Below are positions 1-64,000 of a stretch of 64,000 bases of DNA, one piece after another. This DNA is from Gluconobacter vitians. Its GTDB lineage: Bacteria; Pseudomonadota; Alphaproteobacteria; Acetobacterales; Acetobacteraceae. The position numbers and the translations under genes are program-made. The stretch lies in contig NZ_JABCQG010000014.1 of assembly GCF_015244565.1 (NCBI RefSeq), forward strand, positions 1 through 64,000, written 5' to 3'. The notes beneath the pieces were generated by a model, which worked only from the letters and a program-made list of their open reading frames with translations, ran no database searches and was not told the DNA's origin. Position 1 is the first letter of the stretch; the number at the start of each line of letters is the position of its first letter.

Positions 1-76
1 GTTCCCCACGGATCGCCTCCAGGGCAACCCGTGATTTGAACTCCGCCGCATACCTCTTGCGCGTAACCTTGCCCAT
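1..76 (-). CDS. IS3-family transposase OrfA, N-terminal fragment (cut by window edge)
   Basis: Translating the minus strand from the ATG at 76 gives MGKVTRKRYAAEFKSRVALE and a few more residues before the window ends. This is the characteristic start of IS3-family OrfA proteins (HTH_Tnp_1 type), which bind the element's ends and are normally joined to OrfB, the DDE integrase-like part, by programmed frameshifting. Only about 25 residues are visible. The start codon lies about 67 bases inside the inferred element end, as expected for a short leader. OrfB and completeness cannot be judged. Confidence 0.8.
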   Translation of the reverse strand, partial: MGKVTRKRYAAEFKSRVALEAIRGE

Positions 77-143
77 AAAACCCGTCCTCTCTCAGGTCGG
101 ATTATAGCTTATTGCCCTGTCCGAAAAATGGGGACCACCTCTA
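1..143 (-). mobile_element. End of an IS3-family insertion sequence (IS2-like terminus)
   Basis: The segment holds the 5' end of a transposase gene and a probable terminal inverted repeat. Read on the minus strand, the end runs TAGAGGTGGTCCCC and on to TTTTTCGGACAG. This resembles the IS2 end, which starts TAGACTGGCCCCC and has a CCAGACA core (comparison from memory). If so, the element begins at position 143 and its first three bases supply the stop codon of the interrupted LysR gene. The rest of the element lies outside the window, so the other end and target duplication cannot be checked. Family level is fairly secure; the exact boundary is inferred. Confidence 0.7.
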
Positions 144-962
144 GATCGGCCGTGAGGGTAGGGTGTAGTCCGGAAGGAGCGACTGAAGGGTTCCGGCTTT
201 CAGGTCTTCCTGCACCAGATCCGTCGGGAGCATCGCCACGCCAAGCCCTCCCAGAGCGGCGCGGCGCATGGCCTGTGTACTGTTGAACAGGCCGCGCCGG
301 CGCATTTCCACTGCCACGCGGCCCTTGGGGCTTTCGAAATGCCACTCATGCCGAGCCCAGTGCCAGGGCGATGACGACGTGTAGGCAAAGGCCAGCGCAT
401 CATGCGTCGCAAGCTGCTGCGGCACCAGAAGCTCTTCCCGACGGTCGAGATACTCCGGGGAGGCGCACAGCGTCATGCGGTAATCCGTCAGCCGCCGGCA
501 CATAAGCGAGGACGGTTCCGGCACGCCAAGACGGATGGCGATATCGAACTTCTCATGCGTCAGGTCCACGCTGCGTTCCGTCAGCACCAGATCAACATCC
601 ACGGACGGATTTTCGGCCAGATACCGCGCCAGACAGGGTGTGACGCTCTGGGTGCCGTAAGTGACAGGAGCCGTAACGCGCAGGGTTCCGGAGGGCAGGG
701 TCTGCGCGGCCTGTGCCAGATGTTCGGTTTCATCCAGAAGTTTGAGAATGGACTGGCATTTCTCGAAATAGACGGCTCCGAACGCCGTGAGGCTCTGCCG
801 GCGCGTGGTACGGCGTAGCAGGCTTGTGCCCAGTCGTTCTTCCAGAAGGCGCACGTAATTGCCCACCATTGTGGGGGAAATTCCGCAGCGTTCTGCGGCG
901 GCGGTCATGCTTCCTGTCTCGACGACCGCCATAAAGGTGGTCATGGCCTGAAAAACGTTCAT
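141..962 (-). pseudogene. LysR-family transcriptional regulator, C-terminus removed by IS insertion
   Basis: This encodes 273 residues of a LysR-type regulator. An N-terminal winged helix-turn-helix occupies about residues 1-60 (AAERCGISPTMVGNYVRLLE), followed by most of the periplasmic-binding-protein-like effector domain. Family members are usually about 300 residues and continue past the motif TLPSRPI with a tyrosine or histidine and about 25 more residues. Here the reading frame stops exactly after that motif with TAG, where the IS sequence begins. The gene is divergent from the gamma-glutamyltransferase gene, whose promoter region it may have regulated. The DNA-binding part is intact, so residual binding is possible. 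Confidence 0.8.
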
Positions 963-1078
963 TGTAAACCGTTGGTTGATAATGTTTCCATCATAGCAGC
1001 ATTTATCGGGGCGATTGAAGGCCGTAACGATCCTGTTACGATGTTTTCCGTTCCGACCATGAAAGTATGTGCTGCATC

Positions 1079-2872
1079 ATGCATTCCAGAGCATTTCCTG
1101 CATCCCGTCCATTGGCTCGCGACCGTCTTTTCAGCCGGCGCCGGGTCAGCCTGTGCGGAGTGTTCGGCATGATGGGACTGGTGCAGACACTGGCGCTGGG
1201 CGGATGTGCGCAGACGGATCATGCGGCAGTCAGTCCGGCTCCGGTCGCGCAGCCCAGCACGGCCACGACCTCCATGGCTGCCACAGCCAATCCGCTGGCC
1301 TCGCAGGCCGCGATGGATGTGATCCGCCGCGGCGGCAGCGCGGTCGATGCCGCCATCGCGGCGCAGATGGTGCTGGCCGTGGTCGAACCGCAGGCCTCGG
1401 GTCTGGGGGGCGGGTCCACGATCCTGTACTGGGACAAGGGCGCTGCAAAGCTCTCGTTCTATGACGGTTTGGCCGCCGCTCCTGCCATCGTGCCGCAGGA
1501 TTACGCGCATGACGCGGACGGGCACGCCATTCCCCACGCTCTGTTGGAGCGCAGCGGGCGCGTCGTCGCCGTCCCGGGCACGCTGCGGACGCTGGAACTT
1601 CTGCACAAACGTTACGGCAAGCTTCCCTGGGCCGACCTGTTTCAGGCTGCCATTGCTACGGCCCGTGACGGTTATGCGATGCCCGGCTATCTGCATCTCG
1701 TCCTGACGGAACGCCCGGAACTGGCGCAGAAAGCCAGCTTCAAGGCTTATTTCAATGCAGACGGTCACCCGCTACCCAAAGGCACGATCCTGCACAATCC
1801 GGCGCTGGCCGAGACGCTGACGCAGGTGGCCAAAAAGGGCGCGGACTATTTCTACAGCCCCACTTTCGCCCGGAAGATTTCCGCTGCCGTAGCGACAGGA
1901 CCCTATCCGGGGCACATCACGCCGAAGGATCTCGCGTCCTACAAGGTCCGTGAGCGTGCGCCGCTCTGTGTCGAGGCGTTTGGCCGTCGCATCTGCTCCG
2001 CTGCCCCGCCGGTTGCGGGTGGACTGTCCGTGCTCCAGCAGCTTGCGATCCTCGATCGTCTCAAGATCGGCCAGTACCGCCCCGGCAGCGTCGAGGCCGC
2101 GCATCTTCTGCTCGAAGCCTCGCGTCTGGCAGAAGCCGACCGCCGCAAATACGCCGCCGACCCCGACTACACGCCCGTTGCAACGGACGAACTGCTGAGC
2201 CCGGCCTATCTGGACGCGCGTGCGGCTCTCGTCTCGACGGGAGAAGCCGCAGGACAGGTGCGCCCGGGCGTGCTGAAGAACCGTCTGGCCAGCCTTCCGG
2301 TTTCGGACGCCATGACAGTGCCCGCCACGACGCATCTTTCCATCCGTGATGCTGCCGGAGACGCGCTGTCCTTCACCACGACCATCAATCTCAACTTCGG
2401 CGCGGATATCATGGTGGACGGCGTCGTGCTCAACAACGCAATTACCAATTTCGCGACGCATCCTGTCGTGGACGGGCAGCCGGTCGCCAATATCGCGGCC
2501 CCCGGCAAGCGCCCCATCACGACGATGGCGCCGACGATCGTATTCGGCGCGGATGGCCAGCCTGAAGTGATCGTGGGCGCTGGCGGTGGCGCGCGGATCA
2601 TTGATTCCGTGGTGCAGACGCTGGTCGGCCATCTCGCCTGGGGGCAGAATATCCGCACGGCCATCGAACAGCCGCGTATCGGCGCGCAGAACCGCGCGGA
2701 AGAGCTGGAACACGGCACGTCAGCTGCCGAACTGAAAACCGCGCTTGAGAGCATGGGCCATCACCCGCATGCTGCCGTGATGAATGCCGCCGTGCAGGCC
2801 ATCACCATTGGCCCGGACGGGCTCACCGGCTGGGGCGATCCGCATCGCGACGGCGTTGCCCTCGGCCAGTAA
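1079..2872 (+). CDS. ggt: Gamma-glutamyltransferase (lipoprotein)
   Basis: Periplasmic Ntn-hydrolase that transfers or hydrolyses the gamma-glutamyl group of glutathione and related peptides. The fold starts near NPLASQAAMDVIRRGGSAVDAA, typical of the family. The autoprocessing and nucleophile threonine is in ATTHLSIRD at about residue 416, and GAGGGARIID lies in the small subunit. The chosen ATG at 1079 gives an arginine-rich n-region, a hydrophobic stretch and a lipobox LGGC, so it is probably an outer- or inner-membrane lipoprotein; an in-frame ATG at 1067 is also possible. Length is about 597 residues, normal for the family. It is followed after 45 bases by a second lipoprotein hydrolase on the same strand. 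Confidence 0.93.
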   Translation: MHSRAFPASRPLARDRLFSRRRVSLCGVFGMMGLVQTLALGGCAQTDHAAVSPAPVAQPSTATTSMAATANPLASQAAMDVIRRGGSAVDAAIAAQMVLAVVEPQASGLGGGSTILYWDKGAAKLSFYDGLAAAPAIVPQDYAHDADGHAIPHALLERSGRVVAVPGTLRTLELLHKRYGKLPWADLFQAAIATARDGYAMPGYLHLVLTERPELAQKASFKAYFNADGHPLPKGTILHNPALAETLTQVAKKGADYFYSPTFARKISAAVATGPYPGHITPKDLASYKVRERAPLCVEAFGRRICSAAPPVAGGLSVLQQLAILDRLKIGQYRPGSVEAAHLLLEASRLAEADRRKYAADPDYTPVATDELLSPAYLDARAALVSTGEAAGQVRPGVLKNRLASLPVSDAMTVPATTHLSIRDAAGDALSFTTTINLNFGADIMVDGVVLNNAITNFATHPVVDGQPVANIAAPGKRPITTMAPTIVFGADGQPEVIVGAGGGARIIDSVVQTLVGHLAWGQNIRTAIEQPRIGAQNRAEELEHGTSAAELKTALESMGHHPHAAVMNAAVQAITIGPDGLTGWGDPHRDGVALGQ

Positions 2873-2917
2873 GCCTTTGACCTTCAACGACATCCTTCCC
2901 ATCCGCTGGAGAGCCTC

Positions 2918-4228
2918 ATGAAGTTTCCTGCCCGTCTTTTCCTGTGTGCCAGCGCACTGGGAACGCTCGCCGCCTGCGCCACGCCGCAGCCTGCACCGAA
3001 ACAGCAGATCGCAGTAGTCGAGCCGGACCGTCCGCATGGCGATGGTGGCGTCAGCGCCTTCTATCAGCCGCCGGCGCAGCTTCCGGCGGGGCCGGGCAAC
3101 ATGATCCGCACTGAGGAAATCCAAGGCAAGCACCTGCCGGACAATGCCGGTCTGGCTGTCCGCACGCTTTACACATCCGTCAGCGGTGTCGGCGAGCCTG
3201 CGCCGGTGGCCGTCTCCGGGCAGATCATCTTCCCGAAGGGTACGCCGCCCAAAGGTGGTTGGCCGATCGTGGCCTGGGAACATGGCACGACCGGCATTGC
3301 TGACATCTGTGCGCCCTCATGGCGTGGCTATTTCTCGCGGGACCGGGCCTATCTGGACCGCTGGCTGGCCGCAGGCTTTGCCGTGGTCGCCAGTGATTAT
3401 CAGGGTCTGGGAACGCCGGGGCCGCATCCGTATCTGATGTATCGCCCCGAAGGCTATAGCGTCCTGAACGGGCTGCGGGCCTCGCTTCAGCAGTACAAGG
3501 GCACGCTGCGCAACCAGATCGTCCTTGTCGGGCAGTCGCAAGGTGGCGGAGCAGCTCTCGGAACCGGCTGGCTCGCTCCGCAATACGCGCCGGACCTGCA
3601 TGTTCTGGGCACGGTGGCGACGGGCGTCGTGATCGCGTTCCATGTTCCGGCGAACACGGCCCACCCGCAGATCACGCGGGACAATCCGGAATCCCCGCAC
3701 ATGTCGGCGTCCTATGGCATCCTGACTGTCGAAGGCTCCATGACCAGCCTGCATCCGGAAGCGGATGTGCGGCAGTTCATGACGGAGAAGGGAAAAGAGC
3801 TCTCCCATCAGGCCCGTCAGTCCTGCCTGGGTGATCTGTTCAAATACACCAACGCCCATGACATGACGGAAGAGAACGTCTTCACCGGCGACCGCTCGCC
3901 GCTGGAACAGGGCTTCGATACGGCCTTCACCATCCCGGATGCGCATCTGAAAATGCCGGTCTTCGTGGGAACGGGACTTGCGGATGACGAGGCCGGCGTG
4001 TCCCAGCAGTACGATGCGGTCGCGGCGATGTGCGACGCCGGAACGCCCGTGACCTGGAAGCAGTATCCCGGCCTGACCCATAACGGTGCGGTCAATGTTT
4101 CGGCCGATGATTCCGTGCCCTTCGCCCTCAGCTTGCTCAAGGGCGTCAAACCGCGCGGCAACTGCCGGACCATCAAGCCGATCTCCAGGCTGGAGAAGCC
4201 GCTCGCCGGTGTCCGCTGGAACAACTGA
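2918..4228 (+). CDS. Secretory-lipase-like alpha/beta hydrolase lipoprotein
   Basis: The 436-residue protein has a lipoprotein signal (hydrophobic segment ending LAAC at about residue 20) and an alpha/beta hydrolase domain. The nucleophile elbow GQSQGGG lies at about residues 205-211, with the serine in the centre. AWEHGTTG at about residue 115 and the C-terminal GLTHNG histidine fit an oxyanion region and a catalytic histidine. The arrangement matches the secretory lipase (LIP) family, related to fungal Candida lipases and found in bacteria. The substrate is unknown; ester or lipid hydrolysis at the cell envelope is inferred. It probably shares a transcript with ggt and ends just before a strong terminator. 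Confidence 0.8.
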   Translation: MKFPARLFLCASALGTLAACATPQPAPKQQIAVVEPDRPHGDGGVSAFYQPPAQLPAGPGNMIRTEEIQGKHLPDNAGLAVRTLYTSVSGVGEPAPVAVSGQIIFPKGTPPKGGWPIVAWEHGTTGIADICAPSWRGYFSRDRAYLDRWLAAGFAVVASDYQGLGTPGPHPYLMYRPEGYSVLNGLRASLQQYKGTLRNQIVLVGQSQGGGAALGTGWLAPQYAPDLHVLGTVATGVVIAFHVPANTAHPQITRDNPESPHMSASYGILTVEGSMTSLHPEADVRQFMTEKGKELSHQARQSCLGDLFKYTNAHDMTEENVFTGDRSPLEQGFDTAFTIPDAHLKMPVFVGTGLADDEAGVSQQYDAVAAMCDAGTPVTWKQYPGLTHNGAVNVSADDSVPFALSLLKGVKPRGNCRTIKPISRLEKPLAGVRWNN

Positions 4229-4252
4229 TCCGGCGCTGTTGCGGCAGGCATG

Positions 4253-4294
4253 AAAAAACCCGGGAAAGGCGAGGCCTCTCCCGGGTTTTTTCTG
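4253..4294. terminator. Bidirectional rho-independent terminator
   Basis: A-run, then the stem CCCGGGA with TCCCGGG after a short interrupted arm, then TTTTTTCT. The A-run on one side and T-run on the other let it work on both strands. It sits between the convergent lipase-like gene (ends 4228) and the Hint-domain gene (ends 4337). Confidence 0.9.
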
Positions 4295-4336
4295 TCCCGC
4301 GGCATCCCGTGAAGGAACGCCGCGGAGCCTGAAGGA

Positions 4337-7300
4337 TCAGGCGAACTGCGCGGCAGTCTCGACTGTGCTGTCTGCGAGATACGGGCCAGCGGCACGGATC
4401 TCGATGGAGAGCAGGGCCAGGCTGTCCTGATCACGCTCACCGAGCGTCAGCAGGCCATTGCCAGCCGTCCAGCGGCAGGTGGCGTCGTCAGCAACCTGCC
4501 AGCCATCCAGATCGGCCTGCGTCAGATGCGACGTGATGGAGCGCGTGGCGCGGGAGTCGTACAGGACGACATCGCCGACCAGAACGCCCAGTTCACGACG
4601 GTCATCAACGAACGGTCCAACCGTCTCGGACGGACGGGCCGTGCGGGAGACGACGCGGACTGCGCTCACCTCGGCAGGGATCATGAAGATCACCCGGCCA
4701 GCGGCCTCACGGCTCTGACGGATGACCGTACCGTTATCCGCCACGAGATGCAGGTCTGCATCCTGGGTCAGTTCGGCAGCAGCTTCACGGCTTTCCAGAC
4801 CGGCAGCGATGGCGCGGTCCGCGATCTGGCGGAACATCGGCTCCACCGTTGCGCGGTCCACGGTCAGGGCTGCGGCAGCGTCCTGTTCCCAGCTCTTCTG
4901 ACGGCCACCGAGGCTTGCGACTTCACCGTGCTGGGTGAAGCTGCGACGGTTGCCCGTGTCGAGATAGCTCTCCGTCAGCATGCCGTCCGCCATGATGACG
5001 GAGTGGTTTTCCGTCTCGATGTGGAAGTAGTCATAGACGCTGATGGAGCGGTCGTAGAATACCGAGCGGCCGTTGACGAGCATGCGGGTCGGGACGAAAC
5101 GGCCATCGATGAAGAGGCAGTGTTCCGGCGTGACCAGCAGGTCCTTGTTCGGCACGTTCGCGGCAACCGCATCCTTGAGGATACGCACCGGATGACCGGA
5201 GAGGTCAGCCGAGGCGCCACCCTGCGCACGGACGCGCTTGCTGCCGACCCAGGTGATCTTGCGGCTGACGGGGCTGCCATCGACCCAGGCCGTAACCTCG
5301 TCGCCGATGCGCAGGTCTTCGACGGCCGCGGTGCCGGAAGGCGTCGTAATCATCGTGCCGGGCAGGAAGCAGATCTCGCTGCCCTTGGCGAGCGTGACAA
5401 CCGTGCTGCCGTCGCGGTCTTCGGTCAGTTCGGCGTGGTAGTCGGAATAATCGCCTTCGAGGTCGATGGTGTAGCTCGCAGCGCCTTCCGTGACGACGAG
5501 GGTGTCACCGTTTATGGCAGCCTTGGCCACGCCGGCATACTGCAAGCTGTCGATGTCGATATGGCCGCCGACGGCAAGGACCGTCTCGTCGATCTCGCCA
5601 CCGGCATCGACTGTCAGCCAGGCACCGGAAGCCACAGTGGTTTCGTCAGCAACGCCGCCGGAGAGAACCGTTTCGAACGCGTTCTTCTGCAGGACGGTGT
5701 GATCGGTGCGACCGCCGTCATACTGGACGGAACCGCTGCCAACCGTCGTCTCGCTGGCCGTGCCGCCTGCGCTGATGAACTGCTGGCTGCCGCCTTCGAC
5801 CGTGGCACTGATGGAGGCGCCATACACGTAGTCCATGCCCTGCTGGTCGAGGACAGTGCCGACGGCCGTGCCGCCTGCGCTGATCGTCTCGTGAGCATGG
5901 CGCGTGATTGTGCTGCCGCTGGTGTAGCCGCCGGAGAGGACGTCGATCTTGCCGAGCGTCGTGGCGCTGTCACCGAAGGCCGATCCTGCCACCCATTCAT
6001 GACCGCGGATGACCGTTGCGCCGTTTTCAACGCCACCGGCCTGGACCGTCTCGAAAGCCTGGCCGCCGCTGAGAAGCGTGCCAACCGTCGAACCGCCGGA
6101 CTGAACGGTGATGTTACCCGTGGTTTCAGTCGTGGCGTTGGCAAAGCCACCGCTTGCGACGGTCATGGAGCCACCCGTAATGACGGTGCCGTCCGCAAGG
6201 CCGGAGTCCACGAGGGTACCGCCGCTGACGTTGGTCTGGATGGCCTGGCCGCTGGAGCTGACAACTTCGCTGCCGCTCTTCAGGTTGGTGCTGACGCTGC
6301 GTCCGCCGGCTTCGACCTTCTCCACACCACCGGTCACGTTGGTATTGTAGGTGCGACCATCGGACAGGACGTCTGCAACGCCGCCCTTGTTGACGGTTTC
6401 GCTGACGCCCGTGCCGCCGGCATTCACCGTCTCGGTGCCACCGTTATTGATGGTGGTGTCGAAGGAGAGACCATACTGGCCGACAACTTCGGCGCCGCCC
6501 GAGTTCAGAACCGTGTTCTGGGAGATGCCGTTGTCGTACTGGACTGCACCCGTCGACAGCGTGGCATTGTTGGCCAGGCCATCAGCGTAAACGATCTGGA
6601 GACCGTTGGTGGACAGCGTGGCGTTCTGCGAGATGCCGTCCACGAATTCCATGCCCTGATAGGACACGGTCGAACCCGAAGCGACAGCGCCTGCGCTGAC
6701 ATATTCATGTCCGTGCGTGCTGACAGCCGTGTTGGATGCGACGGCACCGGATGCGATGTGCAGTTCGCCAACGCCGGAGACCACGTCATTGACGGCCGTT
6801 CCGGCCAGCCATTCCTTGGCACCGTTGATGATGGAGGAGGCGGAGTCCACGGCGCCCGAAGCGACGCTCTGGAAAGCTGCACGGCCGTTGATGACAGCGC
6901 CACTCGTGACGCCACCGGTTTCGACGACGGACCAGCCGCTGGTGTTCTGGGTGCCGGTTGCGCTGCCACCGGCTTCAACCGTCAGGGTGCCGCCGTTGAT
7001 CGTGGTGTCGAGAGCCGAACCCGCGTCATAGAGCTTGCCGCCGGACAGGGTCGTGCTGCTGGCTACGCCATTGGCATAAAGCTGCTCGTAAGCGCCCGAG
7101 TTGACGGTCTCGTTGACGGACTTGCCGCTCAGCACAACGTCGAAGCCGCCGCTGTTGACGACCGTGTTGTAGGACGAGCCGCCCTTGCCGGTGTGATCAC
7201 CGGAGTCGCTGTACTCGACCATGCCGCCGCCATTGTTGATGACGGTGTTGGTCATCGTGCCGCCATCGACATAGACCGCGTAGTTGCCCTGCGAATTGAC

Positions 7301-7648
7301 GGTGACGTCTGTTGCGGAGCCATCGCCCTGGACGGTCATGCCGCCGTCATTCAGGACCACGCCCGAAGCCGTTGCGCCGTTGAGGACGATGAACTGGTCA
7401 TGGAACACGGTCGTGTCCACGGCAGACCCGCCACTGCGGACGATCACGGACTGCTTCTGGTCTTCGGTGTCTGCTGCACCGGAGATTGCGGTACCGGAAA
7501 TGACGCCGCCGCCGAGGACGTCAAGATTGCCCCCATCGGGAACGGTCGTGTCCACTGCAGTGCCACCAGAAGCGATGATCAGGGTATCGCCGCTGGAAAT
7601 TGTGGTTCCGCTGACCGTCTGGCCAGATGTCACTGTCTGTTCGCTCAT
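4337..7648 (-). CDS. Repeat-rich adhesin-like protein with C-terminal Hint domain
   Basis: The protein has 1103 residues. Residues 1 to about 735 are tandem imperfect repeats of roughly 19-20 residues with the pattern SGGxxxxTTVxxGGxxxVxxGG, as in AIDA-type/autotransporter passenger beta-helices. A Hint_2 (hedgehog/intein) domain follows at about residues 758-905. It has the nucleophile-position cysteine in CFLPGTMITT (C760), IGDEV, and the TxxH-type block TPEHCLF (about 839-845). A further beta-rich tail of about 200 residues completes it; there is no autotransporter barrel. The N-terminus (MSEQTVTSGQ) shows no Sec signal, so the export route is unclear. Hint domains self-cleave in characterised families; processing here is inferred. 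Start ATG at 7648 has GGAG 12 bases upstream. Confidence 0.85.
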   Translation of the reverse strand: MSEQTVTSGQTVSGTTISSGDTLIIASGGTAVDTTVPDGGNLDVLGGGVISGTAISGAADTEDQKQSVIVRSGGSAVDTTVFHDQFIVLNGATASGVVLNDGGMTVQGDGSATDVTVNSQGNYAVYVDGGTMTNTVINNGGGMVEYSDSGDHTGKGGSSYNTVVNSGGFDVVLSGKSVNETVNSGAYEQLYANGVASSTTLSGGKLYDAGSALDTTINGGTLTVEAGGSATGTQNTSGWSVVETGGVTSGAVINGRAAFQSVASGAVDSASSIINGAKEWLAGTAVNDVVSGVGELHIASGAVASNTAVSTHGHEYVSAGAVASGSTVSYQGMEFVDGISQNATLSTNGLQIVYADGLANNATLSTGAVQYDNGISQNTVLNSGGAEVVGQYGLSFDTTINNGGTETVNAGGTGVSETVNKGGVADVLSDGRTYNTNVTGGVEKVEAGGRSVSTNLKSGSEVVSSSGQAIQTNVSGGTLVDSGLADGTVITGGSMTVASGGFANATTETTGNITVQSGGSTVGTLLSGGQAFETVQAGGVENGATVIRGHEWVAGSAFGDSATTLGKIDVLSGGYTSGSTITRHAHETISAGGTAVGTVLDQQGMDYVYGASISATVEGGSQQFISAGGTASETTVGSGSVQYDGGRTDHTVLQKNAFETVLSGGVADETTVASGAWLTVDAGGEIDETVLAVGGHIDIDSLQYAGVAKAAINGDTLVVTEGAASYTIDLEGDYSDYHAELTEDRDGSTVVTLAKGSEICFLPGTMITTPSGTAAVEDLRIGDEVTAWVDGSPVSRKITWVGSKRVRAQGGASADLSGHPVRILKDAVAANVPNKDLLVTPEHCLFIDGRFVPTRMLVNGRSVFYDRSISVYDYFHIETENHSVIMADGMLTESYLDTGNRRSFTQHGEVASLGGRQKSWEQDAAAALTVDRATVEPMFRQIADRAIAAGLESREAAAELTQDADLHLVADNGTVIRQSREAAGRVIFMIPAEVSAVRVVSRTARPSETVGPFVDDRRELGVLVGDVVLYDSRATRSITSHLTQADLDGWQVADDATCRWTAGNGLLTLGERDQDSLALLSIEIRAAGPYLADSTVETAAQFA

Positions 7649-7672
7649 GGTATGCCCGCTCCACGACAGGTG

Positions 7673-7689
7673 GTTAATAGTTTGTTAAC
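7673..7689. promoter_or_regulatory. Inverted repeat upstream of the Hint-protein gene
   Basis: GTTAA and TTAAC flank a 7-base spacer in an AT-rich stretch about 25 bases upstream of the Hint-protein start. It could be an operator or part of the promoter. No motif family is recognised, so the assignment rests only on symmetry and position. Confidence 0.3.
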
Positions 7690-7858
7690 TATGCACTTCA
7701 GAAAAAAATTAACAACGTGTTTTTTGGATTTTCCAACAAAATGTGACTGACCAAAGAAGGGCCTCATCAGTTTGTGAGGCAGGCAGTGGTATGTCTTTAA
7801 GAGAAGGACCGCCGGTTCATCCGTCGGAAACACCTCTTGCAGACCGGGAACAGACCGT

Positions 7859-8239
7859 ATGACCGCAACTCTTACAATCTATGGAATCGCCAGCTGCGAC
7901 ACGATGCGCAAGGCCCGGACATGGCTGGCGGATCATGGGATTTCCGTGACTTTTCATGACTATCGCAAGGATGGACTGGATCGGTCGCAGCTCGAAGACT
8001 GGGTTGGACGTCTGGACTGGGAAAAGCTCCTGAACCGTACAGGAACAACATTTCGCAGACTGGCGCCGGAGCTTCGGGACAATATTGATGAAGAGCGGGC
8101 GGTGGCGCTCATGCTGGAGCATCCGGCGATGATCCGGCGGCCTGTTCTCGAAGGCCGGGATGTCCTGCTGGTTGGATTCCGTCCGGATGATTACGCCGCG
8201 ACTCTGGCAGACTTCAGTGATCCAGACCAAGCACCCTGA
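7859..8239 (+). CDS. ArsC/Spx-family reductase-like protein (YffB type)
   Basis: The 126-residue protein has the thioredoxin-like fold of the ArsC/Spx/MgsR family. It starts LTIYGIASCDTMRKARTW, with a single cysteine at the ArsC nucleophile position, then the family motif HDYRKDGL and the C-terminal IRRPVLE and VGFRPDDY. This matches the YffB subgroup, thought to be a glutathione-dependent thiol reductase rather than a true arsenate reductase; no ars operon is nearby. Its 3' end overlaps the end of the convergent regulator gene by 26 bases. Length is normal. Confidence 0.85.
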   Translation: MTATLTIYGIASCDTMRKARTWLADHGISVTFHDYRKDGLDRSQLEDWVGRLDWEKLLNRTGTTFRRLAPELRDNIDEERAVALMLEHPAMIRRPVLEGRDVLLVGFRPDDYAATLADFSDPDQAP

Positions 8240-9138
8240 TTTTGCGATGAAGCGTGGAGCGGCTCACCCCCAGCAGGCGTGCGGCCGCGCTGACATTTCC
8301 ATGCACGGTTACGAGGGCAGAGCGGATGACCTGTGCCTCCGCTTTGCGGAAGCTGGGTTCTTCCTGTGTTTCGAGCAGGGGCAACAGCGCCGGAAGGTCG
8401 AACAGTTCGCCCTCCGGCCAGTTCATATGCTGGCGGCTGGCATGGGTTGCCCCCCTGATATGACCATCCCGGTCCAGGGCAACGAGCATTGCTGACGAGG
8501 ATGCTGAAGGTCCAAGTGTGACGATCATGTCCTGCCGGAAGCGGTCATGAAACAGCTTCTCCTCCACGCGCCGCGCCGTTGTCAGCAGGGCATCCATCAG
8601 GAGCGGTGCGACGGGCAGGACGGTCTCGGCTGTGAATGAGCTGATGTCGATCGCGCCTGCCAGTTCCCCGATGGAATTGTAGACCGGTACCGCCATGCCC
8701 GTCAGTTTGCGGAAACACAGGCGCCAGTGCTGGTCATGGACGACCATGACCGGGCGTTCTTCCCGCAGGCAGGTACCAATGGCGTTCGTGCCGGCATTCT
8801 GTTCGTTCCAGACCGCGCCTGCCTGAAAACGCCAGCGCCGGCAGCCACTGAGCTTGCTGCGCTGGGTGTGGCGGGAGAGGACGATGCCTGTGGGGTCAGC
8901 CAGCAGGACCGTGAAATCCAGCGGGTCAACCAGCGTATGCAGGCGCTGCATTTCCGGCACCGCGCTTTGGATCAGGCGCTGCGTGCGACCACTGACAAAA
9001 CGCAGTTCGGGCTGGCTGAGAACATGGGTTTCCCAGCGTTCGGACGGATCGAGATTGTAATTTGTGGAGCACCGGGCTCATGAGTCTGACAGGCAGGTGC
9101 GGGAAGCGGTAGCCGTCATGAGGCCCCGCATTCGGCAT
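8214..9138 (-). pseudogene. AcoR-like GAF/Fis-type regulator with probable N-terminal frameshift
   Basis: From a GTG at 8960 the open frame encodes 248 residues: a GAF-like sensor (LLADPTGIVL, AGAVWNEQNAGTNAIGT, GELAGAIDISS) and a C-terminal Fis-type HTH_8 helix-turn-helix (NVSAAARLLGVSRSTLHRKI). There is no AAA+ domain, as in short AcoR-like regulators. Homology clearly continues upstream of the GTG: the same frame reads YNLDPSERWETHVLSQPELR with no start codon before a stop. The neighbouring frame reads MSPVLHK up to that point, so removing one base near 9059-9060 would join them into a protein starting at the ATG at 9138. Either a real frameshift or a sequence error. Function would be transcriptional activation in response to an unknown ligand. 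Confidence 0.6.
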
Positions 9139-9548
9139 TATTCGGCACCGAGTGCCAAAAAACTGTCGCAGAATTGCGACAGGTGCGACGCAGACGGTCA
9201 CAATCGGGTGAGCGCTCAACGATGCGGGATAGCCCGTAGCTGACACATTCGGGAATGACGATTTCTGGAAAAGGCGAAGCGTTGCGTGCCGGGTGTGTGT
9301 TTTTGCAGGCCATCGGTAACGCAACACTCCTCTCTTTTTCGGTTCAGTGCTGTGGGTCGGATGGGAAACAGGCATGAAAGCCGGCGCTTTTGCAAGCGCC
9401 GCCCAGTGCCACTCCTGACGCACGAACAGGACTGTCCCGTCCGTCACAGCCATGACGGAGCGCCAACGGTATCGCGTTCCGCCGATGATCAGGAAAGACA
9501 AATCATTTCAGAAGGAATGGTTTTCGTTTTTCACAAGAACGAGGTGTC
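9139..9548. other. Intergenic region upstream of glucose dehydrogenase
   Basis: These 410 bases separate the divergent AcoR-like regulator and the glucose dehydrogenase gene. No convincing coding frame, RNA gene or strong hairpin is seen. The only recognisable signal is a modest ribosome-binding site, GAGGTG, just before the dehydrogenase ATG at 9549. Promoters for both genes should lie here but no clear -35/-10 pair stands out. Confidence 0.5.
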
Positions 9549-12020
9549 ATGTCTGCTTCACTCCAGAGGGTAATGTCTCCATTAACCTCTATCCTGCTCG
9601 CACTTGTCGGGCTTTTCCTGCTGAGAGGAGGGGGATATCTCCTCATTCTCGGCGGTTCGTGGTTCTACGCCTTTCTGGGCCTCGTGATGCTTGCGGCAGC
9701 TGGTCTCAGCTTCCGGACCCCTCTGCTGGGTGCGCGCCTGTATGCGGCCCTTCTGCTGGTGGCAACGATCTGGTCCGTCCTTGAGGTCGGCTTCGACATC
9801 TGGGGTCTGGAAGTCCGTCTGTTCACGCTCGTCGGTATCGCAGCCTGGATGCTGCTGCCGTGGGTGTGGCGCACCGGTCATAACTGGGTTTCGGACAAGC
9901 GCGAGCTTCTCGGCTCTGCCGCCATTGCGATGGTTGCAATCATCGCAAGCTGCTTCACGTCCTACTCCATCGACGGCACGCTTCCCGCAGACCGCATGGC
10001 GGCGACGGGTCAGTCCGATCTGACGGCCAAGGACACGCCGGAAGCCGACTGGCCGGCCTATCGTCGCACGGTGGGTGGTGATCGCTACAGCCCGCTGGCG
10101 CAGATCACGCCTGCGAATGTCAGCCATCTCAAGCGCGCCTGGGTGACCCGTACGGGGGACGTCCAGAAGGCCGATGAAGGTGTGGTTGCCGGACCGGATC
10201 AGGGTCATGAGTTCAATCTCGAAGTCACCCCGATCAAGATCGATGACACGCTCTATCTGTGCACGCCGCATAACTGGGTCATGGCGCTCGATGCCAAGAC
10301 CAGCAAGGTGAAGTGGAAGTTCGATCCCAAGCCGGCTGCCGCCGACCTGGCTGCGAACGTCTATCTGGCCTGCCGTGGTGTGTCTTATTACAAGGCGCCG
10401 GACGACTATCAGGCTCCTGACGTGTCCAAGGCCTGCCAGAAGCGCATCTTCTCCCCGGTTGGCGACGTGCGTCTGCTGGCTGTCGATGCCGAAACCGGCA
10501 AACCCTGCGAAGATTTCGGCGAGCACGGCTTCATCTCCCTGCGCCAGTATCTCGGTCATGTCCCGCATGGCTTCCACTTCGTGACGTCGCCGCCGCTGGT
10601 GGTGAAGGATCGTGTGGTTCTGGGCGGCTGGATCTTCGATAACCAGGCGAATTTCGAACCGTCCGGTGCGATCCACGCGTTCAATCCGATCAACGGCGAG
10701 ATCGAATGGGCCTGGGATGCCGGTCACAATCCGGAAAACTGGAAGCCCGGCCCGAACGACGTGCTGACGCGTGACACGCCGAATGCCTGGGGCGTTTACA
10801 CGGCCGATCCGGATCTGGGTCTGCTCTATCTGCCGATGGGCAACTCCCCGCCGGACAACTGGGGTGGCTCGCGCCGTCCGTTCGACGACGCAACCTCCAG
10901 TGCCACGATCGCTCTCGACATCGAGACGGGTGAGCGCCGCTGGACCTTCCAGACCGTGCATCACGATCTGTGGGACATGGATCTGGCCATTGGCCCGTCC
11001 ATGGTTGATCTGCCGGGTCCGAATGGCGAGAACATTCCTGCTCTGATCCAGACCACCAAGCGCGGTGAGTTCTTCGTTCTGGACCGTCGTACCGGCAAGC
11101 CGGTTCCGGGTTACCCGGTTGAGGAACGTCCGGTTCCGACCGCGGGTGTTGCAGCGGATGACCATGTCTCCCCGACGCAGCCTTTCGCTGTCGGTCTGCC
11201 GTCCCTGACGCCGCCGGACCTCAAGGAAAGCGACATGTGGGGCGCGACGCTGCTGGATCAGATGATCTGACGCATCCAGTTCCGCCAGTCCGCTTACGAA
11301 GGTCAGTTCACGCCGCCGCATGTTGGCAAGACGACGATCGTCTATCCGGCATTCTATGGTGTGGTTGACTGGCAGGGCGCCTCCATCGATCCGCAGCGCA
11401 AACTGCTGATCGCCAATGCGAGCTACCTGCCGTTCCGGATCCGTCTGGAGCATCGTCAGAAGGCCGAGAACGCCGGTATCCTGCCGAAGTGGAACGGCCA
11501 GGGTGACAAGCCGGAAGCCAAGGGCGATGCTCTGAGCGTATCCCCGGATTACGGTACGCCGTACATCGCCTATACCAGCCCGTGGCTGAATCCGCTCGAG
11601 ATCCCCTGCAAGGGACCGGTCTGGGGCACGATCACGGCCATCGATCTGGTGACGAAGAAGATCGTCTGGCAGCACCCTGTCGGCACCACGCGCGACACGG
11701 GTCCTTTCCGGACGCATAATAACCTTCCGCTTCCGACCGGCATGTACAACATCGGCGGCAGTGTCGTGACCAAGGGCGGCGTCTCCTTCATGGGAGCCAC
11801 GGCCGACGATTATCTGCGCGGTTTTGACATGTCGAACGGCAACGTCATCTGGCAGGACCGTCTGCCCGCAGGCGGACAGGCGACCCCGATGTCCTATCAA
11901 ATTGACGGGAAGCAGTATGTTGTGATCGCCGCAGGCGGTCATGGGGGCCTTGGCACCCGCAGCGGTGATTATATCATCGCCTATTCCCTGGACGGGGATC
12001 AGGGCGCACAGGCGCACTGA
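9549..12020 (+). pseudogene. gcd: Membrane-bound PQQ-dependent glucose dehydrogenase, interrupted by an in-frame TGA
   Basis: The gene spans 823 sense-or-stop codons, close to the usual 800-810 residues. Codons 1 to about 145 encode five membrane helices; the rest is the periplasmic eight-bladed PQQ propeller with typical segments (DWPAYRRTVGGDRYSPL, TVHHDLWDMDLAIGPSM, GNSPPDNWGG). The enzyme oxidises aldoses such as D-glucose to the lactone and passes electrons to ubiquinone. Codon 574 (11268-11270) is TGA, in DQMI-stop-RIQFRQSAYEG, where relatives have cysteine (E. coli Gcd reads similar DQ..CR). A TGC to TGA change explains it. The downstream frame stays open to 12020 with full family similarity, so the truncated product lacks about 250 residues and should be inactive unless the stop is read through. 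Confidence 0.88.
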
Positions 12021-12097
12021 TCGTCCCGATCCCGGATGGAGCGTGTCCCCTGCGGGCACGCTCCACTCTCTTATTAATGTCTATGGAAATTCACGTC

Positions 12098-12988
12098 ATG
12101 CATCGCAAATTCACGCTCGGAGTGCGCTTTGGTGCCCTGACTGTCTGGCTCCCTGCCGCCGCTCTCGTTCCTGGCTTTGCCGCTCATGCCGCGGATATTC
12201 CACTGGCCATCATCGGGCCTCACGAATACGACCTTCCGGTGGACTTCAAACCGTTCAACGTGATCGTGCAGTACGGTGACGGAAACGCCGCCGGTTCGGT
12301 CTATGACAGTGGCGGACAGCGCCGGGCGCGGGGCGGCAGTCATACCTGGAGCGGCATGACGAAATACGTGCATTTCCGCAGTTTCGACGCCATCCCGCAT
12401 GTCAGCTTCGCCTTCGAGCTGATCCAGTCCGAGGCCTATACACTCGCCAACGGGCAGAACTGGGGCGGTCTGGGCACGACAATCGTCGGCCCGGCCGGAT
12501 GGTTCAAGCCAAACAAGCACAGTACGCTCGGCATCCAGACCTTCATGGAAACCCCGTCAGGCACGCGGGATTCCATGGCGATGCATTACTGGGCCAACCT
12601 GTCGAGCATCATCTTTGACTACGAATGGAAGCATTTCAGCTTCGACGGCGATCTGGGCAGCGTCGTGAGTTCGACCAAACACCGCAATGGCGATCACAGC
12701 TATTCAGCCGGCAACGTGTTCTATACGAACCTGCGTTTCAGCTGGAAAGCCTCGTCACGCTTTGAGCCGTTCTTCTCGCTCGACTGGCAGAACAGCGGCG
12801 GCATGCATGACAACACGTCCAACCTCTGGGTCGCCAATTCGAGCAGCCGCGAGACCGCGCTGGGTGTGGGTGCGATGATCTACGTCACCAAGCGCCTGTC
12901 GATCACGCCGCGCTATTCCCATTCCGTCGAAGGCCGCAACGTGGCGGAAACGAACGCCTATTACATGAAGATCGCCTATCTGTTCTGA
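12098..12988 (+). CDS. Outer-membrane transporter-like protein (Phenol_MetA_deg-type barrel)
   Basis: The 296-residue protein has a signal peptide (hydrophobic stretch ending AAHAAD at about residue 32) and a body of alternating beta strands ending YYMKIAYLF, typical of an outer-membrane barrel with a terminal aromatic residue. The layout and the late motif TPRYSHSVEGRN suggest the family annotated as MetA-pathway/phenol-degradation outer-membrane transporters; this call is tentative. The start at 12098 gives a sensible signal peptide; an in-frame ATG lies at 12077. It follows the glucose dehydrogenase gene by about 75 bases and may share its transcript, suggesting a role in entry of a dehydrogenase substrate, which is inference. 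Confidence 0.6.
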   Translation: MHRKFTLGVRFGALTVWLPAAALVPGFAAHAADIPLAIIGPHEYDLPVDFKPFNVIVQYGDGNAAGSVYDSGGQRRARGGSHTWSGMTKYVHFRSFDAIPHVSFAFELIQSEAYTLANGQNWGGLGTTIVGPAGWFKPNKHSTLGIQTFMETPSGTRDSMAMHYWANLSSIIFDYEWKHFSFDGDLGSVVSSTKHRNGDHSYSAGNVFYTNLRFSWKASSRFEPFFSLDWQNSGGMHDNTSNLWVANSSSRETALGVGAMIYVTKRLSITPRYSHSVEGRNVAETNAYYMKIAYLF

Positions 12989-13008
12989 GACTGTGTCCGC
13001 GGCCTGTT

Positions 13009-14484
13009 TCAGGCCGCTGCCTTCGGGCGAAAACGTGCCGTGGCGATATCACAGTCATACTGCGCCGCCGTCTCGCAGGGATTGCTGGCGAGTTCATTGA
13101 CGGCGTTCAGGATACGCTCGACCTTGCCGTCATCCATCAGTACGCTGAAATTCAGGCGCGTCCAGCCGGGCTTCTCGATTTCCTGCCCCGAAAGAATGGC
13201 GCTGCGGATCAGGCCGGACTCATCTTCATCAATTCCCAGAAGCCGATGTGCATATGGCCCCGCGCAGGCACAGCCGCCGCGGACCTGAATGCCGTAACGG
13301 TCCGACAGCATGCGCGTGAAAAGCTGCTGGTGAATGAAGCCGCCATTTTTCGTGTCGCGGATGCGGAACGAGAAGATTGGAAGAGCATCGGCCGTCGGAT
13401 GGCCAAGGATCTCGATGGCCGGATTGGTGCTCCAGGCCTTCACGGCACGCTCGCGCAGTTCGGCATTGCGCTGCGCCATATAGGCCTCCCCGATGACGTC
13501 CTTGACGATGAACGCCAGCGCCGCGCGGATATCCCCGATCACGTTCGGCGTGCCGCTTTCTTCGCGGGCGGCGAGGTTCGCGGTGTAATCGTGGTTCCAG
13601 GGCGAGACGAAACGGACCGTGCCGCCGCCCGGAAGGACTGGCGTCGTGCGGGGCATGGCCGCATTGCGCACGATCAGCACGCCGGACGCTGCCGGGCCAC
13701 CGATGAACTTGTGGCAGGATACGACAACCGCATCTTTTTCGAACGGCGTGCCGGGCTGCATGTCGATCGGGCAGTACGGGCCGGCCCCGGCATAATCCCA
13801 GATGGACAGCGCTCCGTAACGCTTGAGCAGGGCCGTGACCGCATTCACATCCGTCAGGATGCCCGTGACGTTGGACGCAGCCGAAAAGGAACCGATCTTC
13901 AGCCGATCCACCGGGCAGGCCTTCAGCGCCTGTTCCAAGACACCCATATCCGGCCCACCTTCGGCCGCCTCGGGGATTTCGACGATCTCCGCACCGCTCT
14001 CACGCCAGGGCAGGATGTTGGAGTGATGTTCGTAAGGGCCGATGAAAACGGTCGGACGCTTTCCGGCTTCGCACAGGGCCGGGATTTCCAGCAGATGAAC
14101 AAGGCGGTTCAGCCCGGCCGTGGCGCCATTGCCCATGAAGATGGTCGTGAAATCGGGGGAGGGGGCATGGCAGAACTGGGCGATCATGGCGCGGGCGCTG
14201 TTGCGCAGGCGCGTCATGTAAGCACCGCAGAAAGACGCTTCGGTATGGCTGTTGGCGTAGAACGGCAGGATCTCGTCCATGATGAACGTCTCGATCTGCT
14301 TCAGCGCACGGCCTGAGGCAACATAATCGGCATAGAGCAGGGACTGCGTACCGAACGGCGTCGAGAACTTCGCGCCATCCCCGATCACACCCTTGGCGAG
14401 CGCGGCCAGCCCGTTATTGCGCAGCGTCTGCTCAAACTGTTCGAGAATGGCGGTGCTGTTGTCGAGATTGCCGATCGTTTCCAT
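13009..14484 (-). CDS. Class V aminotransferase (cysteine-desulfurase-like PLP enzyme)
   Basis: The 491-residue fold-type I PLP enzyme has the probable cofactor lysine in VVSCHKFIGG at about residue 257, the upstream aspartate/alanine motif SIWDYAGAGP, NGATAGLN for phosphate binding, and C-terminal RGGCACAGPYAHRL. It resembles the SufS/NifS/Csd superfamily but has extra N-terminal sequence and is longer than housekeeping desulfurases. The start at 14484 (METIGN) is chosen because the longer frame would run across the promoter region of the divergent Lrp gene. With the Lrp regulator and permease next to it, catabolism of an imported amino acid is a reasonable guess; the substrate is unknown. 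Confidence 0.75.
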   Translation of the reverse strand: METIGNLDNSTAILEQFEQTLRNNGLAALAKGVIGDGAKFSTPFGTQSLLYADYVASGRALKQIETFIMDEILPFYANSHTEASFCGAYMTRLRNSARAMIAQFCHAPSPDFTTIFMGNGATAGLNRLVHLLEIPALCEAGKRPTVFIGPYEHHSNILPWRESGAEIVEIPEAAEGGPDMGVLEQALKACPVDRLKIGSFSAASNVTGILTDVNAVTALLKRYGALSIWDYAGAGPYCPIDMQPGTPFEKDAVVVSCHKFIGGPAASGVLIVRNAAMPRTTPVLPGGGTVRFVSPWNHDYTANLAAREESGTPNVIGDIRAALAFIVKDVIGEAYMAQRNAELRERAVKAWSTNPAIEILGHPTADALPIFSFRIRDTKNGGFIHQQLFTRMLSDRYGIQVRGGCACAGPYAHRLLGIDEDESGLIRSAILSGQEIEKPGWTRLNFSVLMDDGKVERILNAVNELASNPCETAAQYDCDIATARFRPKAAA

Positions 14485-14619
14485 GGCGCGATGTTTCCCC
14501 CGTCCGTAATGGCCCTGCGTGATGACCCTCGTGATGAAAAGACGATAGACCGACGGAAAGAGTGAAAACCGCTCCTTTTTTGAGGATGAAAAATCCTTTT
14601 TGTGGTCATATAAAGCGAT

Positions 14620-15081
14620 ATGGCCAGAAAACTCGATCAAACGGACAGGGCGATCCTGAGAATCCTGCAAAAGCAGGGCACCCCCTCCCAGCGTGAACTC
14701 GCCGAGAAGGTCGGCCTGTCACAGAATGCCTGCTGGCGGCGGCTGAACGCCCTGCGCGAGGACGGTGTGATCGCCCATGATACGGTGCGGCTCAATGCGT
14801 CCGCTCTGGGCCTGACCCTGACGGTGTTCGTGCTGATGCGCACACGCCACCATTCGCGCGAATGGTTCGAGACATTCCGCAAGGTGGTCAGTTCGATACC
14901 GAACATAGTTGATTTTTATCGGATCGCGGGTGAATACGATTATCTTCTGAAGGTGGTGGCCTGCGACATGAACGATTTCGATCGTGTCTATCAGCAGATC
15001 ATCAGCAAGGTGGAGCTTGATGCCATCACCTCGTACATGACCATGGAAACCCTGGCGGACAACAGGGACCTTCCGGTCTGA
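14620..15081 (+). CDS. Lrp/AsnC-family transcriptional regulator
   Basis: The 153-residue protein has an N-terminal helix-turn-helix (TDRAILRILQKQGTPSQREL, then AEKVGLSQNACWRRLNALRE) and a C-terminal RAM/ACT-like ligand-binding domain (VVSSIPNIVDFYRIAGEYDY). Such proteins sense amino acids and control nearby transport or catabolic genes. It is divergent from the class V aminotransferase (135 bases between starts) and upstream of an amino-acid permease, so it probably controls both. Length and domain order are standard. Confidence 0.93.
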   Translation: MARKLDQTDRAILRILQKQGTPSQRELAEKVGLSQNACWRRLNALREDGVIAHDTVRLNASALGLTLTVFVLMRTRHHSREWFETFRKVVSSIPNIVDFYRIAGEYDYLLKVVACDMNDFDRVYQQIISKVELDAITSYMTMETLADNRDLPV

Positions 15082-15134
15082 AGCGTCCTTCTTTTAAAAC
15101 GCCTCTCCCGTCCACAGCAGGAAACCCCTTGTCC

Positions 15135-16433
15135 ATGAGCCAGCCCGACCAGCTTGCCCACAGTCTGCGTACGCGCCATGTCGTCATGATCGCCCTGGGA
15201 GGGGTGATCGGGGCGGGATATTTCATCGGGGCGTCCGCGGCACTCTCGCTGGGTGGCCCCGCGGTGCTGCTGTCCTATGCGCTCGCCGGAACGCTGGTGT
15301 TCCTGGTCAACCTGATGATGCGCGATCTGGCGCTGAAAGTGCCGGGCCGCGCGTCGTTCCTGCGGCAGATCCAGTATGCGCTCGGCAACCGCGCGGCCTT
15401 CGTCGCCGGCTGGGCGTATTGGCTGACCTGGATCATCGCGATTGCCGTGGAAGTTATTGCAGTGGCGACGATGCTCGCCCCCTATATCCCGCTGCCCTAT
15501 GCCGTGCTCGAAATCCTCATCATGGCGCTGATGACCGGCGTGAACCTCATGTCCGTCAAAGGCTATGGCGAGTTCGAATACTGGTTCTCCGCTATCAAGG
15601 TTCTGGCAATCGTCTGTTTCATCGGCATCGGCGTCTGGGCGCTGCTGAGCCGTCCCATTCCCGTTCATGACAACCTGTTCGCGCATGGTGGCCTGCTGCC
15701 GCATGGCTGGCTGGCGCTTCTGGCCGTAATCCCGACCATCCTGTTCTCGATGGGCGGCAGCGAAATCTCCACCGTTGCGGCCGTTGAATCCGACAACACC
15801 GAGCAGAACATCGTCCGCGCCACGCGCTCCATCGCGCTGCGGATCGGCGGGTTTTATCTCGTCTCCATCGCGCTCGTGCTGTGTCTGGTGCCGTGGAGCG
15901 ATGTGGTGTCGGGTTATTCCCCGTTCCTGCTGGTGCTGCACCGGCTGCATGTCCCGTTCGCAGATGTGGCGCTGGCGGTCGTGGTCATGACGGCGGCGCT
16001 TTCCAGCCTCAATTCCGGGATCTATGTAACGTCCCGCATCCTGTACGAACTGGCGGAATCCGGCTCCGCGCCGGGATTGTTTCTGACGGTGGATGCATCC
16101 ACGAAACTCCCCCGCCGCGCCATTCTGGTCAGTGCGTTTGCGTCCATTCTGGTCGCCGCTGTGGCCGTGCTCTCGCCGACGCTGATCTTCGGTCTTCTGG
16201 TTAGTCTCACGGGCGGGTTCATGGTGTTCAACAACACCATGATCGTGGCGGGACGCCTGAAACTTGTGCCGGAATCGCCTTGGAAGGCCTATGCCGCCTT
16301 GGTGCTGATCGGATGCACGCTGGTCGCCATGCTGATCCAGCCCGAAACGCGCTCGCAGATCGTACTGGGTGCTGCGGCACTTCTGCTGATCTTCCTGGCG
16401 GAGCGGTTCGTGCCGCGCCGTCAGCCAGACTGA
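15135..16433 (+). CDS. APC-superfamily amino-acid permease
   Basis: The protein of about 432 residues has roughly twelve hydrophobic segments and the family's first-helix motif GGVIGAGYFIGAS, followed by PAVLLSYALAG. The later segment NSGIYVTSRILYELA also fits the amino-acid transporter (AAT) branch that imports amino acids by proton symport. A TTG at 15129 is two codons upstream of the ATG at 15135; either may be used. It lies 53 bases after the Lrp regulator and very likely forms an operon with it. Substrate specificity cannot be read from sequence. Confidence 0.9.
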   Translation: MSQPDQLAHSLRTRHVVMIALGGVIGAGYFIGASAALSLGGPAVLLSYALAGTLVFLVNLMMRDLALKVPGRASFLRQIQYALGNRAAFVAGWAYWLTWIIAIAVEVIAVATMLAPYIPLPYAVLEILIMALMTGVNLMSVKGYGEFEYWFSAIKVLAIVCFIGIGVWALLSRPIPVHDNLFAHGGLLPHGWLALLAVIPTILFSMGGSEISTVAAVESDNTEQNIVRATRSIALRIGGFYLVSIALVLCLVPWSDVVSGYSPFLLVLHRLHVPFADVALAVVVMTAALSSLNSGIYVTSRILYELAESGSAPGLFLTVDASTKLPRRAILVSAFASILVAAVAVLSPTLIFGLLVSLTGGFMVFNNTMIVAGRLKLVPESPWKAYAALVLIGCTLVAMLIQPETRSQIVLGAAALLLIFLAERFVPRRQPD

Positions 16434-16437
16434 GCCC

Positions 16438-16836
16438 TTAGAAGAGCGCTCCCTGCGCGGGACTGCTGGGTACGGTCCGTCCAAAATCGCGCTCGATCCA
16501 GCTTCGCAGCACAAGCAGGATCTGCGCCTGCTGTTCGGGCGTCAGCTCCTTTCCCGGCGCCATGCCATGCCATTTGGACAGGCAACTCCGGCAGCACGCA
16601 CCGGTGGCATGCTGCGCGATAAAGACCGGATGACCGCGCATGGGCGTCTGCTTGCCGTCGTGGGGCGGATAGGCCGGAGCCAGACGTTCGGCAATGAAAG
16701 CCGCGCCATGTTCCATGACGGCATTAAGGCCCCGGTTTTCGAGATAGAGTCGGGCCTGATCGTCCAGATGAAAGCGGGTGCGGAACCGGGACCGGGCAAG
16801 GCGTTCAAACAGTTCTTCGGGATCAAATCGGCTCAC
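16438..16836 (-). CDS. DUF4186 family protein
   Basis: The 132-residue protein matches the DUF4186 pattern: RFRTRFHLDDQARLYLENRG near the start, RGHPVFIAQHATGACCRSCL in the middle and KWHGM after it. The paired cysteines and histidines suggest metal binding, but the function is unknown. It is convergent with the amino-acid permease (4 bases apart) and divergent from the exonuclease VII-like gene. Confidence 0.8.
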   Translation of the reverse strand: MSRFDPEELFERLARSRFRTRFHLDDQARLYLENRGLNAVMEHGAAFIAERLAPAYPPHDGKQTPMRGHPVFIAQHATGACCRSCLSKWHGMAPGKELTPEQQAQILLVLRSWIERDFGRTVPSSPAQGALF

Positions 16837-16929
16837 CAGCCCACAACCTTCTGAAAAACAGGCAAAAAATCGCGTGAGAGGGCGTCAGCCCCCTGTAAGA
16901 ACATTTGTTCTTTCTCCATATGGTAACGA

Positions 16930-17964
16930 ATGGACGCTTTTCCGAGACGCTCCCGCTCATCTTCCGCGGCGGGAGATACAACAACACTGACAGTCCTCTC
17001 TCCGCTCCAGGTGCAGGACCTGTTCTCTGCCCGGCTGGATGAGATCTGTGCCGCTTTCGATGAATGGGGCTTTCCGCTGGTCGTGGCGGGACAGCTCGGC
17101 GATGCCGCGCCCAATTCCTATCCCAAATATTACCAGCTTCCCCTGACCGATCCGCAGTTCGGGACCACCTTGGCTCTCGAAGTACAGAAATCCATTCTGG
17201 CGCGCGCGGAAGTCGGCCCCGGCGATCATGTCCATCTCACCGGCATGCTGCGCGCCCGACAGTATCGCGGGCAGGTCGTCCTGCGCTTCGAAGTCGTGGC
17301 TGTGGAGCTTCACGATCCCGGCCGCCAGAAGGTCGAGCGCGTCGAGCGTTCCGTTCTGGACGTCCTGCGCGGGCTGCCCTGCGCGTTTCATCCCTATCCC
17401 ACCCGTCCTGATGCGCGGCTCCTGCTGATCCACTCGGCGGCGTCCAGCGCATTGGTGGCTGAGGATTTCCTTCAGGCTCTCGGCGGGGCCTGCCGTCCGG
17501 AACGTGTACGAAGCCTGCCCACGGCCATGAATGATCCCGGCCGTCTGGCGGAGGCGATCCGGACCTGCCGGGAAGACATCATCGTCCTGATCCGCGGGGG
17601 CGGGGACGTGTCCGATTTCGTGGTGTTCGAAAACCCGCAGGTGCTGGAAGCGCTGGCCGTCTGTCCCGCGCATCGCGTTCTGGGGCTGGGCCATACGGCA
17701 AACCGGACCCTGGCGGAACGCGTCGTGGACCATGCCGCGACAACGCCTGCCGATGCCGGCCATTACATCCGGCGCATGAGCGGCCGGGTCTGGCAGGAAC
17801 AGGAAGAAGCCCGCGCGCAGCAGGAAGAAATGGTCGCCCTGCGTGACAGCGTGACGCAGACTGTCGTGCCGGAGCGGACACCGATCGGAACACGTCTGCG
17901 CAACGGGCTGATCCTGCTCGCAATCGGTCTGGCGCTGGGTCTGCTTTTGCCCCGGCTGTTCTGA
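16930..17964 (+). CDS. Exonuclease VII large-subunit-like protein with C-terminal membrane anchor
   Basis: The 344-residue protein has an OB-fold at about residues 20-120 (LSPLQVQDLFSA, then VHLTGMLRARQYRGQVVLRF) and a core resembling the XseA nuclease region at about 150-285. The RGGG motif (VLIRGGGDVSDF) and GHTANRTLAERVVDHAATTP are visible; canonical XseA has GHETDxTxxDxxAD..A.TP at the latter. The histidine is kept but the aspartate four positions on appears as asparagine. It is shorter than E. coli XseA (456 residues) and lacks the long C-terminal coiled coil, ending instead in about 20 hydrophobic residues (LILLAIGLALGLLLPRLF). No small subunit gene is adjacent. Probably a diverged, membrane-tethered relative with uncertain activity. 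Confidence 0.65.
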   Translation: MDAFPRRSRSSSAAGDTTTLTVLSPLQVQDLFSARLDEICAAFDEWGFPLVVAGQLGDAAPNSYPKYYQLPLTDPQFGTTLALEVQKSILARAEVGPGDHVHLTGMLRARQYRGQVVLRFEVVAVELHDPGRQKVERVERSVLDVLRGLPCAFHPYPTRPDARLLLIHSAASSALVAEDFLQALGGACRPERVRSLPTAMNDPGRLAEAIRTCREDIIVLIRGGGDVSDFVVFENPQVLEALAVCPAHRVLGLGHTANRTLAERVVDHAATTPADAGHYIRRMSGRVWQEQEEARAQQEEMVALRDSVTQTVVPERTPIGTRLRNGLILLAIGLALGLLLPRLF

Positions 17965-17967
17965 CCC

Positions 17968-18462
17968 TTAGCGGACGTCGACGCGGACGAAAGGCTTGGC
18001 GGCTGACGGATCGGTCGTGGCGTGCATTTCAATCTGGATGGGCTGGGCGCCGGCTTTGGCAAGATGTGCTGCGACCAGAGCGGCCAGATGGTTGGTCACG
18101 TCTGTCAGGGCCTGTGCCTGGGCGTCGGGGGTTGGCTGTGGCGGGGCAAAGGCCTGCACGGTGAAAAGCACGTTCGGCTTGCGTGACAGGGCGGCCTTCG
18201 CAGCACGCTCGACGATGGGGCCATATTCGGATTCCGGGGTTCCCTCGGAGACCGATAGGAACGGGGCATGCGGCGGCGGAGCAGGCGGCGCGGGCGGAAT
18301 ATAGGGGTGAGGCGGCTTGCCCGCATTCGGGTTGAACGTGCGCTGGTCCAGCAGCTTGCACCCCGAGAGCAGGGGCGCAGCCAGCAGCAGCCCTCCCATC
18401 AGGAGGGCGGACCGGGGCACAGGACCCCGCGGCGAACGGAAATGTCGGACAAAAGGTGCCAT
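17968..18462 (-). CDS. Proline-rich lipoprotein of unknown function
   Basis: The 164-residue protein starts with basic residues, a hydrophobic stretch and a lipobox LSGC at about residue 34. A proline-rich segment (IPPAPPAPPPHAPF) follows, then a conserved-looking domain of about 100 residues (IVERAAKAALSRKPNVLFTV, IQIEMHATTD, KPFVRVDVR). The last part resembles envelope proteins that bind or assemble near the cell surface, but I do not recognise a family. The ATG at 18462 is chosen because it gives the signal peptide; the longer frame overlaps the gap promoter region. Convergent with the exonuclease VII-like gene, 3 bases apart. Confidence 0.7.
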   Translation of the reverse strand: MAPFVRHFRSPRGPVPRSALLMGGLLLAAPLLSGCKLLDQRTFNPNAGKPPHPYIPPAPPAPPPHAPFLSVSEGTPESEYGPIVERAAKAALSRKPNVLFTVQAFAPPQPTPDAQAQALTDVTNHLAALVAAHLAKAGAQPIQIEMHATTDPSAAKPFVRVDVR

Positions 18463-18607
18463 ATCGCGCGGAACCGTCGCAGGAACGGAGGCTTTGAGCA
18501 AGATTATAGAGTCAACTTCATGAAAAACTGTTGATGCCCCCTGTTGCTCCGCTGTGGCGGTGCTATGGAAGATGCCCGAGTTTTCAAGGAACGGAGTAGG
18601 GCAGGTC

Positions 18608-19630
18608 ATGGCTGTAAAAATCGCGATCAACGGCTTCGGACGGATCGGACGGCTGGTGCTGCGTGGCATCATCGAGAGCGGACGGACGGATGTTGAGGTT
18701 GTCGCCATCAACGATCTGGGCTCGGTCGAGGCCAACGCACATCTGCTGGCCCATGACAGCGTCCACGGCCGTCTTCCGGGAACGGTCCGCGCCGAGGGCA
18801 ACACCCTGATCATCGAAGCCAATGGCCGCACCTATGGTCCGATCAAGGTTTCCGCCGAGCGCAATCCGGCACAGGTGCCCTTCCAGGGCGTCGACGTGGC
18901 GATGGAATGCACGGGTCTGTTCACGTCCCGTGAGAAGGCGTCTGCCCTGCTGGAAGCCGGTGCCAAGCGCGTCCTGATTTCCGCTCCGGCAACGGATGTT
19001 GATGCGACGATCGTTTACGGCGTGAACAACGATGTCCTCACGCCGGACATGAAGATCATCTCCAACGCGTCCTGCACCACGAACTGCCTCGCCCCTGTGG
19101 CGTCCGTTCTGGACAAGGCCTTCGGAATCGAATGTGGCTATATGGTCACGATCCATTCCTACACGGGCGACCAGCGCACGGTGGACACCCTGCACAAGGA
19201 CCCGCGCCGCGCCCGCGCTGCCGCGCTCAACATGATCCCGACCTCCACGGGTGCTGCCAAGGCCGTTGGTCTGGTCCTGCCGCATCTGAAAGGCAAGCTG
19301 GACGGCACCGCCATCCGCGTGCCGACGCCGAATGTCTCGCTCGTTTCGCTGGACTTCGTGCCCCAGAACGCCCCGGCCTCCGTCGAAGCCGTGAACGAGG
19401 CAGTCCGTGCCGCTGCTTCGGAAGGCCCGCTCAAGGGCATCCTGGCCTACAACACGGCCCCGCTGGTGAGCTCCGACTTCAACCATGACGTCGCATCCTC
19501 CACGTTTGATGCCACGCAGACGGCTCTGGTCGATGGCGGCAAGCTGGTGCGTATCTGCGCCTGGTACGACAACGAGTGGGGCTTCTCCAACCGCATGGCC
19601 GACACGGCCGCCCTGTTCGGGAGTCTCTGA
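18608..19630 (+). CDS. gap: Glyceraldehyde-3-phosphate dehydrogenase, type I
   Basis: The 340-residue enzyme of lower glycolysis oxidises glyceraldehyde 3-phosphate to 1,3-bisphosphoglycerate with NAD(P). The Rossmann start [14 protein letters not shown], the catalytic [12 protein letters not shown] (cysteine about residue 158), HSYTGDQ, and [12 protein letters not shown] are all present. The start at 18608 is preceded by the purine-rich GGAGTAGGGCAGG. It forms an operon with pgk, whose ATG begins three bases after the gap stop codon. Confidence 0.98.
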
Positions 19631-19633
19631 GTG

Positions 19634-20848
19634 ATGGCCTTCCGCACCATTGATGGTGTGGACGCACGCGGCAAACGCGTGCTGGTCCGCGCCGACCTCA
19701 ACGTTCCGATGCATGACGGCGTCATCACTGATGACACCCGTCTGCAGCGGGTTGCCCCCACGATCCGCGAACTAGCCGACAAGGGCGCGCGCGTCGTGGT
19801 GTTCAGCCATTTCGACCGCCCCAAGGGTCAGGTTGTTCCGGCCATGTCCCTGCGTCCGATCGCGCTGAAGCTTGGCCAGATCCTGGGCCAGCCGATCGGT
19901 TTCGTGGCCGACTGTGTCGGTCCGGCCGTGGAAGCGGCTGTGGGTGCCATGGCCGACGGCGATATCATCGTTCTCGAAAACACGCGCTTTCATGCGGGTG
20001 AAGAGGCCAATGATCCCGAGTTCGCCAAGGCTCTGGCACAGAACGGCGACATCTTCGTCAATGATGCATTCTCGGCCGCGCACCGTGCCCATGCCTCGAC
20101 CGAAGGCGTGGCGCGCGATCTGCCGTCTTTCGCCGGGCGTCTGATGCAGGCCGAGCTGAGTGCCCTGTCTGCCGCTCTGGAAAACCCGGAGCGCCCGGTT
20201 GGTGCGATCATCGGTGGCTCCAAGATCTCGACGAAGCTCGATCTGATCGGGAATGTCATCGAGAAGGTGGACACGCTGTTCATCACGGGCGCGATGGCCA
20301 ACACGTTCCTGGCGGCTGAAGGCATGAATGTGGGCAAGTCCCTGCAGGAAGCCGACATGCACGAGACGGCGCGCAAGATCGCCCATCTCGCACAGGAAAA
20401 GGGCTGTGAGATCGTTCTGCCGGTCGATGCGGTTGTGGCGCGTGAGTTCAAAGCCAATGTCCCGACCGAGACCTGCCTGATCGGTGAAGTCCCGGATGAT
20501 GCCATGATCCTCGATGCCGGTCCGCGCACGGTCGAGCTGATCCGGGACCGTCTGGACACGCTCAAGACGCTGGTCTGGAACGGCCCGCTCGGTGCGTTCG
20601 AGATCGCACCGTTCGACAGGGCGACCGTCGAAGTGGCGCAGTATGCCGCGCAGCTTACGGAAGAAGGCAAGCTCAAGACGATCGCCGGCGGTGGCGACAC
20701 GGTCTCGGCTCTGCGTCATGCCGGCGTTGTGGACAAGATGACCTATGTTTCTACGGCAGGCGGGGCTTTCCTCGAATGGCTGGAGGGCAAGATCCTTCCG
20801 GGGATTGAGGTGCTTCGCTCTGCGGGCCACGATCTGGGGCTCGAATAA
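19634..20848 (+). CDS. pgk: Phosphoglycerate kinase
   Basis: The 404-residue enzyme makes ATP from 1,3-bisphosphoglycerate. The N-terminal substrate motif [37 protein letters not shown] and the C-terminal nucleotide region [11 protein letters not shown] are all clear. A GTG lies three bases upstream of the ATG at 19634; the ATG is preferred. It is translationally close to gap and is followed by a strong terminator, so gap-pgk is a two-gene unit. Confidence 0.98.
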
Positions 20849-20850
20849 GA

Positions 20851-20887
20851 AAAAAGCCGGGAAGGATCACCTTCCCGGCTTTTTTTA
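20851..20887 (+). terminator. Rho-independent terminator of gap-pgk
   Basis: AAAAA, then the stem AGCCGGGAAGG/CCTTCCCGGCT around a four-base loop, then TTTTTTT. It lies immediately after the pgk stop codon and ends before the small lipoprotein gene. Confidence 0.95.
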
Positions 20888-20909
20888 TGCGCTTTGCAAA
20901 GGAAGGCGG

Positions 20910-21086
20910 ATGTTGAGGAAGTTCCTGTCAGGCTGTTGCCTGCTGTGCAGTCTTGCTGGCTGTCAGGCGTACAACCAGCCCCCGAAACCGCCTGCTCCGC
21001 CTTCGACCGGAGATCCCATCCGCAGCGGACGTCCCGCTGGAATGCTGCTGTCTCCTCCAAGACATGGGAGCAGCATGTACTACTGA
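20910..21086 (+). CDS. Small proline-rich lipoprotein
   Basis: A 58-residue reading frame starts MLRKFLSGCCLLCSLAGCQA: a basic n-region, hydrophobic core and lipobox LAGC. The mature part is rich in proline, serine and glycine (PPKPPAPPSTGDPI, PPRHGSSMYY). A good ribosome-binding site, GGAAGGCGG, precedes the ATG. No family is recognised. It lies between the pgk terminator and the convergent MFS gene, so it must have its own promoter or be read through from pgk. Confidence 0.6.
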   Translation: MLRKFLSGCCLLCSLAGCQAYNQPPKPPAPPSTGDPIRSGRPAGMLLSPPRHGSSMYY

Positions 21087-21102
21087 TCCGGTTGTGCGAC
21101 GC

Positions 21103-22338
21103 TCAGTCGATTGCGCCGCGGGTTTCGATCTGTCCGCTCCGCCTGAGCACCAGCATTGCGAGAAGATAGACGAGCAGTCCGGACGCCGAGAGGATCGCCC
21201 CACCGAAGCCGAGTGAGCCATAGCCGAGCTGGTGGGCCAGCAGAACGCTTCCCAGCGAGGCCCCCAGCGCATTGGCGATGTTGAACGCGGAATGGTTCAG
21301 CGAAGCGGCCAGCGTCTGCGCATCGCCCGCAAAATCCATCAGGCGGGTCTGAAGCGCTGGACCAAGGGCATTTACGAAGGCTGGGACCAGAAAAACATCC
21401 ACCATCAGCGCCGGACCGTTATGGAGCAGCATGGGGAAGGCCATCATGACCACGGCACTGCCCGCAAGCGCCAGAAGAGCCGCGATATCGAGGTTCCGGT
21501 CTACGATCCAGGCGCCGATATTGGCCCCGGCGAGCATCCCGAAGCCCCAGATCACCATAAACAGCATGACCTGCCATTCCGGAACATGTGTGACGTTCTG
21601 AAGCACGCTGGTCAGATAGGTGTAGATCGCGAACATGCCGCCAAAGCCGATGGCGGCCGTCAGGAGGGTCAGCAGGACCTGCGTATTGCCGATGGCGGTC
21701 ACTTCCCGCAGGGGCGAGTTTTTGCGGTTGGGGGTGTCGGCCGGGATGTAGCGCCAGACGCCAAGAAACGTCACGAATCCGAAGATCCCGATGATCAGAT
21801 AGGCCATCTGCCAGCCGAAATGGTTGGCGGCAAAGGTCGAGAAAGGCGCGCCGATCAGGGTTGAGATCGCAATACCGGACAGCACGCGCCCGACCGCCCA
21901 GCCACGCCTCGATCGTTCGACCATGGAAGCGGCGACCAGTGCCGAAATCCCGAACAGCGCCCCGTGGGGCAGGCCGGTGATGAAGCGTGCGACTTCAACC
22001 AGTCCGGGCGTTGGCATGGCGATGCTGAGCATGTTTCCGAAGCAGAACAGGATCAGCAGCAGCAGGAGCAGTTCCCGCCGTGACAGTCGCGCACCGAGGA
22101 TCGTGATGAGCGGGGCGCCGATGACCACGCCGAGCGCATAGGCCGTGATGGCATATCCGGCCTCGGCGGGGGACAGGCCCAGGGAATGGGCGAACTCCGG
22201 CAGCATGCCCATGATGGCGAACTCACCAGTTCCGACGACGAACGTGCCGAAGGTAAGGGTAAGGAGGGCGGCTGTCCGGCCGTGCGGCGCGGAAATCTGT
22301 ATCGTGGCGTCTGGCGCGGTCATGGTGTCAGTCGTCAT
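21103..22338 (-). CDS. MFS transporter, DHA1 (arabinose efflux/AraJ-like) family
   Basis: The protein of about 411 residues has twelve predicted membrane segments and the 12-TM drug:H+ antiporter layout. The first helix is GTFVVGTGEFAIMGMLPEFA; the loop motif GARLSRRELLL and the helix-5 region GLPHGALFGISALVAASMV are present. This matches the AraJ/YdhP/NepI type of exporters of sugars or small metabolites. The ATG at 22338 is chosen; a GTG at 22395 would overlap the upstream gene. It follows the GlcG-like gene by 28 bases on the same strand, downstream of IclR. Substrate unknown. Confidence 0.88.
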   Translation of the reverse strand: MTTDTMTAPDATIQISAPHGRTAALLTLTFGTFVVGTGEFAIMGMLPEFAHSLGLSPAEAGYAITAYALGVVIGAPLITILGARLSRRELLLLLLILFCFGNMLSIAMPTPGLVEVARFITGLPHGALFGISALVAASMVERSRRGWAVGRVLSGIAISTLIGAPFSTFAANHFGWQMAYLIIGIFGFVTFLGVWRYIPADTPNRKNSPLREVTAIGNTQVLLTLLTAAIGFGGMFAIYTYLTSVLQNVTHVPEWQVMLFMVIWGFGMLAGANIGAWIVDRNLDIAALLALAGSAVVMMAFPMLLHNGPALMVDVFLVPAFVNALGPALQTRLMDFAGDAQTLAASLNHSAFNIANALGASLGSVLLAHQLGYGSLGFGGAILSASGLLVYLLAMLVLRRSGQIETRGAID

Positions 22339-22366
22339 GGGAGGGGACCATTGATGGGATGTCAGA

Positions 22367-22765
22367 TCAGGTGCTGAGCGCAGCAGCGCCGGCACGCGCT
22401 ATGGCGATGTCTTCATCCACGCTGGCGCCTGATACGCCAATGGCACCAAGGATGGAACCGTCTGCGGCTTTCAGCACCACGCCACCACCGAAGCTCGTGA
22501 GACCGCCATTGGTGTTTTCGAGCGTATAGGCTTTACCGCCGGGGCTGCCGACCTCGGCAAAATCGGCGCTGTCCATCTGGAACAGGACGGAGGTGCGGGC
22601 TTTTTTGGTAGCGACCTCAATGGCGCCCAGAGGGGTTCCGTCCATGCGGATCATGGCCATGGGCCAGGCACCTTCATCAAGGATGGAGATGCAGACGGCG
22701 ACATTCAGTCGTGCCGCCTCGGCATGGGAAGCATCCAGCATGGTGGTGGCGATGGAAAGTTTCAT
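22367..22765 (-). CDS. GlcG/HbpS-like (DUF336) protein
   Basis: The 132-residue protein has the GlcG/HbpS fold signature: NVAVCISILDEGAWPMAMIRMDG in the middle, KARTSVLF, GGLTSFGGGVVLK and GAIGVSGASVDEDIAIARAG at the end. Family members have been linked to glycolate or diol utilisation and, in HbpS, to heme binding; the role here is unknown. The start at 22765 is chosen because it gives the normal length. It lies between the IclR regulator and the MFS transporter, all on the same strand. Confidence 0.85.
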   Translation of the reverse strand: MKLSIATTMLDASHAEAARLNVAVCISILDEGAWPMAMIRMDGTPLGAIEVATKKARTSVLFQMDSADFAEVGSPGGKAYTLENTNGGLTSFGGGVVLKAADGSILGAIGVSGASVDEDIAIARAGAAALST

Positions 22766-22844
22766 GGTTTCGGCCTGTTTCGCGGAGGAAATGGCGGAGA
22801 TTATCGGTGTTGTCAGAGGATGAAATTGGCAAATTCGTGAAAAA

Positions 22845-23585
22845 TCAATTTGTCCAGCATTGTTGAACCTGCGCTTTTTCAACCTGCTTCATCATCATCC
22901 AGCCCAGATGGATCAGGCGATGACGGGGAAGGGTTTCGGCTGGTCCGCTGACGCAGATGCTCGCTCGGACTTCGCCGTTCTCGCGCCAGGGAATGGCGAC
23001 GGCATTCCAGCCGGGACGGAATGTCTCGAGGTCGAGGGAGTATCCCTTGATCCTGACATCCTCGATGCGGCTGAGGCTGTCTCCATCGAGGGCATGGGTG
23101 CGGGTACTGAGAACGCGTCGACCCAGACCGGGCACAAAGGCAAGAAAGACCAGCCCCACTGCCGAGCCTTCCAGCGTCTCGCGTTCCTGCATCAGTGCGG
23201 CAGCCATGTCGGGATCACGGGGATTGAGAATGTCGAGATAGGTGACCTTATCGCCGCTTGGCACGCCGAGAAACACCGTCGCACCGCTGTCTTTCGCAAT
23301 GGCTTCAAGGGCGGGACGCGTCCGCGTGCGCAGGACGTGATCGTCCCCGGCAATGCGGGAAAGGTTCAGGACGCGGCCCCCCAGATGATAACGCATGTCT
23401 CCCGGCCGACGCTGGACGTAGCCGAGCTGCGTGAGCGTCTGGAGGATGTTGTGGGCCGTGGTTTTTCCGATGCCTGAAATTGCCGCGATATCCTGAAGCC
23501 GTGCTCCTCCGCCTTCCTGCGCGATGATCTCAAGGATCGCGGCAGAACGTTCGATGGACTGGATCATGCGCGGGGCTCTGGTCAT
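22845..23585 (-). CDS. IclR-family transcriptional regulator
   Basis: The 246-residue protein has an N-terminal winged helix-turn-helix (SIERSAAILEIIAQEGGGAR, IAAISGIGKTTAHNILQTL) and a C-terminal IclR effector-binding domain (GATVFLGVPSGDKVTYLDI, IKGYSLDLETFRPGWNAVA). IclR proteins usually repress catabolic or efflux genes and are relieved by a small-molecule ligand. It is the first gene of a same-strand run with the GlcG-like and MFS genes, and is divergent from an SDR dehydrogenase 168 bases away, which it may also control. Confidence 0.92.
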   Translation of the reverse strand: MTRAPRMIQSIERSAAILEIIAQEGGGARLQDIAAISGIGKTTAHNILQTLTQLGYVQRRPGDMRYHLGGRVLNLSRIAGDDHVLRTRTRPALEAIAKDSGATVFLGVPSGDKVTYLDILNPRDPDMAAALMQERETLEGSAVGLVFLAFVPGLGRRVLSTRTHALDGDSLSRIEDVRIKGYSLDLETFRPGWNAVAIPWRENGEVRASICVSGPAETLPRHRLIHLGWMMMKQVEKAQVQQCWTN

Positions 23586-23753
23586 GGATTTCTTTCGGTC
23601 TGGCAGGCCTGAGTTCACCATAGATGAATATCTGGACATTCCCCGGTCAAGAACCCTGACAGCACAGAACCCGGCCTGCGTGAAGCGTCTTGTAATGGCG
23701 TAAGCAGGAAGACGCAGCATCGTTTTCCTGTCCGATGCAACAGACAGGGGAGC

Positions 23754-24521
23754 ATGTCCGTGAAGGACTTTGCAGGCAAAACCGTAATCGTCACCGGAGC
23801 CGCTTCGGGCTTTGGCAAGGCAACGGCGACACGGTTTCACGAAAAAGGCGCCAGTGTCGTTCTGGTGGACAAGGATGCGGAGACACTGAAATCGGTTGCG
23901 GAGCAGTTCGCCGAAAACGCTCTTGCCATCACATGCGACGTGTCTGATCCGGAAGCGGTTGAGCAGATGTTCAGCCGTGCCATCGGGCATTTCGGGCAGC
24001 TTGATGTGCTGGTTAACAACGCAGGCATCGCCGTTCCCGGGCAGCCGGACGAGATTGACAATGCGACCTGGAGCCGGGTCATCGGTACCGATCTGAGCAG
24101 CATTTTCTACTGTTCACGGACAGCCATTCCGCATCTGAAGAAGACGAAGGGCAATATCGTCAATGTGGCTTCGATTTCCGGTATGGGCGCGGACTGGAAT
24201 TGCCCGGCCTATAACGCGGCTAAGGGTGGTGCGGTCAATCTGACGCGCTCGCTGGCGCTGGATCTGGGAAAGTATGGAATCCGCGTCAATGCGGTCAATC
24301 CGGGGTTGTGCCGCACGGCCATGGGCAAGGCGCTGGTCGAGGATCCGGAAAAGGCGAAGCGTTTCATCGAACGTACGACACTGGGCCGACTGGGTGAGCC
24401 CGAGGATGTGGCGCCGGTGATCGTGTTTCTGGCCAGCCCGGAGGCTGGGTTTGTTACGGGTGCGACGGTCGCCGTGGATGGTGGCACCTCAGCCTCCAAC
24501 GGTCAGCCCCCAATGTCCTGA
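23754..24521 (+). CDS. Short-chain dehydrogenase/reductase (SDR)
   Basis: The 255-residue classical SDR has the cofactor motif TGAASGFGKA, the acidic VLVDKDAE after the second strand (favouring NAD), NNAG, the active-site serine in NVASISGMGADWNCPAYNAAK with the YxxxK pair, and the C-terminal GATVAVDGGTS. It should oxidise or reduce an alcohol/ketone; the exact substrate cannot be told from sequence. It is divergent from the IclR regulator and ends at a terminator shared with rpoH. Confidence 0.92.
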   Translation: MSVKDFAGKTVIVTGAASGFGKATATRFHEKGASVVLVDKDAETLKSVAEQFAENALAITCDVSDPEAVEQMFSRAIGHFGQLDVLVNNAGIAVPGQPDEIDNATWSRVIGTDLSSIFYCSRTAIPHLKKTKGNIVNVASISGMGADWNCPAYNAAKGGAVNLTRSLALDLGKYGIRVNAVNPGLCRTAMGKALVEDPEKAKRFIERTTLGRLGEPEDVAPVIVFLASPEAGFVTGATVAVDGGTSASNGQPPMS

Positions 24522-24525
24522 CATG

Positions 24526-24562
24526 AAAAACCCCGCTGAAGCAGAACTTCAGCGGGGTTTTC
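24526..24562. terminator. Bidirectional rho-independent terminator between SDR and rpoH
   Basis: AAAAA, the 11-base stem CCCCGCTGAAG/CTTCAGCGGGG around a short loop, then TTTT. It separates the convergent SDR and rpoH genes and can serve both strands. Confidence 0.92.
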
Positions 24563-24577
24563 TGAAATGGTGTTAGC

Positions 24578-25471
24578 TCAGGCCTGAAGACCGTTTTCGC
24601 GGCGGCGGTGTTCCACTTCAGCGGCCATGGCCTTCTGAAGCTTCTCCATCGCGCGGGCCTCGATCTGGCGGATACGCTCACGCGAAACATGATAGTGATG
24701 GGAAAGCTCTTCCAGCGTGGAAGGCTCTTCCTTCAGGCGACGCTCGCTCAGGATGTGACGCTCACGCTCGTTCAGCGTCATCAGGGCCTGATCAAGAAGC
24801 GCCTTGCGGCCTGTGAACTCTTCGGATGCAGCGTAGTTCTGTTCCTGGTTCTCGTGGTCGTCCACGAGCCAGTCCTGCCACTCGCCTTCACCGTCAATGC
24901 GTAGCGGTGCATTGAGGCTGTGGTCGGGCGCGGCCAGACGCTGGTTCATCGAGACCACGTCCTGCTCCGGCACGCCGAGCGTCGTGGCGATGGAATTGAC
25001 CTGCTCGGGCTTCAGATCGCCGTCATCAATGGCCTGCATCTGACCCTTGAGGCGACGCAGGTTGAAGAACAGCTTCTTCTGCGCGGCGGTCGTGCCCATT
25101 TTCACCAGCGACCAGCTGTGCAGGATGTATTCCTGCATGGCAGCGCGGATCCACCACATGGCGTAGGTGGCGAGACGGAAGCCACGCTCCGGATCAAACC
25201 GGCGCACGGCCTGCATCATGCCGATATTGCCTTCACTGATGAGTTCGTTCACCGGCAGGCCATAGCCACGGTAGCCCATGGCGATCTTGGCTACGAGACG
25301 CAGATGGGAGGTGACGAGGCGGTGTGCCGCGCTCGTATCTTCGTCCTTGCGCCAGCGCCGGGAGAGATCAAGCTCTTCCTGCGGCGTCAGCAGCGGGAAC
25401 TTGCGGATTTCCTGAAGGTAGCGGGTGAGATTGTTCTCGGGACCCACTGAAATGACGGCTGGGGATGCCAT
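24578..25471 (-). CDS. rpoH: RNA polymerase heat-shock sigma factor RpoH (sigma-32)
   Basis: The 297-residue sigma-70 family protein has region 2 (RLVAKIAMGYRGYGLPVNEL, ISEGNIGMMQAVRRFDPERG, FRLATYAMWWIRAAMQEYIL) and region 4 (TLEELSHHYHVSRERIRQIE). The sequence QKKLFFNLRRLKGQMQ is the RpoH box, which separates it from RpoD. It directs transcription of chaperone and protease genes. A strong ribosome-binding site AAAGGAG lies 10 bases upstream of the ATG. It follows rluD on the same strand but has its own upstream promoter candidate and a leader of nearly 200 bases. Confidence 0.97.
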   Translation of the reverse strand: MASPAVISVGPENNLTRYLQEIRKFPLLTPQEELDLSRRWRKDEDTSAAHRLVTSHLRLVAKIAMGYRGYGLPVNELISEGNIGMMQAVRRFDPERGFRLATYAMWWIRAAMQEYILHSWSLVKMGTTAAQKKLFFNLRRLKGQMQAIDDGDLKPEQVNSIATTLGVPEQDVVSMNQRLAAPDHSLNAPLRIDGEGEWQDWLVDDHENQEQNYAASEEFTGRKALLDQALMTLNERERHILSERRLKEEPSTLEELSHHYHVSRERIRQIEARAMEKLQKAMAAEVEHRRRENGLQA

Positions 25472-25672
25472 GATCTTCGACTCCTTTCGCCCGGGGCTTA
25501 ACCCGCATCCGGATGAGATGGAGACTCATACGGACCGGCGACGGGATAGTTCCGTCTGACCCAGGTGACGCATTGGGAAGGACTTTCACGTCCCCGACCG
25601 TCAGCCCCCGGACTGGGCGACCTCTGGTGGTACGATCCATTCCGGCGGCGCGTCAGCTCGTCGGATGAGCTC

Positions 25673-25701
25673 TTTATGACAGGCTCAGCCAAAAAAGTCA
25701 A
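25673..25701 (-). promoter_or_regulatory. Candidate housekeeping promoter of rpoH
   Basis: On the minus strand TTGACT and CATAAA are separated by 17 bases, matching a sigma-70-type promoter reasonably well. It sits 15 bases past the rluD stop codon and about 200 bases upstream of the rpoH start, which implies a long 5' leader. No transcript data; identified by sequence only. Confidence 0.5.
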
Positions 25702-25715
25702 TGGCCTTTGAAGGT

Positions 25716-26684
25716 TTAGCCGATCAGTCGCTTTTTCAAGGTCTGGAAGTCTTCGGGAGGCGCAGTTTCGAAAGAAAGCTGCTTTTTTGTCCGTGGATGG
25801 ATGAATCCGAGTCGGGTCGCATGGAGCGCCTGACGGGGGAAATCAAGGGCCGCTTCCTTCGCATCCTGCGACAGGCCGCGCGCCGCTGCGGGAATCCGGC
25901 GCAGATAGACCGGGTCCCCAATCAGGGGGTGGCCTGCGTTTGAAAGGTGAACACGGATCTGATGGGTCCGTCCAGTGGCCAGACGGCATTCGATCAGGGA
26001 GACGGCGGCTTGAAAGGGCTCGATCAGTTTGAAACGTGTCAGCGCAACCTTGCCCCCACTGCCCACCACCGCCATGCGTTTGCGGTCTCGCTTGTCGCGG
26101 CCGATATTGCCGTCGAACTCGCCTTCTGAAGGCAGAAGCCCCCAGGCAAGCGCCAGATAGGCGCGGTCGATGTCGCGGGCGGCAAAGGCGTCTGACAGCG
26201 CGTTATGGACCATCGCCGTCTTGGCCACGACCATCAGCCCAGACGTGTCCTTGTCCAGACGATGCACGATTCCCGGCCGCTTCTCGCCGCCAATGCCCTC
26301 GAATCCTTCTCCGCAATAGCCCAGCAGCGCATTGACCAGTGTGCCGGTCTCGTTCCCCGGCGCAGGGTGGGTGACAAGTCCGGCCTGCTTGTCGAGCACG
26401 ATCAGATCGTCGTCCTCGTACAGGATATTGAGCGGGATCTGCTCGGCGACCGGCCGGGCAGGGGTGGGAGCCGGGAATGTCAGCACCATTTCCATGCCAT
26501 CGCGCAGCGTTTCCGCAGGCTCGCAGACCGTCTTTCCATTGACGGAAAGATTGCCGCTTTCAATCAGGGCCTTGACCCGGGAGCGGGAAACCGTGCCGAT
26601 GGCGTCCGCCAGCGCCCGGTCGGCCCTTTGACCAGCCGTGGACGCATCGACAACAAGACGGAATGGGGAAACAGGATCAGACAT
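25716..26684 (-). CDS. rluD: RluA-family 23S rRNA pseudouridine synthase (RluD type)
   Basis: The 322-residue protein has an N-terminal S4 domain (RADRALADAIGTVSRSRVKA, LIESGNLSVNGK) and a C-terminal RluA domain with the catalytic aspartate in PGIVHRLDKDTSGLMVV, plus RTHQIRVHLSNAGHPLIGDPVY. It converts uridines in 23S rRNA, classically helix 69, to pseudouridine. The ATG at 26684 overlaps the start codon of the divergent DUF6476-like gene. rluD upstream of rpoH is a common arrangement in alphaproteobacteria. Confidence 0.93.
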   Translation of the reverse strand: MSDPVSPFRLVVDASTAGQRADRALADAIGTVSRSRVKALIESGNLSVNGKTVCEPAETLRDGMEMVLTFPAPTPARPVAEQIPLNILYEDDDLIVLDKQAGLVTHPAPGNETGTLVNALLGYCGEGFEGIGGEKRPGIVHRLDKDTSGLMVVAKTAMVHNALSDAFAARDIDRAYLALAWGLLPSEGEFDGNIGRDKRDRKRMAVVGSGGKVALTRFKLIEPFQAAVSLIECRLATGRTHQIRVHLSNAGHPLIGDPVYLRRIPAAARGLSQDAKEAALDFPRQALHATRLGFIHPRTKKQLSFETAPPEDFQTLKKRLIG

Positions 26685-27066
26685 GACACAGGGTGTAGCC
26701 GAGGAAATGGCGAACAGCGAGTCGCAGACGCCAAAAGCGCTTCTGGCCGCCGTAATTTTGATGGGCGTGCTGATCATCGCGGCCGTCTTCGGACTGATCG
26801 GCGTGATTGCCTACCGTTTTCTGCATCCCCGTCCAAGCGTCACGGCGACCGTACCGCTGGCTGATGGCGGCTTTTCGCGTCTGGCGCTGCCGCTTGGCGC
26901 GGGCGAGCACATCACGGCAGTCACATCCCGTCCGGATGGTCTGATGGCGGTGACGCTGAGTGGTGCGGGAAGTGACCGCGTCCTGCTGTGGAATCCGGAA
27001 GCCGGAAAGATCGCCGCCGAGCTCGATTTCGGAACGCCCGCGCCGTCTGCGTCCCCGTCTCCCTGA
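26683..27066 (+). CDS. Small membrane protein, DUF6476-like
   Basis: The 127-residue protein has one N-terminal membrane helix (LLAAVILMGVLIIAAVFGLI) followed by a soluble domain (FSRLALPLGAGEHITAVTSR, VLLWNPEAGKIAAELDF). This layout next to an RluA-family gene matches the DUF6476 proteins of alphaproteobacteria; the family call is from memory. The ATG at 26683 overlaps the rluD start codon on the other strand; a later ATG (MANSESQ) is an alternative. Function unknown. Confidence 0.6.
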   Translation: MTQGVAEEMANSESQTPKALLAAVILMGVLIIAAVFGLIGVIAYRFLHPRPSVTATVPLADGGFSRLALPLGAGEHITAVTSRPDGLMAVTLSGAGSDRVLLWNPEAGKIAAELDFGTPAPSASPSP

Positions 27067-27121
27067 ACCGTGAGCCCTGCTGCCGCGTTAAGGCAGAAGG
27101 ATTTATAAAGGATCAGGGATT

Positions 27122-27598
27122 ATGGGACGTCTGATTGATGCGGTCGTGGCGGCCGGTACGGTATTCGGGGTTCAATACGCAGCCAGGGAAATCAGCCCGG
27201 CTGATGATAAAGCGACCCGCCGCTGGTACGAGCATCTGAACAAGCCGCATTTCAATCCGCCTGGTCCGGCCTATGCCGTAATCTGGACTGTGCTCGACGG
27301 GCTGCTGGCCTGGTCGGGCTACCGGTTGCTGCGGGCCGAGAAATCCTGTTGCCGAACAGCGGCGCTTGTTTTGTGGGCACTGTGTGTTGCGGGCGTAGCG
27401 GGCTTCCCGTTCTTCGTGTTCCGCAAGCGCCAGCTTGGGACCGGTCTTGCGATCTGCATTGGCCTGATCATGACGTCCGGTGCCTCGATCTGCACGGCAC
27501 ACAAGGTGGACTGCAAGGCGGCCTCAATGCAGGTGCCGTTCTTCGTCTGGCTGATCTTTGCAACCTGCATCCATGAACAGATCTGGCGCAGGAACTGA
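27122..27598 (+). CDS. TspO/MBR-family tryptophan-rich sensory protein
   Basis: The 158-residue integral membrane protein has the TspO hallmark WYEHLNKPHFNPPGPAYAVI and WTVLDGLLAWSGYRL. Five hydrophobic segments are expected; the C-terminal half (LVLWALCVAGVAGFPFFVF, FFVWLIFATCIHE) is cysteine-rich and diverges from typical TspO. Homologues bind porphyrins and modulate stress or tetrapyrrole responses. It is convergent with the ArsR gene, 8 bases apart. Confidence 0.82.
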   Translation: MGRLIDAVVAAGTVFGVQYAAREISPADDKATRRWYEHLNKPHFNPPGPAYAVIWTVLDGLLAWSGYRLLRAEKSCCRTAALVLWALCVAGVAGFPFFVFRKRQLGTGLAICIGLIMTSGASICTAHKVDCKAASMQVPFFVWLIFATCIHEQIWRRN

Positions 27599-27606
27599 AA
27601 CCTGTC

Positions 27607-27906
27607 TCAGGGCCCGCTGAGTATAGCCGCCAGTAGCCCGGGGAACCGCTCGTCGAGTTCCTCGCGGCGCAGGGAATTGCGGTGCCGGACGCCTTCGATC
27701 CGCGTCCGTAGGATCCCGCTCTCCCGAAGAACCTGAAAATGATGCGACATGCTGGATTTGGGCCGTGTCCCGATCAGCGTGGCGCAGTTTGCCTCCCCGA
27801 CACGCTCCAGATGCCGCACGATGTCCAGCCGAGCGGGATCGGCGAGGGCCCGCAATACCACGGTCAGTTCAAACGTCTCGGGGGTGGGATGGTCATAGGC
27901 AGCCAT
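27607..27906 (-). CDS. ArsR-family transcriptional repressor
   Basis: The 99-residue winged helix protein has LTVVLRALADPARLDIVRHL and SSMSHHFQVLRESGILRTRI as the recognition region. There is no CxC metal-binding pair; the lone cysteine (ANCATLIG) could be a thiol sensor, as in redox-responsive regulators of ene-reductases. It is divergent from the Old Yellow Enzyme gene and two perfect inverted repeats lie between them, so it very likely represses that gene and itself. Confidence 0.88.
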   Translation of the reverse strand: MAAYDHPTPETFELTVVLRALADPARLDIVRHLERVGEANCATLIGTRPKSSMSHHFQVLRESGILRTRIEGVRHRNSLRREELDERFPGLLAAILSGP

Positions 27907-27937
27907 GGCGTTCTTATCCCTTTCCTGAGGTTTTATC

Positions 27938-27970
27938 GCAACAGTTGCTTTGTTCGGGTGTTATCGAACA
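27938..27970. promoter_or_regulatory. Two inverted repeats, candidate ArsR operators
   Basis: GCAACAGTTGC (27938-27948) is a palindrome around a central A. TGTTCG-N8-CGAACA (27951-27970) is a perfect 6-base dyad. Both lie in the 94-base gap between the divergent ArsR and Old Yellow Enzyme starts, a typical place for a shared operator-promoter. Confidence 0.6.
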
Positions 27971-28000
27971 ACAGGATGACCTGGTTGCAGGAGACAGATA

Positions 28001-29086
28001 ATGCCAACGCTTTTTGATCCCATTGATTTCGGTCCCATTCATGCAAAGAACCGTATCGTGATGTCGCCGCTGACACGCGGACGGGCCACGAAAGAGGCGG
28101 TTCCGACCCCGCTCATGGCGGAATATTATGGCCAGCGTGCCAGCGCCGGGCTGATCATCACCGAGGCTACGGGCATTTCCCGCGAAGGTCTGGGCTGGCC
28201 GTTCGCTCCAGGAATCTGGACAGATGAGCAGGTCGAGGCCTGGAAGCCTGTTGTGGAGGCGGTCCATGCAAAGGGCGGCAAGATCGTCTGTCAGCTCTGG
28301 CATATGGGGCGTATGGTCCATTCATCCGTGACTGGAACACAGCCGGTTTCGTCCTCTGCGACCACGGCTCCCGGCGAGGTTCATACCTATGAAGGCAAAA
28401 AGCCTTTCGAACAGGCCCGCGCCATCGATGCGGCAGATATCAGCCGTATTCTGGGTGACTACGAGAATGCTGCCCGCAACGCGATCCGCGCCGGTTTCGA
28501 CGGCGTGCAGATCCACGCCGCCAATGGCTATCTGATCGATGAGTTCCTGAAGGACGGTACGAACAAGCGCACTGACGAATATGGTGGCAGCCCCGAAAAC
28601 CGCACACGCTTCCTGCGTCAGGTAGTGGAACGTGTCATTGCTGCTGTTGGTGCTGAACGGACCGGTGTGCGCATGTCTCCCAATGGTGACACGCAGGGCT
28701 GTATCGACAGCGCGCCGGAAACGGTCTTCGTTCCGGCTGCAAAGCTGCTTCAGGATCTGGGTGTTGCCTGGCTCGAACTGCGCGAACCCGGACCTAACGG
28801 AACGTTCGGAAAGACGGACCAGCCGAAACTGTCACCGCAGATCCGCAAGGTGTTCCTGCGCCCGCTGGTGCTCAATCAGGACTACACGTTTGAGGAAGCA
28901 CAGGTCGCGCTGGCAGAAGGGAAGGCCGATGCAATCGCCTTCGGTCGGAAATTCATTTCCAACCCGGACCTGCCGGAGCGCTTCGCCAAGGGGATTGCGC
29001 TTCAGCCCGACAATATCAAGACCTGGTACAGTCAGGGACCAGAAGGATACACGGATTATCCGTTCGCCACGTCCAGCTCTGACTGA
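28001..29086 (+). CDS. Old Yellow Enzyme family ene-reductase
   Basis: The 361-residue FMN-dependent TIM barrel reduces activated C=C bonds with NAD(P)H. It shows the FMN-binding start FDPIDFGPIHAKNRIVMSPL, the WHMGRMVH segment, the substrate-binding His/Asn pair in FDGVQIHAANGYLIDEFL, KRTDEYGGSPENRTRF and the phosphate-binding end IAFGRKFISNPDLP. Gluconobacter Old Yellow Enzymes such as Gox0502 have been characterised; identity with it was not tested. It is divergent from, and probably repressed by, an ArsR-type regulator. Confidence 0.93.
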   Translation: MPTLFDPIDFGPIHAKNRIVMSPLTRGRATKEAVPTPLMAEYYGQRASAGLIITEATGISREGLGWPFAPGIWTDEQVEAWKPVVEAVHAKGGKIVCQLWHMGRMVHSSVTGTQPVSSSATTAPGEVHTYEGKKPFEQARAIDAADISRILGDYENAARNAIRAGFDGVQIHAANGYLIDEFLKDGTNKRTDEYGGSPENRTRFLRQVVERVIAAVGAERTGVRMSPNGDTQGCIDSAPETVFVPAAKLLQDLGVAWLELREPGPNGTFGKTDQPKLSPQIRKVFLRPLVLNQDYTFEEAQVALAEGKADAIAFGRKFISNPDLPERFAKGIALQPDNIKTWYSQGPEGYTDYPFATSSSD

Positions 29087-29131
29087 GGCAGGTGCTTCCG
29101 GGAGCAGACATTGCTCCCGGAAGCTGCCCGT

Positions 29132-29980
29132 TCAGACCGGGCGAACCAGTTCGTAGAGTGCCACGGCCGCGGCATTGGAGACGTTCAGGCTCTCCATGTC
29201 GCCGGGCATGTAAACGCTGGCGATCTCGTCACAAGTTTCACGCGTCAGACGACGCAGCCCCGCCCCTTCGGCCCCGAGCACAAGCGCCACGCGGCGTCCG
29301 GCAAAGCTCTTGCCATCCAGTCGTGTGCCCCCGGCATCCAGTCCCACAACCCAGAAATTCTCGGCCTGAAGCGCCTGCAGAGCACGCGAGAGATTGACTT
29401 CACGCAGGATGGGCACAACGTCCAGCGCGCCCGAAGCGGCCTTTGCCATCGCACCACTTTCCTGCGGCGCATTGCGATCCTGCACGAGAAGGGCAGCGGC
29501 TCCGAAGGCTGCGGCAGATCGCAGGATCGCACCGATATTGCGTGGATCCGTGACCTGATCGAGCACCAGAACCGGACCGGTCCGTTCGACGATGTCCGGG
29601 ATGGCCAATGTTTCCAGAGGCTCGACCCGCAGGCAGACGCCCTGATGCACGGCATCGCGCTCACACAGGCGGTCCAGCCGCTCACGGTCCACGATCTGCG
29701 GTTTACGGGACGCATTCTCAAAAGAAGCTGCGGCTTCGCGCGTGGCCAGGAAATCGTGAATCACACGCTCAGGATTGGCCAGAGCCGCCTGTACGGCATG
29801 GTGACCGTAAATCCAGTAGCCGGGGCCGGAGCTTGCGGCGCTGTCACGACCGGAACGGCCGCCCCGTTCTCTGGTGCGGCCTCCAGACGTATGGGTGCCG
29901 TGATCGGCATTGCCGGTGGAAGGGGAGGAACGATCCGTGGAACGGTCGGGAGCGGAACGGGAGGGAGATCTTCTGGCCAT
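29132..29980 (-). CDS. rlmB: 23S rRNA (guanosine-2'-O)-methyltransferase RlmB/TrmH family
   Basis: The 282-residue SPOUT methyltransferase has an arginine/serine-rich N-terminal extension (about residues 1-50), a substrate-binding domain starting YWIYGHHAVQAAL, and the trefoil-knot domain with LVLDQVTDPRNIGAILRSAA, VALVLGAEGAGLRRLTRETC and IPMPG-like VYMPGDMESLNVSNAAAVAL. RlmB methylates G2251 in E. coli; which position is modified here is assumed from family. Start at 29980 (MARRSPS) is chosen over an upstream in-frame ATG. Convergent with the Old Yellow Enzyme gene; divergent from tRNA-Tyr. Confidence 0.9.
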   Translation of the reverse strand: MARRSPSRSAPDRSTDRSSPSTGNADHGTHTSGGRTRERGGRSGRDSAASSGPGYWIYGHHAVQAALANPERVIHDFLATREAAASFENASRKPQIVDRERLDRLCERDAVHQGVCLRVEPLETLAIPDIVERTGPVLVLDQVTDPRNIGAILRSAAAFGAAALLVQDRNAPQESGAMAKAASGALDVVPILREVNLSRALQALQAENFWVVGLDAGGTRLDGKSFAGRRVALVLGAEGAGLRRLTRETCDEIASVYMPGDMESLNVSNAAAVALYELVRPV

Positions 29981-30049
29981 AAAAAAGCATATAATCGACA
30001 ACAGGCGATTGACATAGCCGTCAATCCGCCATATCCCAACCGCCGACCC

Positions 30050-30135
30050 GGAGAGGTGCCCGAGTGGCTAAAGGGGGCGGACTGTAAATCCGCTGGCGTA
30101 CGCCTACGTTGGTTCGAATCCAACTCTCTCCACCA
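30050..30135 (+). tRNA. tRNA-Tyr (GTA anticodon)
   Basis: The 86-base class II tRNA has the acceptor GGAGAGG/TCTCTCC, anticodon GTA at 30084-30086 in a CTGTAAA loop, a long variable arm, the T-arm GTTGG-TTCGAAT-CCAAC and an encoded CCA end. All arms pair well. Confidence 0.97.
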
Positions 30136-30247
30136 GGTCCCTTTTTCCTATATTTTATGAATGACTCAGAATAGCGGAACGCAGCTTCCCTGTGTGGGAT
30201 AGGCGCGTCTGCTGTGTCTGCTAGGACCGGTGGCTGGTGCGGTAGTT

Positions 30248-30274
30248 GATCCGGACAGGTCTCCTGTCCGGATC
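30248..30274. terminator. Perfect 12-base hairpin between tRNA-Tyr and the giant gene
   Basis: GATCCGGACAGG and CCTGTCCGGATC flank a three-base loop. There is no long T-run on either side, so it is a terminator-like hairpin rather than a classical intrinsic terminator. It lies just past the 3' end of the minus-strand giant gene (ends 30284). Confidence 0.55.
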
Positions 30275-30283
30275 ATTTCAGGT

Positions 30284-33200
30284 TCAGATGGCGGTCTGCA
30301 GGGCTGACCTGTCGGTCAGGGCCTGTTCGAGCGCCGTGGTTACGGCCTCGGTGGAGAAGGTCTTGCCGGCATACACCTGACCAGTTTTGACCAGTCCGGA
30401 CAGGTCAGCAGCGTTGTGCAGGGTTACGATCCGGTCAGCCAGATCAGCGGCTTCTGCCTGAACGAGTTCCTGAAGCTCACTGGTCAGCGCAAGGCCCTCG
30501 GCTGCGACTGGCGTCATGACGCAGGGCAGGCCGGAGGCGAGGCTTTCGATGACCTTGCCCTTGATGCCTGCGCCGAAGCGCAGAGGCGCGACACTCAGGC
30601 GATGGGCTGCGAGCACGGCACCCAGATCCTGGACATGTCCGAGAACCTGGATGCGGTCATCGGCGAGGGCCTGGATGCTCTCGGGCATGTCCGCGCCGAC
30701 CAGGGTGCAGCCGATGGTCGGATCGGCTGCCCACACCGCGGGCATGATCTTCTCCACCAGCCAGCGCGCGGCATCGGCATTCGGCGCGTGAGCGTAATTG
30801 CCGACGAATACCACGCCGCTGCGATCGACAGACGGACCTGTCTGGGCGGGAATGGCCCAGGGGACCACATGCACGCTGGCCTGTGGCAGATTCCTGCGAA
30901 GCTGTTCGGCTTCAGCTTCGGAATGCGTCAGGACGGCATCGGCCTGAAGAGCGGCCCTGTATTCCGCAACACGCATCTGGTTGGCCTGTGCCATCAGTTC
31001 CGGCCGGTCCTGCACCGCGGCCTGACGGGCCAGGCGCAGGAAGTGCAGGTCCGCCACGCTATAGAGCACGCGGGCCTTGCGCTGGTTGCGACGGACCAGT
31101 GCCATATAGCGCGTCGCGATGTCCTCGCGATGCAGATATACAACGTCAAAACTGTTGGCCTGACGCCGCAGCACGTCTTCGACAGACGCGAAGAACGGCT
31201 GACCAAGGACGTTCACATCCGGCAGCGAGTCCAGTGCAGAGACCCGGTCCATCTGGTCGGCAGCAACGAAGCTGACCTCGTAGCCGAGGGCTTCGAGCGC
31301 CGCCATGTGGGACAGGACAGCCTGCGATCCAGCATCGCGTTTTGCCATCGGATACTGGCCGTCAATGACCAGAGCGCGGCGACGCTGGATGGACGCCGGT
31401 GTGGCCATGCCACGGCGACGGCGTGCGGTTCCGACGGCAGCCTGGGTAGTGCCGCTTGTTGCTTCCGCATGGATCTGACGGAGTTTTTCCACCTGTGCGA
31501 GCAGGAAAGACAGGACCTGATCGCCCGTCTGATCTTCTGCTGCGGCGGCCACGGCACGCGCGATGCTGCGGGTCATGTCGGCGTCGAAAGCATCTGCCGC
31601 TTCGAGAACCTGCGGCTCGCCCAGAAGCGCGCCGTCAGAGCTGCGACGGATTTCCAGAACATGGCGTGTCATCGGAGACAGGCCGCCGGGTAGCAGGACG
31701 TCGAAGCCGCACAGCATCGGCCGTCCGGTACGCGCAACATCCGGCCGGCGACCATTGGCGACCACGGTGGCGAGGGGGACGCCATTATCAACAATCTGGA
31801 GGGTTACTGCCTCATCAGGCATGGTCGGAGTGCAGACCCATCCCGTGATCCGGTTGCGGGTGACGCTATCGACACAGCCATCCATCGGGACAACGGGAGT
31901 AGACGCCATGATGGCCTGACGCGGCTTCTCTTCGGCCTGATCCATCATCCACGGCACATGGCCGAGGGCTGCGTGATCATCGGTCCGGCGGACTTCCAGA
32001 ACATGGCGCTCCAGCGGAGAAAGACCGCCTGGAATGTCAAAACGGAACCCGCAGTCGCCGCCAAGATCAGCCCGGGACTGGTTGGCCAAGACTTCACCCA
32101 GCACCACGCCGTTATCGACGATCTGCAGGCGTACGGGCCGGTCGCTGCCCGGCACGCGGGCCCAGCCTCTGACATAGCTGTGGGTTGCGGCGTCCAGATA
32201 GCCTTCGAGCGGCGTAAATGTTGCGGTTTTCCGGCGGGCCGGGTTCAGGCGGCTGCGAATGGCTTCAAGCTGTGCTCCTTCCTCGACGCGCGGGGCGCAG
32301 TAGAGGGCTGCAACCGGGGTGGCATCCGGATAAAGGACGTCATATTCGCCGGCATTGTGGAACATGCCGCGGGAATGATCGTCCACGAAGGTTTCGGACT
32401 GCGTGCCATTAGCGATGATGATGTCGTGCTGTTCCAGTTCGATATGGAAATAGGCCACTTCATCCATGCGCTCGGCCTGCAGGATGGTGCTGCCATTCAC
32501 CAGCAGAACGGCCGGAACCAGAACGCCTTCCAGATACATGGCATGCAGCGGCGAGACCGACAGATCCTGATGCGGCAGGCCGTCTCCGAGCGATCCGCGA
32601 CGGAACACGACCGGCAGGATATCGCGGTTGCCGTTGGCGAAGGTGCCGGAATAGCTGCGACGGCCAATCCAGCGGATCGGGCGCAGGCCATTTGTGCCCG
32701 TCTGGACCAGATCGCCGATCTGAAGGCTCTCAACGGGTACTTCACCGCGATCTGTCAGGATCAGCGTGCCGCGGCAATAGCAGGGTGTACCTTCCGCGAG
32801 CAGCATCGTGCCGCCACTGCTGTCGGAGGCGAGGCTGAAGAAATCGGCGTCATAGGCGCCATCGAGGCCGATCGTATAGGTGCTGGTCCCGTTGGTGATC
32901 TGAAGGGTCGACGGATCCGTCAGGGTCGTGGTGGCATTGCTGGACCAGGCGAGTTCCGGCAGGTCGATTTTGGCGCCACTGGCAAGTGCGATGTTGTTGG
33001 CGGTGCTGCCGGAATACAGCGCCAGACGGCTGCCATTGCCGACCGAGATGTTCGAGGCTGTGCTGCCGCTATGGACCGCGGCCGTCTTGCCGGACGCCAG
33101 GGCGATGTCAGACAGGGCGGCGCCGTTCGTGGCGTTGTAATCCGTCATTGCGAGCAAGGTGACGGACGGATCGTGATCGGACTCGCCGGTCAGGGAGCCC

Positions 33201-35494
33201 GTGTTGACGTGGATCGTCTCGAACTTGCCCGCATTGGCGAAATCTGCGCTGCCGATCGTATGATCCAGCGATTCCGCATTGCCTTCGAAGATGTAGGTGT
33301 AGCGGTTGGACGGGTCTTCCGTGGTGCTCATGTCTGTCAGGCCGGCATTGGCATAGACCTGCTGGGCGTCGCTCCACTCCGTGTCGTTGAAATCGCCGAG
33401 GATGCCGACTTTTGCTGTCGGGTCACTGGTCAGCAGGCCGTTAACATAGTTCGTGATGTACTGCGCCTGCGCGATGCGGTTGTTGACCGTATCCGTCGTA
33501 CCGCCATGGTTTACGGGCGGCTGGGTTGCGCCATAAAGCTCGCTGCTGCCAGCCTGCGAGGACAGATGCACGTTGACGAGTGTGACCGTCTGGCCGTTGA
33601 ACTCGAACGTGCCGACCAGAGGCAGGCGGGTGTTCTTGAACGTACCGCTGGCCAGTTCCTCGTCACCGATGGTCGTGACGGGCGCGGCGAGGCTGACGCG
33701 CTCGGGGTTGTAGAGGAAGACGCTGCGGATATTACCGCCCGAAACACCGCCCGAAGCGTTGTTGGTCGGGTCCACCTCGGCCCAGGAATAGGTCGGGCCG
33801 CCCGCATCCACGATGGCTTTGACGATGGCCGCGAGGTTCTGCGATGCGCTGACGGTGCCGTCATTGGTCGTGCCGCTGTCGTCCTGGACTTCCTGAAGCG
33901 CCAGCACGTCGGGGCTGTCGAGATTGCCGGTAATGATCTGCGCAAGCTGCGTCAGGCGGTCGGCATTTGCCGGGTCAAGCGCGTTGAAATTCTCGATGTT
34001 GTAGTCGCTGACCAGCAGGTTCTGGTCGTCCTTGTGCAGGGACGTGACCGGGGCTGGCGTGTCGGTATGCAGGACCGTGACCTGCGTGGTCGGGACCAGT
34101 TCATAGACGCCGTTGTAATAAGTCAGAACGCCCGTGATGTCGCCCAGCTTGTCTCCGACTTCCGCGCTGATGGCAGAGCCCGGTGTGACGCCACTGTCGT
34201 AATAAAGCTCGACCCGCTGCGTATTAACGCTGTTGGCCGTTTCTTGAAGAGCGCCGGTCGGCGTCAGCAGTCCATCACCGCCATCGGGCACGACCCAGGT
34301 CGCGTTCGAGGCTGTGGCGCCGACGGCCACGGCATCATGGATCGTAATGACCTGCCCGATCAGGTTGCGGTAGAAATCGAGCGCATTGGTATCGGGGCTG
34401 AGAGAGGCCGTGCTCGTATTCAGGTTAATTGCCTGCGTCAGGTCCCCGAGATAGGACGCGGCCGGAACTGTCAGGCCACCCTGACCGACCACGACAGGCG
34501 TGGTGTTCACATAAGCCGCGCCGGTATCGGTATAGGAGACGAGGTTGATTTCCGGGAGGGTGAGGGATTTGCTCCAGGATGTGCCGGAATAGTTCGTGAC
34601 GGTGCCGGTAACGGAAACGGTCTCGCCTACGGTCGGAAGTGTCGCCGTCTTGCCCGCATAGATGAAGATGCCCGAGCTGCCGACCGTGTTCTTGTCAGGG
34701 TTGGACTGCTGGATCCAGAAACCGAGGCTGCCATTCGTGTCCACGGCGGTCACGACGCCCGTGGTCATGACGGAAGCATTGGCATACGGGCTGTAATAGC
34801 CGGTGCCATTGATCTGCTGGATCGTCAGGTCCTGCGGGGTTGTCGTGTCACTACCCGTGCCCGAACCTCCGGTATCGCTGCCTGAACCGCCAGTGTCGCC
34901 GCCCGTGCTTCCGCCAGAGGATGTGTCGTCATTGGCCGCGCCCGGCGTTGCCAGAACCGTGCCTGCCGCGGCAACGGTGCCATAGCCGTCAATCCCGGCG
35001 AGGGACGGGTCATCCGCAACCCAGTCCAAGGTGCTGTCCGTATCCGTGCCGTCGGGGATGCGCGAAGCGCCGTCGATGATCGAACCCGTCAGGACAGGCG
35101 CGCCGGCATAGGTCGGATCGCCCTTGCCACCATCGGAGACAGCAATCGTATCCCCGATTTCGGACCAGGGAGTGGACGTGAAAGTCCCGGCATTGGCCGT
35201 GTCGAGGTCATCGCCAGCCTTGCCGGTGAAATCCTTGACGAGAAGGACGGTCTGCGTGCCGTTCTGCAGGGCATTCGTCTGAAAAGGCGTGACCCAGTAG
35301 CCGTCGCTGTTCGTGACGCCGACTGTAAAAACATTGTCGATCTTGCCGGCCGCGGTGCCGTCACCATCGACGACGATCAGGGACCAGGCGCTGTAATCGG
35401 TGTCGGCATCGCCCTTTACTTCAATAAATTCATCGGGATCACCAGATACACTTGGATTGAACATGAATTCATTAATAAGCAATTTCGACGTCAT
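30284..35494 (-). CDS. Giant lamin-tail/nuclease/Hint/glycosyltransferase fusion protein
   Basis: The 1736-residue protein has several joined domains. About 1-190: lamin-tail domain (LLINEFMFNPSVSGDPDEFI). 193-221: Gly/Ser/Asp linker. About 222-330: OB-fold as in ExeM-type nucleases. About 490-780: endonuclease/exonuclease/phosphatase domain with all core motifs (DYNIENF, LALQEVQD, NVHLSS, GDFND, SDHDP). About 790-850: short adhesin-type repeats. About 903-1075: Hint_2 domain with CYCRGT (C905) and SPLHAMY. About 1095-1180 and 1202-1290: two related beta modules, each with LQIVDNGV and GGLSPxxRHVLEIRR. About 1370-1720: GT4-like glycosyltransferase (VVFVGNYAHAPNADAARWL, FGAGIKGKVIESLASGLP). 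No Sec signal is visible. The nuclease part predicts extracellular DNase activity; the linkage to a glycosyltransferase is unexpected. No internal stop or frameshift. Confidence 0.85.
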   Translation of the reverse strand: MTSKLLINEFMFNPSVSGDPDEFIEVKGDADTDYSAWSLIVVDGDGTAAGKIDNVFTVGVTNSDGYWVTPFQTNALQNGTQTVLLVKDFTGKAGDDLDTANAGTFTSTPWSEIGDTIAVSDGGKGDPTYAGAPVLTGSIIDGASRIPDGTDTDSTLDWVADDPSLAGIDGYGTVAAAGTVLATPGAANDDTSSGGSTGGDTGGSGSDTGGSGTGSDTTTPQDLTIQQINGTGYYSPYANASVMTTGVVTAVDTNGSLGFWIQQSNPDKNTVGSSGIFIYAGKTATLPTVGETVSVTGTVTNYSGTSWSKSLTLPEINLVSYTDTGAAYVNTTPVVVGQGGLTVPAASYLGDLTQAINLNTSTASLSPDTNALDFYRNLIGQVITIHDAVAVGATASNATWVVPDGGDGLLTPTGALQETANSVNTQRVELYYDSGVTPGSAISAEVGDKLGDITGVLTYYNGVYELVPTTQVTVLHTDTPAPVTSLHKDDQNLLVSDYNIENFNALDPANADRLTQLAQIITGNLDSPDVLALQEVQDDSGTTNDGTVSASQNLAAIVKAIVDAGGPTYSWAEVDPTNNASGGVSGGNIRSVFLYNPERVSLAAPVTTIGDEELASGTFKNTRLPLVGTFEFNGQTVTLVNVHLSSQAGSSELYGATQPPVNHGGTTDTVNNRIAQAQYITNYVNGLLTSDPTAKVGILGDFNDTEWSDAQQVYANAGLTDMSTTEDPSNRYTYIFEGNAESLDHTIGSADFANAGKFETIHVNTGSLTGESDHDPSVTLLAMTDYNATNGAALSDIALASGKTAAVHSGSTASNISVGNGSRLALYSGSTANNIALASGAKIDLPELAWSSNATTTLTDPSTLQITNGTSTYTIGLDGAYDADFFSLASDSSGGTMLLAEGTPCYCRGTLILTDRGEVPVESLQIGDLVQTGTNGLRPIRWIGRRSYSGTFANGNRDILPVVFRRGSLGDGLPHQDLSVSPLHAMYLEGVLVPAVLLVNGSTILQAERMDEVAYFHIELEQHDIIIANGTQSETFVDDHSRGMFHNAGEYDVLYPDATPVAALYCAPRVEEGAQLEAIRSRLNPARRKTATFTPLEGYLDAATHSYVRGWARVPGSDRPVRLQIVDNGVVLGEVLANQSRADLGGDCGFRFDIPGGLSPLERHVLEVRRTDDHAALGHVPWMMDQAEEKPRQAIMASTPVVPMDGCVDSVTRNRITGWVCTPTMPDEAVTLQIVDNGVPLATVVANGRRPDVARTGRPMLCGFDVLLPGGLSPMTRHVLEIRRSSDGALLGEPQVLEAADAFDADMTRSIARAVAAAAEDQTGDQVLSFLLAQVEKLRQIHAEATSGTTQAAVGTARRRRGMATPASIQRRRALVIDGQYPMAKRDAGSQAVLSHMAALEALGYEVSFVAADQMDRVSALDSLPDVNVLGQPFFASVEDVLRRQANSFDVVYLHREDIATRYMALVRRNQRKARVLYSVADLHFLRLARQAAVQDRPELMAQANQMRVAEYRAALQADAVLTHSEAEAEQLRRNLPQASVHVVPWAIPAQTGPSVDRSGVVFVGNYAHAPNADAARWLVEKIMPAVWAADPTIGCTLVGADMPESIQALADDRIQVLGHVQDLGAVLAAHRLSVAPLRFGAGIKGKVIESLASGLPCVMTPVAAEGLALTSELQELVQAEAADLADRIVTLHNAADLSGLVKTGQVYAGKTFSTEAVTTALEQALTDRSALQTAI

Positions 35495-35824
35495 CGAACT
35501 CTATCCTGAAGAGGGGTAAGCCCCAGAATGAATACTGAAATGTAAACATGCATTTCGATGAATGTATAAAAAAGAGTCAATATGTTTCGGCAAAAAGACG
35601 ATATTCATCATGAAAGCTTCATCTTGTATCTTTTCATTTCAATACAATAACGAAATATGTCTTGTGTCACGCAAAGGCTTTTTCCCTGAAAAGGCACTGG
35701 TTTTTCAGCAGGAAGGAAAGGCGGACAGATGCCGGAATGCCTGCGGGCGGTAATGGTTCGTTGCTTCCGCGAACGCAGATGTCCGCTATGACAGGCGCGA
35801 TCTGATCAGGGAGTCTGTGTCCGC
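35495..35824. other. AT-rich intergenic region upstream of the giant gene
   Basis: These 330 bases are clearly richer in A and T than the surroundings. GAAATG-N8-CATTTC (35537-35556) is a small dyad that could be an operator. A 63-codon open frame on the plus strand (35562-35753) has unusual composition, no ribosome-binding site and no recognisable domain, and is not called. The region probably holds the giant gene's promoter on the minus strand and that of the small lipoprotein on the plus strand. Confidence 0.5.
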
Positions 35825-36112
35825 ATGAAGCCGCATATGTTCATCATGATGATTCTGGTCGGGCTGGCAGGATGTTCGCATCCACGCCCGCAGCCGACGG
35901 ACAGCCGGTCCGCGCTGCTGAGGCCGCTGGTTACCAGTGGCTCCGACAAACAGGCGGACTCTTCCCGGCCGGATCATAAGATCCACGGGGCCGTCAGTGT
36001 TGGAACGGGCTTTGGCAGTGCAGGGAATTATGGTGTCGGCCCGCAATCCGGTCTGGGTTCTGCGACCGGAATTGGAGCGGGCCGTATGGGGCTGACGCCG
36101 GAAGGCTGGTGA
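35825..36112 (+). CDS. Small lipoprotein of unknown function
   Basis: The 95-residue protein starts MKPHMFIMMILVGLAGCSHP, a signal peptide with lipobox LAGC. The mature part is hydrophilic, then glycine-rich (VSVGTGFGSAGNYGVGPQSG). Nothing further is recognised. It is convergent with the MRJP-family gene and separated from it by about 20 bases. Confidence 0.7.
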   Translation: MKPHMFIMMILVGLAGCSHPRPQPTDSRSALLRPLVTSGSDKQADSSRPDHKIHGAVSVGTGFGSAGNYGVGPQSGLGSATGIGAGRMGLTPEGW

Positions 36113-36133
36113 GCCTCCCGGCGTCGGATGGCT

Positions 36134-37258
36134 TCAGTTCAGCGGGGCGATTTTCACGACAATATACGGCATGACTTCGAGGTCCTTGCCATCATGGAAG
36201 GCCGGCAGCCGGGCCCACTGGCCGATTGTGCTGTAGAGGGCGCCATTGGCATAGGCCAGGCCATCTGGTTCGGTCATGCGCGGATCATGGGCAACGACGG
36301 AGATTTCGCCGTCCGGCTTGCGCCGCAGGATGGCATGACGCTCATCATCCGTGATGTAAAGCGATCCGTCCGGGCCGGTCGCCATGCCGTCTCCCATGCC
36401 GGTTTCGCCTTCATCTTTCACAGCCCGCTCCAACGTGGTTTCGCTGGCTTTCTGATCGGACAGGACTGCGGTCGGTGCGGAATAGAGGCGGCGGCTGGTC
36501 TGCGGCTGCCAGTAAAGCGTCTGCTGGTCCGGGCTGATGGCAATGCCGTTCACACCACCCTGGGGCAGGATGGCGTGGTCCGGATCGTAACGTCCGGCGA
36601 CACCGTCCATCATCGCAACAAACCCCGGCTGCGGCATGACGGGAACCGTATCACCAAGGATGCGCCGCTGATGTCCCGTCGCCAGATCAATGACGACCAG
36701 CGCCGGATGCACGCCGGTCGAACTGTCGGTGATGAAGGCCGTGCCCGCCGTACCATGCGTCAGGTCGATCCGGACGTCATTGACGTGGCTGTCCGGCAGC
36801 AGGGCAGGCGCGGAGAGCGGGATGACCTGCGCGATCTTTGCACTGGCGGGATCAATGCGGAAAAGCTTCTGTGCGCCTGAGACCGTGCCCGTTCCGGCCA
36901 CCATGCCTTCATCCAGAACCCAGAGCTGTCCTTTCGCATCAACCGTCATGCCAAGCGGGGAGACGAACTGCTCCTGCGCGGCGGCATCGGGGAAGGGCGT
37001 CAGCTTGCCATTGGCATAGAGCGCCAGACGCGGGCCGGAATGTTCATGCGCGCTGCGGGGGAAACCGAGTACCAGGCGTCCATCGGGCAGGACCGCAATA
37101 CCGGAAGGCTGGGCGTTGGGAAAGCGCCCGATGATCTGCACATTGCCCGAAGGGAGCGTGCCCTTGTCCACCGTCTGGGCGGCGAGGGCTGGGGATGCAG
37201 CGGACAGCGCGGCGAGACCGGCGCTGAAAGTAAGAGCCAGAAGTGTCTGACGGGGCAT
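36134..37258 (-). CDS. Major royal jelly protein/SMP-30-like beta-propeller, exported
   Basis: The 374-residue protein has a Sec signal peptide (LLALTFSAGLAALSAASPAL, then AA) and a six-bladed propeller with MRJP-family segments: SPLGMTVDAKGQLWVLDEG, HVNDVRIDL, GTAFITDSSTG, GVNGIAISPDQQTLYWQP and MGDGMATGPDGSLYITDDE. Related propellers include lactonases such as gluconolactonase; a periplasmic sugar-lactone hydrolase role would fit this oxidative organism but is inference. A strong ribosome-binding site AAAGGAG precedes the ATG at 37258. Confidence 0.8.
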   Translation of the reverse strand: MPRQTLLALTFSAGLAALSAASPALAAQTVDKGTLPSGNVQIIGRFPNAQPSGIAVLPDGRLVLGFPRSAHEHSGPRLALYANGKLTPFPDAAAQEQFVSPLGMTVDAKGQLWVLDEGMVAGTGTVSGAQKLFRIDPASAKIAQVIPLSAPALLPDSHVNDVRIDLTHGTAGTAFITDSSTGVHPALVVIDLATGHQRRILGDTVPVMPQPGFVAMMDGVAGRYDPDHAILPQGGVNGIAISPDQQTLYWQPQTSRRLYSAPTAVLSDQKASETTLERAVKDEGETGMGDGMATGPDGSLYITDDERHAILRRKPDGEISVVAHDPRMTEPDGLAYANGALYSTIGQWARLPAFHDGKDLEVMPYIVVKIAPLN

Positions 37259-37332
37259 GGTTGAAATCTCCTTTGCCGCACAGGACCAGAGCGGCTGCAT
37301 GATGACAACTCACGCAAACGCGAGCACAGAGG

Positions 37333-38544
37333 TCAGGTTCGCAGCAGGCGCTCACGCAGGGCGGGATCATGGGCGTACAGGAACAGCCCGTGGATGCCGC
37401 GTGTGAGGATGACGTTCAGCGCATTGAGAATGACGCGCTTCTTCGCCTCTTCCGGCGCTGCAATCCCGTCGCGGCCCTGAAACGCCGCACTGTCCTCGTA
37501 ACGCTCCGGCCGCACCCCGATCCGGTCGTTCTTCGCGTCATAGAACAGCGACGGCCCGAGAATGACGCCCGCATAATTCAGATCGAAGCCTTGGATCGTA
37601 TAGACGGACCCCACCTCGTCGATCGTATCCGGTCGTTCGGCCCAGGGCAGTTTTTCGCTCGGCAGGGAACGGTCCCAGCGCAGGCGGAAATCGCCTTCGG
37701 TAATGAAATGATCCTCACCGTTGAGCGTGTAGGGATAATCATAGGTCGAAAGCAGGCGGCATAGGCCGTATTTCGCATTGTACGCGCACAGATCCGCATA
37801 GAGCTTCGCGCAGTCGTCATAGAGGCGCAGATCAAAAGACGGATCTTTCGGGCGCGGCAGGATCTCACCCTGTCCCAGCGCATCAATCCACGAACATGTC
37901 GCCGGACTGGCCGAAACGCGGAACTGCGTGTCGAGATGGAACGTCTCCGAAGGGCGCCCCTTGCGGAAACTCTCCAGCAGATCGGTGGACCAGTGGCTCT
38001 TGAATTTCAGGACCTGCAACGGATCGAATACCACCACCACGATCCGCGCCCAGCGCAGGATTTCTTCCAGATGGTTCTGCTGTGCGAAATGGTTGTAACG
38101 GTCCGGCCGCGTCAGCAGCAGATGCGCCTCGTCCACCAGAACGATATCCGCGCGCTTGCCGGTTTTGGCAGATTTGTTGATGAATGTCGTCGGACGTTCG
38201 TAATCGCTTTTGCGCAGGTTGGGCATGGTGGCCGCGATATTGCGATAGAGCTTGAGCATCTCCGGATGGTTGACGATCACCATGTTCCGCAGACCACACA
38301 GCGGATCATTCGCCGCGCCACTCCGCGCCCGGGTCTGGAGCGTATTGAAGATCGCGTTCAGGACAACGCTCTTCCCCGTGCCCGCTGCACCCTCGATGAC
38401 GAAAAGCGCGCTGTCATCCGTCTGATGCCGCTCGCAGAACGACACCACCCGATGCAGCAGCTCCGTCTGCGGTCCGGACAGCGCAAGCTCAGGGGAAAGC
38501 TTGTGCGTCGCGGCATTGTCCAGTGCCATGGGGGAAGCGGTCAC
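37333..38544 (-). CDS. DUF2075 P-loop ATPase (helicase-like)
   Basis: The 403-residue protein has Walker A IEGAAGTGKSVVLN at about residue 50, Walker B ADIVLVDEAHLLL at about 135-145, a motif III-like VVVVFDPLQVL and late SF1 motifs (VGSVYTIQGFDLNYAGVILG, LNVILTRGIHGLFLY). This is the DUF2075/schlafen-group helicase-like family; the nucleic-acid target is unknown. The start may be GTG 38544 or ATG 38529. The upstream ybaK-like gene ends 5 bases before the GTG on the same strand, so they are probably co-transcribed. Confidence 0.85.
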   Translation of the reverse strand: MTASPMALDNAATHKLSPELALSGPQTELLHRVVSFCERHQTDDSALFVIEGAAGTGKSVVLNAIFNTLQTRARSGAANDPLCGLRNMVIVNHPEMLKLYRNIAATMPNLRKSDYERPTTFINKSAKTGKRADIVLVDEAHLLLTRPDRYNHFAQQNHLEEILRWARIVVVVFDPLQVLKFKSHWSTDLLESFRKGRPSETFHLDTQFRVSASPATCSWIDALGQGEILPRPKDPSFDLRLYDDCAKLYADLCAYNAKYGLCRLLSTYDYPYTLNGEDHFITEGDFRLRWDRSLPSEKLPWAERPDTIDEVGSVYTIQGFDLNYAGVILGPSLFYDAKNDRIGVRPERYEDSAAFQGRDGIAAPEEAKKRVILNALNVILTRGIHGLFLYAHDPALRERLLRT

Positions 38545-38549
38545 GCGGC

Positions 38550-39029
38550 TCAGTCCGCGGCGATATCGGCCACTTTGGCATCCGTGGCGCGCTGGGCATC
38601 CGCCGGCGTGATCCGCACGACAAAACCCTGACCACCCGCATTGATATAGACATGCTCGCGCGGCATGGCGTCCTGCGAGATGACCACGGGGATCGGCGTT
38701 TTCGAACCGAACGGGCTGGTCCCGCCGGACTGGAACCCCGTCAGCTCCTGTGCCTTCTCGGGGTTCATCATCCGCGCATTGCGCCCGTCAAACAGCGCCG
38801 CAACCTTCTTCAGGTTCATCCGCTGATGGGCAGGGGCCACCACGCAGACCGGCTGCTTCTTGTCCACTTCGACCACCAGCGTCTTGAGCACGTCTTCGGG
38901 TGCCACGCCGATGGCCTCGGCCGCCTGCATCCCGATCAGCCCGCCATTGGGGGCGTATTCGTAATCATGGACGCTGAAGGGAATGTTTTTCGCTGCCAGA
39001 AAGGCCGTTGCAGCTGTTTCGCGGGTCAT
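38550..39029 (-). CDS. ybaK: Cys-tRNA(Pro)/aminoacyl-tRNA deacylase, YbaK/EbsC family
   Basis: The 159-residue YbaK-fold protein has FLAAKNIPFSVHDYEYAPNG, the central KTLVVEVDKKQPVCVVAPAH with the catalytic-type lysine, and the C-terminal GGTSPFGSKTPIPVVIS and YINAGGQGFVVRI. It hydrolyses mischarged cysteinyl-tRNA(Pro). The ATG at 39029 gives normal family length. It is immediately upstream of the DUF2075 gene. Confidence 0.9.
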   Translation of the reverse strand: MTRETAATAFLAAKNIPFSVHDYEYAPNGGLIGMQAAEAIGVAPEDVLKTLVVEVDKKQPVCVVAPAHQRMNLKKVAALFDGRNARMMNPEKAQELTGFQSGGTSPFGSKTPIPVVISQDAMPREHVYINAGGQGFVVRITPADAQRATDAKVADIAAD

Positions 39030-39334
39030 GTGAGCGCTCCGTTGCCAGCAGCAGGTCTGCACGCGCCGGACGACTGAAATTCGTTGGAAAGCAGCTCCGG
39101 CATGACCTGCAATAGTTTGAAAACTTTATGGCGGTACGGGCCGGGATTGGCAACAAGCAGGTCCTGTGAAGTTCGGATGCGATCGTTCGGGAACCTTTTG
39201 GATGTATCGTTCTTGATGAGAAGAATGACTTTTTCTTTGTTATTGTTTAGCGGTAAAGATATTCCTGAGATGTCGAGGTCCGGGAGAATCGGCATGAGCA
39301 GTCGGCGCGTTGAGAGCCTGTCGGGAGGTTAATC

Positions 39335-40123
39335 GTGGATCAGAAGAGCGTCTGGATCGGGACGAACTGGAAAATGAACAAGGGGCCGGCCGAAGCCATT
39401 GCGGCGGCCCGGGCTTTTTCTAACTTCCACCTGCCCGAAGGTGTCCGGTGTTTCCTGGCGCCGCCTGCGACATCCCTGCGGGACGTGTGCTCAGTGCTTC
39501 AGGACACCCCCATGATGGTGGGGGCCCAGAACATGTTCTGGGAAGACAGCGGCGCCTGGACCGGGGAGATTTCCGCGCCGATGGTGGCTGAATGCGGAGC
39601 GTCCACCGTGCTGCTCGGACATTCGGAGCGTCGGCAGCATTTTGGCGAGACGGACTGGACGGTAAACCGGAAGGTCCATGCGGCGCTGCGGCATGGGCTG
39701 CGGCCGCTGATCTGCATTGGTGATACGGCTGATGAATTTGAATTCGGCGTCTCGCAGGAAACGCTCGCGCGGCAGACAAAAATTGCCCTGCATGGTGTTT
39801 CGCAGGAAGATCTCGGGCGCGTGGTGGTAATCTACGAGCCTGTCTGGGCCATTGGGTCTGCGGGGCGGCCGGCGGAAGCACCGTTCGTATCGGAGATCCA
39901 TACGAAGCTGCGGGGCGTGGTGCAGGGCATTGTGGGGCGCAACAGTTCCGTGCGGATCCCGCTGCTTTATGGCGGCAGCGTATCCCAGGCCAATATCTGC
40001 GATTATGTCGCGCTGCCGGATGTGGACGGAGTGCTGGTCGGCCGGGCCGGCTGGGATCCTGCGGATTTCATCAAACTGGTTTCCCGTGTGGGCGAACTGG
40101 TGTCTTCGAAAGTCGCTGCCTGA
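39335..40123 (+). CDS. tpiA: Triosephosphate isomerase family protein
   Basis: The 262-residue TIM barrel keeps the whole active site: NWKMN (lysine), LLGHSERR (histidine), VIYEPVWAIG (glutamate) and LYGGSVSQ (phosphate binding). Start is GTG at 39335 with GGGAGG seven bases upstream. The gene overlaps a DeoR-type regulator by ATGA, an arrangement typical of TIM paralogues in sugar or polyol catabolism operons, such as the erythritol-pathway EryH. It could be the housekeeping enzyme, a paralogue specialised for another tetrose or triose phosphate, or both; the window holds no second copy. Confidence 0.88.
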   Translation: MDQKSVWIGTNWKMNKGPAEAIAAARAFSNFHLPEGVRCFLAPPATSLRDVCSVLQDTPMMVGAQNMFWEDSGAWTGEISAPMVAECGASTVLLGHSERRQHFGETDWTVNRKVHAALRHGLRPLICIGDTADEFEFGVSQETLARQTKIALHGVSQEDLGRVVVIYEPVWAIGSAGRPAEAPFVSEIHTKLRGVVQGIVGRNSSVRIPLLYGGSVSQANICDYVALPDVDGVLVGRAGWDPADFIKLVSRVGELVSSKVAA

Positions 40124-40965
40124 TGAACGCCATGCTCATGGAAGGACAGGCCCTGTCCGGTCGCCGGCGCGGTATTCTTGACTATGTCATGGAGCAGGGC
40201 GCGGTGCCGGTCGGAGAACTGCTGAAGCGGTTTTCGCTCAGCCGGACGTCCATCAACCGGGACCTGCTGGCGCTGTCGGCGCAGGGGCTGATCCGGCGAA
40301 ACGGTGCCAACATCACCGCACTGCCGAGCGTGAGTGCGCCGGGAAGCATCCTGTATCGTTCGCGGCAGGAGGTTGCGCAGAAACAGGCCATTGCAAAACT
40401 TGCAGCTTCCATGGTCAGTCCGGGCGACACCGTGGCGCTGGATGATTCCACAACGGCACTCTGTATGGCTGAAAGCCTGTCCGAAATCGCTCCCCTGACG
40501 GTCGTGACCAACAGTCTGGGGCTCGGGATGCGTCTGGGATCCTGCGAGACGGTCAGTGTGATCGGTCTGGGCGGGAATTACAGCCCGACATTCGATGCGT
40601 TTGCAGGCATGGTCTGTGAGCAGAGCGTGCGCGCCATGCGGATCGACATGGCGTTCGTCTCGGCCGCCGCCGTTCATGGTCTGACGGCTTATCATCAGGT
40701 CGAGGAGATCGTCCGGGCCAAACGGGCGCTGATGGACACGGCGGATTGCCGCGTTCTGCTGGTGGACAGTCGGAAGTTCGACACCTCCGCCATGAGCAGG
40801 CTGGCGATGCTTTCCGAATTTGACGTGGTCATCACCGATGACGGCATTGACCCGGACTATGCCGAAATGCTGCGCGATGCCGGCGTTACGCTGCGGATTG
40901 CGTCGGTATCCCCCTCCGTTTCGGATGACAGTTTTACTGTGGAGCAGAGACCTCCTCACGAATAG
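40123..40965 (+). CDS. DeoR-family sugar-metabolism regulator
   Basis: The 280-residue protein has an N-terminal DeoR helix-turn-helix (RRRGILDYVMEQGAVPVGEL, LSRTSINRDLLALSAQGLIR) and a C-terminal sugar-phosphate sensor domain (MVSPGDTVALDDSTTALCMA, VVTNSLGLG, LLVDSRKFD). DeoR proteins respond to sugar phosphates. The start codon overlaps the stop codon of the tpiA-like gene (ATGA), so the two are translated together, and the regulator probably responds to a triose or tetrose phosphate. Its end overlaps the convergent alpha-E gene by 32 bases. Confidence 0.92.
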   Translation: MNAMLMEGQALSGRRRGILDYVMEQGAVPVGELLKRFSLSRTSINRDLLALSAQGLIRRNGANITALPSVSAPGSILYRSRQEVAQKQAIAKLAASMVSPGDTVALDDSTTALCMAESLSEIAPLTVVTNSLGLGMRLGSCETVSVIGLGGNYSPTFDAFAGMVCEQSVRAMRIDMAFVSAAAVHGLTAYHQVEEIVRAKRALMDTADCRVLLVDSRKFDTSAMSRLAMLSEFDVVITDDGIDPDYAEMLRDAGVTLRIASVSPSVSDDSFTVEQRPPHE

Positions 40966-41968
40966 TAACCGGAGCAGCGGGCCAGAACGTAGCCGAGACC
41001 TCCGCCTGCAGTGCCGCAAGCTCGTCCTGGATGTAGGTCATATATTCATGCAAGCCGCGCGAGATGATCTCTTCGGCGGTCTGATCCTCCAGCGTGGCAC
41101 GCAGATTGATGATGCGTTCCTGAAGCGGGCCGCACTGATGACGCAGGTTGTAATGGGTGGACAGCGCGTTGAGCGTGTTGTCCACCTGCCGCAGGTTAAG
41201 CATCAGGGAGCGGGGGAAACCTTCGTTCTTGAGCAGGAAGCCCACGACATTGGCCGGTGTGGTCGTGACGGGCTGCAGACGTCGGAAAGCATGATAGGCG
41301 GCGGCTGAGCGCAGGACGGAACCCCACTGCGTGATGTCCATCTGCGAACCGGAGGTCTCTCCGCTGGGGAGGAGCGTATGATAACGGATGTCGATCAGGC
41401 GGGTGATCTGGTCGGAGCGCTCCAGATATTTCCCAAGCAGGTAGAACAGCCAGGCCTGATCGCGATAGAGCGTGCCTTCTGTGATGCCGAAATGGGTCTG
41501 GCAGTCCTGTTTGAGACGGTTGCACAGTCCGGAGAGGCCATGGCGGCGGATGTCGGGCGTGGAAAGCTCCATCATGCTCCGGGTGAAGACGTTGAGCTGC
41601 ATCCACATCTCGGTGGAAATCAGGGGGCGGGCCGAGCGGGCGTTTTCACGGACCATATGGGCCATGGCGCGGATGGAGGTCGGGTTCGAGCTTTCGGTGA
41701 TGTAGAAGGCGAGGATGTTCTCTTCTGTCGCAGGCAGGGGGTAGCTTGCGGCGTAACGGTCCTCGTCGGAATTGATCTGGAGGATGGAATCCCAGCCCGG
41801 ACTGCCATCAGGGTTGCGGACGAAGGCCTCCGTGACTTCCAGAAGGCGAGCGAGATTCTCGATCCGCTCCATATAGCGGGCAAGCCACATCATGCTCTCG
41901 CCATAGCGCGACAGCAGCGTGTTGAGATTGGCGAGCATGGCGGGGAAGCGTGCGCTGGTGTGGGTCAT
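40934..41968 (-). CDS. Alpha-E domain protein (DUF403, COG2307)
   Basis: The 344-residue all-alpha protein has the family's start SRYGESMMWLARYMERIENL and AWLFYLLGKYLERSDQITRL. Alpha-E proteins always occur with circularly permuted ATP-grasp proteins and were predicted by comparative genomics (Iyer and colleagues, 2009) to belong to a peptide-ligation system. The ATG at 41968 overlaps the TGA of the ATP-grasp gene (ATGA), indicating translational coupling. It is the second gene of the minus-strand half of the cluster. Biochemical role is unknown. Confidence 0.9.
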   Translation of the reverse strand: MTHTSARFPAMLANLNTLLSRYGESMMWLARYMERIENLARLLEVTEAFVRNPDGSPGWDSILQINSDEDRYAASYPLPATEENILAFYITESSNPTSIRAMAHMVRENARSARPLISTEMWMQLNVFTRSMMELSTPDIRRHGLSGLCNRLKQDCQTHFGITEGTLYRDQAWLFYLLGKYLERSDQITRLIDIRYHTLLPSGETSGSQMDITQWGSVLRSAAAYHAFRRLQPVTTTPANVVGFLLKNEGFPRSLMLNLRQVDNTLNALSTHYNLRHQCGPLQERIINLRATLEDQTAEEIISRGLHEYMTYIQDELAALQAEVSATFWPAAPVTIREEVSAPQ

Positions 41969-43470
41969 CGGGCCATCACCCATGTGTCTTTCGAGCCACC
42001 GCCCTGAGAGGAATTGACGACCAGCGAGCCCTTGCGCAGGGCCACGCGGGACAGGCCGCCGGGCAGAACCCATGTGTTTTTTCCGGTCAGGGCAAAAGGT
42101 CGGAGATCCACATGCCGGGCTTCGACGCCACTGGGGCAGAGGGTTGGAGAAACGGACAGGTCGATAACGGGCTGGCTGATATAGTTGGACGGGTCTTCGA
42201 GCAGTTTGGCACGGAACTCGTCCAGTTCGGTCTGCGTGGCCTGTGAGCCGATCAGCAGGCCATAGCCGCCGGACTCGCCAACCGGCTTGATGACCAGCTT
42301 GTCCATGTTGGCGAGCGTGTAGGCCAGTCCTTCTTCTTCGGCGCAGATATTGGTCTGGACACTGTCGAGAATGGGATCTTCCCCCAGATAGTAACGGATG
42401 AGGCGGGGCATGTAGGCATAGACGGCCTTGTCGTCCGCCACGCCGGTTCCAAGTGCGTTGGCCAGCGTGACATTGCCGCGGCGATAGGCTTCCACGAGGC
42501 CGGGAACGCCGAGCATGCTGTCCGGGTTGAAGGCCAGCGGGTCCAGATACTCGTCGTTCAGGCGGCGGTAGATCGAATGGACGGGGCGGAGGCCTGCCAC
42601 GGTACGCATATAGACGCGGTGGTTCTCGACGATCAGGTCCTTGCCCTCGACGAGAGGGACGCCCATTTCGCGGGCCAGAAAGACGTGCTCGAAATAGGCG
42701 GAATTGTAGATGCCGGGCGAGAACAGCACGACCTGCGGATCGGTTACGCCCTCGGGCGCGACTTCGCAGAGCGTCTGGTGCAGCTTGAGGCCGTATTCCT
42801 CCACCGAACGCAGGGGCATGCCTGAGGCCAGATCTGGCATCAGGCGCAGCATCATGTGCCGGTTTTCAATCACATAAGACACACCCGATGGCGTGCGGGC
42901 ATTGTCTTCGAGCACCATGAAGCGGCCGCTGCGGTCGCGGATCAGGTCGGTGCCGTTGATGTGGACATAGACGTCGCCGGGCACGCGGACGCCGACCATG
43001 GCTTCGCAGTAATTCGGGTTGTTAAGCACCAGATCGGCGGGAATGATGCCGTCCCGCAGGACATGGCGCTCATGATAGATGTCGCGCAGGAACAGGTTGA
43101 GCGCTTTGACGCGTTGTTGCACGCCACGGTCGATATGGTCCCATTCCGTAGCCGTAAGGACACGGGGGATCATGTCGAAAGGCAGGATGCGGTCGATCGC
43201 TTCGCGGTCGGAATAGACGGTGAAGGTGATGCCCAGACGATAGAGCTGCGCTTCGGCGGTGCTGGTGCGGTGGCGCAGTTCGTCGAGGTCGAAGCCTGCC
43301 AGACGGTCGCGGACAGTCTGGAGCGAGGGCGGCATTTCGTCCGTCCGGCGCATGAGTTCGCAGAAAAAATCCGGCGTGTCGTAGGCGGCGAACATGCCTG
43401 CTTTCGCGGCCGGAACTGCTGCTGCGCTGATCGGGGAAGGGATGGGAGACTGCAAAACCGGCCTGTTCAT
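41965..43470 (-). CDS. Circularly permuted ATP-grasp protein (COG2308)
   Basis: The 501-residue protein matches the circularly permuted ATP-grasp family. It has FTVYSDREAIDRILPFDMIP, RVKALNLFLRDIYHERHVLR, GRFMVLEDNARTPSGVSYVI, then LVIKPVGESGGYGLLIG (nucleotide-binding strand and loop) and RHVDLRPFALTGKNTWVLPG near the end. The family is predicted to form amide bonds with ATP, as in peptide ligases. The ATG at 43470 is used; the longer frame runs upstream into the divergent promoter. It is coupled to the alpha-E gene and divergent from a transglutaminase gene 300 bases away. Confidence 0.92.
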   Translation of the reverse strand: MNRPVLQSPIPSPISAAAVPAAKAGMFAAYDTPDFFCELMRRTDEMPPSLQTVRDRLAGFDLDELRHRTSTAEAQLYRLGITFTVYSDREAIDRILPFDMIPRVLTATEWDHIDRGVQQRVKALNLFLRDIYHERHVLRDGIIPADLVLNNPNYCEAMVGVRVPGDVYVHINGTDLIRDRSGRFMVLEDNARTPSGVSYVIENRHMMLRLMPDLASGMPLRSVEEYGLKLHQTLCEVAPEGVTDPQVVLFSPGIYNSAYFEHVFLAREMGVPLVEGKDLIVENHRVYMRTVAGLRPVHSIYRRLNDEYLDPLAFNPDSMLGVPGLVEAYRRGNVTLANALGTGVADDKAVYAYMPRLIRYYLGEDPILDSVQTNICAEEEGLAYTLANMDKLVIKPVGESGGYGLLIGSQATQTELDEFRAKLLEDPSNYISQPVIDLSVSPTLCPSGVEARHVDLRPFALTGKNTWVLPGGLSRVALRKGSLVVNSSQGGGSKDTWVMAR

Positions 43471-43770
43471 TTTCTGCCTCACCACCCTGTTCTTCGCCGG
43501 CGCTGCCTGCTGACGAAAATATCCGATCAGCTGCGCCGGTTCATTACGATATTTTATTAACGGAGCAAGATTCCAGCACTTTGCCAAGCGGGAAATTTGC
43601 CGTTTGGACGGATCGGGAAAAGTCGGGCGGAAATTGTTGCGGTTCCCGGGAAGACTGATAGGGTGAGCGTTCGACTGATGTCAGACCCCATGATTGGCGG
43701 AACGGGATGGCCCGAAAATCGCGTGTCTGAAAGCAGGTGTCTGAAACCGTTTCCACAGGGCCTCCTGAAC

Positions 43771-44649
43771 ATGACTTCCCGCGTCGTCCTGAGCCACCAG
43801 ACCCGATACCAGTACGACCGGCCGGTGTTTCTGGGACGTCAGACCGTGCGCCTGTGCCCGGTGCCGCAGGTGCGATCCGCAGTCAGGAACTACGTGCTGG
43901 ATGTCTCGCCGGAAAGTGCGGATGTGATCTGGCGGCAGGATGCGTATGGCAATCGGGTGGCGGAAGTCCGGGTTCCGGAGCGTGTGACGCGGTTTGACGT
44001 GTCGGTCAGCATGGATGTGGATCTGCGGGCCCGGCAGGACGGCGTGGTCGGTGCGGAAGCGCCGGTCTGTGCGGCGTACCGGGATGTCGATGCGGCCGGA
44101 GCACAGGTGTCGCGCTTTGTCGAAGCCTGGCGTCCGGCGGGGACAGAGGGCACTTCGGAAGCGGTGGCAGAACTCAACCGGGCTGTGGCGGAACGTCTGA
44201 CCTATCAGCGCAGGCTCGAGCCCGGTGTATGGGCGCCGGAAGAGACGTTGGAACGTGCAAGCGGATCGTGTCGAGACAGTGCGTGGCTGCTGGTTACGGT
44301 CCTGCGGCATCTGGGGTTCTCCGCGCGGTTCGTGTCCGGATATCTGATCCAGCCGGACAAGGCGGGTGGGCTGGAATGCGATCTTCATGCCTGGGCCGAG
44401 GCCTGGATTCCGGGAGAAGGCTGGATCGGTTTCGATACGACATCGGGGCTGGTCGTGGCGCAGCATCATATTCCGCTTGCAGTAGCCGGGCGCCCCGAAG
44501 AAGCGGCTCCGGTTTCGGGACTACTGGACCGGTGTCGGGCGACGTTTGACGTGACGATGCGGGCGACGCCTTTTGCATCCGCAGGAACTGTGCCGGAACT
44601 GGCCATGATCGGGAAACCCGGTGTAATGCGATCCCATGAAGCTCTTTGA
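43771..44649 (+). CDS. Transglutaminase-like cysteine protease (COG1305)
   Basis: The 292-residue protein has an N-terminal beta domain (VLSHQTRYQYDRPVFLGRQT) and a transglutaminase-like core with the catalytic cysteine in GSCRDSAWLLV (about residue 169), histidine in ECDLHAWAEAWI and the aspartate in GWIGFDTTSG. Transglutaminase homologues of this branch are regular partners of the ATP-grasp/alpha-E pair and may cleave or transfer peptide tags. The ATG at 43771 is preferred because similarity begins there; upstream in-frame ATGs exist. Its last 14 bases overlap the zincin gene. Confidence 0.9.
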   Translation: MTSRVVLSHQTRYQYDRPVFLGRQTVRLCPVPQVRSAVRNYVLDVSPESADVIWRQDAYGNRVAEVRVPERVTRFDVSVSMDVDLRARQDGVVGAEAPVCAAYRDVDAAGAQVSRFVEAWRPAGTEGTSEAVAELNRAVAERLTYQRRLEPGVWAPEETLERASGSCRDSAWLLVTVLRHLGFSARFVSGYLIQPDKAGGLECDLHAWAEAWIPGEGWIGFDTTSGLVVAQHHIPLAVAGRPEEAAPVSGLLDRCRATFDVTMRATPFASAGTVPELAMIGKPGVMRSHEAL

Positions 44650-45712
44650 GTGCCAGTCCTGCGGGCAGATTCTCTTTTTTGAAAACACGGTCTGCGAGCA
44701 TTGCCGGCACCCGATCGGGTATCTGCCGGACCGTTCGCTGCTGACAGCGCTGGACCCGGCAGGAGAGCGGTTCTGGCATCCTCTGGAACCCTCGGCGCAG
44801 CAGGAGCGGGTGCTTTACTGCTCGAACCATGATTATGACGTCTGCAACTGGCTCACGGGGCCTGACGCGGCGGGTGGCAAGCCATTCTGTTTTGCGTGCC
44901 GGTTCAACCGGATAATCCCGAACCTTGAGGTCCCGGAGAACCTGGAGCGGTGGCGCAAGATCGAAGTGGCCAAGCACCGGCTGTTCTATACGCTGCTGCG
45001 GCTGAAGCTGCCGATCCGCGACCGGCGGGAAGATCCGGAAAACGGGCTGGTCTTCGATTTTCTCGATGACCCGCCAGACGGTTCGTCATCGGTGATGACA
45101 GGGCACTCCAACGGGGTCATCACCCTCGCCATGCGCGAGGCGGATGATGCGTCCCGTGAGCGCATGCGTGTCGAGATGGGGGAATATTACCGCACGCTTC
45201 TGGGGCATTTCCGGCACGAAATCGGGCATTATTACTGGAACCTGCTGGTGTGGGACGCTGGGCGGCTTGATGAGTGCCGGGCGGTGTTCGGGGATGACCG
45301 TGCGGATTACCAGCAGGCGCTTCAGACCTATTATGACAGCCCGACGCCATCCAACTGGCAGGACAGTCATGTCAGCGTCTATGCGACGTCGCACCCCTGG
45401 GAAGATTTTGCGGAAACCTGGGCGCATTACCTGCATATCGTCTCCACGCTGGAGACGGCCTGTGCGTTCGGGGTGAGCGTTAATCCGATCGTCAAGGGGA
45501 TCGGGCGGGCTTCGGGGCGCAAGCTCGGGGACCCTTATACCGAGGCGTCCTTCGAGGACATCATGCAGGCCTGGCTGCCGCTGACCTATGCGGTGAACAG
45601 TCTGAACCGCTCTATGGGGCTGGCGGATTTTTATCCGTTCGTGCTGACGGAAGGGGTCATGCACAAGCTGGCCTTCATTCACCGATTGATCCGTGAGAGC
45701 CAGACGGGCTGA
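44636..45712 (+). CDS. Zinc-ribbon zincin metallopeptidase (COG4307, DUF2248/Peptidase_Mx)
   Basis: The 358-residue protein starts with a zinc ribbon (FECQSCGQILFFENTVCEHC) and has further cysteines at YCSNHDYDVCNWL and FCFACRFNRI. The metallopeptidase motif HEIGHYYW lies at about residue 198, and HPWEDFAETWAHYLHI supplies the third ligand region. It is annotated as a putative zinc-binding metallopeptidase of unknown substrate. It overlaps the transglutaminase gene by 14 bases, so the two are co-translated, and it extends the ATP-grasp/alpha-E cluster. The target may be the peptide made by that system; this is inference. Confidence 0.88.
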   Translation: MKLFECQSCGQILFFENTVCEHCRHPIGYLPDRSLLTALDPAGERFWHPLEPSAQQERVLYCSNHDYDVCNWLTGPDAAGGKPFCFACRFNRIIPNLEVPENLERWRKIEVAKHRLFYTLLRLKLPIRDRREDPENGLVFDFLDDPPDGSSSVMTGHSNGVITLAMREADDASRERMRVEMGEYYRTLLGHFRHEIGHYYWNLLVWDAGRLDECRAVFGDDRADYQQALQTYYDSPTPSNWQDSHVSVYATSHPWEDFAETWAHYLHIVSTLETACAFGVSVNPIVKGIGRASGRKLGDPYTEASFEDIMQAWLPLTYAVNSLNRSMGLADFYPFVLTEGVMHKLAFIHRLIRESQTG

Positions 45713-45925
45713 CGGCAGGTGTCCGGGTTCACCGGGATGTGTTGGCGTCCTGTCCGGTTTTTTGGAGTGTGGCGTCGGGAAACGGTGTGCTTTCGTGAAA
45801 AATGTCGTATCCGTTCCGGCACCCGGATGGTTGGACGGACGGGTTTCTGAAGGCGTTGCGGAGTGCTGGCGGAGGCGCCGTTCCGCTTCAGGGAATGTCA
45901 GCGCGACAAACAGGTAAAACGGTCT

Positions 45926-48349
45926 ATGTGCATGCGGTCCGCCTTTCTGCGTGTTGTCTTATCGGTGACGACGGTGCTGTCGGCCGGATTTTCTCCGGCC
46001 GTTCTGGCTGCGGTGACGCATCGGGAGACGGGACATCATCCTGTCCGTAAGCCAGTCCATGCCGCGCCTGTGCTGAAGCATCGTGCCGTGAGCCCGTATG
46101 TCAGCCAGAGCGCGGAAAACATGGCTGTTGTGGCGCAGCATCCGCCGCGTGGTACGGTCGAGACAGTCAGCCAGAAAATGCTGGCGGAGGCACCGGCCGG
46201 GACCAATCCGATGAAGGTTATCGCCCAGCTTCCGGGCGTCGTGTTCCAGTCCGGCGATGCGCAGGGCCTCGATACATGGAGCATGCAGGTCTTCATGCAC
46301 GGCTTCCAGCAGCAGGAAATCGGCATGACGCTTGACGGAATGCCGCTCGGGGAAATGACGTTCCGGAACTATAACGGTCTGAACCCGATCATGGCGATCT
46401 CGTCGGAGAACGTGGCGCGCATTGACGTGTCGCAGTCAGCCGGTGCGGAAAGCATGGCGGCGAGTAACAATCTGGGCGGCGGGCTGAGTTATGTCTCGAT
46501 GACGCCATCGGACAAGATGGGTGGCACGGCTGCGGCGGGTTTCGGCAGCTACAGCACCTATCACACGTTCCTGCGCTTTGAGAGTGGCAGGCTCAATTCC
46601 AGCGGCACGAAGTTCTACACGTCCTATATGCGTAACGACAGCGGGATGTGGAAGGGCTATGGCGAGCAGTTCATGCAGCAGGTGAACGCCAAGCTCGTGC
46701 AGCCGATCGGACATGACAGCTCGATCTCGGCATTCTTCGACTGGAGCGATCTGCACCAGAACACCTATCCGGATGTTTCGCCGCAGATCATCAACCGGGT
46801 CGGCTACGGTTTGCCGAGCTACGAAAACGGCAGCAATTCCGGTTATATCGCGGCCGTGAATGCGGCGAACGGGATCTATCCGGGGAAGGTCGGGACGCTC
46901 GATGATCCGACGGATGCGGCCTATTATGATGGCAGCACGAATACGGTCGATACGTTCGGTGGTATCAAGGCCGATCTGCGCCTGACAGACCGTCTGACCT
47001 GGAACACCACGGCTTACGGGCATGGCGAGCGCAACCAGACCTCCTGGGCGACGCCATATTATCCGTCGCCCACGGGATCGCCGATCAGCGAACTGCTGAA
47101 AGAGCCGGAAATCCGGCGTTTCGGCATTGTCTCGGCACTGCATTACGATATCGCGCGCAATCATATCGGCGCGGGTGTCTGGTACGAGAACAACAGCTAC
47201 ATGTCGCCCATGAACGCCTATGCGCAGCCGGCGGTCGTGAATGGCGTGGTTCAGGGAAAGGCGCATGATCCGCTGACCCAGTGGCGCGATCCGTTCGCCC
47301 AGATTTTCAATCAGAACTACAACACCAACACGTTCACGGCTTTTGTGCAGGACACGTATAACGTGCTGCCGAACCTGGCCCTGCATTTCGGCTTCAAATC
47401 CCTGCTGAGCACGACGCGCGTTGGCGATGGCTATCTGAACCAGGACTATTACGGCGCCGGGGCTGCGGTTACGAGCGGGGAAAGCCTGACAGTGGCCAAG
47501 CCATTCCTGCCGCATATCAGTGCGGACTGGCACTTCCTGAAGGATCACGAGCTGTATTTCGATATTTCGGAAAATGCCCGGACCTATGCGCAGTCCGGCT
47601 ACAAGCTCTCGAATTCGCCCTTTGCCGTCTCCCAGACCGCCTATGACGATACGAAGTCTTCGATCCGCCCCGAGACGGCCTGGACCTATGCGATCGGCTA
47701 TCGCTACACGGGCAAACTGGTCGCCGCGACGGTTTATGCCTATCGCACGAACTACAACAACCGCCTGCAGCAGATCACGGAAGGGCCGGTCGTCAACCCG
47801 ATCTCGGCCGTCTCGAACGTGGGCGGGGTGACGATGAACGGTGTGGATGCGGGTCTGACACTGATGCCGTTCCGTGGTTTCGCGCTGACCAATTCCGTCA
47901 GCTACAACCATGGCGTCTATGACCAGAACCTTGTCAGCGGCTCCACGGTCTATGCGACGAAAGGCCAGCAGATCGTCAATTATCCGCGCTTCATGTATAA
48001 GGGGCGCGTGTCTTACGAATGGCACGGCATGACGGCCTATGCCGACGGAAGCTACACCAGCACGCGCAATTACAGCTACACGGGAGACGTCAAAAGTCCC
48101 GGCTACTGGCTGACAAATGTAGGCGTGCAGTACAGCTTTGGAAACATGAAGCGGTACAACCGCTCTCTGGGTGCCATCAAGAACCTGACGGTCTCGTTCA
48201 ATGGCTCCAACCTGACGAACAAGCGCTACATTTCCACGATGGGTCAGAATGGCAACCCGGCGGATATTGCCTCAGGCGCGCTGACGGACCAGTCCATGCA
48301 GATCGGAGCACCGCGAATGTTCTTCGGCAGCGTACGCGCTGACTTTTAG
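45926..48349 (+). CDS. TonB-dependent outer-membrane receptor
   Basis: The 807-residue protein has a signal peptide (LRVVLSVTTVLSAGFSPAVL), a plug domain with AGTNPMKVIAQLPGVVFQSG and GMTLDGMPLGEM, and a 22-strand barrel ending in the aromatic RADF. It belongs to the same family as the receptors at 56.6-59.1 kb and 63.4 kb. There is no TonB-coupled regulator domain. The ligand is unknown; the family has been associated with uptake of iron chelates or other nutrients. It is a stand-alone gene with a terminator on its 3' side. Confidence 0.92.
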   Translation: MCMRSAFLRVVLSVTTVLSAGFSPAVLAAVTHRETGHHPVRKPVHAAPVLKHRAVSPYVSQSAENMAVVAQHPPRGTVETVSQKMLAEAPAGTNPMKVIAQLPGVVFQSGDAQGLDTWSMQVFMHGFQQQEIGMTLDGMPLGEMTFRNYNGLNPIMAISSENVARIDVSQSAGAESMAASNNLGGGLSYVSMTPSDKMGGTAAAGFGSYSTYHTFLRFESGRLNSSGTKFYTSYMRNDSGMWKGYGEQFMQQVNAKLVQPIGHDSSISAFFDWSDLHQNTYPDVSPQIINRVGYGLPSYENGSNSGYIAAVNAANGIYPGKVGTLDDPTDAAYYDGSTNTVDTFGGIKADLRLTDRLTWNTTAYGHGERNQTSWATPYYPSPTGSPISELLKEPEIRRFGIVSALHYDIARNHIGAGVWYENNSYMSPMNAYAQPAVVNGVVQGKAHDPLTQWRDPFAQIFNQNYNTNTFTAFVQDTYNVLPNLALHFGFKSLLSTTRVGDGYLNQDYYGAGAAVTSGESLTVAKPFLPHISADWHFLKDHELYFDISENARTYAQSGYKLSNSPFAVSQTAYDDTKSSIRPETAWTYAIGYRYTGKLVAATVYAYRTNYNNRLQQITEGPVVNPISAVSNVGGVTMNGVDAGLTLMPFRGFALTNSVSYNHGVYDQNLVSGSTVYATKGQQIVNYPRFMYKGRVSYEWHGMTAYADGSYTSTRNYSYTGDVKSPGYWLTNVGVQYSFGNMKRYNRSLGAIKNLTVSFNGSNLTNKRYISTMGQNGNPADIASGALTDQSMQIGAPRMFFGSVRADF

Positions 48350-48354
48350 GACAA

Positions 48355-48386
48355 AAAGCCCGTGGCGTAGGCCGCGGGCTTTTTTG
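48355..48386. terminator. Rho-independent terminator after the TonB receptor
   Basis: AAAAAGCCCGTGGC, a short loop, then GCCGCGGGCTTTTTT, with a single wobble pair. It lies between the convergent receptor gene and NDH-2 gene and can stop transcription in both directions. Confidence 0.88.
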
Positions 48387-48419
48387 CTGTCAGGCGGGTT
48401 CCTCAGGCGCGGACGGTGT

Positions 48420-49713
48420 TCAGTCCAGGCGCACGGAAGGCCGGACGAAGGTCTCGACCCAGTCGGAGTAAAGGGACATCAGCCCCCGGTAATAGCCGAA
48501 CAGCTCGATCTGATGCTGGCGATAGAGCATGAGATGGGCCATCCGTGCCGAGAAACCGTGCGAGATGCCTCCCCCCCCAGACCGTGCCGCCGGGCAGGGC
48601 CGCCCAGCCATTGTATTTCCCCAGAGCCACGATCGCGCCCTTGTTGTGGAAAATACAGCCCGGAACCTGCTGGCCGTGCTCGATCCACGCGGGCAGATAG
48701 CGGGCAAGGTGCTTGGCCTGCTGCCGAGCGACCTGTGCCGTGGCGGGAAGGGGATCGTCCTGAATGAAGGAACAGTCTCCGAGCGCGAAGATGTTTTCAT
48801 CATCAATCGAGGACAGGTTCTGGTTGACGAGGATCTGGCCGGTCCGGTTGATCGTCAGACCACCATAGGCCGTGGTGACTTCGGGAGCTTTGACACCCGC
48901 CGCCCAGACACGGAGTTTGGCGGGAACATAGGAGCCGTCTTTCAGTGTGAAGCCGTGGTCGTCGGCGCCAGCGACGCGCGCATTGGTGCGGACGGTGACC
49001 CCGATATGTTCTAGCTCCTGCTGGGCTGCGGCGGAGACGGATTCCGGGAATGCAGGAAGGATGCGAGCACCTGACTGCAGGAGCGTGACATGCAGTTTGG
49101 GTGGGGCCTTGCCGAAGGCATGCAGGTTGTAGGGGCCGACGATTTCCAGCGCCTTGTGCAGCTCGGCGGCGAGCTGGACACCGGTTGCACCACCGCCGAC
49201 GATGGCGATGTCCAGTTCGGAATTATTGGCGAAGGCGCGGAGCAGTTCCATCCGGAACTTCTCGTTGAAGGCGTTGGCCTCCACGAGATTGTCGATGGAC
49301 ATGCAGTGTTCCTTGACGCCGGGCGTGCCGAAATCATTGGCGCAGCTGCCGATCGCAATGACGATCGTGTCGTATTTCATGCGCCGGCTTTCGAGAATGA
49401 CGGTGCCGTCGGCTTCCAGAAGCGGGCTGAGGACGACTTCACGGTTCTCGCGGTCGATGGAAGCCACTTCGCCGGGCCAGAACTCGAAATGGTGGCCGCT
49501 GGCCTGGGAGATGAAGTTTACCTTGTCGTTTTCATTGCTGAGCGTGCCGGAAGCAAAGCAGTGCAGCATTGGCTTCCAGACATGGGAAAAGCTCTTGTCG
49601 ATCAGCGTGATGCGCGCCTTTCCGGGTTTTCCCATCGACTTGCCGAGGCGGGTTGCGAGAGCAAGACCGGCAACACCGCCACCGACAATCAGAATTTCAG
49701 ATCGAGACGCCAT
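48420..49713 (-). pseudogene. ndh: Type II NADH dehydrogenase (NDH-2), frameshifted at a G8 tract
   Basis: The corrected frame would encode 430 residues: FAD-binding EILIVGGGVAGLALATRLGK, NAD-binding LDIAIVGGGATGVQLAAEL and FALGDCSF, followed by a C-terminal membrane-binding region. As given, the reading frame shifts after GGTVWGG at the C8 run (48571-48578, G8 in the gene) and continues into unrelated residues to 48403. The neighbouring frame carries the expected ending (MAHLMLYRQHQIELFGYYRG and SDWVETFVRPSVRLD, stop at 48420). Seven Gs would restore the gene exactly. NDH-2 oxidises cytoplasmic NADH and reduces ubiquinone without pumping protons, and is the main NADH dehydrogenase in Gluconobacter. 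Confidence 0.85.
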
Positions 49714-49915
49714 CGGTTTTCAGGCCTCCGTGTGGGGAGTGGGCAACAGAAAAGTTACGAGGGGAGGAATATCTGCCAGGCTCTCTGGTGGCTGATATGA
49801 ATACTTGGGGTGTATTAAGGGCGTTCAGGTTGTGATGAAAATCATATTCAGGTGACTGAAATACACACTCATCACATATCAAGTACTGACAAGCTGATTT
49901 TCAACACGCCGTGAT

Positions 49916-49941
49916 GGGCGGGAAAATCCTGTTTCCCGCCC
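49916..49941 (-). terminator. Hairpin after the aldehyde dehydrogenase gene
   Basis: GGGCGGGAAA and TTTCCCGCCC form a 10-base stem around a six-base loop, directly past the aldehyde dehydrogenase stop codon (49954). There is no long T-run on the minus strand after it, so termination would be weaker or factor-assisted. Confidence 0.55.
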
Positions 49942-49953
49942 TGATCGACGTCC

Positions 49954-51345
49954 TCAGATCGGGGCGTCGATATCCACGATGTTGATGAGCTTGTGGTTCA
50001 CGAACTCCTTGATGCCCAGGCCCACCAGTTCGCGGCCATAGCCGGAGCGGGCGATGCCGCCGAAGGGGAGGTCGGCCTTGGGGATCAGCGGGTGGTTGAC
50101 GTAAACCATGCCCGTACGGATCTTCGAAGCCACGCGGGCACCACGGCTCTCGTCCTTCGTGAAGACCGCACCACCCAGACCATAGGGAGAGTCGTTGGCG
50201 ATGCGGATGGCATCGGCTTCGTCCTTTGCGCGATAAAGCTGCGTGACCGGGCCGAAGAACTCCCAGTGGCGGGCTTCATTGTTCTGGTCCAGTCCCGTCA
50301 TCAGCAGGGGCTGGAAGAAGGAACCTTTGGTGGGGACCGGAGCACCGAGGGGCTCGACCTTGGCGCCATGCTTCTTGGCCTCTTCAACCTGCTTGCGCAG
50401 ATCATCCGCAGCACCCTGCGAGCAGAGCGGAGCGAGGGTGATGGACGGATCCATCGGATCACCGGCCTTGAGTTCGGCAACGCCCTTTTTGTAGAGGTCC
50501 AGGAAGCGGTCATAAATTGCGTCGGCCACGATGATGCGCTTGGCGGAGACGCAGACCTGTCCGGCGTTCCAGTGACGACCGAGAACGGCCCATTTCGCGG
50601 CCTTTTCGACGTCCGCATCGTCGAGCACGATGAAGGCATCGGCGCCGCCGAGTTCCATCGTGGCTTTCTTGAGCGCCTTGCCGGCCGTTCCCGCGATGAT
50701 GACACCTGCACCCTCGGAACCCGTCAGCGCCACGCCGCAGACGCGGGGGTCATTCAGGATCATTTCCGTGTGGGTACGGGCGAGATAGAGGTTGCGGAAC
50801 AGGCCCTTGGGCAGTCCGGCCTCATTCATCAGGTCTTCGCAGATGGCGGCGCACTGCGGCAGGTTGGATGCGTGCTTGAGCAGGACCGCATTACCGGCCG
50901 AAAGCTGCGGCGCGATGATGCGGACGACCTGATAGAACGGAAAGTTCCAGGGCTCGATGGCCAGCACGATCCCGAGAGGTTCGTGAACCAGCGTCGCCTT
51001 GCCTTCGGCCGGATTGGCGACCGGAAGCGTCTCGGGCTTCAGCAGTTCTTCGGCGTGCTCGGCATAATATTCAAAGATTTCGGCGGAGAGGATGATCTCC
51101 ATCTTTGATTCTTTGAACAGCTTGCCCATTTCGAGCGTGCCGAGACGCGCATATTTGTCGATGTCGCGGCGCAGGATTTCGGCGGCGGTCTTCATGATCT
51201 TTGCGCGTTCGGCAAAGGAGGTATCGCGCCAGCTTTCAAAGGCCTTGTAAGCGTCTGTCAGCGCAGCCTGGACTTCTTCATCCGTCGCGTTCGGGAAGGT
51301 CTTGAGGACTTCGCCGGTGTAGGGATTTGTCGTTGCGTAGGCCAT
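49954..51345 (-). CDS. NAD(P)-dependent aldehyde dehydrogenase (succinate-semialdehyde type)
   Basis: The 463-residue protein belongs to the aldehyde dehydrogenase superfamily, with PWNFPFYQVVRIIAPQLSAG, the glutamate motif MELGGADAFIVL, the nucleophilic cysteine in NAGQVCVSAKRIIV and the late FFGPVTQLYR and PFGGIARSGYGRE. Length and motif pattern resemble the shorter GabD/Sad type that accept succinate semialdehyde or short aldehydes. It could also detoxify aldehydes made by periplasmic oxidation. It stands alone, followed by a hairpin and preceded by a 635-base gap. Start ATG at 51345 has GAGGTA eight bases upstream. Confidence 0.9.
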   Translation of the reverse strand: MAYATTNPYTGEVLKTFPNATDEEVQAALTDAYKAFESWRDTSFAERAKIMKTAAEILRRDIDKYARLGTLEMGKLFKESKMEIILSAEIFEYYAEHAEELLKPETLPVANPAEGKATLVHEPLGIVLAIEPWNFPFYQVVRIIAPQLSAGNAVLLKHASNLPQCAAICEDLMNEAGLPKGLFRNLYLARTHTEMILNDPRVCGVALTGSEGAGVIIAGTAGKALKKATMELGGADAFIVLDDADVEKAAKWAVLGRHWNAGQVCVSAKRIIVADAIYDRFLDLYKKGVAELKAGDPMDPSITLAPLCSQGAADDLRKQVEEAKKHGAKVEPLGAPVPTKGSFFQPLLMTGLDQNNEARHWEFFGPVTQLYRAKDEADAIRIANDSPYGLGGAVFTKDESRGARVASKIRTGMVYVNHPLIPKADLPFGGIARSGYGRELVGLGIKEFVNHKLINIVDIDAPI

Positions 51346-51658
51346 GTTTACCTCGTTGCCGGTTGGGAAAAGGCGTGCGGCCGCGACAGGGCCGGTCGGA
51401 TGGCTTTTCCCGTCATCATCTGGGGTAGCAAACAGGTTTCCAGTTCGGGACCGGGCGCAGAATGTCCGGGCTGGACAGGGTGCGTTTCTGAAAGAACAGA
51501 AGAAGTATCTGTCTGGAGAAAACGGAATGAAGAGGAAGCACTGGCCACTTTGTCCTCAAAGGACATCGCGGATTTGTGGTTTGTCTTCAACATCCATTTT
51601 ATCCTTTATCCGGACTGAAAACAGATAGACTGTCGAGTGGCAGGTTATCGTCTAAATA

Positions 51659-51673
51659 TGACACTCAGTGTCA
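51659..51673. promoter_or_regulatory. Palindrome, candidate operator
   Basis: TGACAC and GTGTCA are a perfect 6-base dyad with a three-base centre, the size and symmetry of many TetR- or GntR-type sites. It lies about 310 bases upstream of the aldehyde dehydrogenase start. No regulator is encoded next to it, so its function is unknown. Confidence 0.3.
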
Positions 51674-51795
51674 GAAACGGGTATTATCCATATCCCGACT
51701 GATTACCAGAGCGCGGGCATCACATGGGTGTGAAGCGCCATCGCGTGCCCATGGCACGCGCAGGTTCCGGGATGCGTAAAGCTGCTGAAATTATG

Positions 51796-51832
51796 GAGAA
51801 AACCTGACCATTCAGGATGTCAGGATTTTCTC
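51796..51832. repeat. Inverted repeat/hairpin in the aldehyde dehydrogenase-pgm gap
   Basis: Arms of 13 and 14 bases pair with a single extra base and a loop of about 10. A stem-loop of this size fits a terminator, a small-RNA end or mRNA-stabilising structure; it lies about 150 bases beyond the pgm stop codon. Confidence 0.4.
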
Positions 51833-51980
51833 TTCGGAGGACGGAGTCCGATGGCGCTTTCAGGCGGCGCAGAAGAGTTTTTCAGAGTCGAAAAGGGAGT
51901 CGCCGGGCCTCAGGAACAGTGTCGTCCGGGCGCGGCTGAGTGACCCGGGACATGCGTCATGTCCCGGGGAGAGGCGTGGT

Positions 51981-53627
51981 TCAGGAAGCAAAAACTTTGG
52001 AGATGGCGTCCTGCGCTTCCTGCTGGATCGCGCGCAGATGCTCCTCGCTGACGAAGCTTTCGGCGTAGATCTTGTAAACATCTTCCGTGCCGGACGGGCG
52101 AGCGGCGAACCAGCCGTTCTCGGTCACGACCTTCAGTCCGCCAATCGGCGCATTATTGCCCGGCGCACGGGTCAGCTTGCTGATGATCTTGTCTCCCGCC
52201 AGCGTCTCCAGCGGGAACTGTTCGGGCGTGAGCTTGCTGAGCTTGGCCTTCTGTTCCGGATTGGCAGCGGCGTCGATACGCTCGTAATAGGGCGTGCCGA
52301 GACGGGCGATGATCTCGTGATAATGCACGCTCGGGTTCTTGCCGGTCTTGGCGGTGATTTCCGCCGCTAGCAGACCCAGGATGAGACCGTCCTTATCCGT
52401 GGTCCAGACGGTGCCGTCCCGACGCAGGAAGGTCGCCCCCGCGCTTTCCTCACCGCCAAAGCCCAGCGAACCGTCCATCAGACCCGGGACGAACCATTTC
52501 AGCCCGACCGGTACTTCAACGAGCTTGCGGCCCATGTCCTTTGCCACGCGGTCAATCAGCCCGCTGCTGACGAGCGTCTTGCCCACACCCAGTTCCGGGC
52601 TCCAGTCCGGGCGGTTCCGGAACAGGTAGGAAATCGCCACTGCAAGATAGTGGTTCGGGTTCATCAGCCCGTCAGGCATGGCAACGATGCCGTGACGGTC
52701 GGCGTCGGTGTCATTGGCAAAAGCAACGTCGAAACGATCGCCCATCTCGATCAGACGCGCCATGGCATAAGGCGAAGAGCAGTCCATGCGGATCTGCCCG
52801 TCCCAGTCGGCGGTCATGAAGGAAAAGGTCGGATCCACCACGTCACTGACGACGGTGGCGTTCAGGCCGTAGCGATCAATGATGGGCTTCCAGTAAGCCA
52901 CGGCTGCGCCACCCAGCGGATCAATGCCGATCTTCACGCCGGCATCGCGGATCGCCTTCATGTCGATGACCGAGTCCAGATCGTTCACATAGGGCGTGAT
53001 GAAATCATAGCCCTTGATGCAGGCTTCCTGACGTGCCTGTTCGTAAGGCAGGCGTTTGACATCCTTCAGACCGTTGGCAAGGAACTCATTGGCCATGTCC
53101 TGAATGGCCTTGGTGATGGCCGTATCAGCCGGGCCACCATTGGTCGGGTTATATTTGAACCCGCCATCGGACGGCGGATTATGCGACGGCGTGATGACCA
53201 CGCCATCAGCCAGACCCGTGGTGCGGCCCTTGTTATAGGTCAGGATGGCGTGGGAAATGACGGGCGTCGGCGTGTAGCCGCCGTTTTCGTCAATCCGGGC
53301 GTCGATCCCATGGGCTGCAAAGACTTCGATGGCGGATTTCTGCGCCGGGCCGGACAGGGCATGGCTGTCCATGCCGATGAAGAGCGGACCGTCAATGCCT
53401 TCGGCCTTGCGATGACGGCAGATGGCTTCGCAGATGGCGAGGATATGGTTTTCATTGAAGCTGGTATGGAACGAAGAGCCCCGGTGGCCGGAAGTGCCGA
53501 ACGAAACGCGCTGCGTGGCAATCGAAGGGTCGGGCTTGCGGTCATAATAAGCCGCGATCAGGGCGGGAATATCGGTCAGCTGGTCGGAGGGAAGTTTTTT
53601 TCCGGCCAGGGGGCTGAGATGGGCCAT
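51981..53627 (-). CDS. pgm: Phosphoglucomutase (alpha-D-glucose phosphate-specific)
   Basis: The 548-residue phosphohexomutase interconverts glucose 1-phosphate and glucose 6-phosphate, feeding UDP-glucose and surface polysaccharide synthesis. [11 protein letters not shown] starts domain 1, [19 protein letters not shown] carries the phosphoserine, NDTDADRHG binds magnesium, and [12 protein letters not shown] and [13 protein letters not shown] recognise the sugar. The start at 53627 (MAHLSPLAG) aligns with E. coli Pgm; an in-frame ATG nine codons upstream is possible. It appears to be a single-gene unit. Confidence 0.95.
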
Positions 53628-53882
53628 TGCTTCACATATCCTTGCATTCGCCATTGGGCATTGCCGTCGGTTAACGGCCGTAACGCATGAACGCCCGGTC
53701 CGGGCGCGTCGTTCGGGCAGGAAAACGTGTATCCGGATTGATGTCCAGAGAGACACGTCAGTTCTGTGAAGTTTGTGAGAAGTACGTTCAGGCGACGCCT
53801 CTGGTGACTTTCTGACCAGAGGCCGGGCTGTCACCAATGTCCCGTCTATCGTGTGCTGTGCATGTGCCGCAGGAAGGGATGA

Positions 53883-54413
53883 TCACGATGTCACGGGCAG
53901 GGTCGCGAAATTCCGGTTAAACCAGAGGAGGCCGGATGTGGGCGCAGGAGCCTGTGTGACGGCCTCGACGCGGCAGAAGAGGACGGAGTGTGTGCCGACA
54001 TCCTGGCTCTGGTCGATCTGACAGGACAGGCTGACGAGGCTGTCATGGAGCACGGGCTGTCCGTGGGCATCTGGCTCCCAGGGGGCGGAAGCGAAGCGCT
54101 CTTCCATGCTCTTGTGACGGCTGGCGAAGTAGCCCGCGATGTCCTGTTGTTCGCCGCTGAGAATGTTGATGACGACACGGCCATGCGCGTGAAACGCGTC
54201 ATGGGAACGGGTCGAGCGGTTGATGCAGACCAGAAGGGTCGGCGGTGTATCCGTGACGCTGGTAACGGCGGAGGCAGTCATGCCGAAGCGCCCGTGCGGG
54301 CCGTCCGTCGTGATGATCGTCACTGCGGCGGCAAGATGCGCCATGGCGTCCCGGAAAGCCGTGGTAGTGACGGCCGGTGCGGCGGGAGTGTCGGGCGTGG
54401 GATTGTTCAGCAT
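53883..54413 (-). CDS. Flavin reductase (FMN reductase-like domain protein)
   Basis: The 176-residue split-barrel flavin reductase has TTAFRDAMAHLAAAVTIITT, GRFGMTASAVTSVTDTPPTL, VCINRSTRSHDAF and the late VLFCRVEAV. It supplies reduced FMN to two-component monooxygenases. It is the last gene of the minus-strand organosulfur operon, 21 bases after the TauD-like gene, and should serve the LLM and DszC-like monooxygenases encoded upstream in the same operon. Confidence 0.93.
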   Translation of the reverse strand: MLNNPTPDTPAAPAVTTTAFRDAMAHLAAAVTIITTDGPHGRFGMTASAVTSVTDTPPTLLVCINRSTRSHDAFHAHGRVVINILSGEQQDIAGYFASRHKSMEERFASAPWEPDAHGQPVLHDSLVSLSCQIDQSQDVGTHSVLFCRVEAVTQAPAPTSGLLWFNRNFATLPVTS

Positions 54414-54434
54414 GGAGAGGTTTTTCCAGTTGGA

Positions 54435-55328
54435 TCAGTGATCGAGGTTCTGGCCGTCATCGGGGCCTTTGAGCAGGCGGCTCTGTTCCCCCGTGATGCT
54501 GACGGGGAGGTCTCCGCGCACCGTGATCCGACGCAGGAGACGGGGATGCGTATCGAAATCGGCCGTGGCGTAGTGCTGGGTGGCGCGGTTGTCCCAGATG
54601 GCGACGTCACCGGGCTTCCAGTTCCAGCGGACGGTATTGTCGATCTGCGTGATGTAGGACTGGAAGATTTCCAGCAGCCGGTTGGCATGCTGGGTCGGGA
54701 TGCCACGGATTTCCTTGAAGAAATGTCCCAGGATCAGCGTGCGCTCGCCGGTTTCGGGATGGACGCGGACGACTGGATGTTCCGTCTCGTAGAGGCGTGA
54801 AATGAAGCGGGCGCGGAAATCAGCAATTTCCTCATGGCGCGTGTCGTATTTGTAGAAATTGGTGTCGTAATCGTTGCTGTGAACAGCCCAGAGCGTATCG
54901 GCGAGCTGTTGCAGTGGGGCAGGCAGGTCGTCATAGGCGGTGGCGGTATTGGCCCAGAGCGTACTGCCGCCATAGGGCGGGATCGTAGTCGCGCGCAGGA
55001 TCGAGGCCTTGGGATAGGCGGGAACGAAGGTGACATCCGTGTGCCAGGAATCCGTGGAGCGGCCGTTGCGGGAGTTCAGCTCGAACGTATAGGGCGTGCC
55101 CTCGGCGGCGGGGATGGTCGGGTGGAGGATCGGGTCTCCGAAAACGCGGCTGAGGGTTTCGTGCTGGGCGTCATCGAGAAACTGATCGCGCAGGAAGATC
55201 ACCTTGTGGCGCAGCAGGGCCTCATGGAGGAACGTTTTGTGTTCTTCGGGCAAAGGCTTGCGGGCGTTGATGCCGTGGACGGTGGCGCCGATGCGGGACG
55301 TCACCTTTTCGGTCGTAAGCTGCGTCAT
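54435..55328 (-). CDS. TauD/TfdA-family alpha-ketoglutarate dioxygenase
   Basis: The 297-residue non-heme iron enzyme has the HxD pair in DSWHTDVTFVP and the distal histidine in WDNRATQHYATADF, with the arginine of HPRLLRRITVRG for 2-oxoglutarate. Family members such as TauD and AtsK release sulfite or sulfate from sulfonates and sulfate esters. Context with FMN-dependent monooxygenases supports sulfur scavenging; the substrate is not identified. The start codon overlaps the MFS stop codon (ATGA). Confidence 0.92.
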   Translation of the reverse strand: MTQLTTEKVTSRIGATVHGINARKPLPEEHKTFLHEALLRHKVIFLRDQFLDDAQHETLSRVFGDPILHPTIPAAEGTPYTFELNSRNGRSTDSWHTDVTFVPAYPKASILRATTIPPYGGSTLWANTATAYDDLPAPLQQLADTLWAVHSNDYDTNFYKYDTRHEEIADFRARFISRLYETEHPVVRVHPETGERTLILGHFFKEIRGIPTQHANRLLEIFQSYITQIDNTVRWNWKPGDVAIWDNRATQHYATADFDTHPRLLRRITVRGDLPVSITGEQSRLLKGPDDGQNLDH

Positions 55329-56620
55329 GAGGGGACTCCTTCGGACTGCGGGAATGTGTGACTGCTGGCGCGGTCAGGTCGCGTAAGAGGCGGGGGCGTG
55401 ATGAAGAAAGTGAGGACGGCGCCGGCCAGAAAGAGCGCGGCGTAAATGAGGATAATCCCCTGCGTGCCGACGACGCCTTCAAACGCATAGACGATGAAAG
55501 GGCCGATCCAGACGCTGCTGCCCGCGCCAAGATTCAGCAGGGACATGGCGATGCCCTTGTGATCCGGCAGAAGGGATGGGGTCAGGGCCGAGAGGGGCAC
55601 GTATCCGGCGAGCGTCATGCCGAAGATGGCGGCGGAGGCGTAGACCGCAAACAGGCTGCTCTGGGCGTAGAGCAGCGGGATCCAGTATAGCCCGACGCAA
55701 CTCAGCGCGCTGCCGATGCCGCCAAACCAGATGACGGTCTGGCGCCAGGAGATGTAGTCGCTGGCAAAGCCGATCAGCAGGTTGAAGACGATATTGCTGG
55801 CGAAAATGATTTCCAGAAACCGGATCCACACGTCCTGCGACAGCCCAAGGCGGCCTGTAAAGAAGAACGGCATGAAGACGATCAGGCCATGTGTGGCGCT
55901 GGAATTGACCGCGCGCACGATGCACGCCAGTCCGACGCCGGGGTTGAGGCGGATCTGACGGACTGTTTCGCGCAGGGTGGGGCCAATGTCCTTCAGACTG
56001 CCGGTTTGTGCCCGCGGGGTTGCGGGCAGCGGCAGGACGGCAAGCACGCCTCCTGCTCCGACGCCGAGAAGCGCGATCCAGAGCGTGACGTACTGGCCGT
56101 AAACCGGCAGCAGGAGCTGGGCCACGATGGACCCGACCGTGGGCAGGCCGCAGGTGAAGCAGAACCAGAAGAGTCCGACGGCACGCCCCAGACGGTCCTG
56201 CCGGATCGTGGTGACGAGCAGGGTCAGCAACCCGTAGAAAAACAGCGGATAGCCCGCGCCCCGTAATCCGTAGGTCAGCAGCAGGAGCGCCGGGGAGTGG
56301 GCCGGGATGGCCACTCCGAGGAACAGGAGCTGCGGCAGGATCCAGAACAGCAGGCCCGCCGTCATGACGGTCCGGCTACCGAAAATGTCGCACAGCAGTC
56401 CCGAGAACCACGCGGCCAGGGCTGCGACCAGTCCGTAGGCCGTGAAAAGAAGCGCGACGAAATGCTCGCTCTGGCCCGTCTGGACCAGAAACGGCGACAG
56501 ATAGCCGACCTCAACACCGTCTCCGATCATGAAGACCAGAAGCCCGGCATACTGGAGGGCGAAGCTCCGGGGCAGGCGGCTGGCAGGCAGGAGGGGGGCT
56601 GCGGGGAACGTCGTCTGCAT
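55325..56620 (-). CDS. MFS transporter of the organosulfur operon
   Basis: The 431-residue protein has twelve hydrophobic segments. It shows QYAGLLVFMIGDGVEVGYLS at the first helix, the loop LLCDIFGSRTVMTAGLLFWI and later SDYISWRQTVIWFGGIGS. It probably imports the sulfur compound across the inner membrane. ATG at 56620 lies directly after the TonB receptor stop codon; another ATG (56635) overlaps that gene. TauD follows with an ATGA overlap. Confidence 0.88.
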   Translation of the reverse strand: MQTTFPAAPLLPASRLPRSFALQYAGLLVFMIGDGVEVGYLSPFLVQTGQSEHFVALLFTAYGLVAALAAWFSGLLCDIFGSRTVMTAGLLFWILPQLLFLGVAIPAHSPALLLLTYGLRGAGYPLFFYGLLTLLVTTIRQDRLGRAVGLFWFCFTCGLPTVGSIVAQLLLPVYGQYVTLWIALLGVGAGGVLAVLPLPATPRAQTGSLKDIGPTLRETVRQIRLNPGVGLACIVRAVNSSATHGLIVFMPFFFTGRLGLSQDVWIRFLEIIFASNIVFNLLIGFASDYISWRQTVIWFGGIGSALSCVGLYWIPLLYAQSSLFAVYASAAIFGMTLAGYVPLSALTPSLLPDHKGIAMSLLNLGAGSSVWIGPFIVYAFEGVVGTQGIILIYAALFLAGAVLTFFITPPPLTRPDRASSHTFPQSEGVPS

Positions 56621-56621
56621 G

Positions 56622-59061
56622 TCAGAAATCCGCATGAACGGCGCCGAAATACTGGCGTGGCGCACCGAGGACGACGGACTGGTAATCGCTGGCCATGGGA
56701 TAGCCGTTCTGGCCCATGGTGGAGATGTATTTCACGTTCGTCAGATTATAGACGTTGAAGTCCAGCGAGAGGTGCTGGAGGAAGCCCGTATGGGACAGGC
56801 GGTGGAGCTGTTTGCTCAGGTCGTAGCGGGCGCCGAAATTGGTCAGCCAGTAGGACGGGACTTTCGTGTCACCCGTGTAGCTGAGGTTCCGCTTGCCAAC
56901 ATACTGCGCCTCGATATGGGCCTGAAGGTCATGCCAGGTGTAGGACAGGTCGGCGTGGTACATCAGGCGCGGATAGGCCACGACCTGCTGGCCGCGGATG
57001 TTGTAGGTCACCCGCGATCCGTTGACGGTCTGGGTGATGTTGTTGTCGTAGACGGCGTGGTTGTAACTGATGCTGTTGGTCAGGCTCAGTCCCTTGACGG
57101 GGGTAAGGGTCACGGCCCCGTCCACGCCACTCATCGTTACACCGCCGACATTCTGGATGGTGGTGTAAGGCTGGGTTGTCGGGCCGGTTGAGATGCGTTG
57201 CAGGCGGTTGGAAAAGATCGTGTGGTAACCGTAGAGCGACCCGCTGACGAGACGGCCGGTGTAGCGGTAGCCGCCTGCGAAGTTCCAGTCGGTTTCAGGA
57301 CGCAGGGTGTTTCTGGACGCCAGATAGGCGGCCTGCAAGGTCGAGAACGGTGACGAGCCGCTGTTATAGCCCGAGACAGGATAGACCTTCACGTTTTCCG
57401 CGACGTCAAAATAGAGCTGATGGCCGGGAGCAAAGCGCCATTCCCCGCTGAAATGCGGCAGGAAGGGTTTACTGGAGGTGAGGGAATCGCCGCCAGCGAT
57501 GGCGGTGGTGCGGGTGTAGGTTTCCCAGTTGGCGAGCGCACCGGCGCGGGTCGTGTTCAGGACGGAACGGAACCCGGCATGCAGCGCGATGGTGTTGGTG
57601 ACGTGATAAGTGTCCTGAAAATAGGCGACGAACGTGTTGGTGTTGAAGACCTGCCGATAGCCGTTCTGGAACGGGTTTTTGAGATTATCGAGACCATTGA
57701 CCGGCGTTGCCGTGCCATTGAGTACGTCTTCCAGCAGGGGCTCCTGATAGAGCGGCTTGCTGATGTCGAAATGGGTGTTTTCGTACCAGATGCCGGCATT
57801 CAGCACGTTATGCGCGATGCGGTAGGACAGGGACGTCGTAAAGCCGAAGCGGTCCGTATCGGGCTGCGTGACCTGATCGATCAGCGGCGCGCCATTGGGC
57901 GATGCGATCAGCGGGCTTGCCACCGAACCGCGCTGATAGGAGCGGTGTCCATACACGGTGCTCTGCCAGCGCAGGCGGTCGGTCAGGGCAAGATCCTCCG
58001 AGACGCCGCCGACATAGGAATGCTGCATCTGCGCGCCCTCATAATAGGACGCGGTATAGGGGCTCTTGAGATTGGCATAGGCTGCCGGAACCTGTCCGCC
58101 GGGAAGGCCACGCTGGGCCAGCGCCAGGCGGTAGGCTTTTTCGTAGCCGCCGGACTGACCGATGAAGTTGTCGATCGCGTAGCCACCGTTGTTGAACATA
58201 TCCAGGCTGTAGTCCTGGTAGTTCTGCATCTGCAGGTCCGAGTAATCGAAAAAGGCCGTGATGCGGCTGTCCTGCCCGATCGGGTGGAGAACCTTGGCGT
58301 TGACCTGCTGCATGAACTGGTCCTGTCCGCCGCGCCATTTGGTGGTGTCATTGCGGGCATAGGAGACATAAAAGCGTGTCCCCTGCGGGTTCAGGTCGCC
58401 ACTTTCGAGGCGCAGGAAGGTGCGATACGTCGCATTGCTGCCAAAGGTCTGGTTCACGCTGGCGCCGCGCTTGTGGGAGGGGTCGCGGGAGATGAACTGC
58501 ACCGTCCCGCCCAGATTGGACGTGCTGGCCACGCTTTCCGAACCGGTGGAGGCCGAGACGTCCATGCGTTCGATGTTTTCGGACGAAATGGCCGATGTCG
58601 GGCTCAGGCCATTGACGTTGCTGAACTGCTGATCCCCGAGCGGGATGCCATCCAGCGTCATGCCAATCTGGCTCTGGTCGAAACCGTGCATCAGGAACGA
58701 GTTTTGCCAGGTGTTCACACCCTGCGGATCGCCCGAATTGAACAGCACGCCCCGGCAGCCTAGTCAGGGCCTTGAGCGGGTTGGTTCCGGCCGCATATTC
58801 GCGGATCGTGACGGCGGTCACGGGATTGGACACCCAGTTGGCCTGCCGGTGCCCTTCCACCCCGATGTTCTCGGCGGTGTGTGAAGTCAGGGCATGTGTT
58901 TTGGCGGATGACTTGTGAGCTGGCGTGGCGTGACGGGGCTTCTCACCGGGTTTTGTGGTTGTTGTCTCGGCGAAGGCATGGGTGCTGACCGAGAGGGTCA
59001 GCAGGGCAATCAGGGAAACGGAGCCGCTGGGAATGCGGCTCGAAAACGGAAAAGCGGGCAT
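56622..59061 (-). pseudogene. TonB-dependent receptor of the organosulfur operon, frameshifted in the plug
   Basis: If one base is removed at the C4 run 58750-58753, the two frames join into a continuous 812-residue receptor: signal peptide (SLIALLTLSVSTHAFA), AGTNPLKALTRLPG, then VLFNSGDPQGVNTWQ and the barrel to the terminal HADF. The paralogue at 45.9 kb reads LPGVVFQSGDAQG across the same place, confirming the join. As given, translation from 59061 leaves the frame after LPG and the rest can only start at an internal codon without a signal peptide. It lies between the LLM monooxygenase and MFS genes; an outer-membrane uptake role for the sulfur compound is inferred. Confidence 0.85.
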
Positions 59062-59113
59062 GGAGAGACACTCACAAGATACAGGAAACGGGGATTTTCA
59101 GGTCTTGGGAGGA

Positions 59114-60481
59114 TCAACAGCGCCAGGCCGGATGATCGGCGGCCGGGTGTGCGGATGGGTTCTGCGGGAAGAGGCTTTCGCGCAGGGTCTTGCCGAGTTT
59201 GGGTTTGATGCGACCGCGCCGCTTCAGTTCCGGTAGGACGAGGCGGATGAAGTCGTTGTAGCTGTCCGGATTAACGAGCTGGATCAGGTTCAGCCCGTCG
59301 GTTTCTGACTCTTCGAGCCAGCGTTCGATCTGGTCCGCGACGGTTTCGGGACTGCCGACGAAAGTCCTGGCGCGGCCAAAACCTTCCGCCGGGCTTGTGG
59401 CTTCGGCAATGGTCCAGGACCGGCCGCTGATGGCAGGATCGAACTGTTCGAGAACAGACTGGCTGGCTTCCGTCGGGCGATAGGTCAGCACTTCGTCCGC
59501 CTGGTTCTTGGAGAAGTCCACGCCCGTCATGGAGGAATAATGAATGAGCGAACCGGTCGCGTCGTAAAAGGCTTTGTATTCCGCGAATTTGCGGATGGCC
59601 TCTTCTTCCGTCTCGCCCACTACGACGGCGGCGGCGCAGATGAAGCGCAGACTGTTGGGGTCGCGGCCTTCCCGCGCGGCGTCCTCGCGGATGCGCCGGA
59701 CGTTCTTTCGCGTGCCTTCCGCTCCGGCGCCAACGACGAAAATGACTTCCGCATGTTTGGCCGCGAAGGCCCCACCCCGGGCAGAAGCGCCGGCCTGAAG
59801 AAGGACGGGAACGCGCTGCGGGCTGGGTTCAGCGGTGTGGCCATCCGGAACGCGGTAGTACTGGCCGTCATGGCGGATGGGATGGACTTTTTCCGAATCG
59901 GTATAGATCCACTCGCCCGAAGCTGTCTGGCCGCGGATGACAGCGTCTTCTTCCCAGGATTTCAGCCAGAGCTTGTAGACGACATCCATGAACTCGTCGG
60001 CGCGATCATAGCGTTCGTCGTGCGGGATCTGATGATCCAGCCCGAGATTACGGGCCGCGCTTTCCTGCTGCGAGGTCACAATGTTCCAGCCCAGACGCCC
60101 CTTCGTCAGATGATCGAGGGTCGTGAGCTTGCGGGCGAGCAGATAGGGATATTCGTAGGTCGTGGACAGCGTGATGCCGAAGCCGAGTGACGTTGTGGCA
60201 GCGGCCATGGCGGAGACCAGCAGGAGCGGGTCGATCAGCGGGGACTGGATGCCATGTTTCAGGGCCGCGTCCGGGCTGTTGCCGTAAACGTCGATCTGGC
60301 CGAGCGCATCTGCGATGAACAGGGCATCAAACCCGGCATCATCGAGTGTGCGGGCCAGTTCGGTCCAGTAGTTGATGTCCTTGTAGCGGTGTGTCTGATC
60401 AGCGGGGTGGCGCCATAACCCGTAATTGAGGTGCGCGACCGTGACCATGGTGAAGCCGTTGAGGATGATGTGCTGTCCCAT
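59114..60481 (-). CDS. FMN-dependent LLM-class monooxygenase (NtaA/SnaA/DszA family)
   Basis: The 455-residue TIM-barrel flavoprotein has GLWRHPADQTHRYKDINYWT, TLDHLTKGRLGWNIVTSQ, ERYDRADEFMDVVYKLW and PVLLQAGASARGGAFAAKHA, typical of the nitrilotriacetate/pristinamycin/DszA branch. Such enzymes use reduced FMN from a separate reductase to cleave C-S or C-N bonds. Start ATG at 60481 overlaps the upstream stop as TAATG, so it is translationally coupled to the DszC-like gene. The flavin reductase at the end of the operon is the likely partner. Confidence 0.92.
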   Translation of the reverse strand: MGQHIILNGFTMVTVAHLNYGLWRHPADQTHRYKDINYWTELARTLDDAGFDALFIADALGQIDVYGNSPDAALKHGIQSPLIDPLLLVSAMAAATTSLGFGITLSTTYEYPYLLARKLTTLDHLTKGRLGWNIVTSQQESAARNLGLDHQIPHDERYDRADEFMDVVYKLWLKSWEEDAVIRGQTASGEWIYTDSEKVHPIRHDGQYYRVPDGHTAEPSPQRVPVLLQAGASARGGAFAAKHAEVIFVVGAGAEGTRKNVRRIREDAAREGRDPNSLRFICAAAVVVGETEEEAIRKFAEYKAFYDATGSLIHYSSMTGVDFSKNQADEVLTYRPTEASQSVLEQFDPAISGRSWTIAEATSPAEGFGRARTFVGSPETVADQIERWLEESETDGLNLIQLVNPDSYNDFIRLVLPELKRRGRIKPKLGKTLRESLFPQNPSAHPAADHPAWRC

Positions 60482-61710
60482 TACGCCACTCCCACGCGCC
60501 ACTGGAGTGGCGGAAGAGTGCCGTTGACCGCGTAATCTCCGACGACGCGCGTGCGATAGACGCGGGGGTTGTGATTGCCCAGCGTGCGGACGTTGCGCCA
60601 GTGCCGGTCCAGTCCGGCGACGCGCAAAGTGGCCCCGCCACTCAGTGCATCGAACAGGGCAGTCGTGGCCTCCAGAACCAGCGGCAGGATACGGTCCTGC
60701 ACCTGCCAGACTTCAAGTTCAGCACGCGCGACCGTAAGATCCAGTTCCGGAGCCGGGCTGTCCGCGACGGCCTGAATGGCGCGGGCGGCGCGTTCGACGG
60801 CGGCCCCGGCGATGTAGGCGCCGCTGAAAACATGGCCCACGACTTCCAGGATCTGCGGATCCTCGGCGGGAAGGTCTGCATTGCCGTGACTGAAGGTGCG
60901 TTTGCGGCGGCGGACGGCGTCTGCAACGTCGGTTGCAGCAGCGCGGGCGATACCGGCGACCGTGGCCAGATGATAGAGCTGGAAGAAAGCCTGCGAATGC
61001 GGGAAGGCCGTGTTGCCGTAACGCAGATCGTCTTCTTCCGTGTGGACGTTGCGGAAATGCGCGGTGCCGCTGGCGGTCAGGCGCTGGCCAATGCCGTCCC
61101 AGTCATCGACGATTTCAAGGCCGGGATCGTTGCGGGCGGCCAGTGTCTTGACGGTCTGGCCGTCTTCCGTCGTGCCGGTCACGGTCAGCCAGTCGGCGTA
61201 AAGCGAGCCGGTCGTGAAAAACTTGGAGCCATTGATGACCCATTGGCCATCGGTCCGGGAGAGGGTCGTGCTGAACAGATCACGCTTGGAGGCCGGGCCT
61301 TCCGCGGCGGCGGCACCGGCGGTCTGCCCGGCGCCGAGGCGGTCGAGCCATTTTGGGCGGTAAGGGCCGGCGGGTTCTGACAGGAGATGCTCGACGAAGC
61401 CGAAATTGGCCCGGAGGACCTGTGCAACGTTTGAATCGGCCGTGGCCAGTGCGGTGATGAGGGAGAACAGGTCTTCAAGACTGGCCCCCAGGCCGCCATG
61501 GGCGACGGGAACGCGAAGGGCTGTAAAGCCGCTGTCTTTGAGGAGGCTGATCTGGTCGAAAGGCAGTTCGCGGTTCAGTTCGGCGTATAGCGCCTGCCTG
61601 CGGATCTGCTCGAAAACGGGAGCGAAGCGGTCGTGAATCGCTGTGGTTTCACGGGCATCCTGTCCCCAGAGAAGGGAAAGATCAGGAAGCGGAGCGGAGA
61701 TATAGGTCAT
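60481..61710 (-). CDS. Acyl-CoA dehydrogenase-fold monooxygenase (DszC/SfnB-like)
   Basis: The 409-residue protein has the acyl-CoA dehydrogenase fold: SGFTALRVPVAHGGLGASLE, the flavin segment TDGQWVINGSKFFTTGSLYA, and GLDRHWRNVRTLGNHNPRVY at the end. This histidine/arginine-rich ending is characteristic of the flavin-dependent sulfur monooxygenases DszC/SfnB rather than true dehydrogenases. With the coupled DszA-type enzyme it suggests stepwise oxidation and cleavage of an organosulfur compound. It is the first gene of the operon. Confidence 0.88.
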   Translation of the reverse strand: MTYISAPLPDLSLLWGQDARETTAIHDRFAPVFEQIRRQALYAELNRELPFDQISLLKDSGFTALRVPVAHGGLGASLEDLFSLITALATADSNVAQVLRANFGFVEHLLSEPAGPYRPKWLDRLGAGQTAGAAAAEGPASKRDLFSTTLSRTDGQWVINGSKFFTTGSLYADWLTVTGTTEDGQTVKTLAARNDPGLEIVDDWDGIGQRLTASGTAHFRNVHTEEDDLRYGNTAFPHSQAFFQLYHLATVAGIARAAATDVADAVRRRKRTFSHGNADLPAEDPQILEVVGHVFSGAYIAGAAVERAARAIQAVADSPAPELDLTVARAELEVWQVQDRILPLVLEATTALFDALSGGATLRVAGLDRHWRNVRTLGNHNPRVYRTRVVGDYAVNGTLPPLQWRVGVA

Positions 61711-62036
61711 GGGACCTGCCTGTGGCGTGCGGTCCGAACAAGGGGGGTGAGAGCGGGGAGAAGCCCGGCATCATCGGAGGACAGGAACAGGACAGCATTG
61801 CAGGCATAAAACTAAATCCTTTCGTATTTATTGAAGATATAAGAATTAGTGTAGTGATTCTTTTGTTCCGTCAACAGGATAGTTATTTATAAAATACACT
61901 AAACAAAAGGTTATAATGGGCGTGGCGCTGCCGGATGCATGTTCGGGCAGGACGCTGTACGGTCATGATCTGTGTGCAGGTGATGCCGGGATGGGATCAT
62001 CAGGAACAGCAACCGGGCAGAAGGCGGGCAGGACGA
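61711..62036. other. AT-rich divergent promoter region of the sulfur genes
   Basis: These 326 bases separate the divergent operon and the second DszC-like gene. The part at 61810-61915 is strongly AT-rich, as expected for a promoter, unlike the GC-rich flanks. No clear sigma-70 pair or dyad is identified, and an in-frame upstream extension of the plus-strand gene to 61935 cannot be excluded. Confidence 0.5.
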
Positions 62037-63266
62037 ATGGATCAGTCTTTCGGGAAGGTGTTTGGAGCCGTGCACAGTCTTGTTCCGTGCTGTTCGGCAC
62101 CGGCTGGGCTTGAGGAATTTTTCAGAATGCTGAGAGAGGTCATCCAGCGTGAAATTGCGCCTTGGGCTGCGGAAAATGACCGCATCGGACGCTATCCACG
62201 GGCCAGCATTCAGGCATTGAAGGTTTGCGGACTGATGCGGGCGCCTCTGCCGGTTGCGCTTGGGGGCCTCGGATTTTCACAGGCCTTATCGCAGGAACTC
62301 TTTCTGGAGCTTGGGATGGCGGACCCATCCGTGGCGCAGATTTACAAGGTGCATGACGATGCGGTCCGAGAACTGCTGTCCGTCGCGTCTCCGGAGTTTT
62401 CCCGGCGCCTTGCAGATCGGATCTGTTCGGAAAACGCCATTATTGGAATGGCGATTTCGGAGAACGGAAAGCGCGCGGTCGATTTTGGACATGTGGTGTC
62501 GCGGCCGGAGGGGGCAGGGCATCTCATTGACGGGCGCAAGATTTATGCGACCGGAGCCGTGGGGGCGGATCTTCTGCTGGTGTCGTCCTATGACGTGATG
62601 GCGGAGGTGGTGCGGCTGGATTTACTGCCATCCGGGACGAAAGGGCTCCGGTTCGGAGAAGACTGGAACCGGCTGGGACAGCGGGCAACGTATTCCGGAA
62701 GTGTGGTTCTGGAACATGTTCTGACGCGGCCGGAATGGTCGGTGCTGACGGCGCAGTCCAAGCCGCAGATCCATGCGCCTTTGCGTTATCAGAACGGGTT
62801 TTCGATGATCCTGGCAGGGATCGGGCTGGCGGCCCTGCAGGCTGGCATCAAATTTGCGCGTGAGCACAGCCGTCCCTGGGCATCGGCGGGTGTGGAAGCG
62901 GCAGCGGATGATCTGCTGGTGCGGCGACTGTTCGGAGAAATCGGTGCTGAACTGGCGGCGGCGTGTGCGAGTGTGCGGGTTGCGGCCGGATTGCTGGATG
63001 CGTTCGAACGCGGAGAGTGTACGCGGACGGATGTGGCCATTCCGGTCTATGCAGCGCGGTCTGCGGCATCACGGGCCGCACTTCGGGCGAGTTCGGATCT
63101 CATGGCGGCGCTGGGTGCGCGGGTGACGGATGCGGCGTACGGATTGGACCGGTACTGGCGGGATGCGAGAACCCTGTCGCTACATGATCCGGTGGAATGG
63201 AAGCACGAGGAAATTGGACGGAATCTTCTGACGGGATGGGACCCTCAGCCCGGGCTTTATCAGTAG
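62037..63266 (+). CDS. Second acyl-CoA dehydrogenase-fold monooxygenase (SfnB/DszC-like)
   Basis: The 409-residue protein has the same fold as its divergent neighbour: IQALKVCGLMRAPLPVALGG, HLIDGRKIYATGAVGADLLL for the flavin region, and YGLDRYWRDARTLSLHDPVE at the end. The two differ widely in the middle, so this is a paralogue and not a recent copy. A role with the same or a related sulfur compound is likely. The ATG at 62037 gives normal length; an in-frame ATG at 61935 is the alternative. Confidence 0.83.
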   Translation: MDQSFGKVFGAVHSLVPCCSAPAGLEEFFRMLREVIQREIAPWAAENDRIGRYPRASIQALKVCGLMRAPLPVALGGLGFSQALSQELFLELGMADPSVAQIYKVHDDAVRELLSVASPEFSRRLADRICSENAIIGMAISENGKRAVDFGHVVSRPEGAGHLIDGRKIYATGAVGADLLLVSSYDVMAEVVRLDLLPSGTKGLRFGEDWNRLGQRATYSGSVVLEHVLTRPEWSVLTAQSKPQIHAPLRYQNGFSMILAGIGLAALQAGIKFAREHSRPWASAGVEAAADDLLVRRLFGEIGAELAAACASVRVAAGLLDAFERGECTRTDVAIPVYAARSAASRAALRASSDLMAALGARVTDAAYGLDRYWRDARTLSLHDPVEWKHEEIGRNLLTGWDPQPGLYQ

Positions 63267-63394
63267 TTACAGAGAGGTTTGGTCCTCTCGCGTGCTTGTG
63301 GCCTTTGGTCCTGCCGATCTCGCCGCCGGCCGATGATCTCTGAAACAGGCGAGCGGCGATCGAGTTCGCGAACAGGACACAGGCCGTGCTGTTC

Positions 63395-64000
63395 TCAGAA
63401 ATGGGCGCTGACGGTTCCGAAGAACTGACGTGGCGCACCCATCAGGAAGTAATTGTATCCGGTATTGACGAAATTGTTGCCAAGTTCGTTGGTCGTCGAA
63501 ACATAGGTCTTGTTGGCAAGATTGTAGATGTTCAGGCTTGCCGTCAGTCCCTTGAGGACGCTGATATTCCCGAAATTGTAGCGGGCCTCGAAATTGGCGA
63601 GGAAATAGCCCGGGACATGCAGATCGTTCGTGTAGGTCAGCTGCCGGCTCGACAGGTAAGTCCCGTCGACATGCACCTCGAAACCGCCGATGCGGTAGGT
63701 GATGTTTCCCTTGTACATGAACTGCGGATAGTTCGGCACGAGATTGCCGCGCGTTGCCTGCACGCCGGATGCGGTCGTGACATCCTGATCGTAAGTGGAA
63801 TGGGCATAGGAGAACGAGTTGTAGATCGACAGCCCGTCAACCGGCCGGATCGTGACGCTGGCTTCCGCACCGTTCGTGGTCACGCCGCCTACGTTTTCGA
63901 CCGCCGTGATCGGGTTGATGCCTGACTGGCTGTTGATCAGCTGAAGCCGGTTGGAGAAGTTGATCCGGTACAGTGAGGCCAGGGCGCTCAGGAACGGCGT
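63395..64000 (-). CDS. TonB-dependent receptor, C-terminal part (cut by window edge)
   Basis: About 200 residues of a beta barrel are visible, from LYRINFSNRLQLINSQSG at the window edge through NVGGVTTNGAEASVTI, YPQFMYKGNITYRIGGFEVH and NIYNLANKTYVSTTNEL to the terminal aromatic SAHF. It belongs to the same receptor family as those at 45.9 and 56.6 kb. The start lies beyond the window. It is convergent with the second DszC-like gene, so it could be another receptor for the sulfur compound. Confidence 0.9.
   Translation of the reverse strand, partial: TPFLSALASLYRINFSNRLQLINSQSGINPITAVENVGGVTTNGAEASVTIRPVDGLSIYNSFSYAHSTYDQDVTTASGVQATRGNLVPNYPQFMYKGNITYRIGGFEVHVDGTYLSSRQLTYTNDLHVPGYFLANFEARYNFGNISVLKGLTASLNIYNLANKTYVSTTNELGNNFVNTGYNYFLMGAPRQFFGTVSAHF

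Follow-up and report, generated by a model that had tools for sequence, protein, structure and literature searches.

A Hint domain joins a nuclease to a glycosyltransferase in Gluconobacter vitians and belongs to a module with varied passengers in Acetobacteraceae

Here, we describe a gene of Gluconobacter vitians that encodes an ExeM/NucH-like nuclease, a Hint_2 domain and a GT4-like glycosyltransferase in one frame, and we found that its Hint-repeat-repeat-glycosyltransferase half is a module of Acetobacteraceae that occurs with varied passengers. Hint domains free toxins, splice, and add cholesterol in Hedgehog. In the protein studied here, a cut at Cys905 would probably part the passenger from the glycosyltransferase, as judged from the residues that are kept. 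Among the papers listed by our literature search, which was thin in subscription journals, none described a protein combining Hint and glycosyltransferase in Gluconobacter or Acetobacteraceae, or in adhesin or type I contexts.

Results

Architecture of the fusion protein

The window, i.e., the whole 64,000-nt stretch that was analysed, carries the gene at positions 30284-35494 of the minus strand as a single intact frame of 1736 residues starting with ATG, according to the ORF and translation check. A sequence-only reading of the same DNA had given exactly these coordinates and an uninterrupted frame, with no strand, and had proposed a Hint domain between nuclease and glycosyltransferase; matches to Pfam, NCBIfam and solved chains bear out its domains and their order, which runs from a lamin-tail-like domain through the nuclease, a short stretch, the Hint_2 domain and two repeats to the glycosyltransferase (Table 1). 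The two ~97-residue repeats in the Hint-glycosyltransferase interval and the strand-loop-strand-like stretch before the Hint are parts that this reading did not contain. Downstream of the gene lie tRNA-Tyr and an RlmB-like methyltransferase frame, and no small immunity-type gene was seen in the window before them. The neighbouring genes stand beside the fusion in six of 18 loci checked and were not found there in the other 12.

Table 1 Features of the fusion gene, with positions in the window
Feature	Residues	Positions	Strand	Basis or remark
Lamin-tail-like domain	1-190	34925..35494	-	Profile comparison with relatives' N-termini (L127-L129)
Gly/Ser/Thr linker	191-221	34832..34924	-	Length differs among species
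ExeM/NucH-like nuclease	222-780	33155..34831	-	Exo_endo_phos, NCBIfam, 9sf9/9sf8, invariant motif residues
Strand-loop-strand-like stretch	785-903	32786..33142	-	Weak profile matches to other passengers
Hint_2 domain	904-1039	32378..32785	-	PF13403, 154 bits; Foldseek to BIL2 and inteins
Proposed nucleophile; predicted cleavage just before	Cys905	32780..32782	-	Invariant, 61/61 and 14/14
Tail special to this Hint type	1040-1093	32216..32377	-	Invariant Asn1047 at 32354-32356; split pairs break at the tail's end
Repeat 1, all-beta	1094-1190	31925..32215	-	No Pfam match
Repeat 2	1200-1300	31595..31897	-	Repeat alignment, model
GT4-like glycosyltransferase	1371-1736	30287..31384	-	PF13692 above cut-off, TIGR03087 below cut-off, Foldseek to GT4 enzymes

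The nuclease passenger

Exo_endo_phos of Pfam matches residues 498-774 with 36 bits (cut-off 24.5), and the NCBIfam ExeM/NucH model (NF033681) matches residues 430-764 with an E-value of 2.7e-41, its 142 bits lying below the family cut-off of 300. The solved nuclease chains 9sf9 and 9sf8 match residues 225-779 (E 2.6e-63 and 3.8e-63). Eleven residues within the nuclease motifs (N499, E501, E535, R590, H643, D701, N703, D744, H745, D773 and H774) are invariant in 11 of 11 aligned orthologs, which agrees with the earlier claim that the core motifs are intact, and DNase activity is predicted for this part of the protein.

The lamin tail, also proposed from the letters, is upheld by comparison with relatives. 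In the fusion protein itself, no Pfam match to it was found up to E = 1. When its front was compared by profile with that of three relatives (L127-L129), the probability was 96.8% and the E-value 2.3e-10 over residues 1-88; two of these relatives match PF00932, both below its cut-off. Within the Gly/Ser linker, a 21-base tandem repeat lies at window positions 34858-34905, and such a repeat was also noted for two other loci (L018, L051).

The protein shares this lamin-tail-like front and the nuclease core with its motif residues with the ExeM/NucH nucleases, such as Shewanella ExeM and the 9sf9/9sf8 chains. It differs from them in its score below the NCBIfam cut-off, in having no visible signal peptide, and in carrying the Hint domain and the glycosyltransferase where ExeM has a C-terminal sorting element, an anchor with a processing site (PMC6085458). 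Between nuclease and Hint, a profile of residues 785-903 gives weak matches of 15-62 bits to passengers that are not of the nuclease family, and TIGR04415 and AIDA gave no match on the fusion protein's own pre-Hint stretch.

Conservation of the fusion

The genome search covered 41 genomes, namely the own genome, 24 of the same genus and 16 of the same class. In 10 of the 24 other Gluconobacter genomes, the whole protein lies in one open frame of 1741-1769 residues; in one more (G002, locus L051), a break of the frame falls in the Gly/Ser linker that connects lamin tail and nuclease; and the remaining 13 are without the nuclease fusion and gave matches only to other Hint or glycosyltransferase proteins. 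The sequence-only reading had considered that the gene might be a misassembly, with related genomes always splitting it before the glycosyltransferase; ten congeners keep it in one frame and the single break is elsewhere.

When named genomes were scanned with the Hint-transferase half as query, 46 loci were obtained, with Gluconobacter and Acetobacter at the head of the list; this set may share species with the 24 congeners. The nuclease is the passenger in 15 of the 46, and 13 of these 15, ten from Gluconobacter and three from Acetobacter, encode every part in a single frame. The other two are the locus broken in the linker and that of Asaia astilbis (L069), where the transferase lies in another, overlapping frame; this break may be a sequencing error in the draft. 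Orthologs of 77-92% identity have the parts in the same order. Compared with four Gluconobacter orthologs by the Nei-Gojobori method, each of the seven segments gave a dN/dS of 0.02-0.35, which indicates purifying selection on every module; the values for G. cerinus are rough, as most of its dS approach or exceed 1.

The Hint domain

Hint_2 (PF13403) exceeds its cut-off of 28.4 bits by far. We split the Hints into two types by how well they score against a profile of the nuclease fusions, with >130 bits for the fusion type and 30-130 bits for the other, the fragment L079 falling in the low group; repeats (L001-L008, L010-L023, L037, L038, L048, L049) were left out of the residue counts, and identical rows were collapsed. 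C905, H984, H1023, E1034 and N1047 are invariant in 61 of 61 Hints of the fusion protein's type. The same organisms have another Hint_2 type, in which the first Cys is kept in 14 of 14 and the block-B His in 13 of 14, the one miss being a gap. The two types differ at N1047, which is present in 61/61 and 2/14, respectively; H1046 is found in 53 of the 61. In an alignment of 49 divergent Hints, every sequence has C905, G909, T910, H984, E1034 and N1047, and conservation in the segment that follows the Hint matches that of the domain itself. We take C905 and H984 to be the first Cys and block-B His of the Hint superfamily. On this alignment, they are the residues that N-terminal cleavage would need.

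The modelled Hint domain (mean pLDDT 87.7) resembles intein-like domains: Foldseek placed BIL2 of Tetrahymena first, and all 17 matches with E ≤ 0.001 were inteins or intein-like domains. BIL2 splices via its first Cys and block-B His (PMC8616854). In the comparison of the Hint profile with the PDB, the best rows were designed Pizza proteins at E ~0.01, which are spurious, and there were weak matches to PI-SceI (E 0.01) and the BIL domain 2lwy (E 0.014) in which Cys905 is aligned with their first-Cys region.

The C-terminal end of the domain is different. A-type bacterial intein-like domains have a conserved His-Asn there (PMC7765530). The block F alignment places this canonical intein pair at E1034-T1035, where the Glu is followed by Thr or Ser, and Asn1047 lies 12 residues past Thr/Ser1035; hhalign on this end was not significant (pairwise E 0.047-0.059, probability ~1%). 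A second cut at Asn1047, in the manner of A-type domains, would fit the spacing, as Cys905 to Asn1047 spans 143 residues and the top Foldseek target carries C1A-N143A, but the block alignment sets the canonical end at 1034-1035. In the model, Asn1047 may serve in C-terminal cleavage, shifted from its usual place by an insertion, or may equally cap the helix at 1048-1054. The fusion Hint shares with the BIL domains and the Hedgehog Hint the intein-like fold of its model, the first Cys and the block-B His, while it differs in having Glu1034-Thr/Ser1035 at the place of the final His-Asn and in being flanked by the repeats and the glycosyltransferase. PF14890 inteins were found in 12 of 150 genomes of the phylum and not in the window's genome.

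The Hint-transferase half is a module with varied passengers

The unusual domain order pointed out by the sequence-only reading is real, but it is not unique to this protein, as the nuclease is one passenger among several on the module. Across the 46 named loci, Hint and transferase share one frame in 33, the transferase is in a neighbouring frame in 10, and three have none or repeats only; three of the 33 (L081, L082, L092) show weak transferase matches of 45-53 bits. For at least three fusion-type Hints (L091, L094 and the second Hint of L086), no transferase was found in the stretch examined. When passengers were grouped by BLAST, 14 of 24 groups included at least one Hint with a transferase. 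AIDA (PF16168) or TIGR04415 repeats were found in 12 of 13 representative non-nuclease proteins with a fusion-type Hint, six of them over the Pfam cut-off, and the scan of the thirteenth (L095) found neither. NCBI named TIGR04415 after O-heptosylated repeats.

Of the 10 Hint_2 frames in the window's genome, five belong to the fusion type, four of them with a transferase in the same frame or next to it. Five Hint_2 frames account for all 18 TIGR04415 matches in this genome. A second Hint_2 gene of the window (4337-7648, minus strand, 1103 residues) contains twelve AIDA/TIGR04415-type repeats and a Hint of the other type, with no FHN and no transferase. A paralog on contig C24 (L043) stops within repeat 2, with no transferase in the 10 kb examined. 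On C36, another runs fused into the contig end, and C37 starts with a transferase piece (L041/L042). In Acetobacter persici (L079), the Hint domain extends across two frames beside an intact transferase frame.

In a tree of 56 Hint-transferase pairs, 35 pairs are fused and 21 are split, with at least six changes of state, four of which are forced by well supported branches; one change depends on the Asaia draft. None of 500 shuffles gave so few changes, so the fused or split state is also clustered on the tree. The tree left out L021, L022, L048 and L049, which are repeats of L070/L071, and loci without a transferase partner; L010-L020 were not entered, and L023 equals L050, hence 55 of the 56 rows differ. 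Nine loci (L005, L024-L028, L030-L032) are split at residues ~1082-1097, just past the tail of the Hint, five (L040, L083, L085, L087, L088) are split inside the repeats, and three (L074, L075, L089) have extra repeats on both sides of the split. In the five Gluconobacter genomes split inside the repeats, including the window's own (contig C31, L040:247-5398), the Hint frame ends within repeat 1 and the transferase, in a different reading frame, overlaps it, reflecting either a shared old frameshift or a programmed one. The protein of Acetobacter senegalensis (L080) is closer to Gluconobacter than that of A. fallax in the nuclease (79% vs 74%) and more distant in the transferase (54% vs 61%), as if it were a mosaic with exchanged halves.

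The repeats and the glycosyltransferase

Glyco_trans_1_4 (PF13692) matches residues 1560-1693 with 72 bits (cut-off 27), Glyco_trans_4_4 matches residues 1391-1545 just below its cut-off (28.1 vs 29.7 bits), and TIGR03087 (stp1) reaches 97 bits, below its cut-off of 317. The model of the transferase half (mean pLDDT 88.0) has two all-beta repeats and a GT-B fold. Foldseek returned 315 matches with E ≤ 0.001 for the glycosyltransferase model, and among the matches listed, GT4 enzymes such as MshA, BshA and WaaG come first; at the sequence level, 6kih was the only solved structure matched at E ≤ 1e-5. EX7E is the canonical GT4 motif. Its first Glu is absent here, its second, Glu1650, is present and replaced by Asp in two relatives (L021, L022), and Glu1666 is invariant. 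We saw neither a signal peptide nor a membrane segment for the glycosyltransferase, which leaves the suggestion of a surface enzyme, made from the letters alone, without support and makes a cytoplasmic role the more likely one.

The beta repeats (window 31595-32215) have the consensus G-x-D ... GWA ... DNG ... GGLSP-x-x-RH-x-x-EVRR. No Pfam family matched either of them, and they may be a new domain, perhaps a sugar-binding one.

Export

No obvious N-terminal signal peptide was found in a crude scan without a positive control, the best 12-residue mean hydropathy in the first 45 residues being 0.91. The same crude scan found none in 59 proteins of the fusion type, one of which, with a Val/Ser/Gly repeat, reached a mean hydropathy of 2.0.

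Nuclease relatives in other Acetobacteraceae differ in what stands in place of the C-terminal half: L128 and L129 have RTX repeats (PF00353), L122-L124 have another Hint_2 type with ~180 more residues, L125 and L126 continue with unassigned sequence, and L127 stops almost at once. We read this, from the sequences, as a likely exchange of the nuclease's C-terminal sorting module between lineages. The RTX-type relatives in Acetobacteraceae share with the fusion protein the lamin tail (PF00932 below cut-off), the nuclease and the lack of an obvious signal peptide, and they end in RTX repeats instead of Hint and glycosyltransferase. RTX repeats are a mark of type I secretion, and Pfam found none in the fusion protein. 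Since the repeats and the transferase occupy the extreme C-terminus, the place of a type I signal, export of the passenger would need prior cleavage or another route.

In the window's genome, genes for HlyD (above cut-off) and an HlyB-like ABC protein (below cut-off) lie side by side, TIGR01842 gave 64 matches with none over its cut-off, and the autotransporter barrel PF03797 had no match, the control matching in 2 of 14. On contig C6 (L105:765-9284), the HlyB-like and HlyD genes lie beside a TPR/Sel1-type protein and a 1007-residue protein with weak GT2-type matches, possibly an export system linked to a glycosyltransferase.

Discussion

We propose a working model in which the protein is a precursor with three working parts: the passenger, the Hint_2 domain, and the C-terminal repeats with the glycosyltransferase. 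The passenger (residues 1-903) is the nuclease with its lamin-tail-like front and would probably leave the cell without an N-terminal signal, e.g., by type I secretion. The repeats and the GT4-like enzyme would be a dedicated glycosyltransferase of the passenger class, acting on the passenger in the cytoplasm while both are one chain, or are made side by side from a gene pair. The Hint_2 domain would convert the peptide bond between Pro904 and Cys905 into a thioester, whose opening would release the passenger from the rest, and the transferase would stay behind. That this class of passenger is the target of the transferase is possible, at somewhat below an even chance; this target is taken from other passengers because TIGR04415 and AIDA do not match the fusion protein's own pre-Hint stretch. 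A comparable arrangement is that of AIDA-I/Aah and TibA/TibC, in which a repeat passenger adjoins a dedicated transferase and is glycosylated by this partner enzyme (PMC4358343). Here, the enzyme is GT4-like and not of the TibC type, it is fused via a Hint, and the genome shows no autotransporter barrel. The absent first Glu of EX7E, the fusion-type Hints without a transferase, and the 13 of 24 congeners without the nuclease fusion count against the model. Taken as a whole, with the cut, the sugar target and the cytoplasmic timing combined, we infer it only tentatively, as close to evenly balanced but short of it.

Alternatively, the Hint might be a non-cutting structural link in a stable bifunctional enzyme of the surface or the cytoplasm. 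Most pairs do stay fused (35/56), and conservation is equally strong in the Hint and past it. On the other hand, Cys905 and His984 are invariant in 61 of 61, and 21 of the 56 pairs work as two chains, so that a single chain is not required; we consider such a link unlikely. Equally unlikely in our view is a transferase that serves exopolysaccharide or capsule synthesis, shares only regulation and stoichiometry with the passenger, and is parted from it by the Hint. The nearest NCBIfam models are of the polysaccharide type (TIGR03087, and weakly EpsE) and single GT relatives of ~400 residues exist elsewhere in the genus, but the transferase goes together with Hint/AIDA-type passengers, either fused to them or encoded right beside them.

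It is highly improbable that the Cys905 thioester is resolved by a sugar hydroxyl and not by water, in a glycan ligation of the Hedgehog kind. The repeats and the glycosyltransferase, at the position of Hedgehog's sterol-binding region, would bring the hydroxyl, and the nuclease or adhesin would be joined through its C-terminus to a glycan that the gene itself makes or primes, an attachment that would anchor the protein in the surface polysaccharide. Consistent with this, the repeats and transferase always follow the Hint in the module, and unrelated passengers share this one half; inteins' canonical final Asn is apparently missing, so an outside nucleophile would be needed.

Slightly less probable still is a protein akin to polymorphic toxins, with the Hint setting free a glycosyltransferase effector at the C-terminus. 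In such toxins, HINT lies just before the C-terminal toxin domain (PMC3482391), and this placement just ahead of a C-terminal enzyme is shared here. The polymorphism is reversed, however, with a constant C-terminal half and a variable N-terminal part, and no immunity gene was seen before the downstream tRNA-Tyr and RlmB-like frame; we rejected this as the main reading on the constant C-terminus. Finally, a misassembly or chance read-through of two genes can practically be dismissed because the one-frame fusion recurs in 10/24 congeners and in 13/46 named loci from two genera, and dN/dS is low to either side of the junction, even though the halves are separate adjacent genes in nine related loci.

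In summary, the Hint-transferase half looks like a reusable processing and sugar-adding module. If the working model is true, a Hint linking a glycosyltransferase to passengers that are secreted or sit at the surface, repeatedly fused and split, would be a new use of this fold, and if the passenger were ligated to a glycan, a second chemistry of the Hedgehog kind. The naturally split and fused versions make the test simple. For acetic acid bacteria, the module would then make protein glycosylation and signal-less export accessible to genetics.
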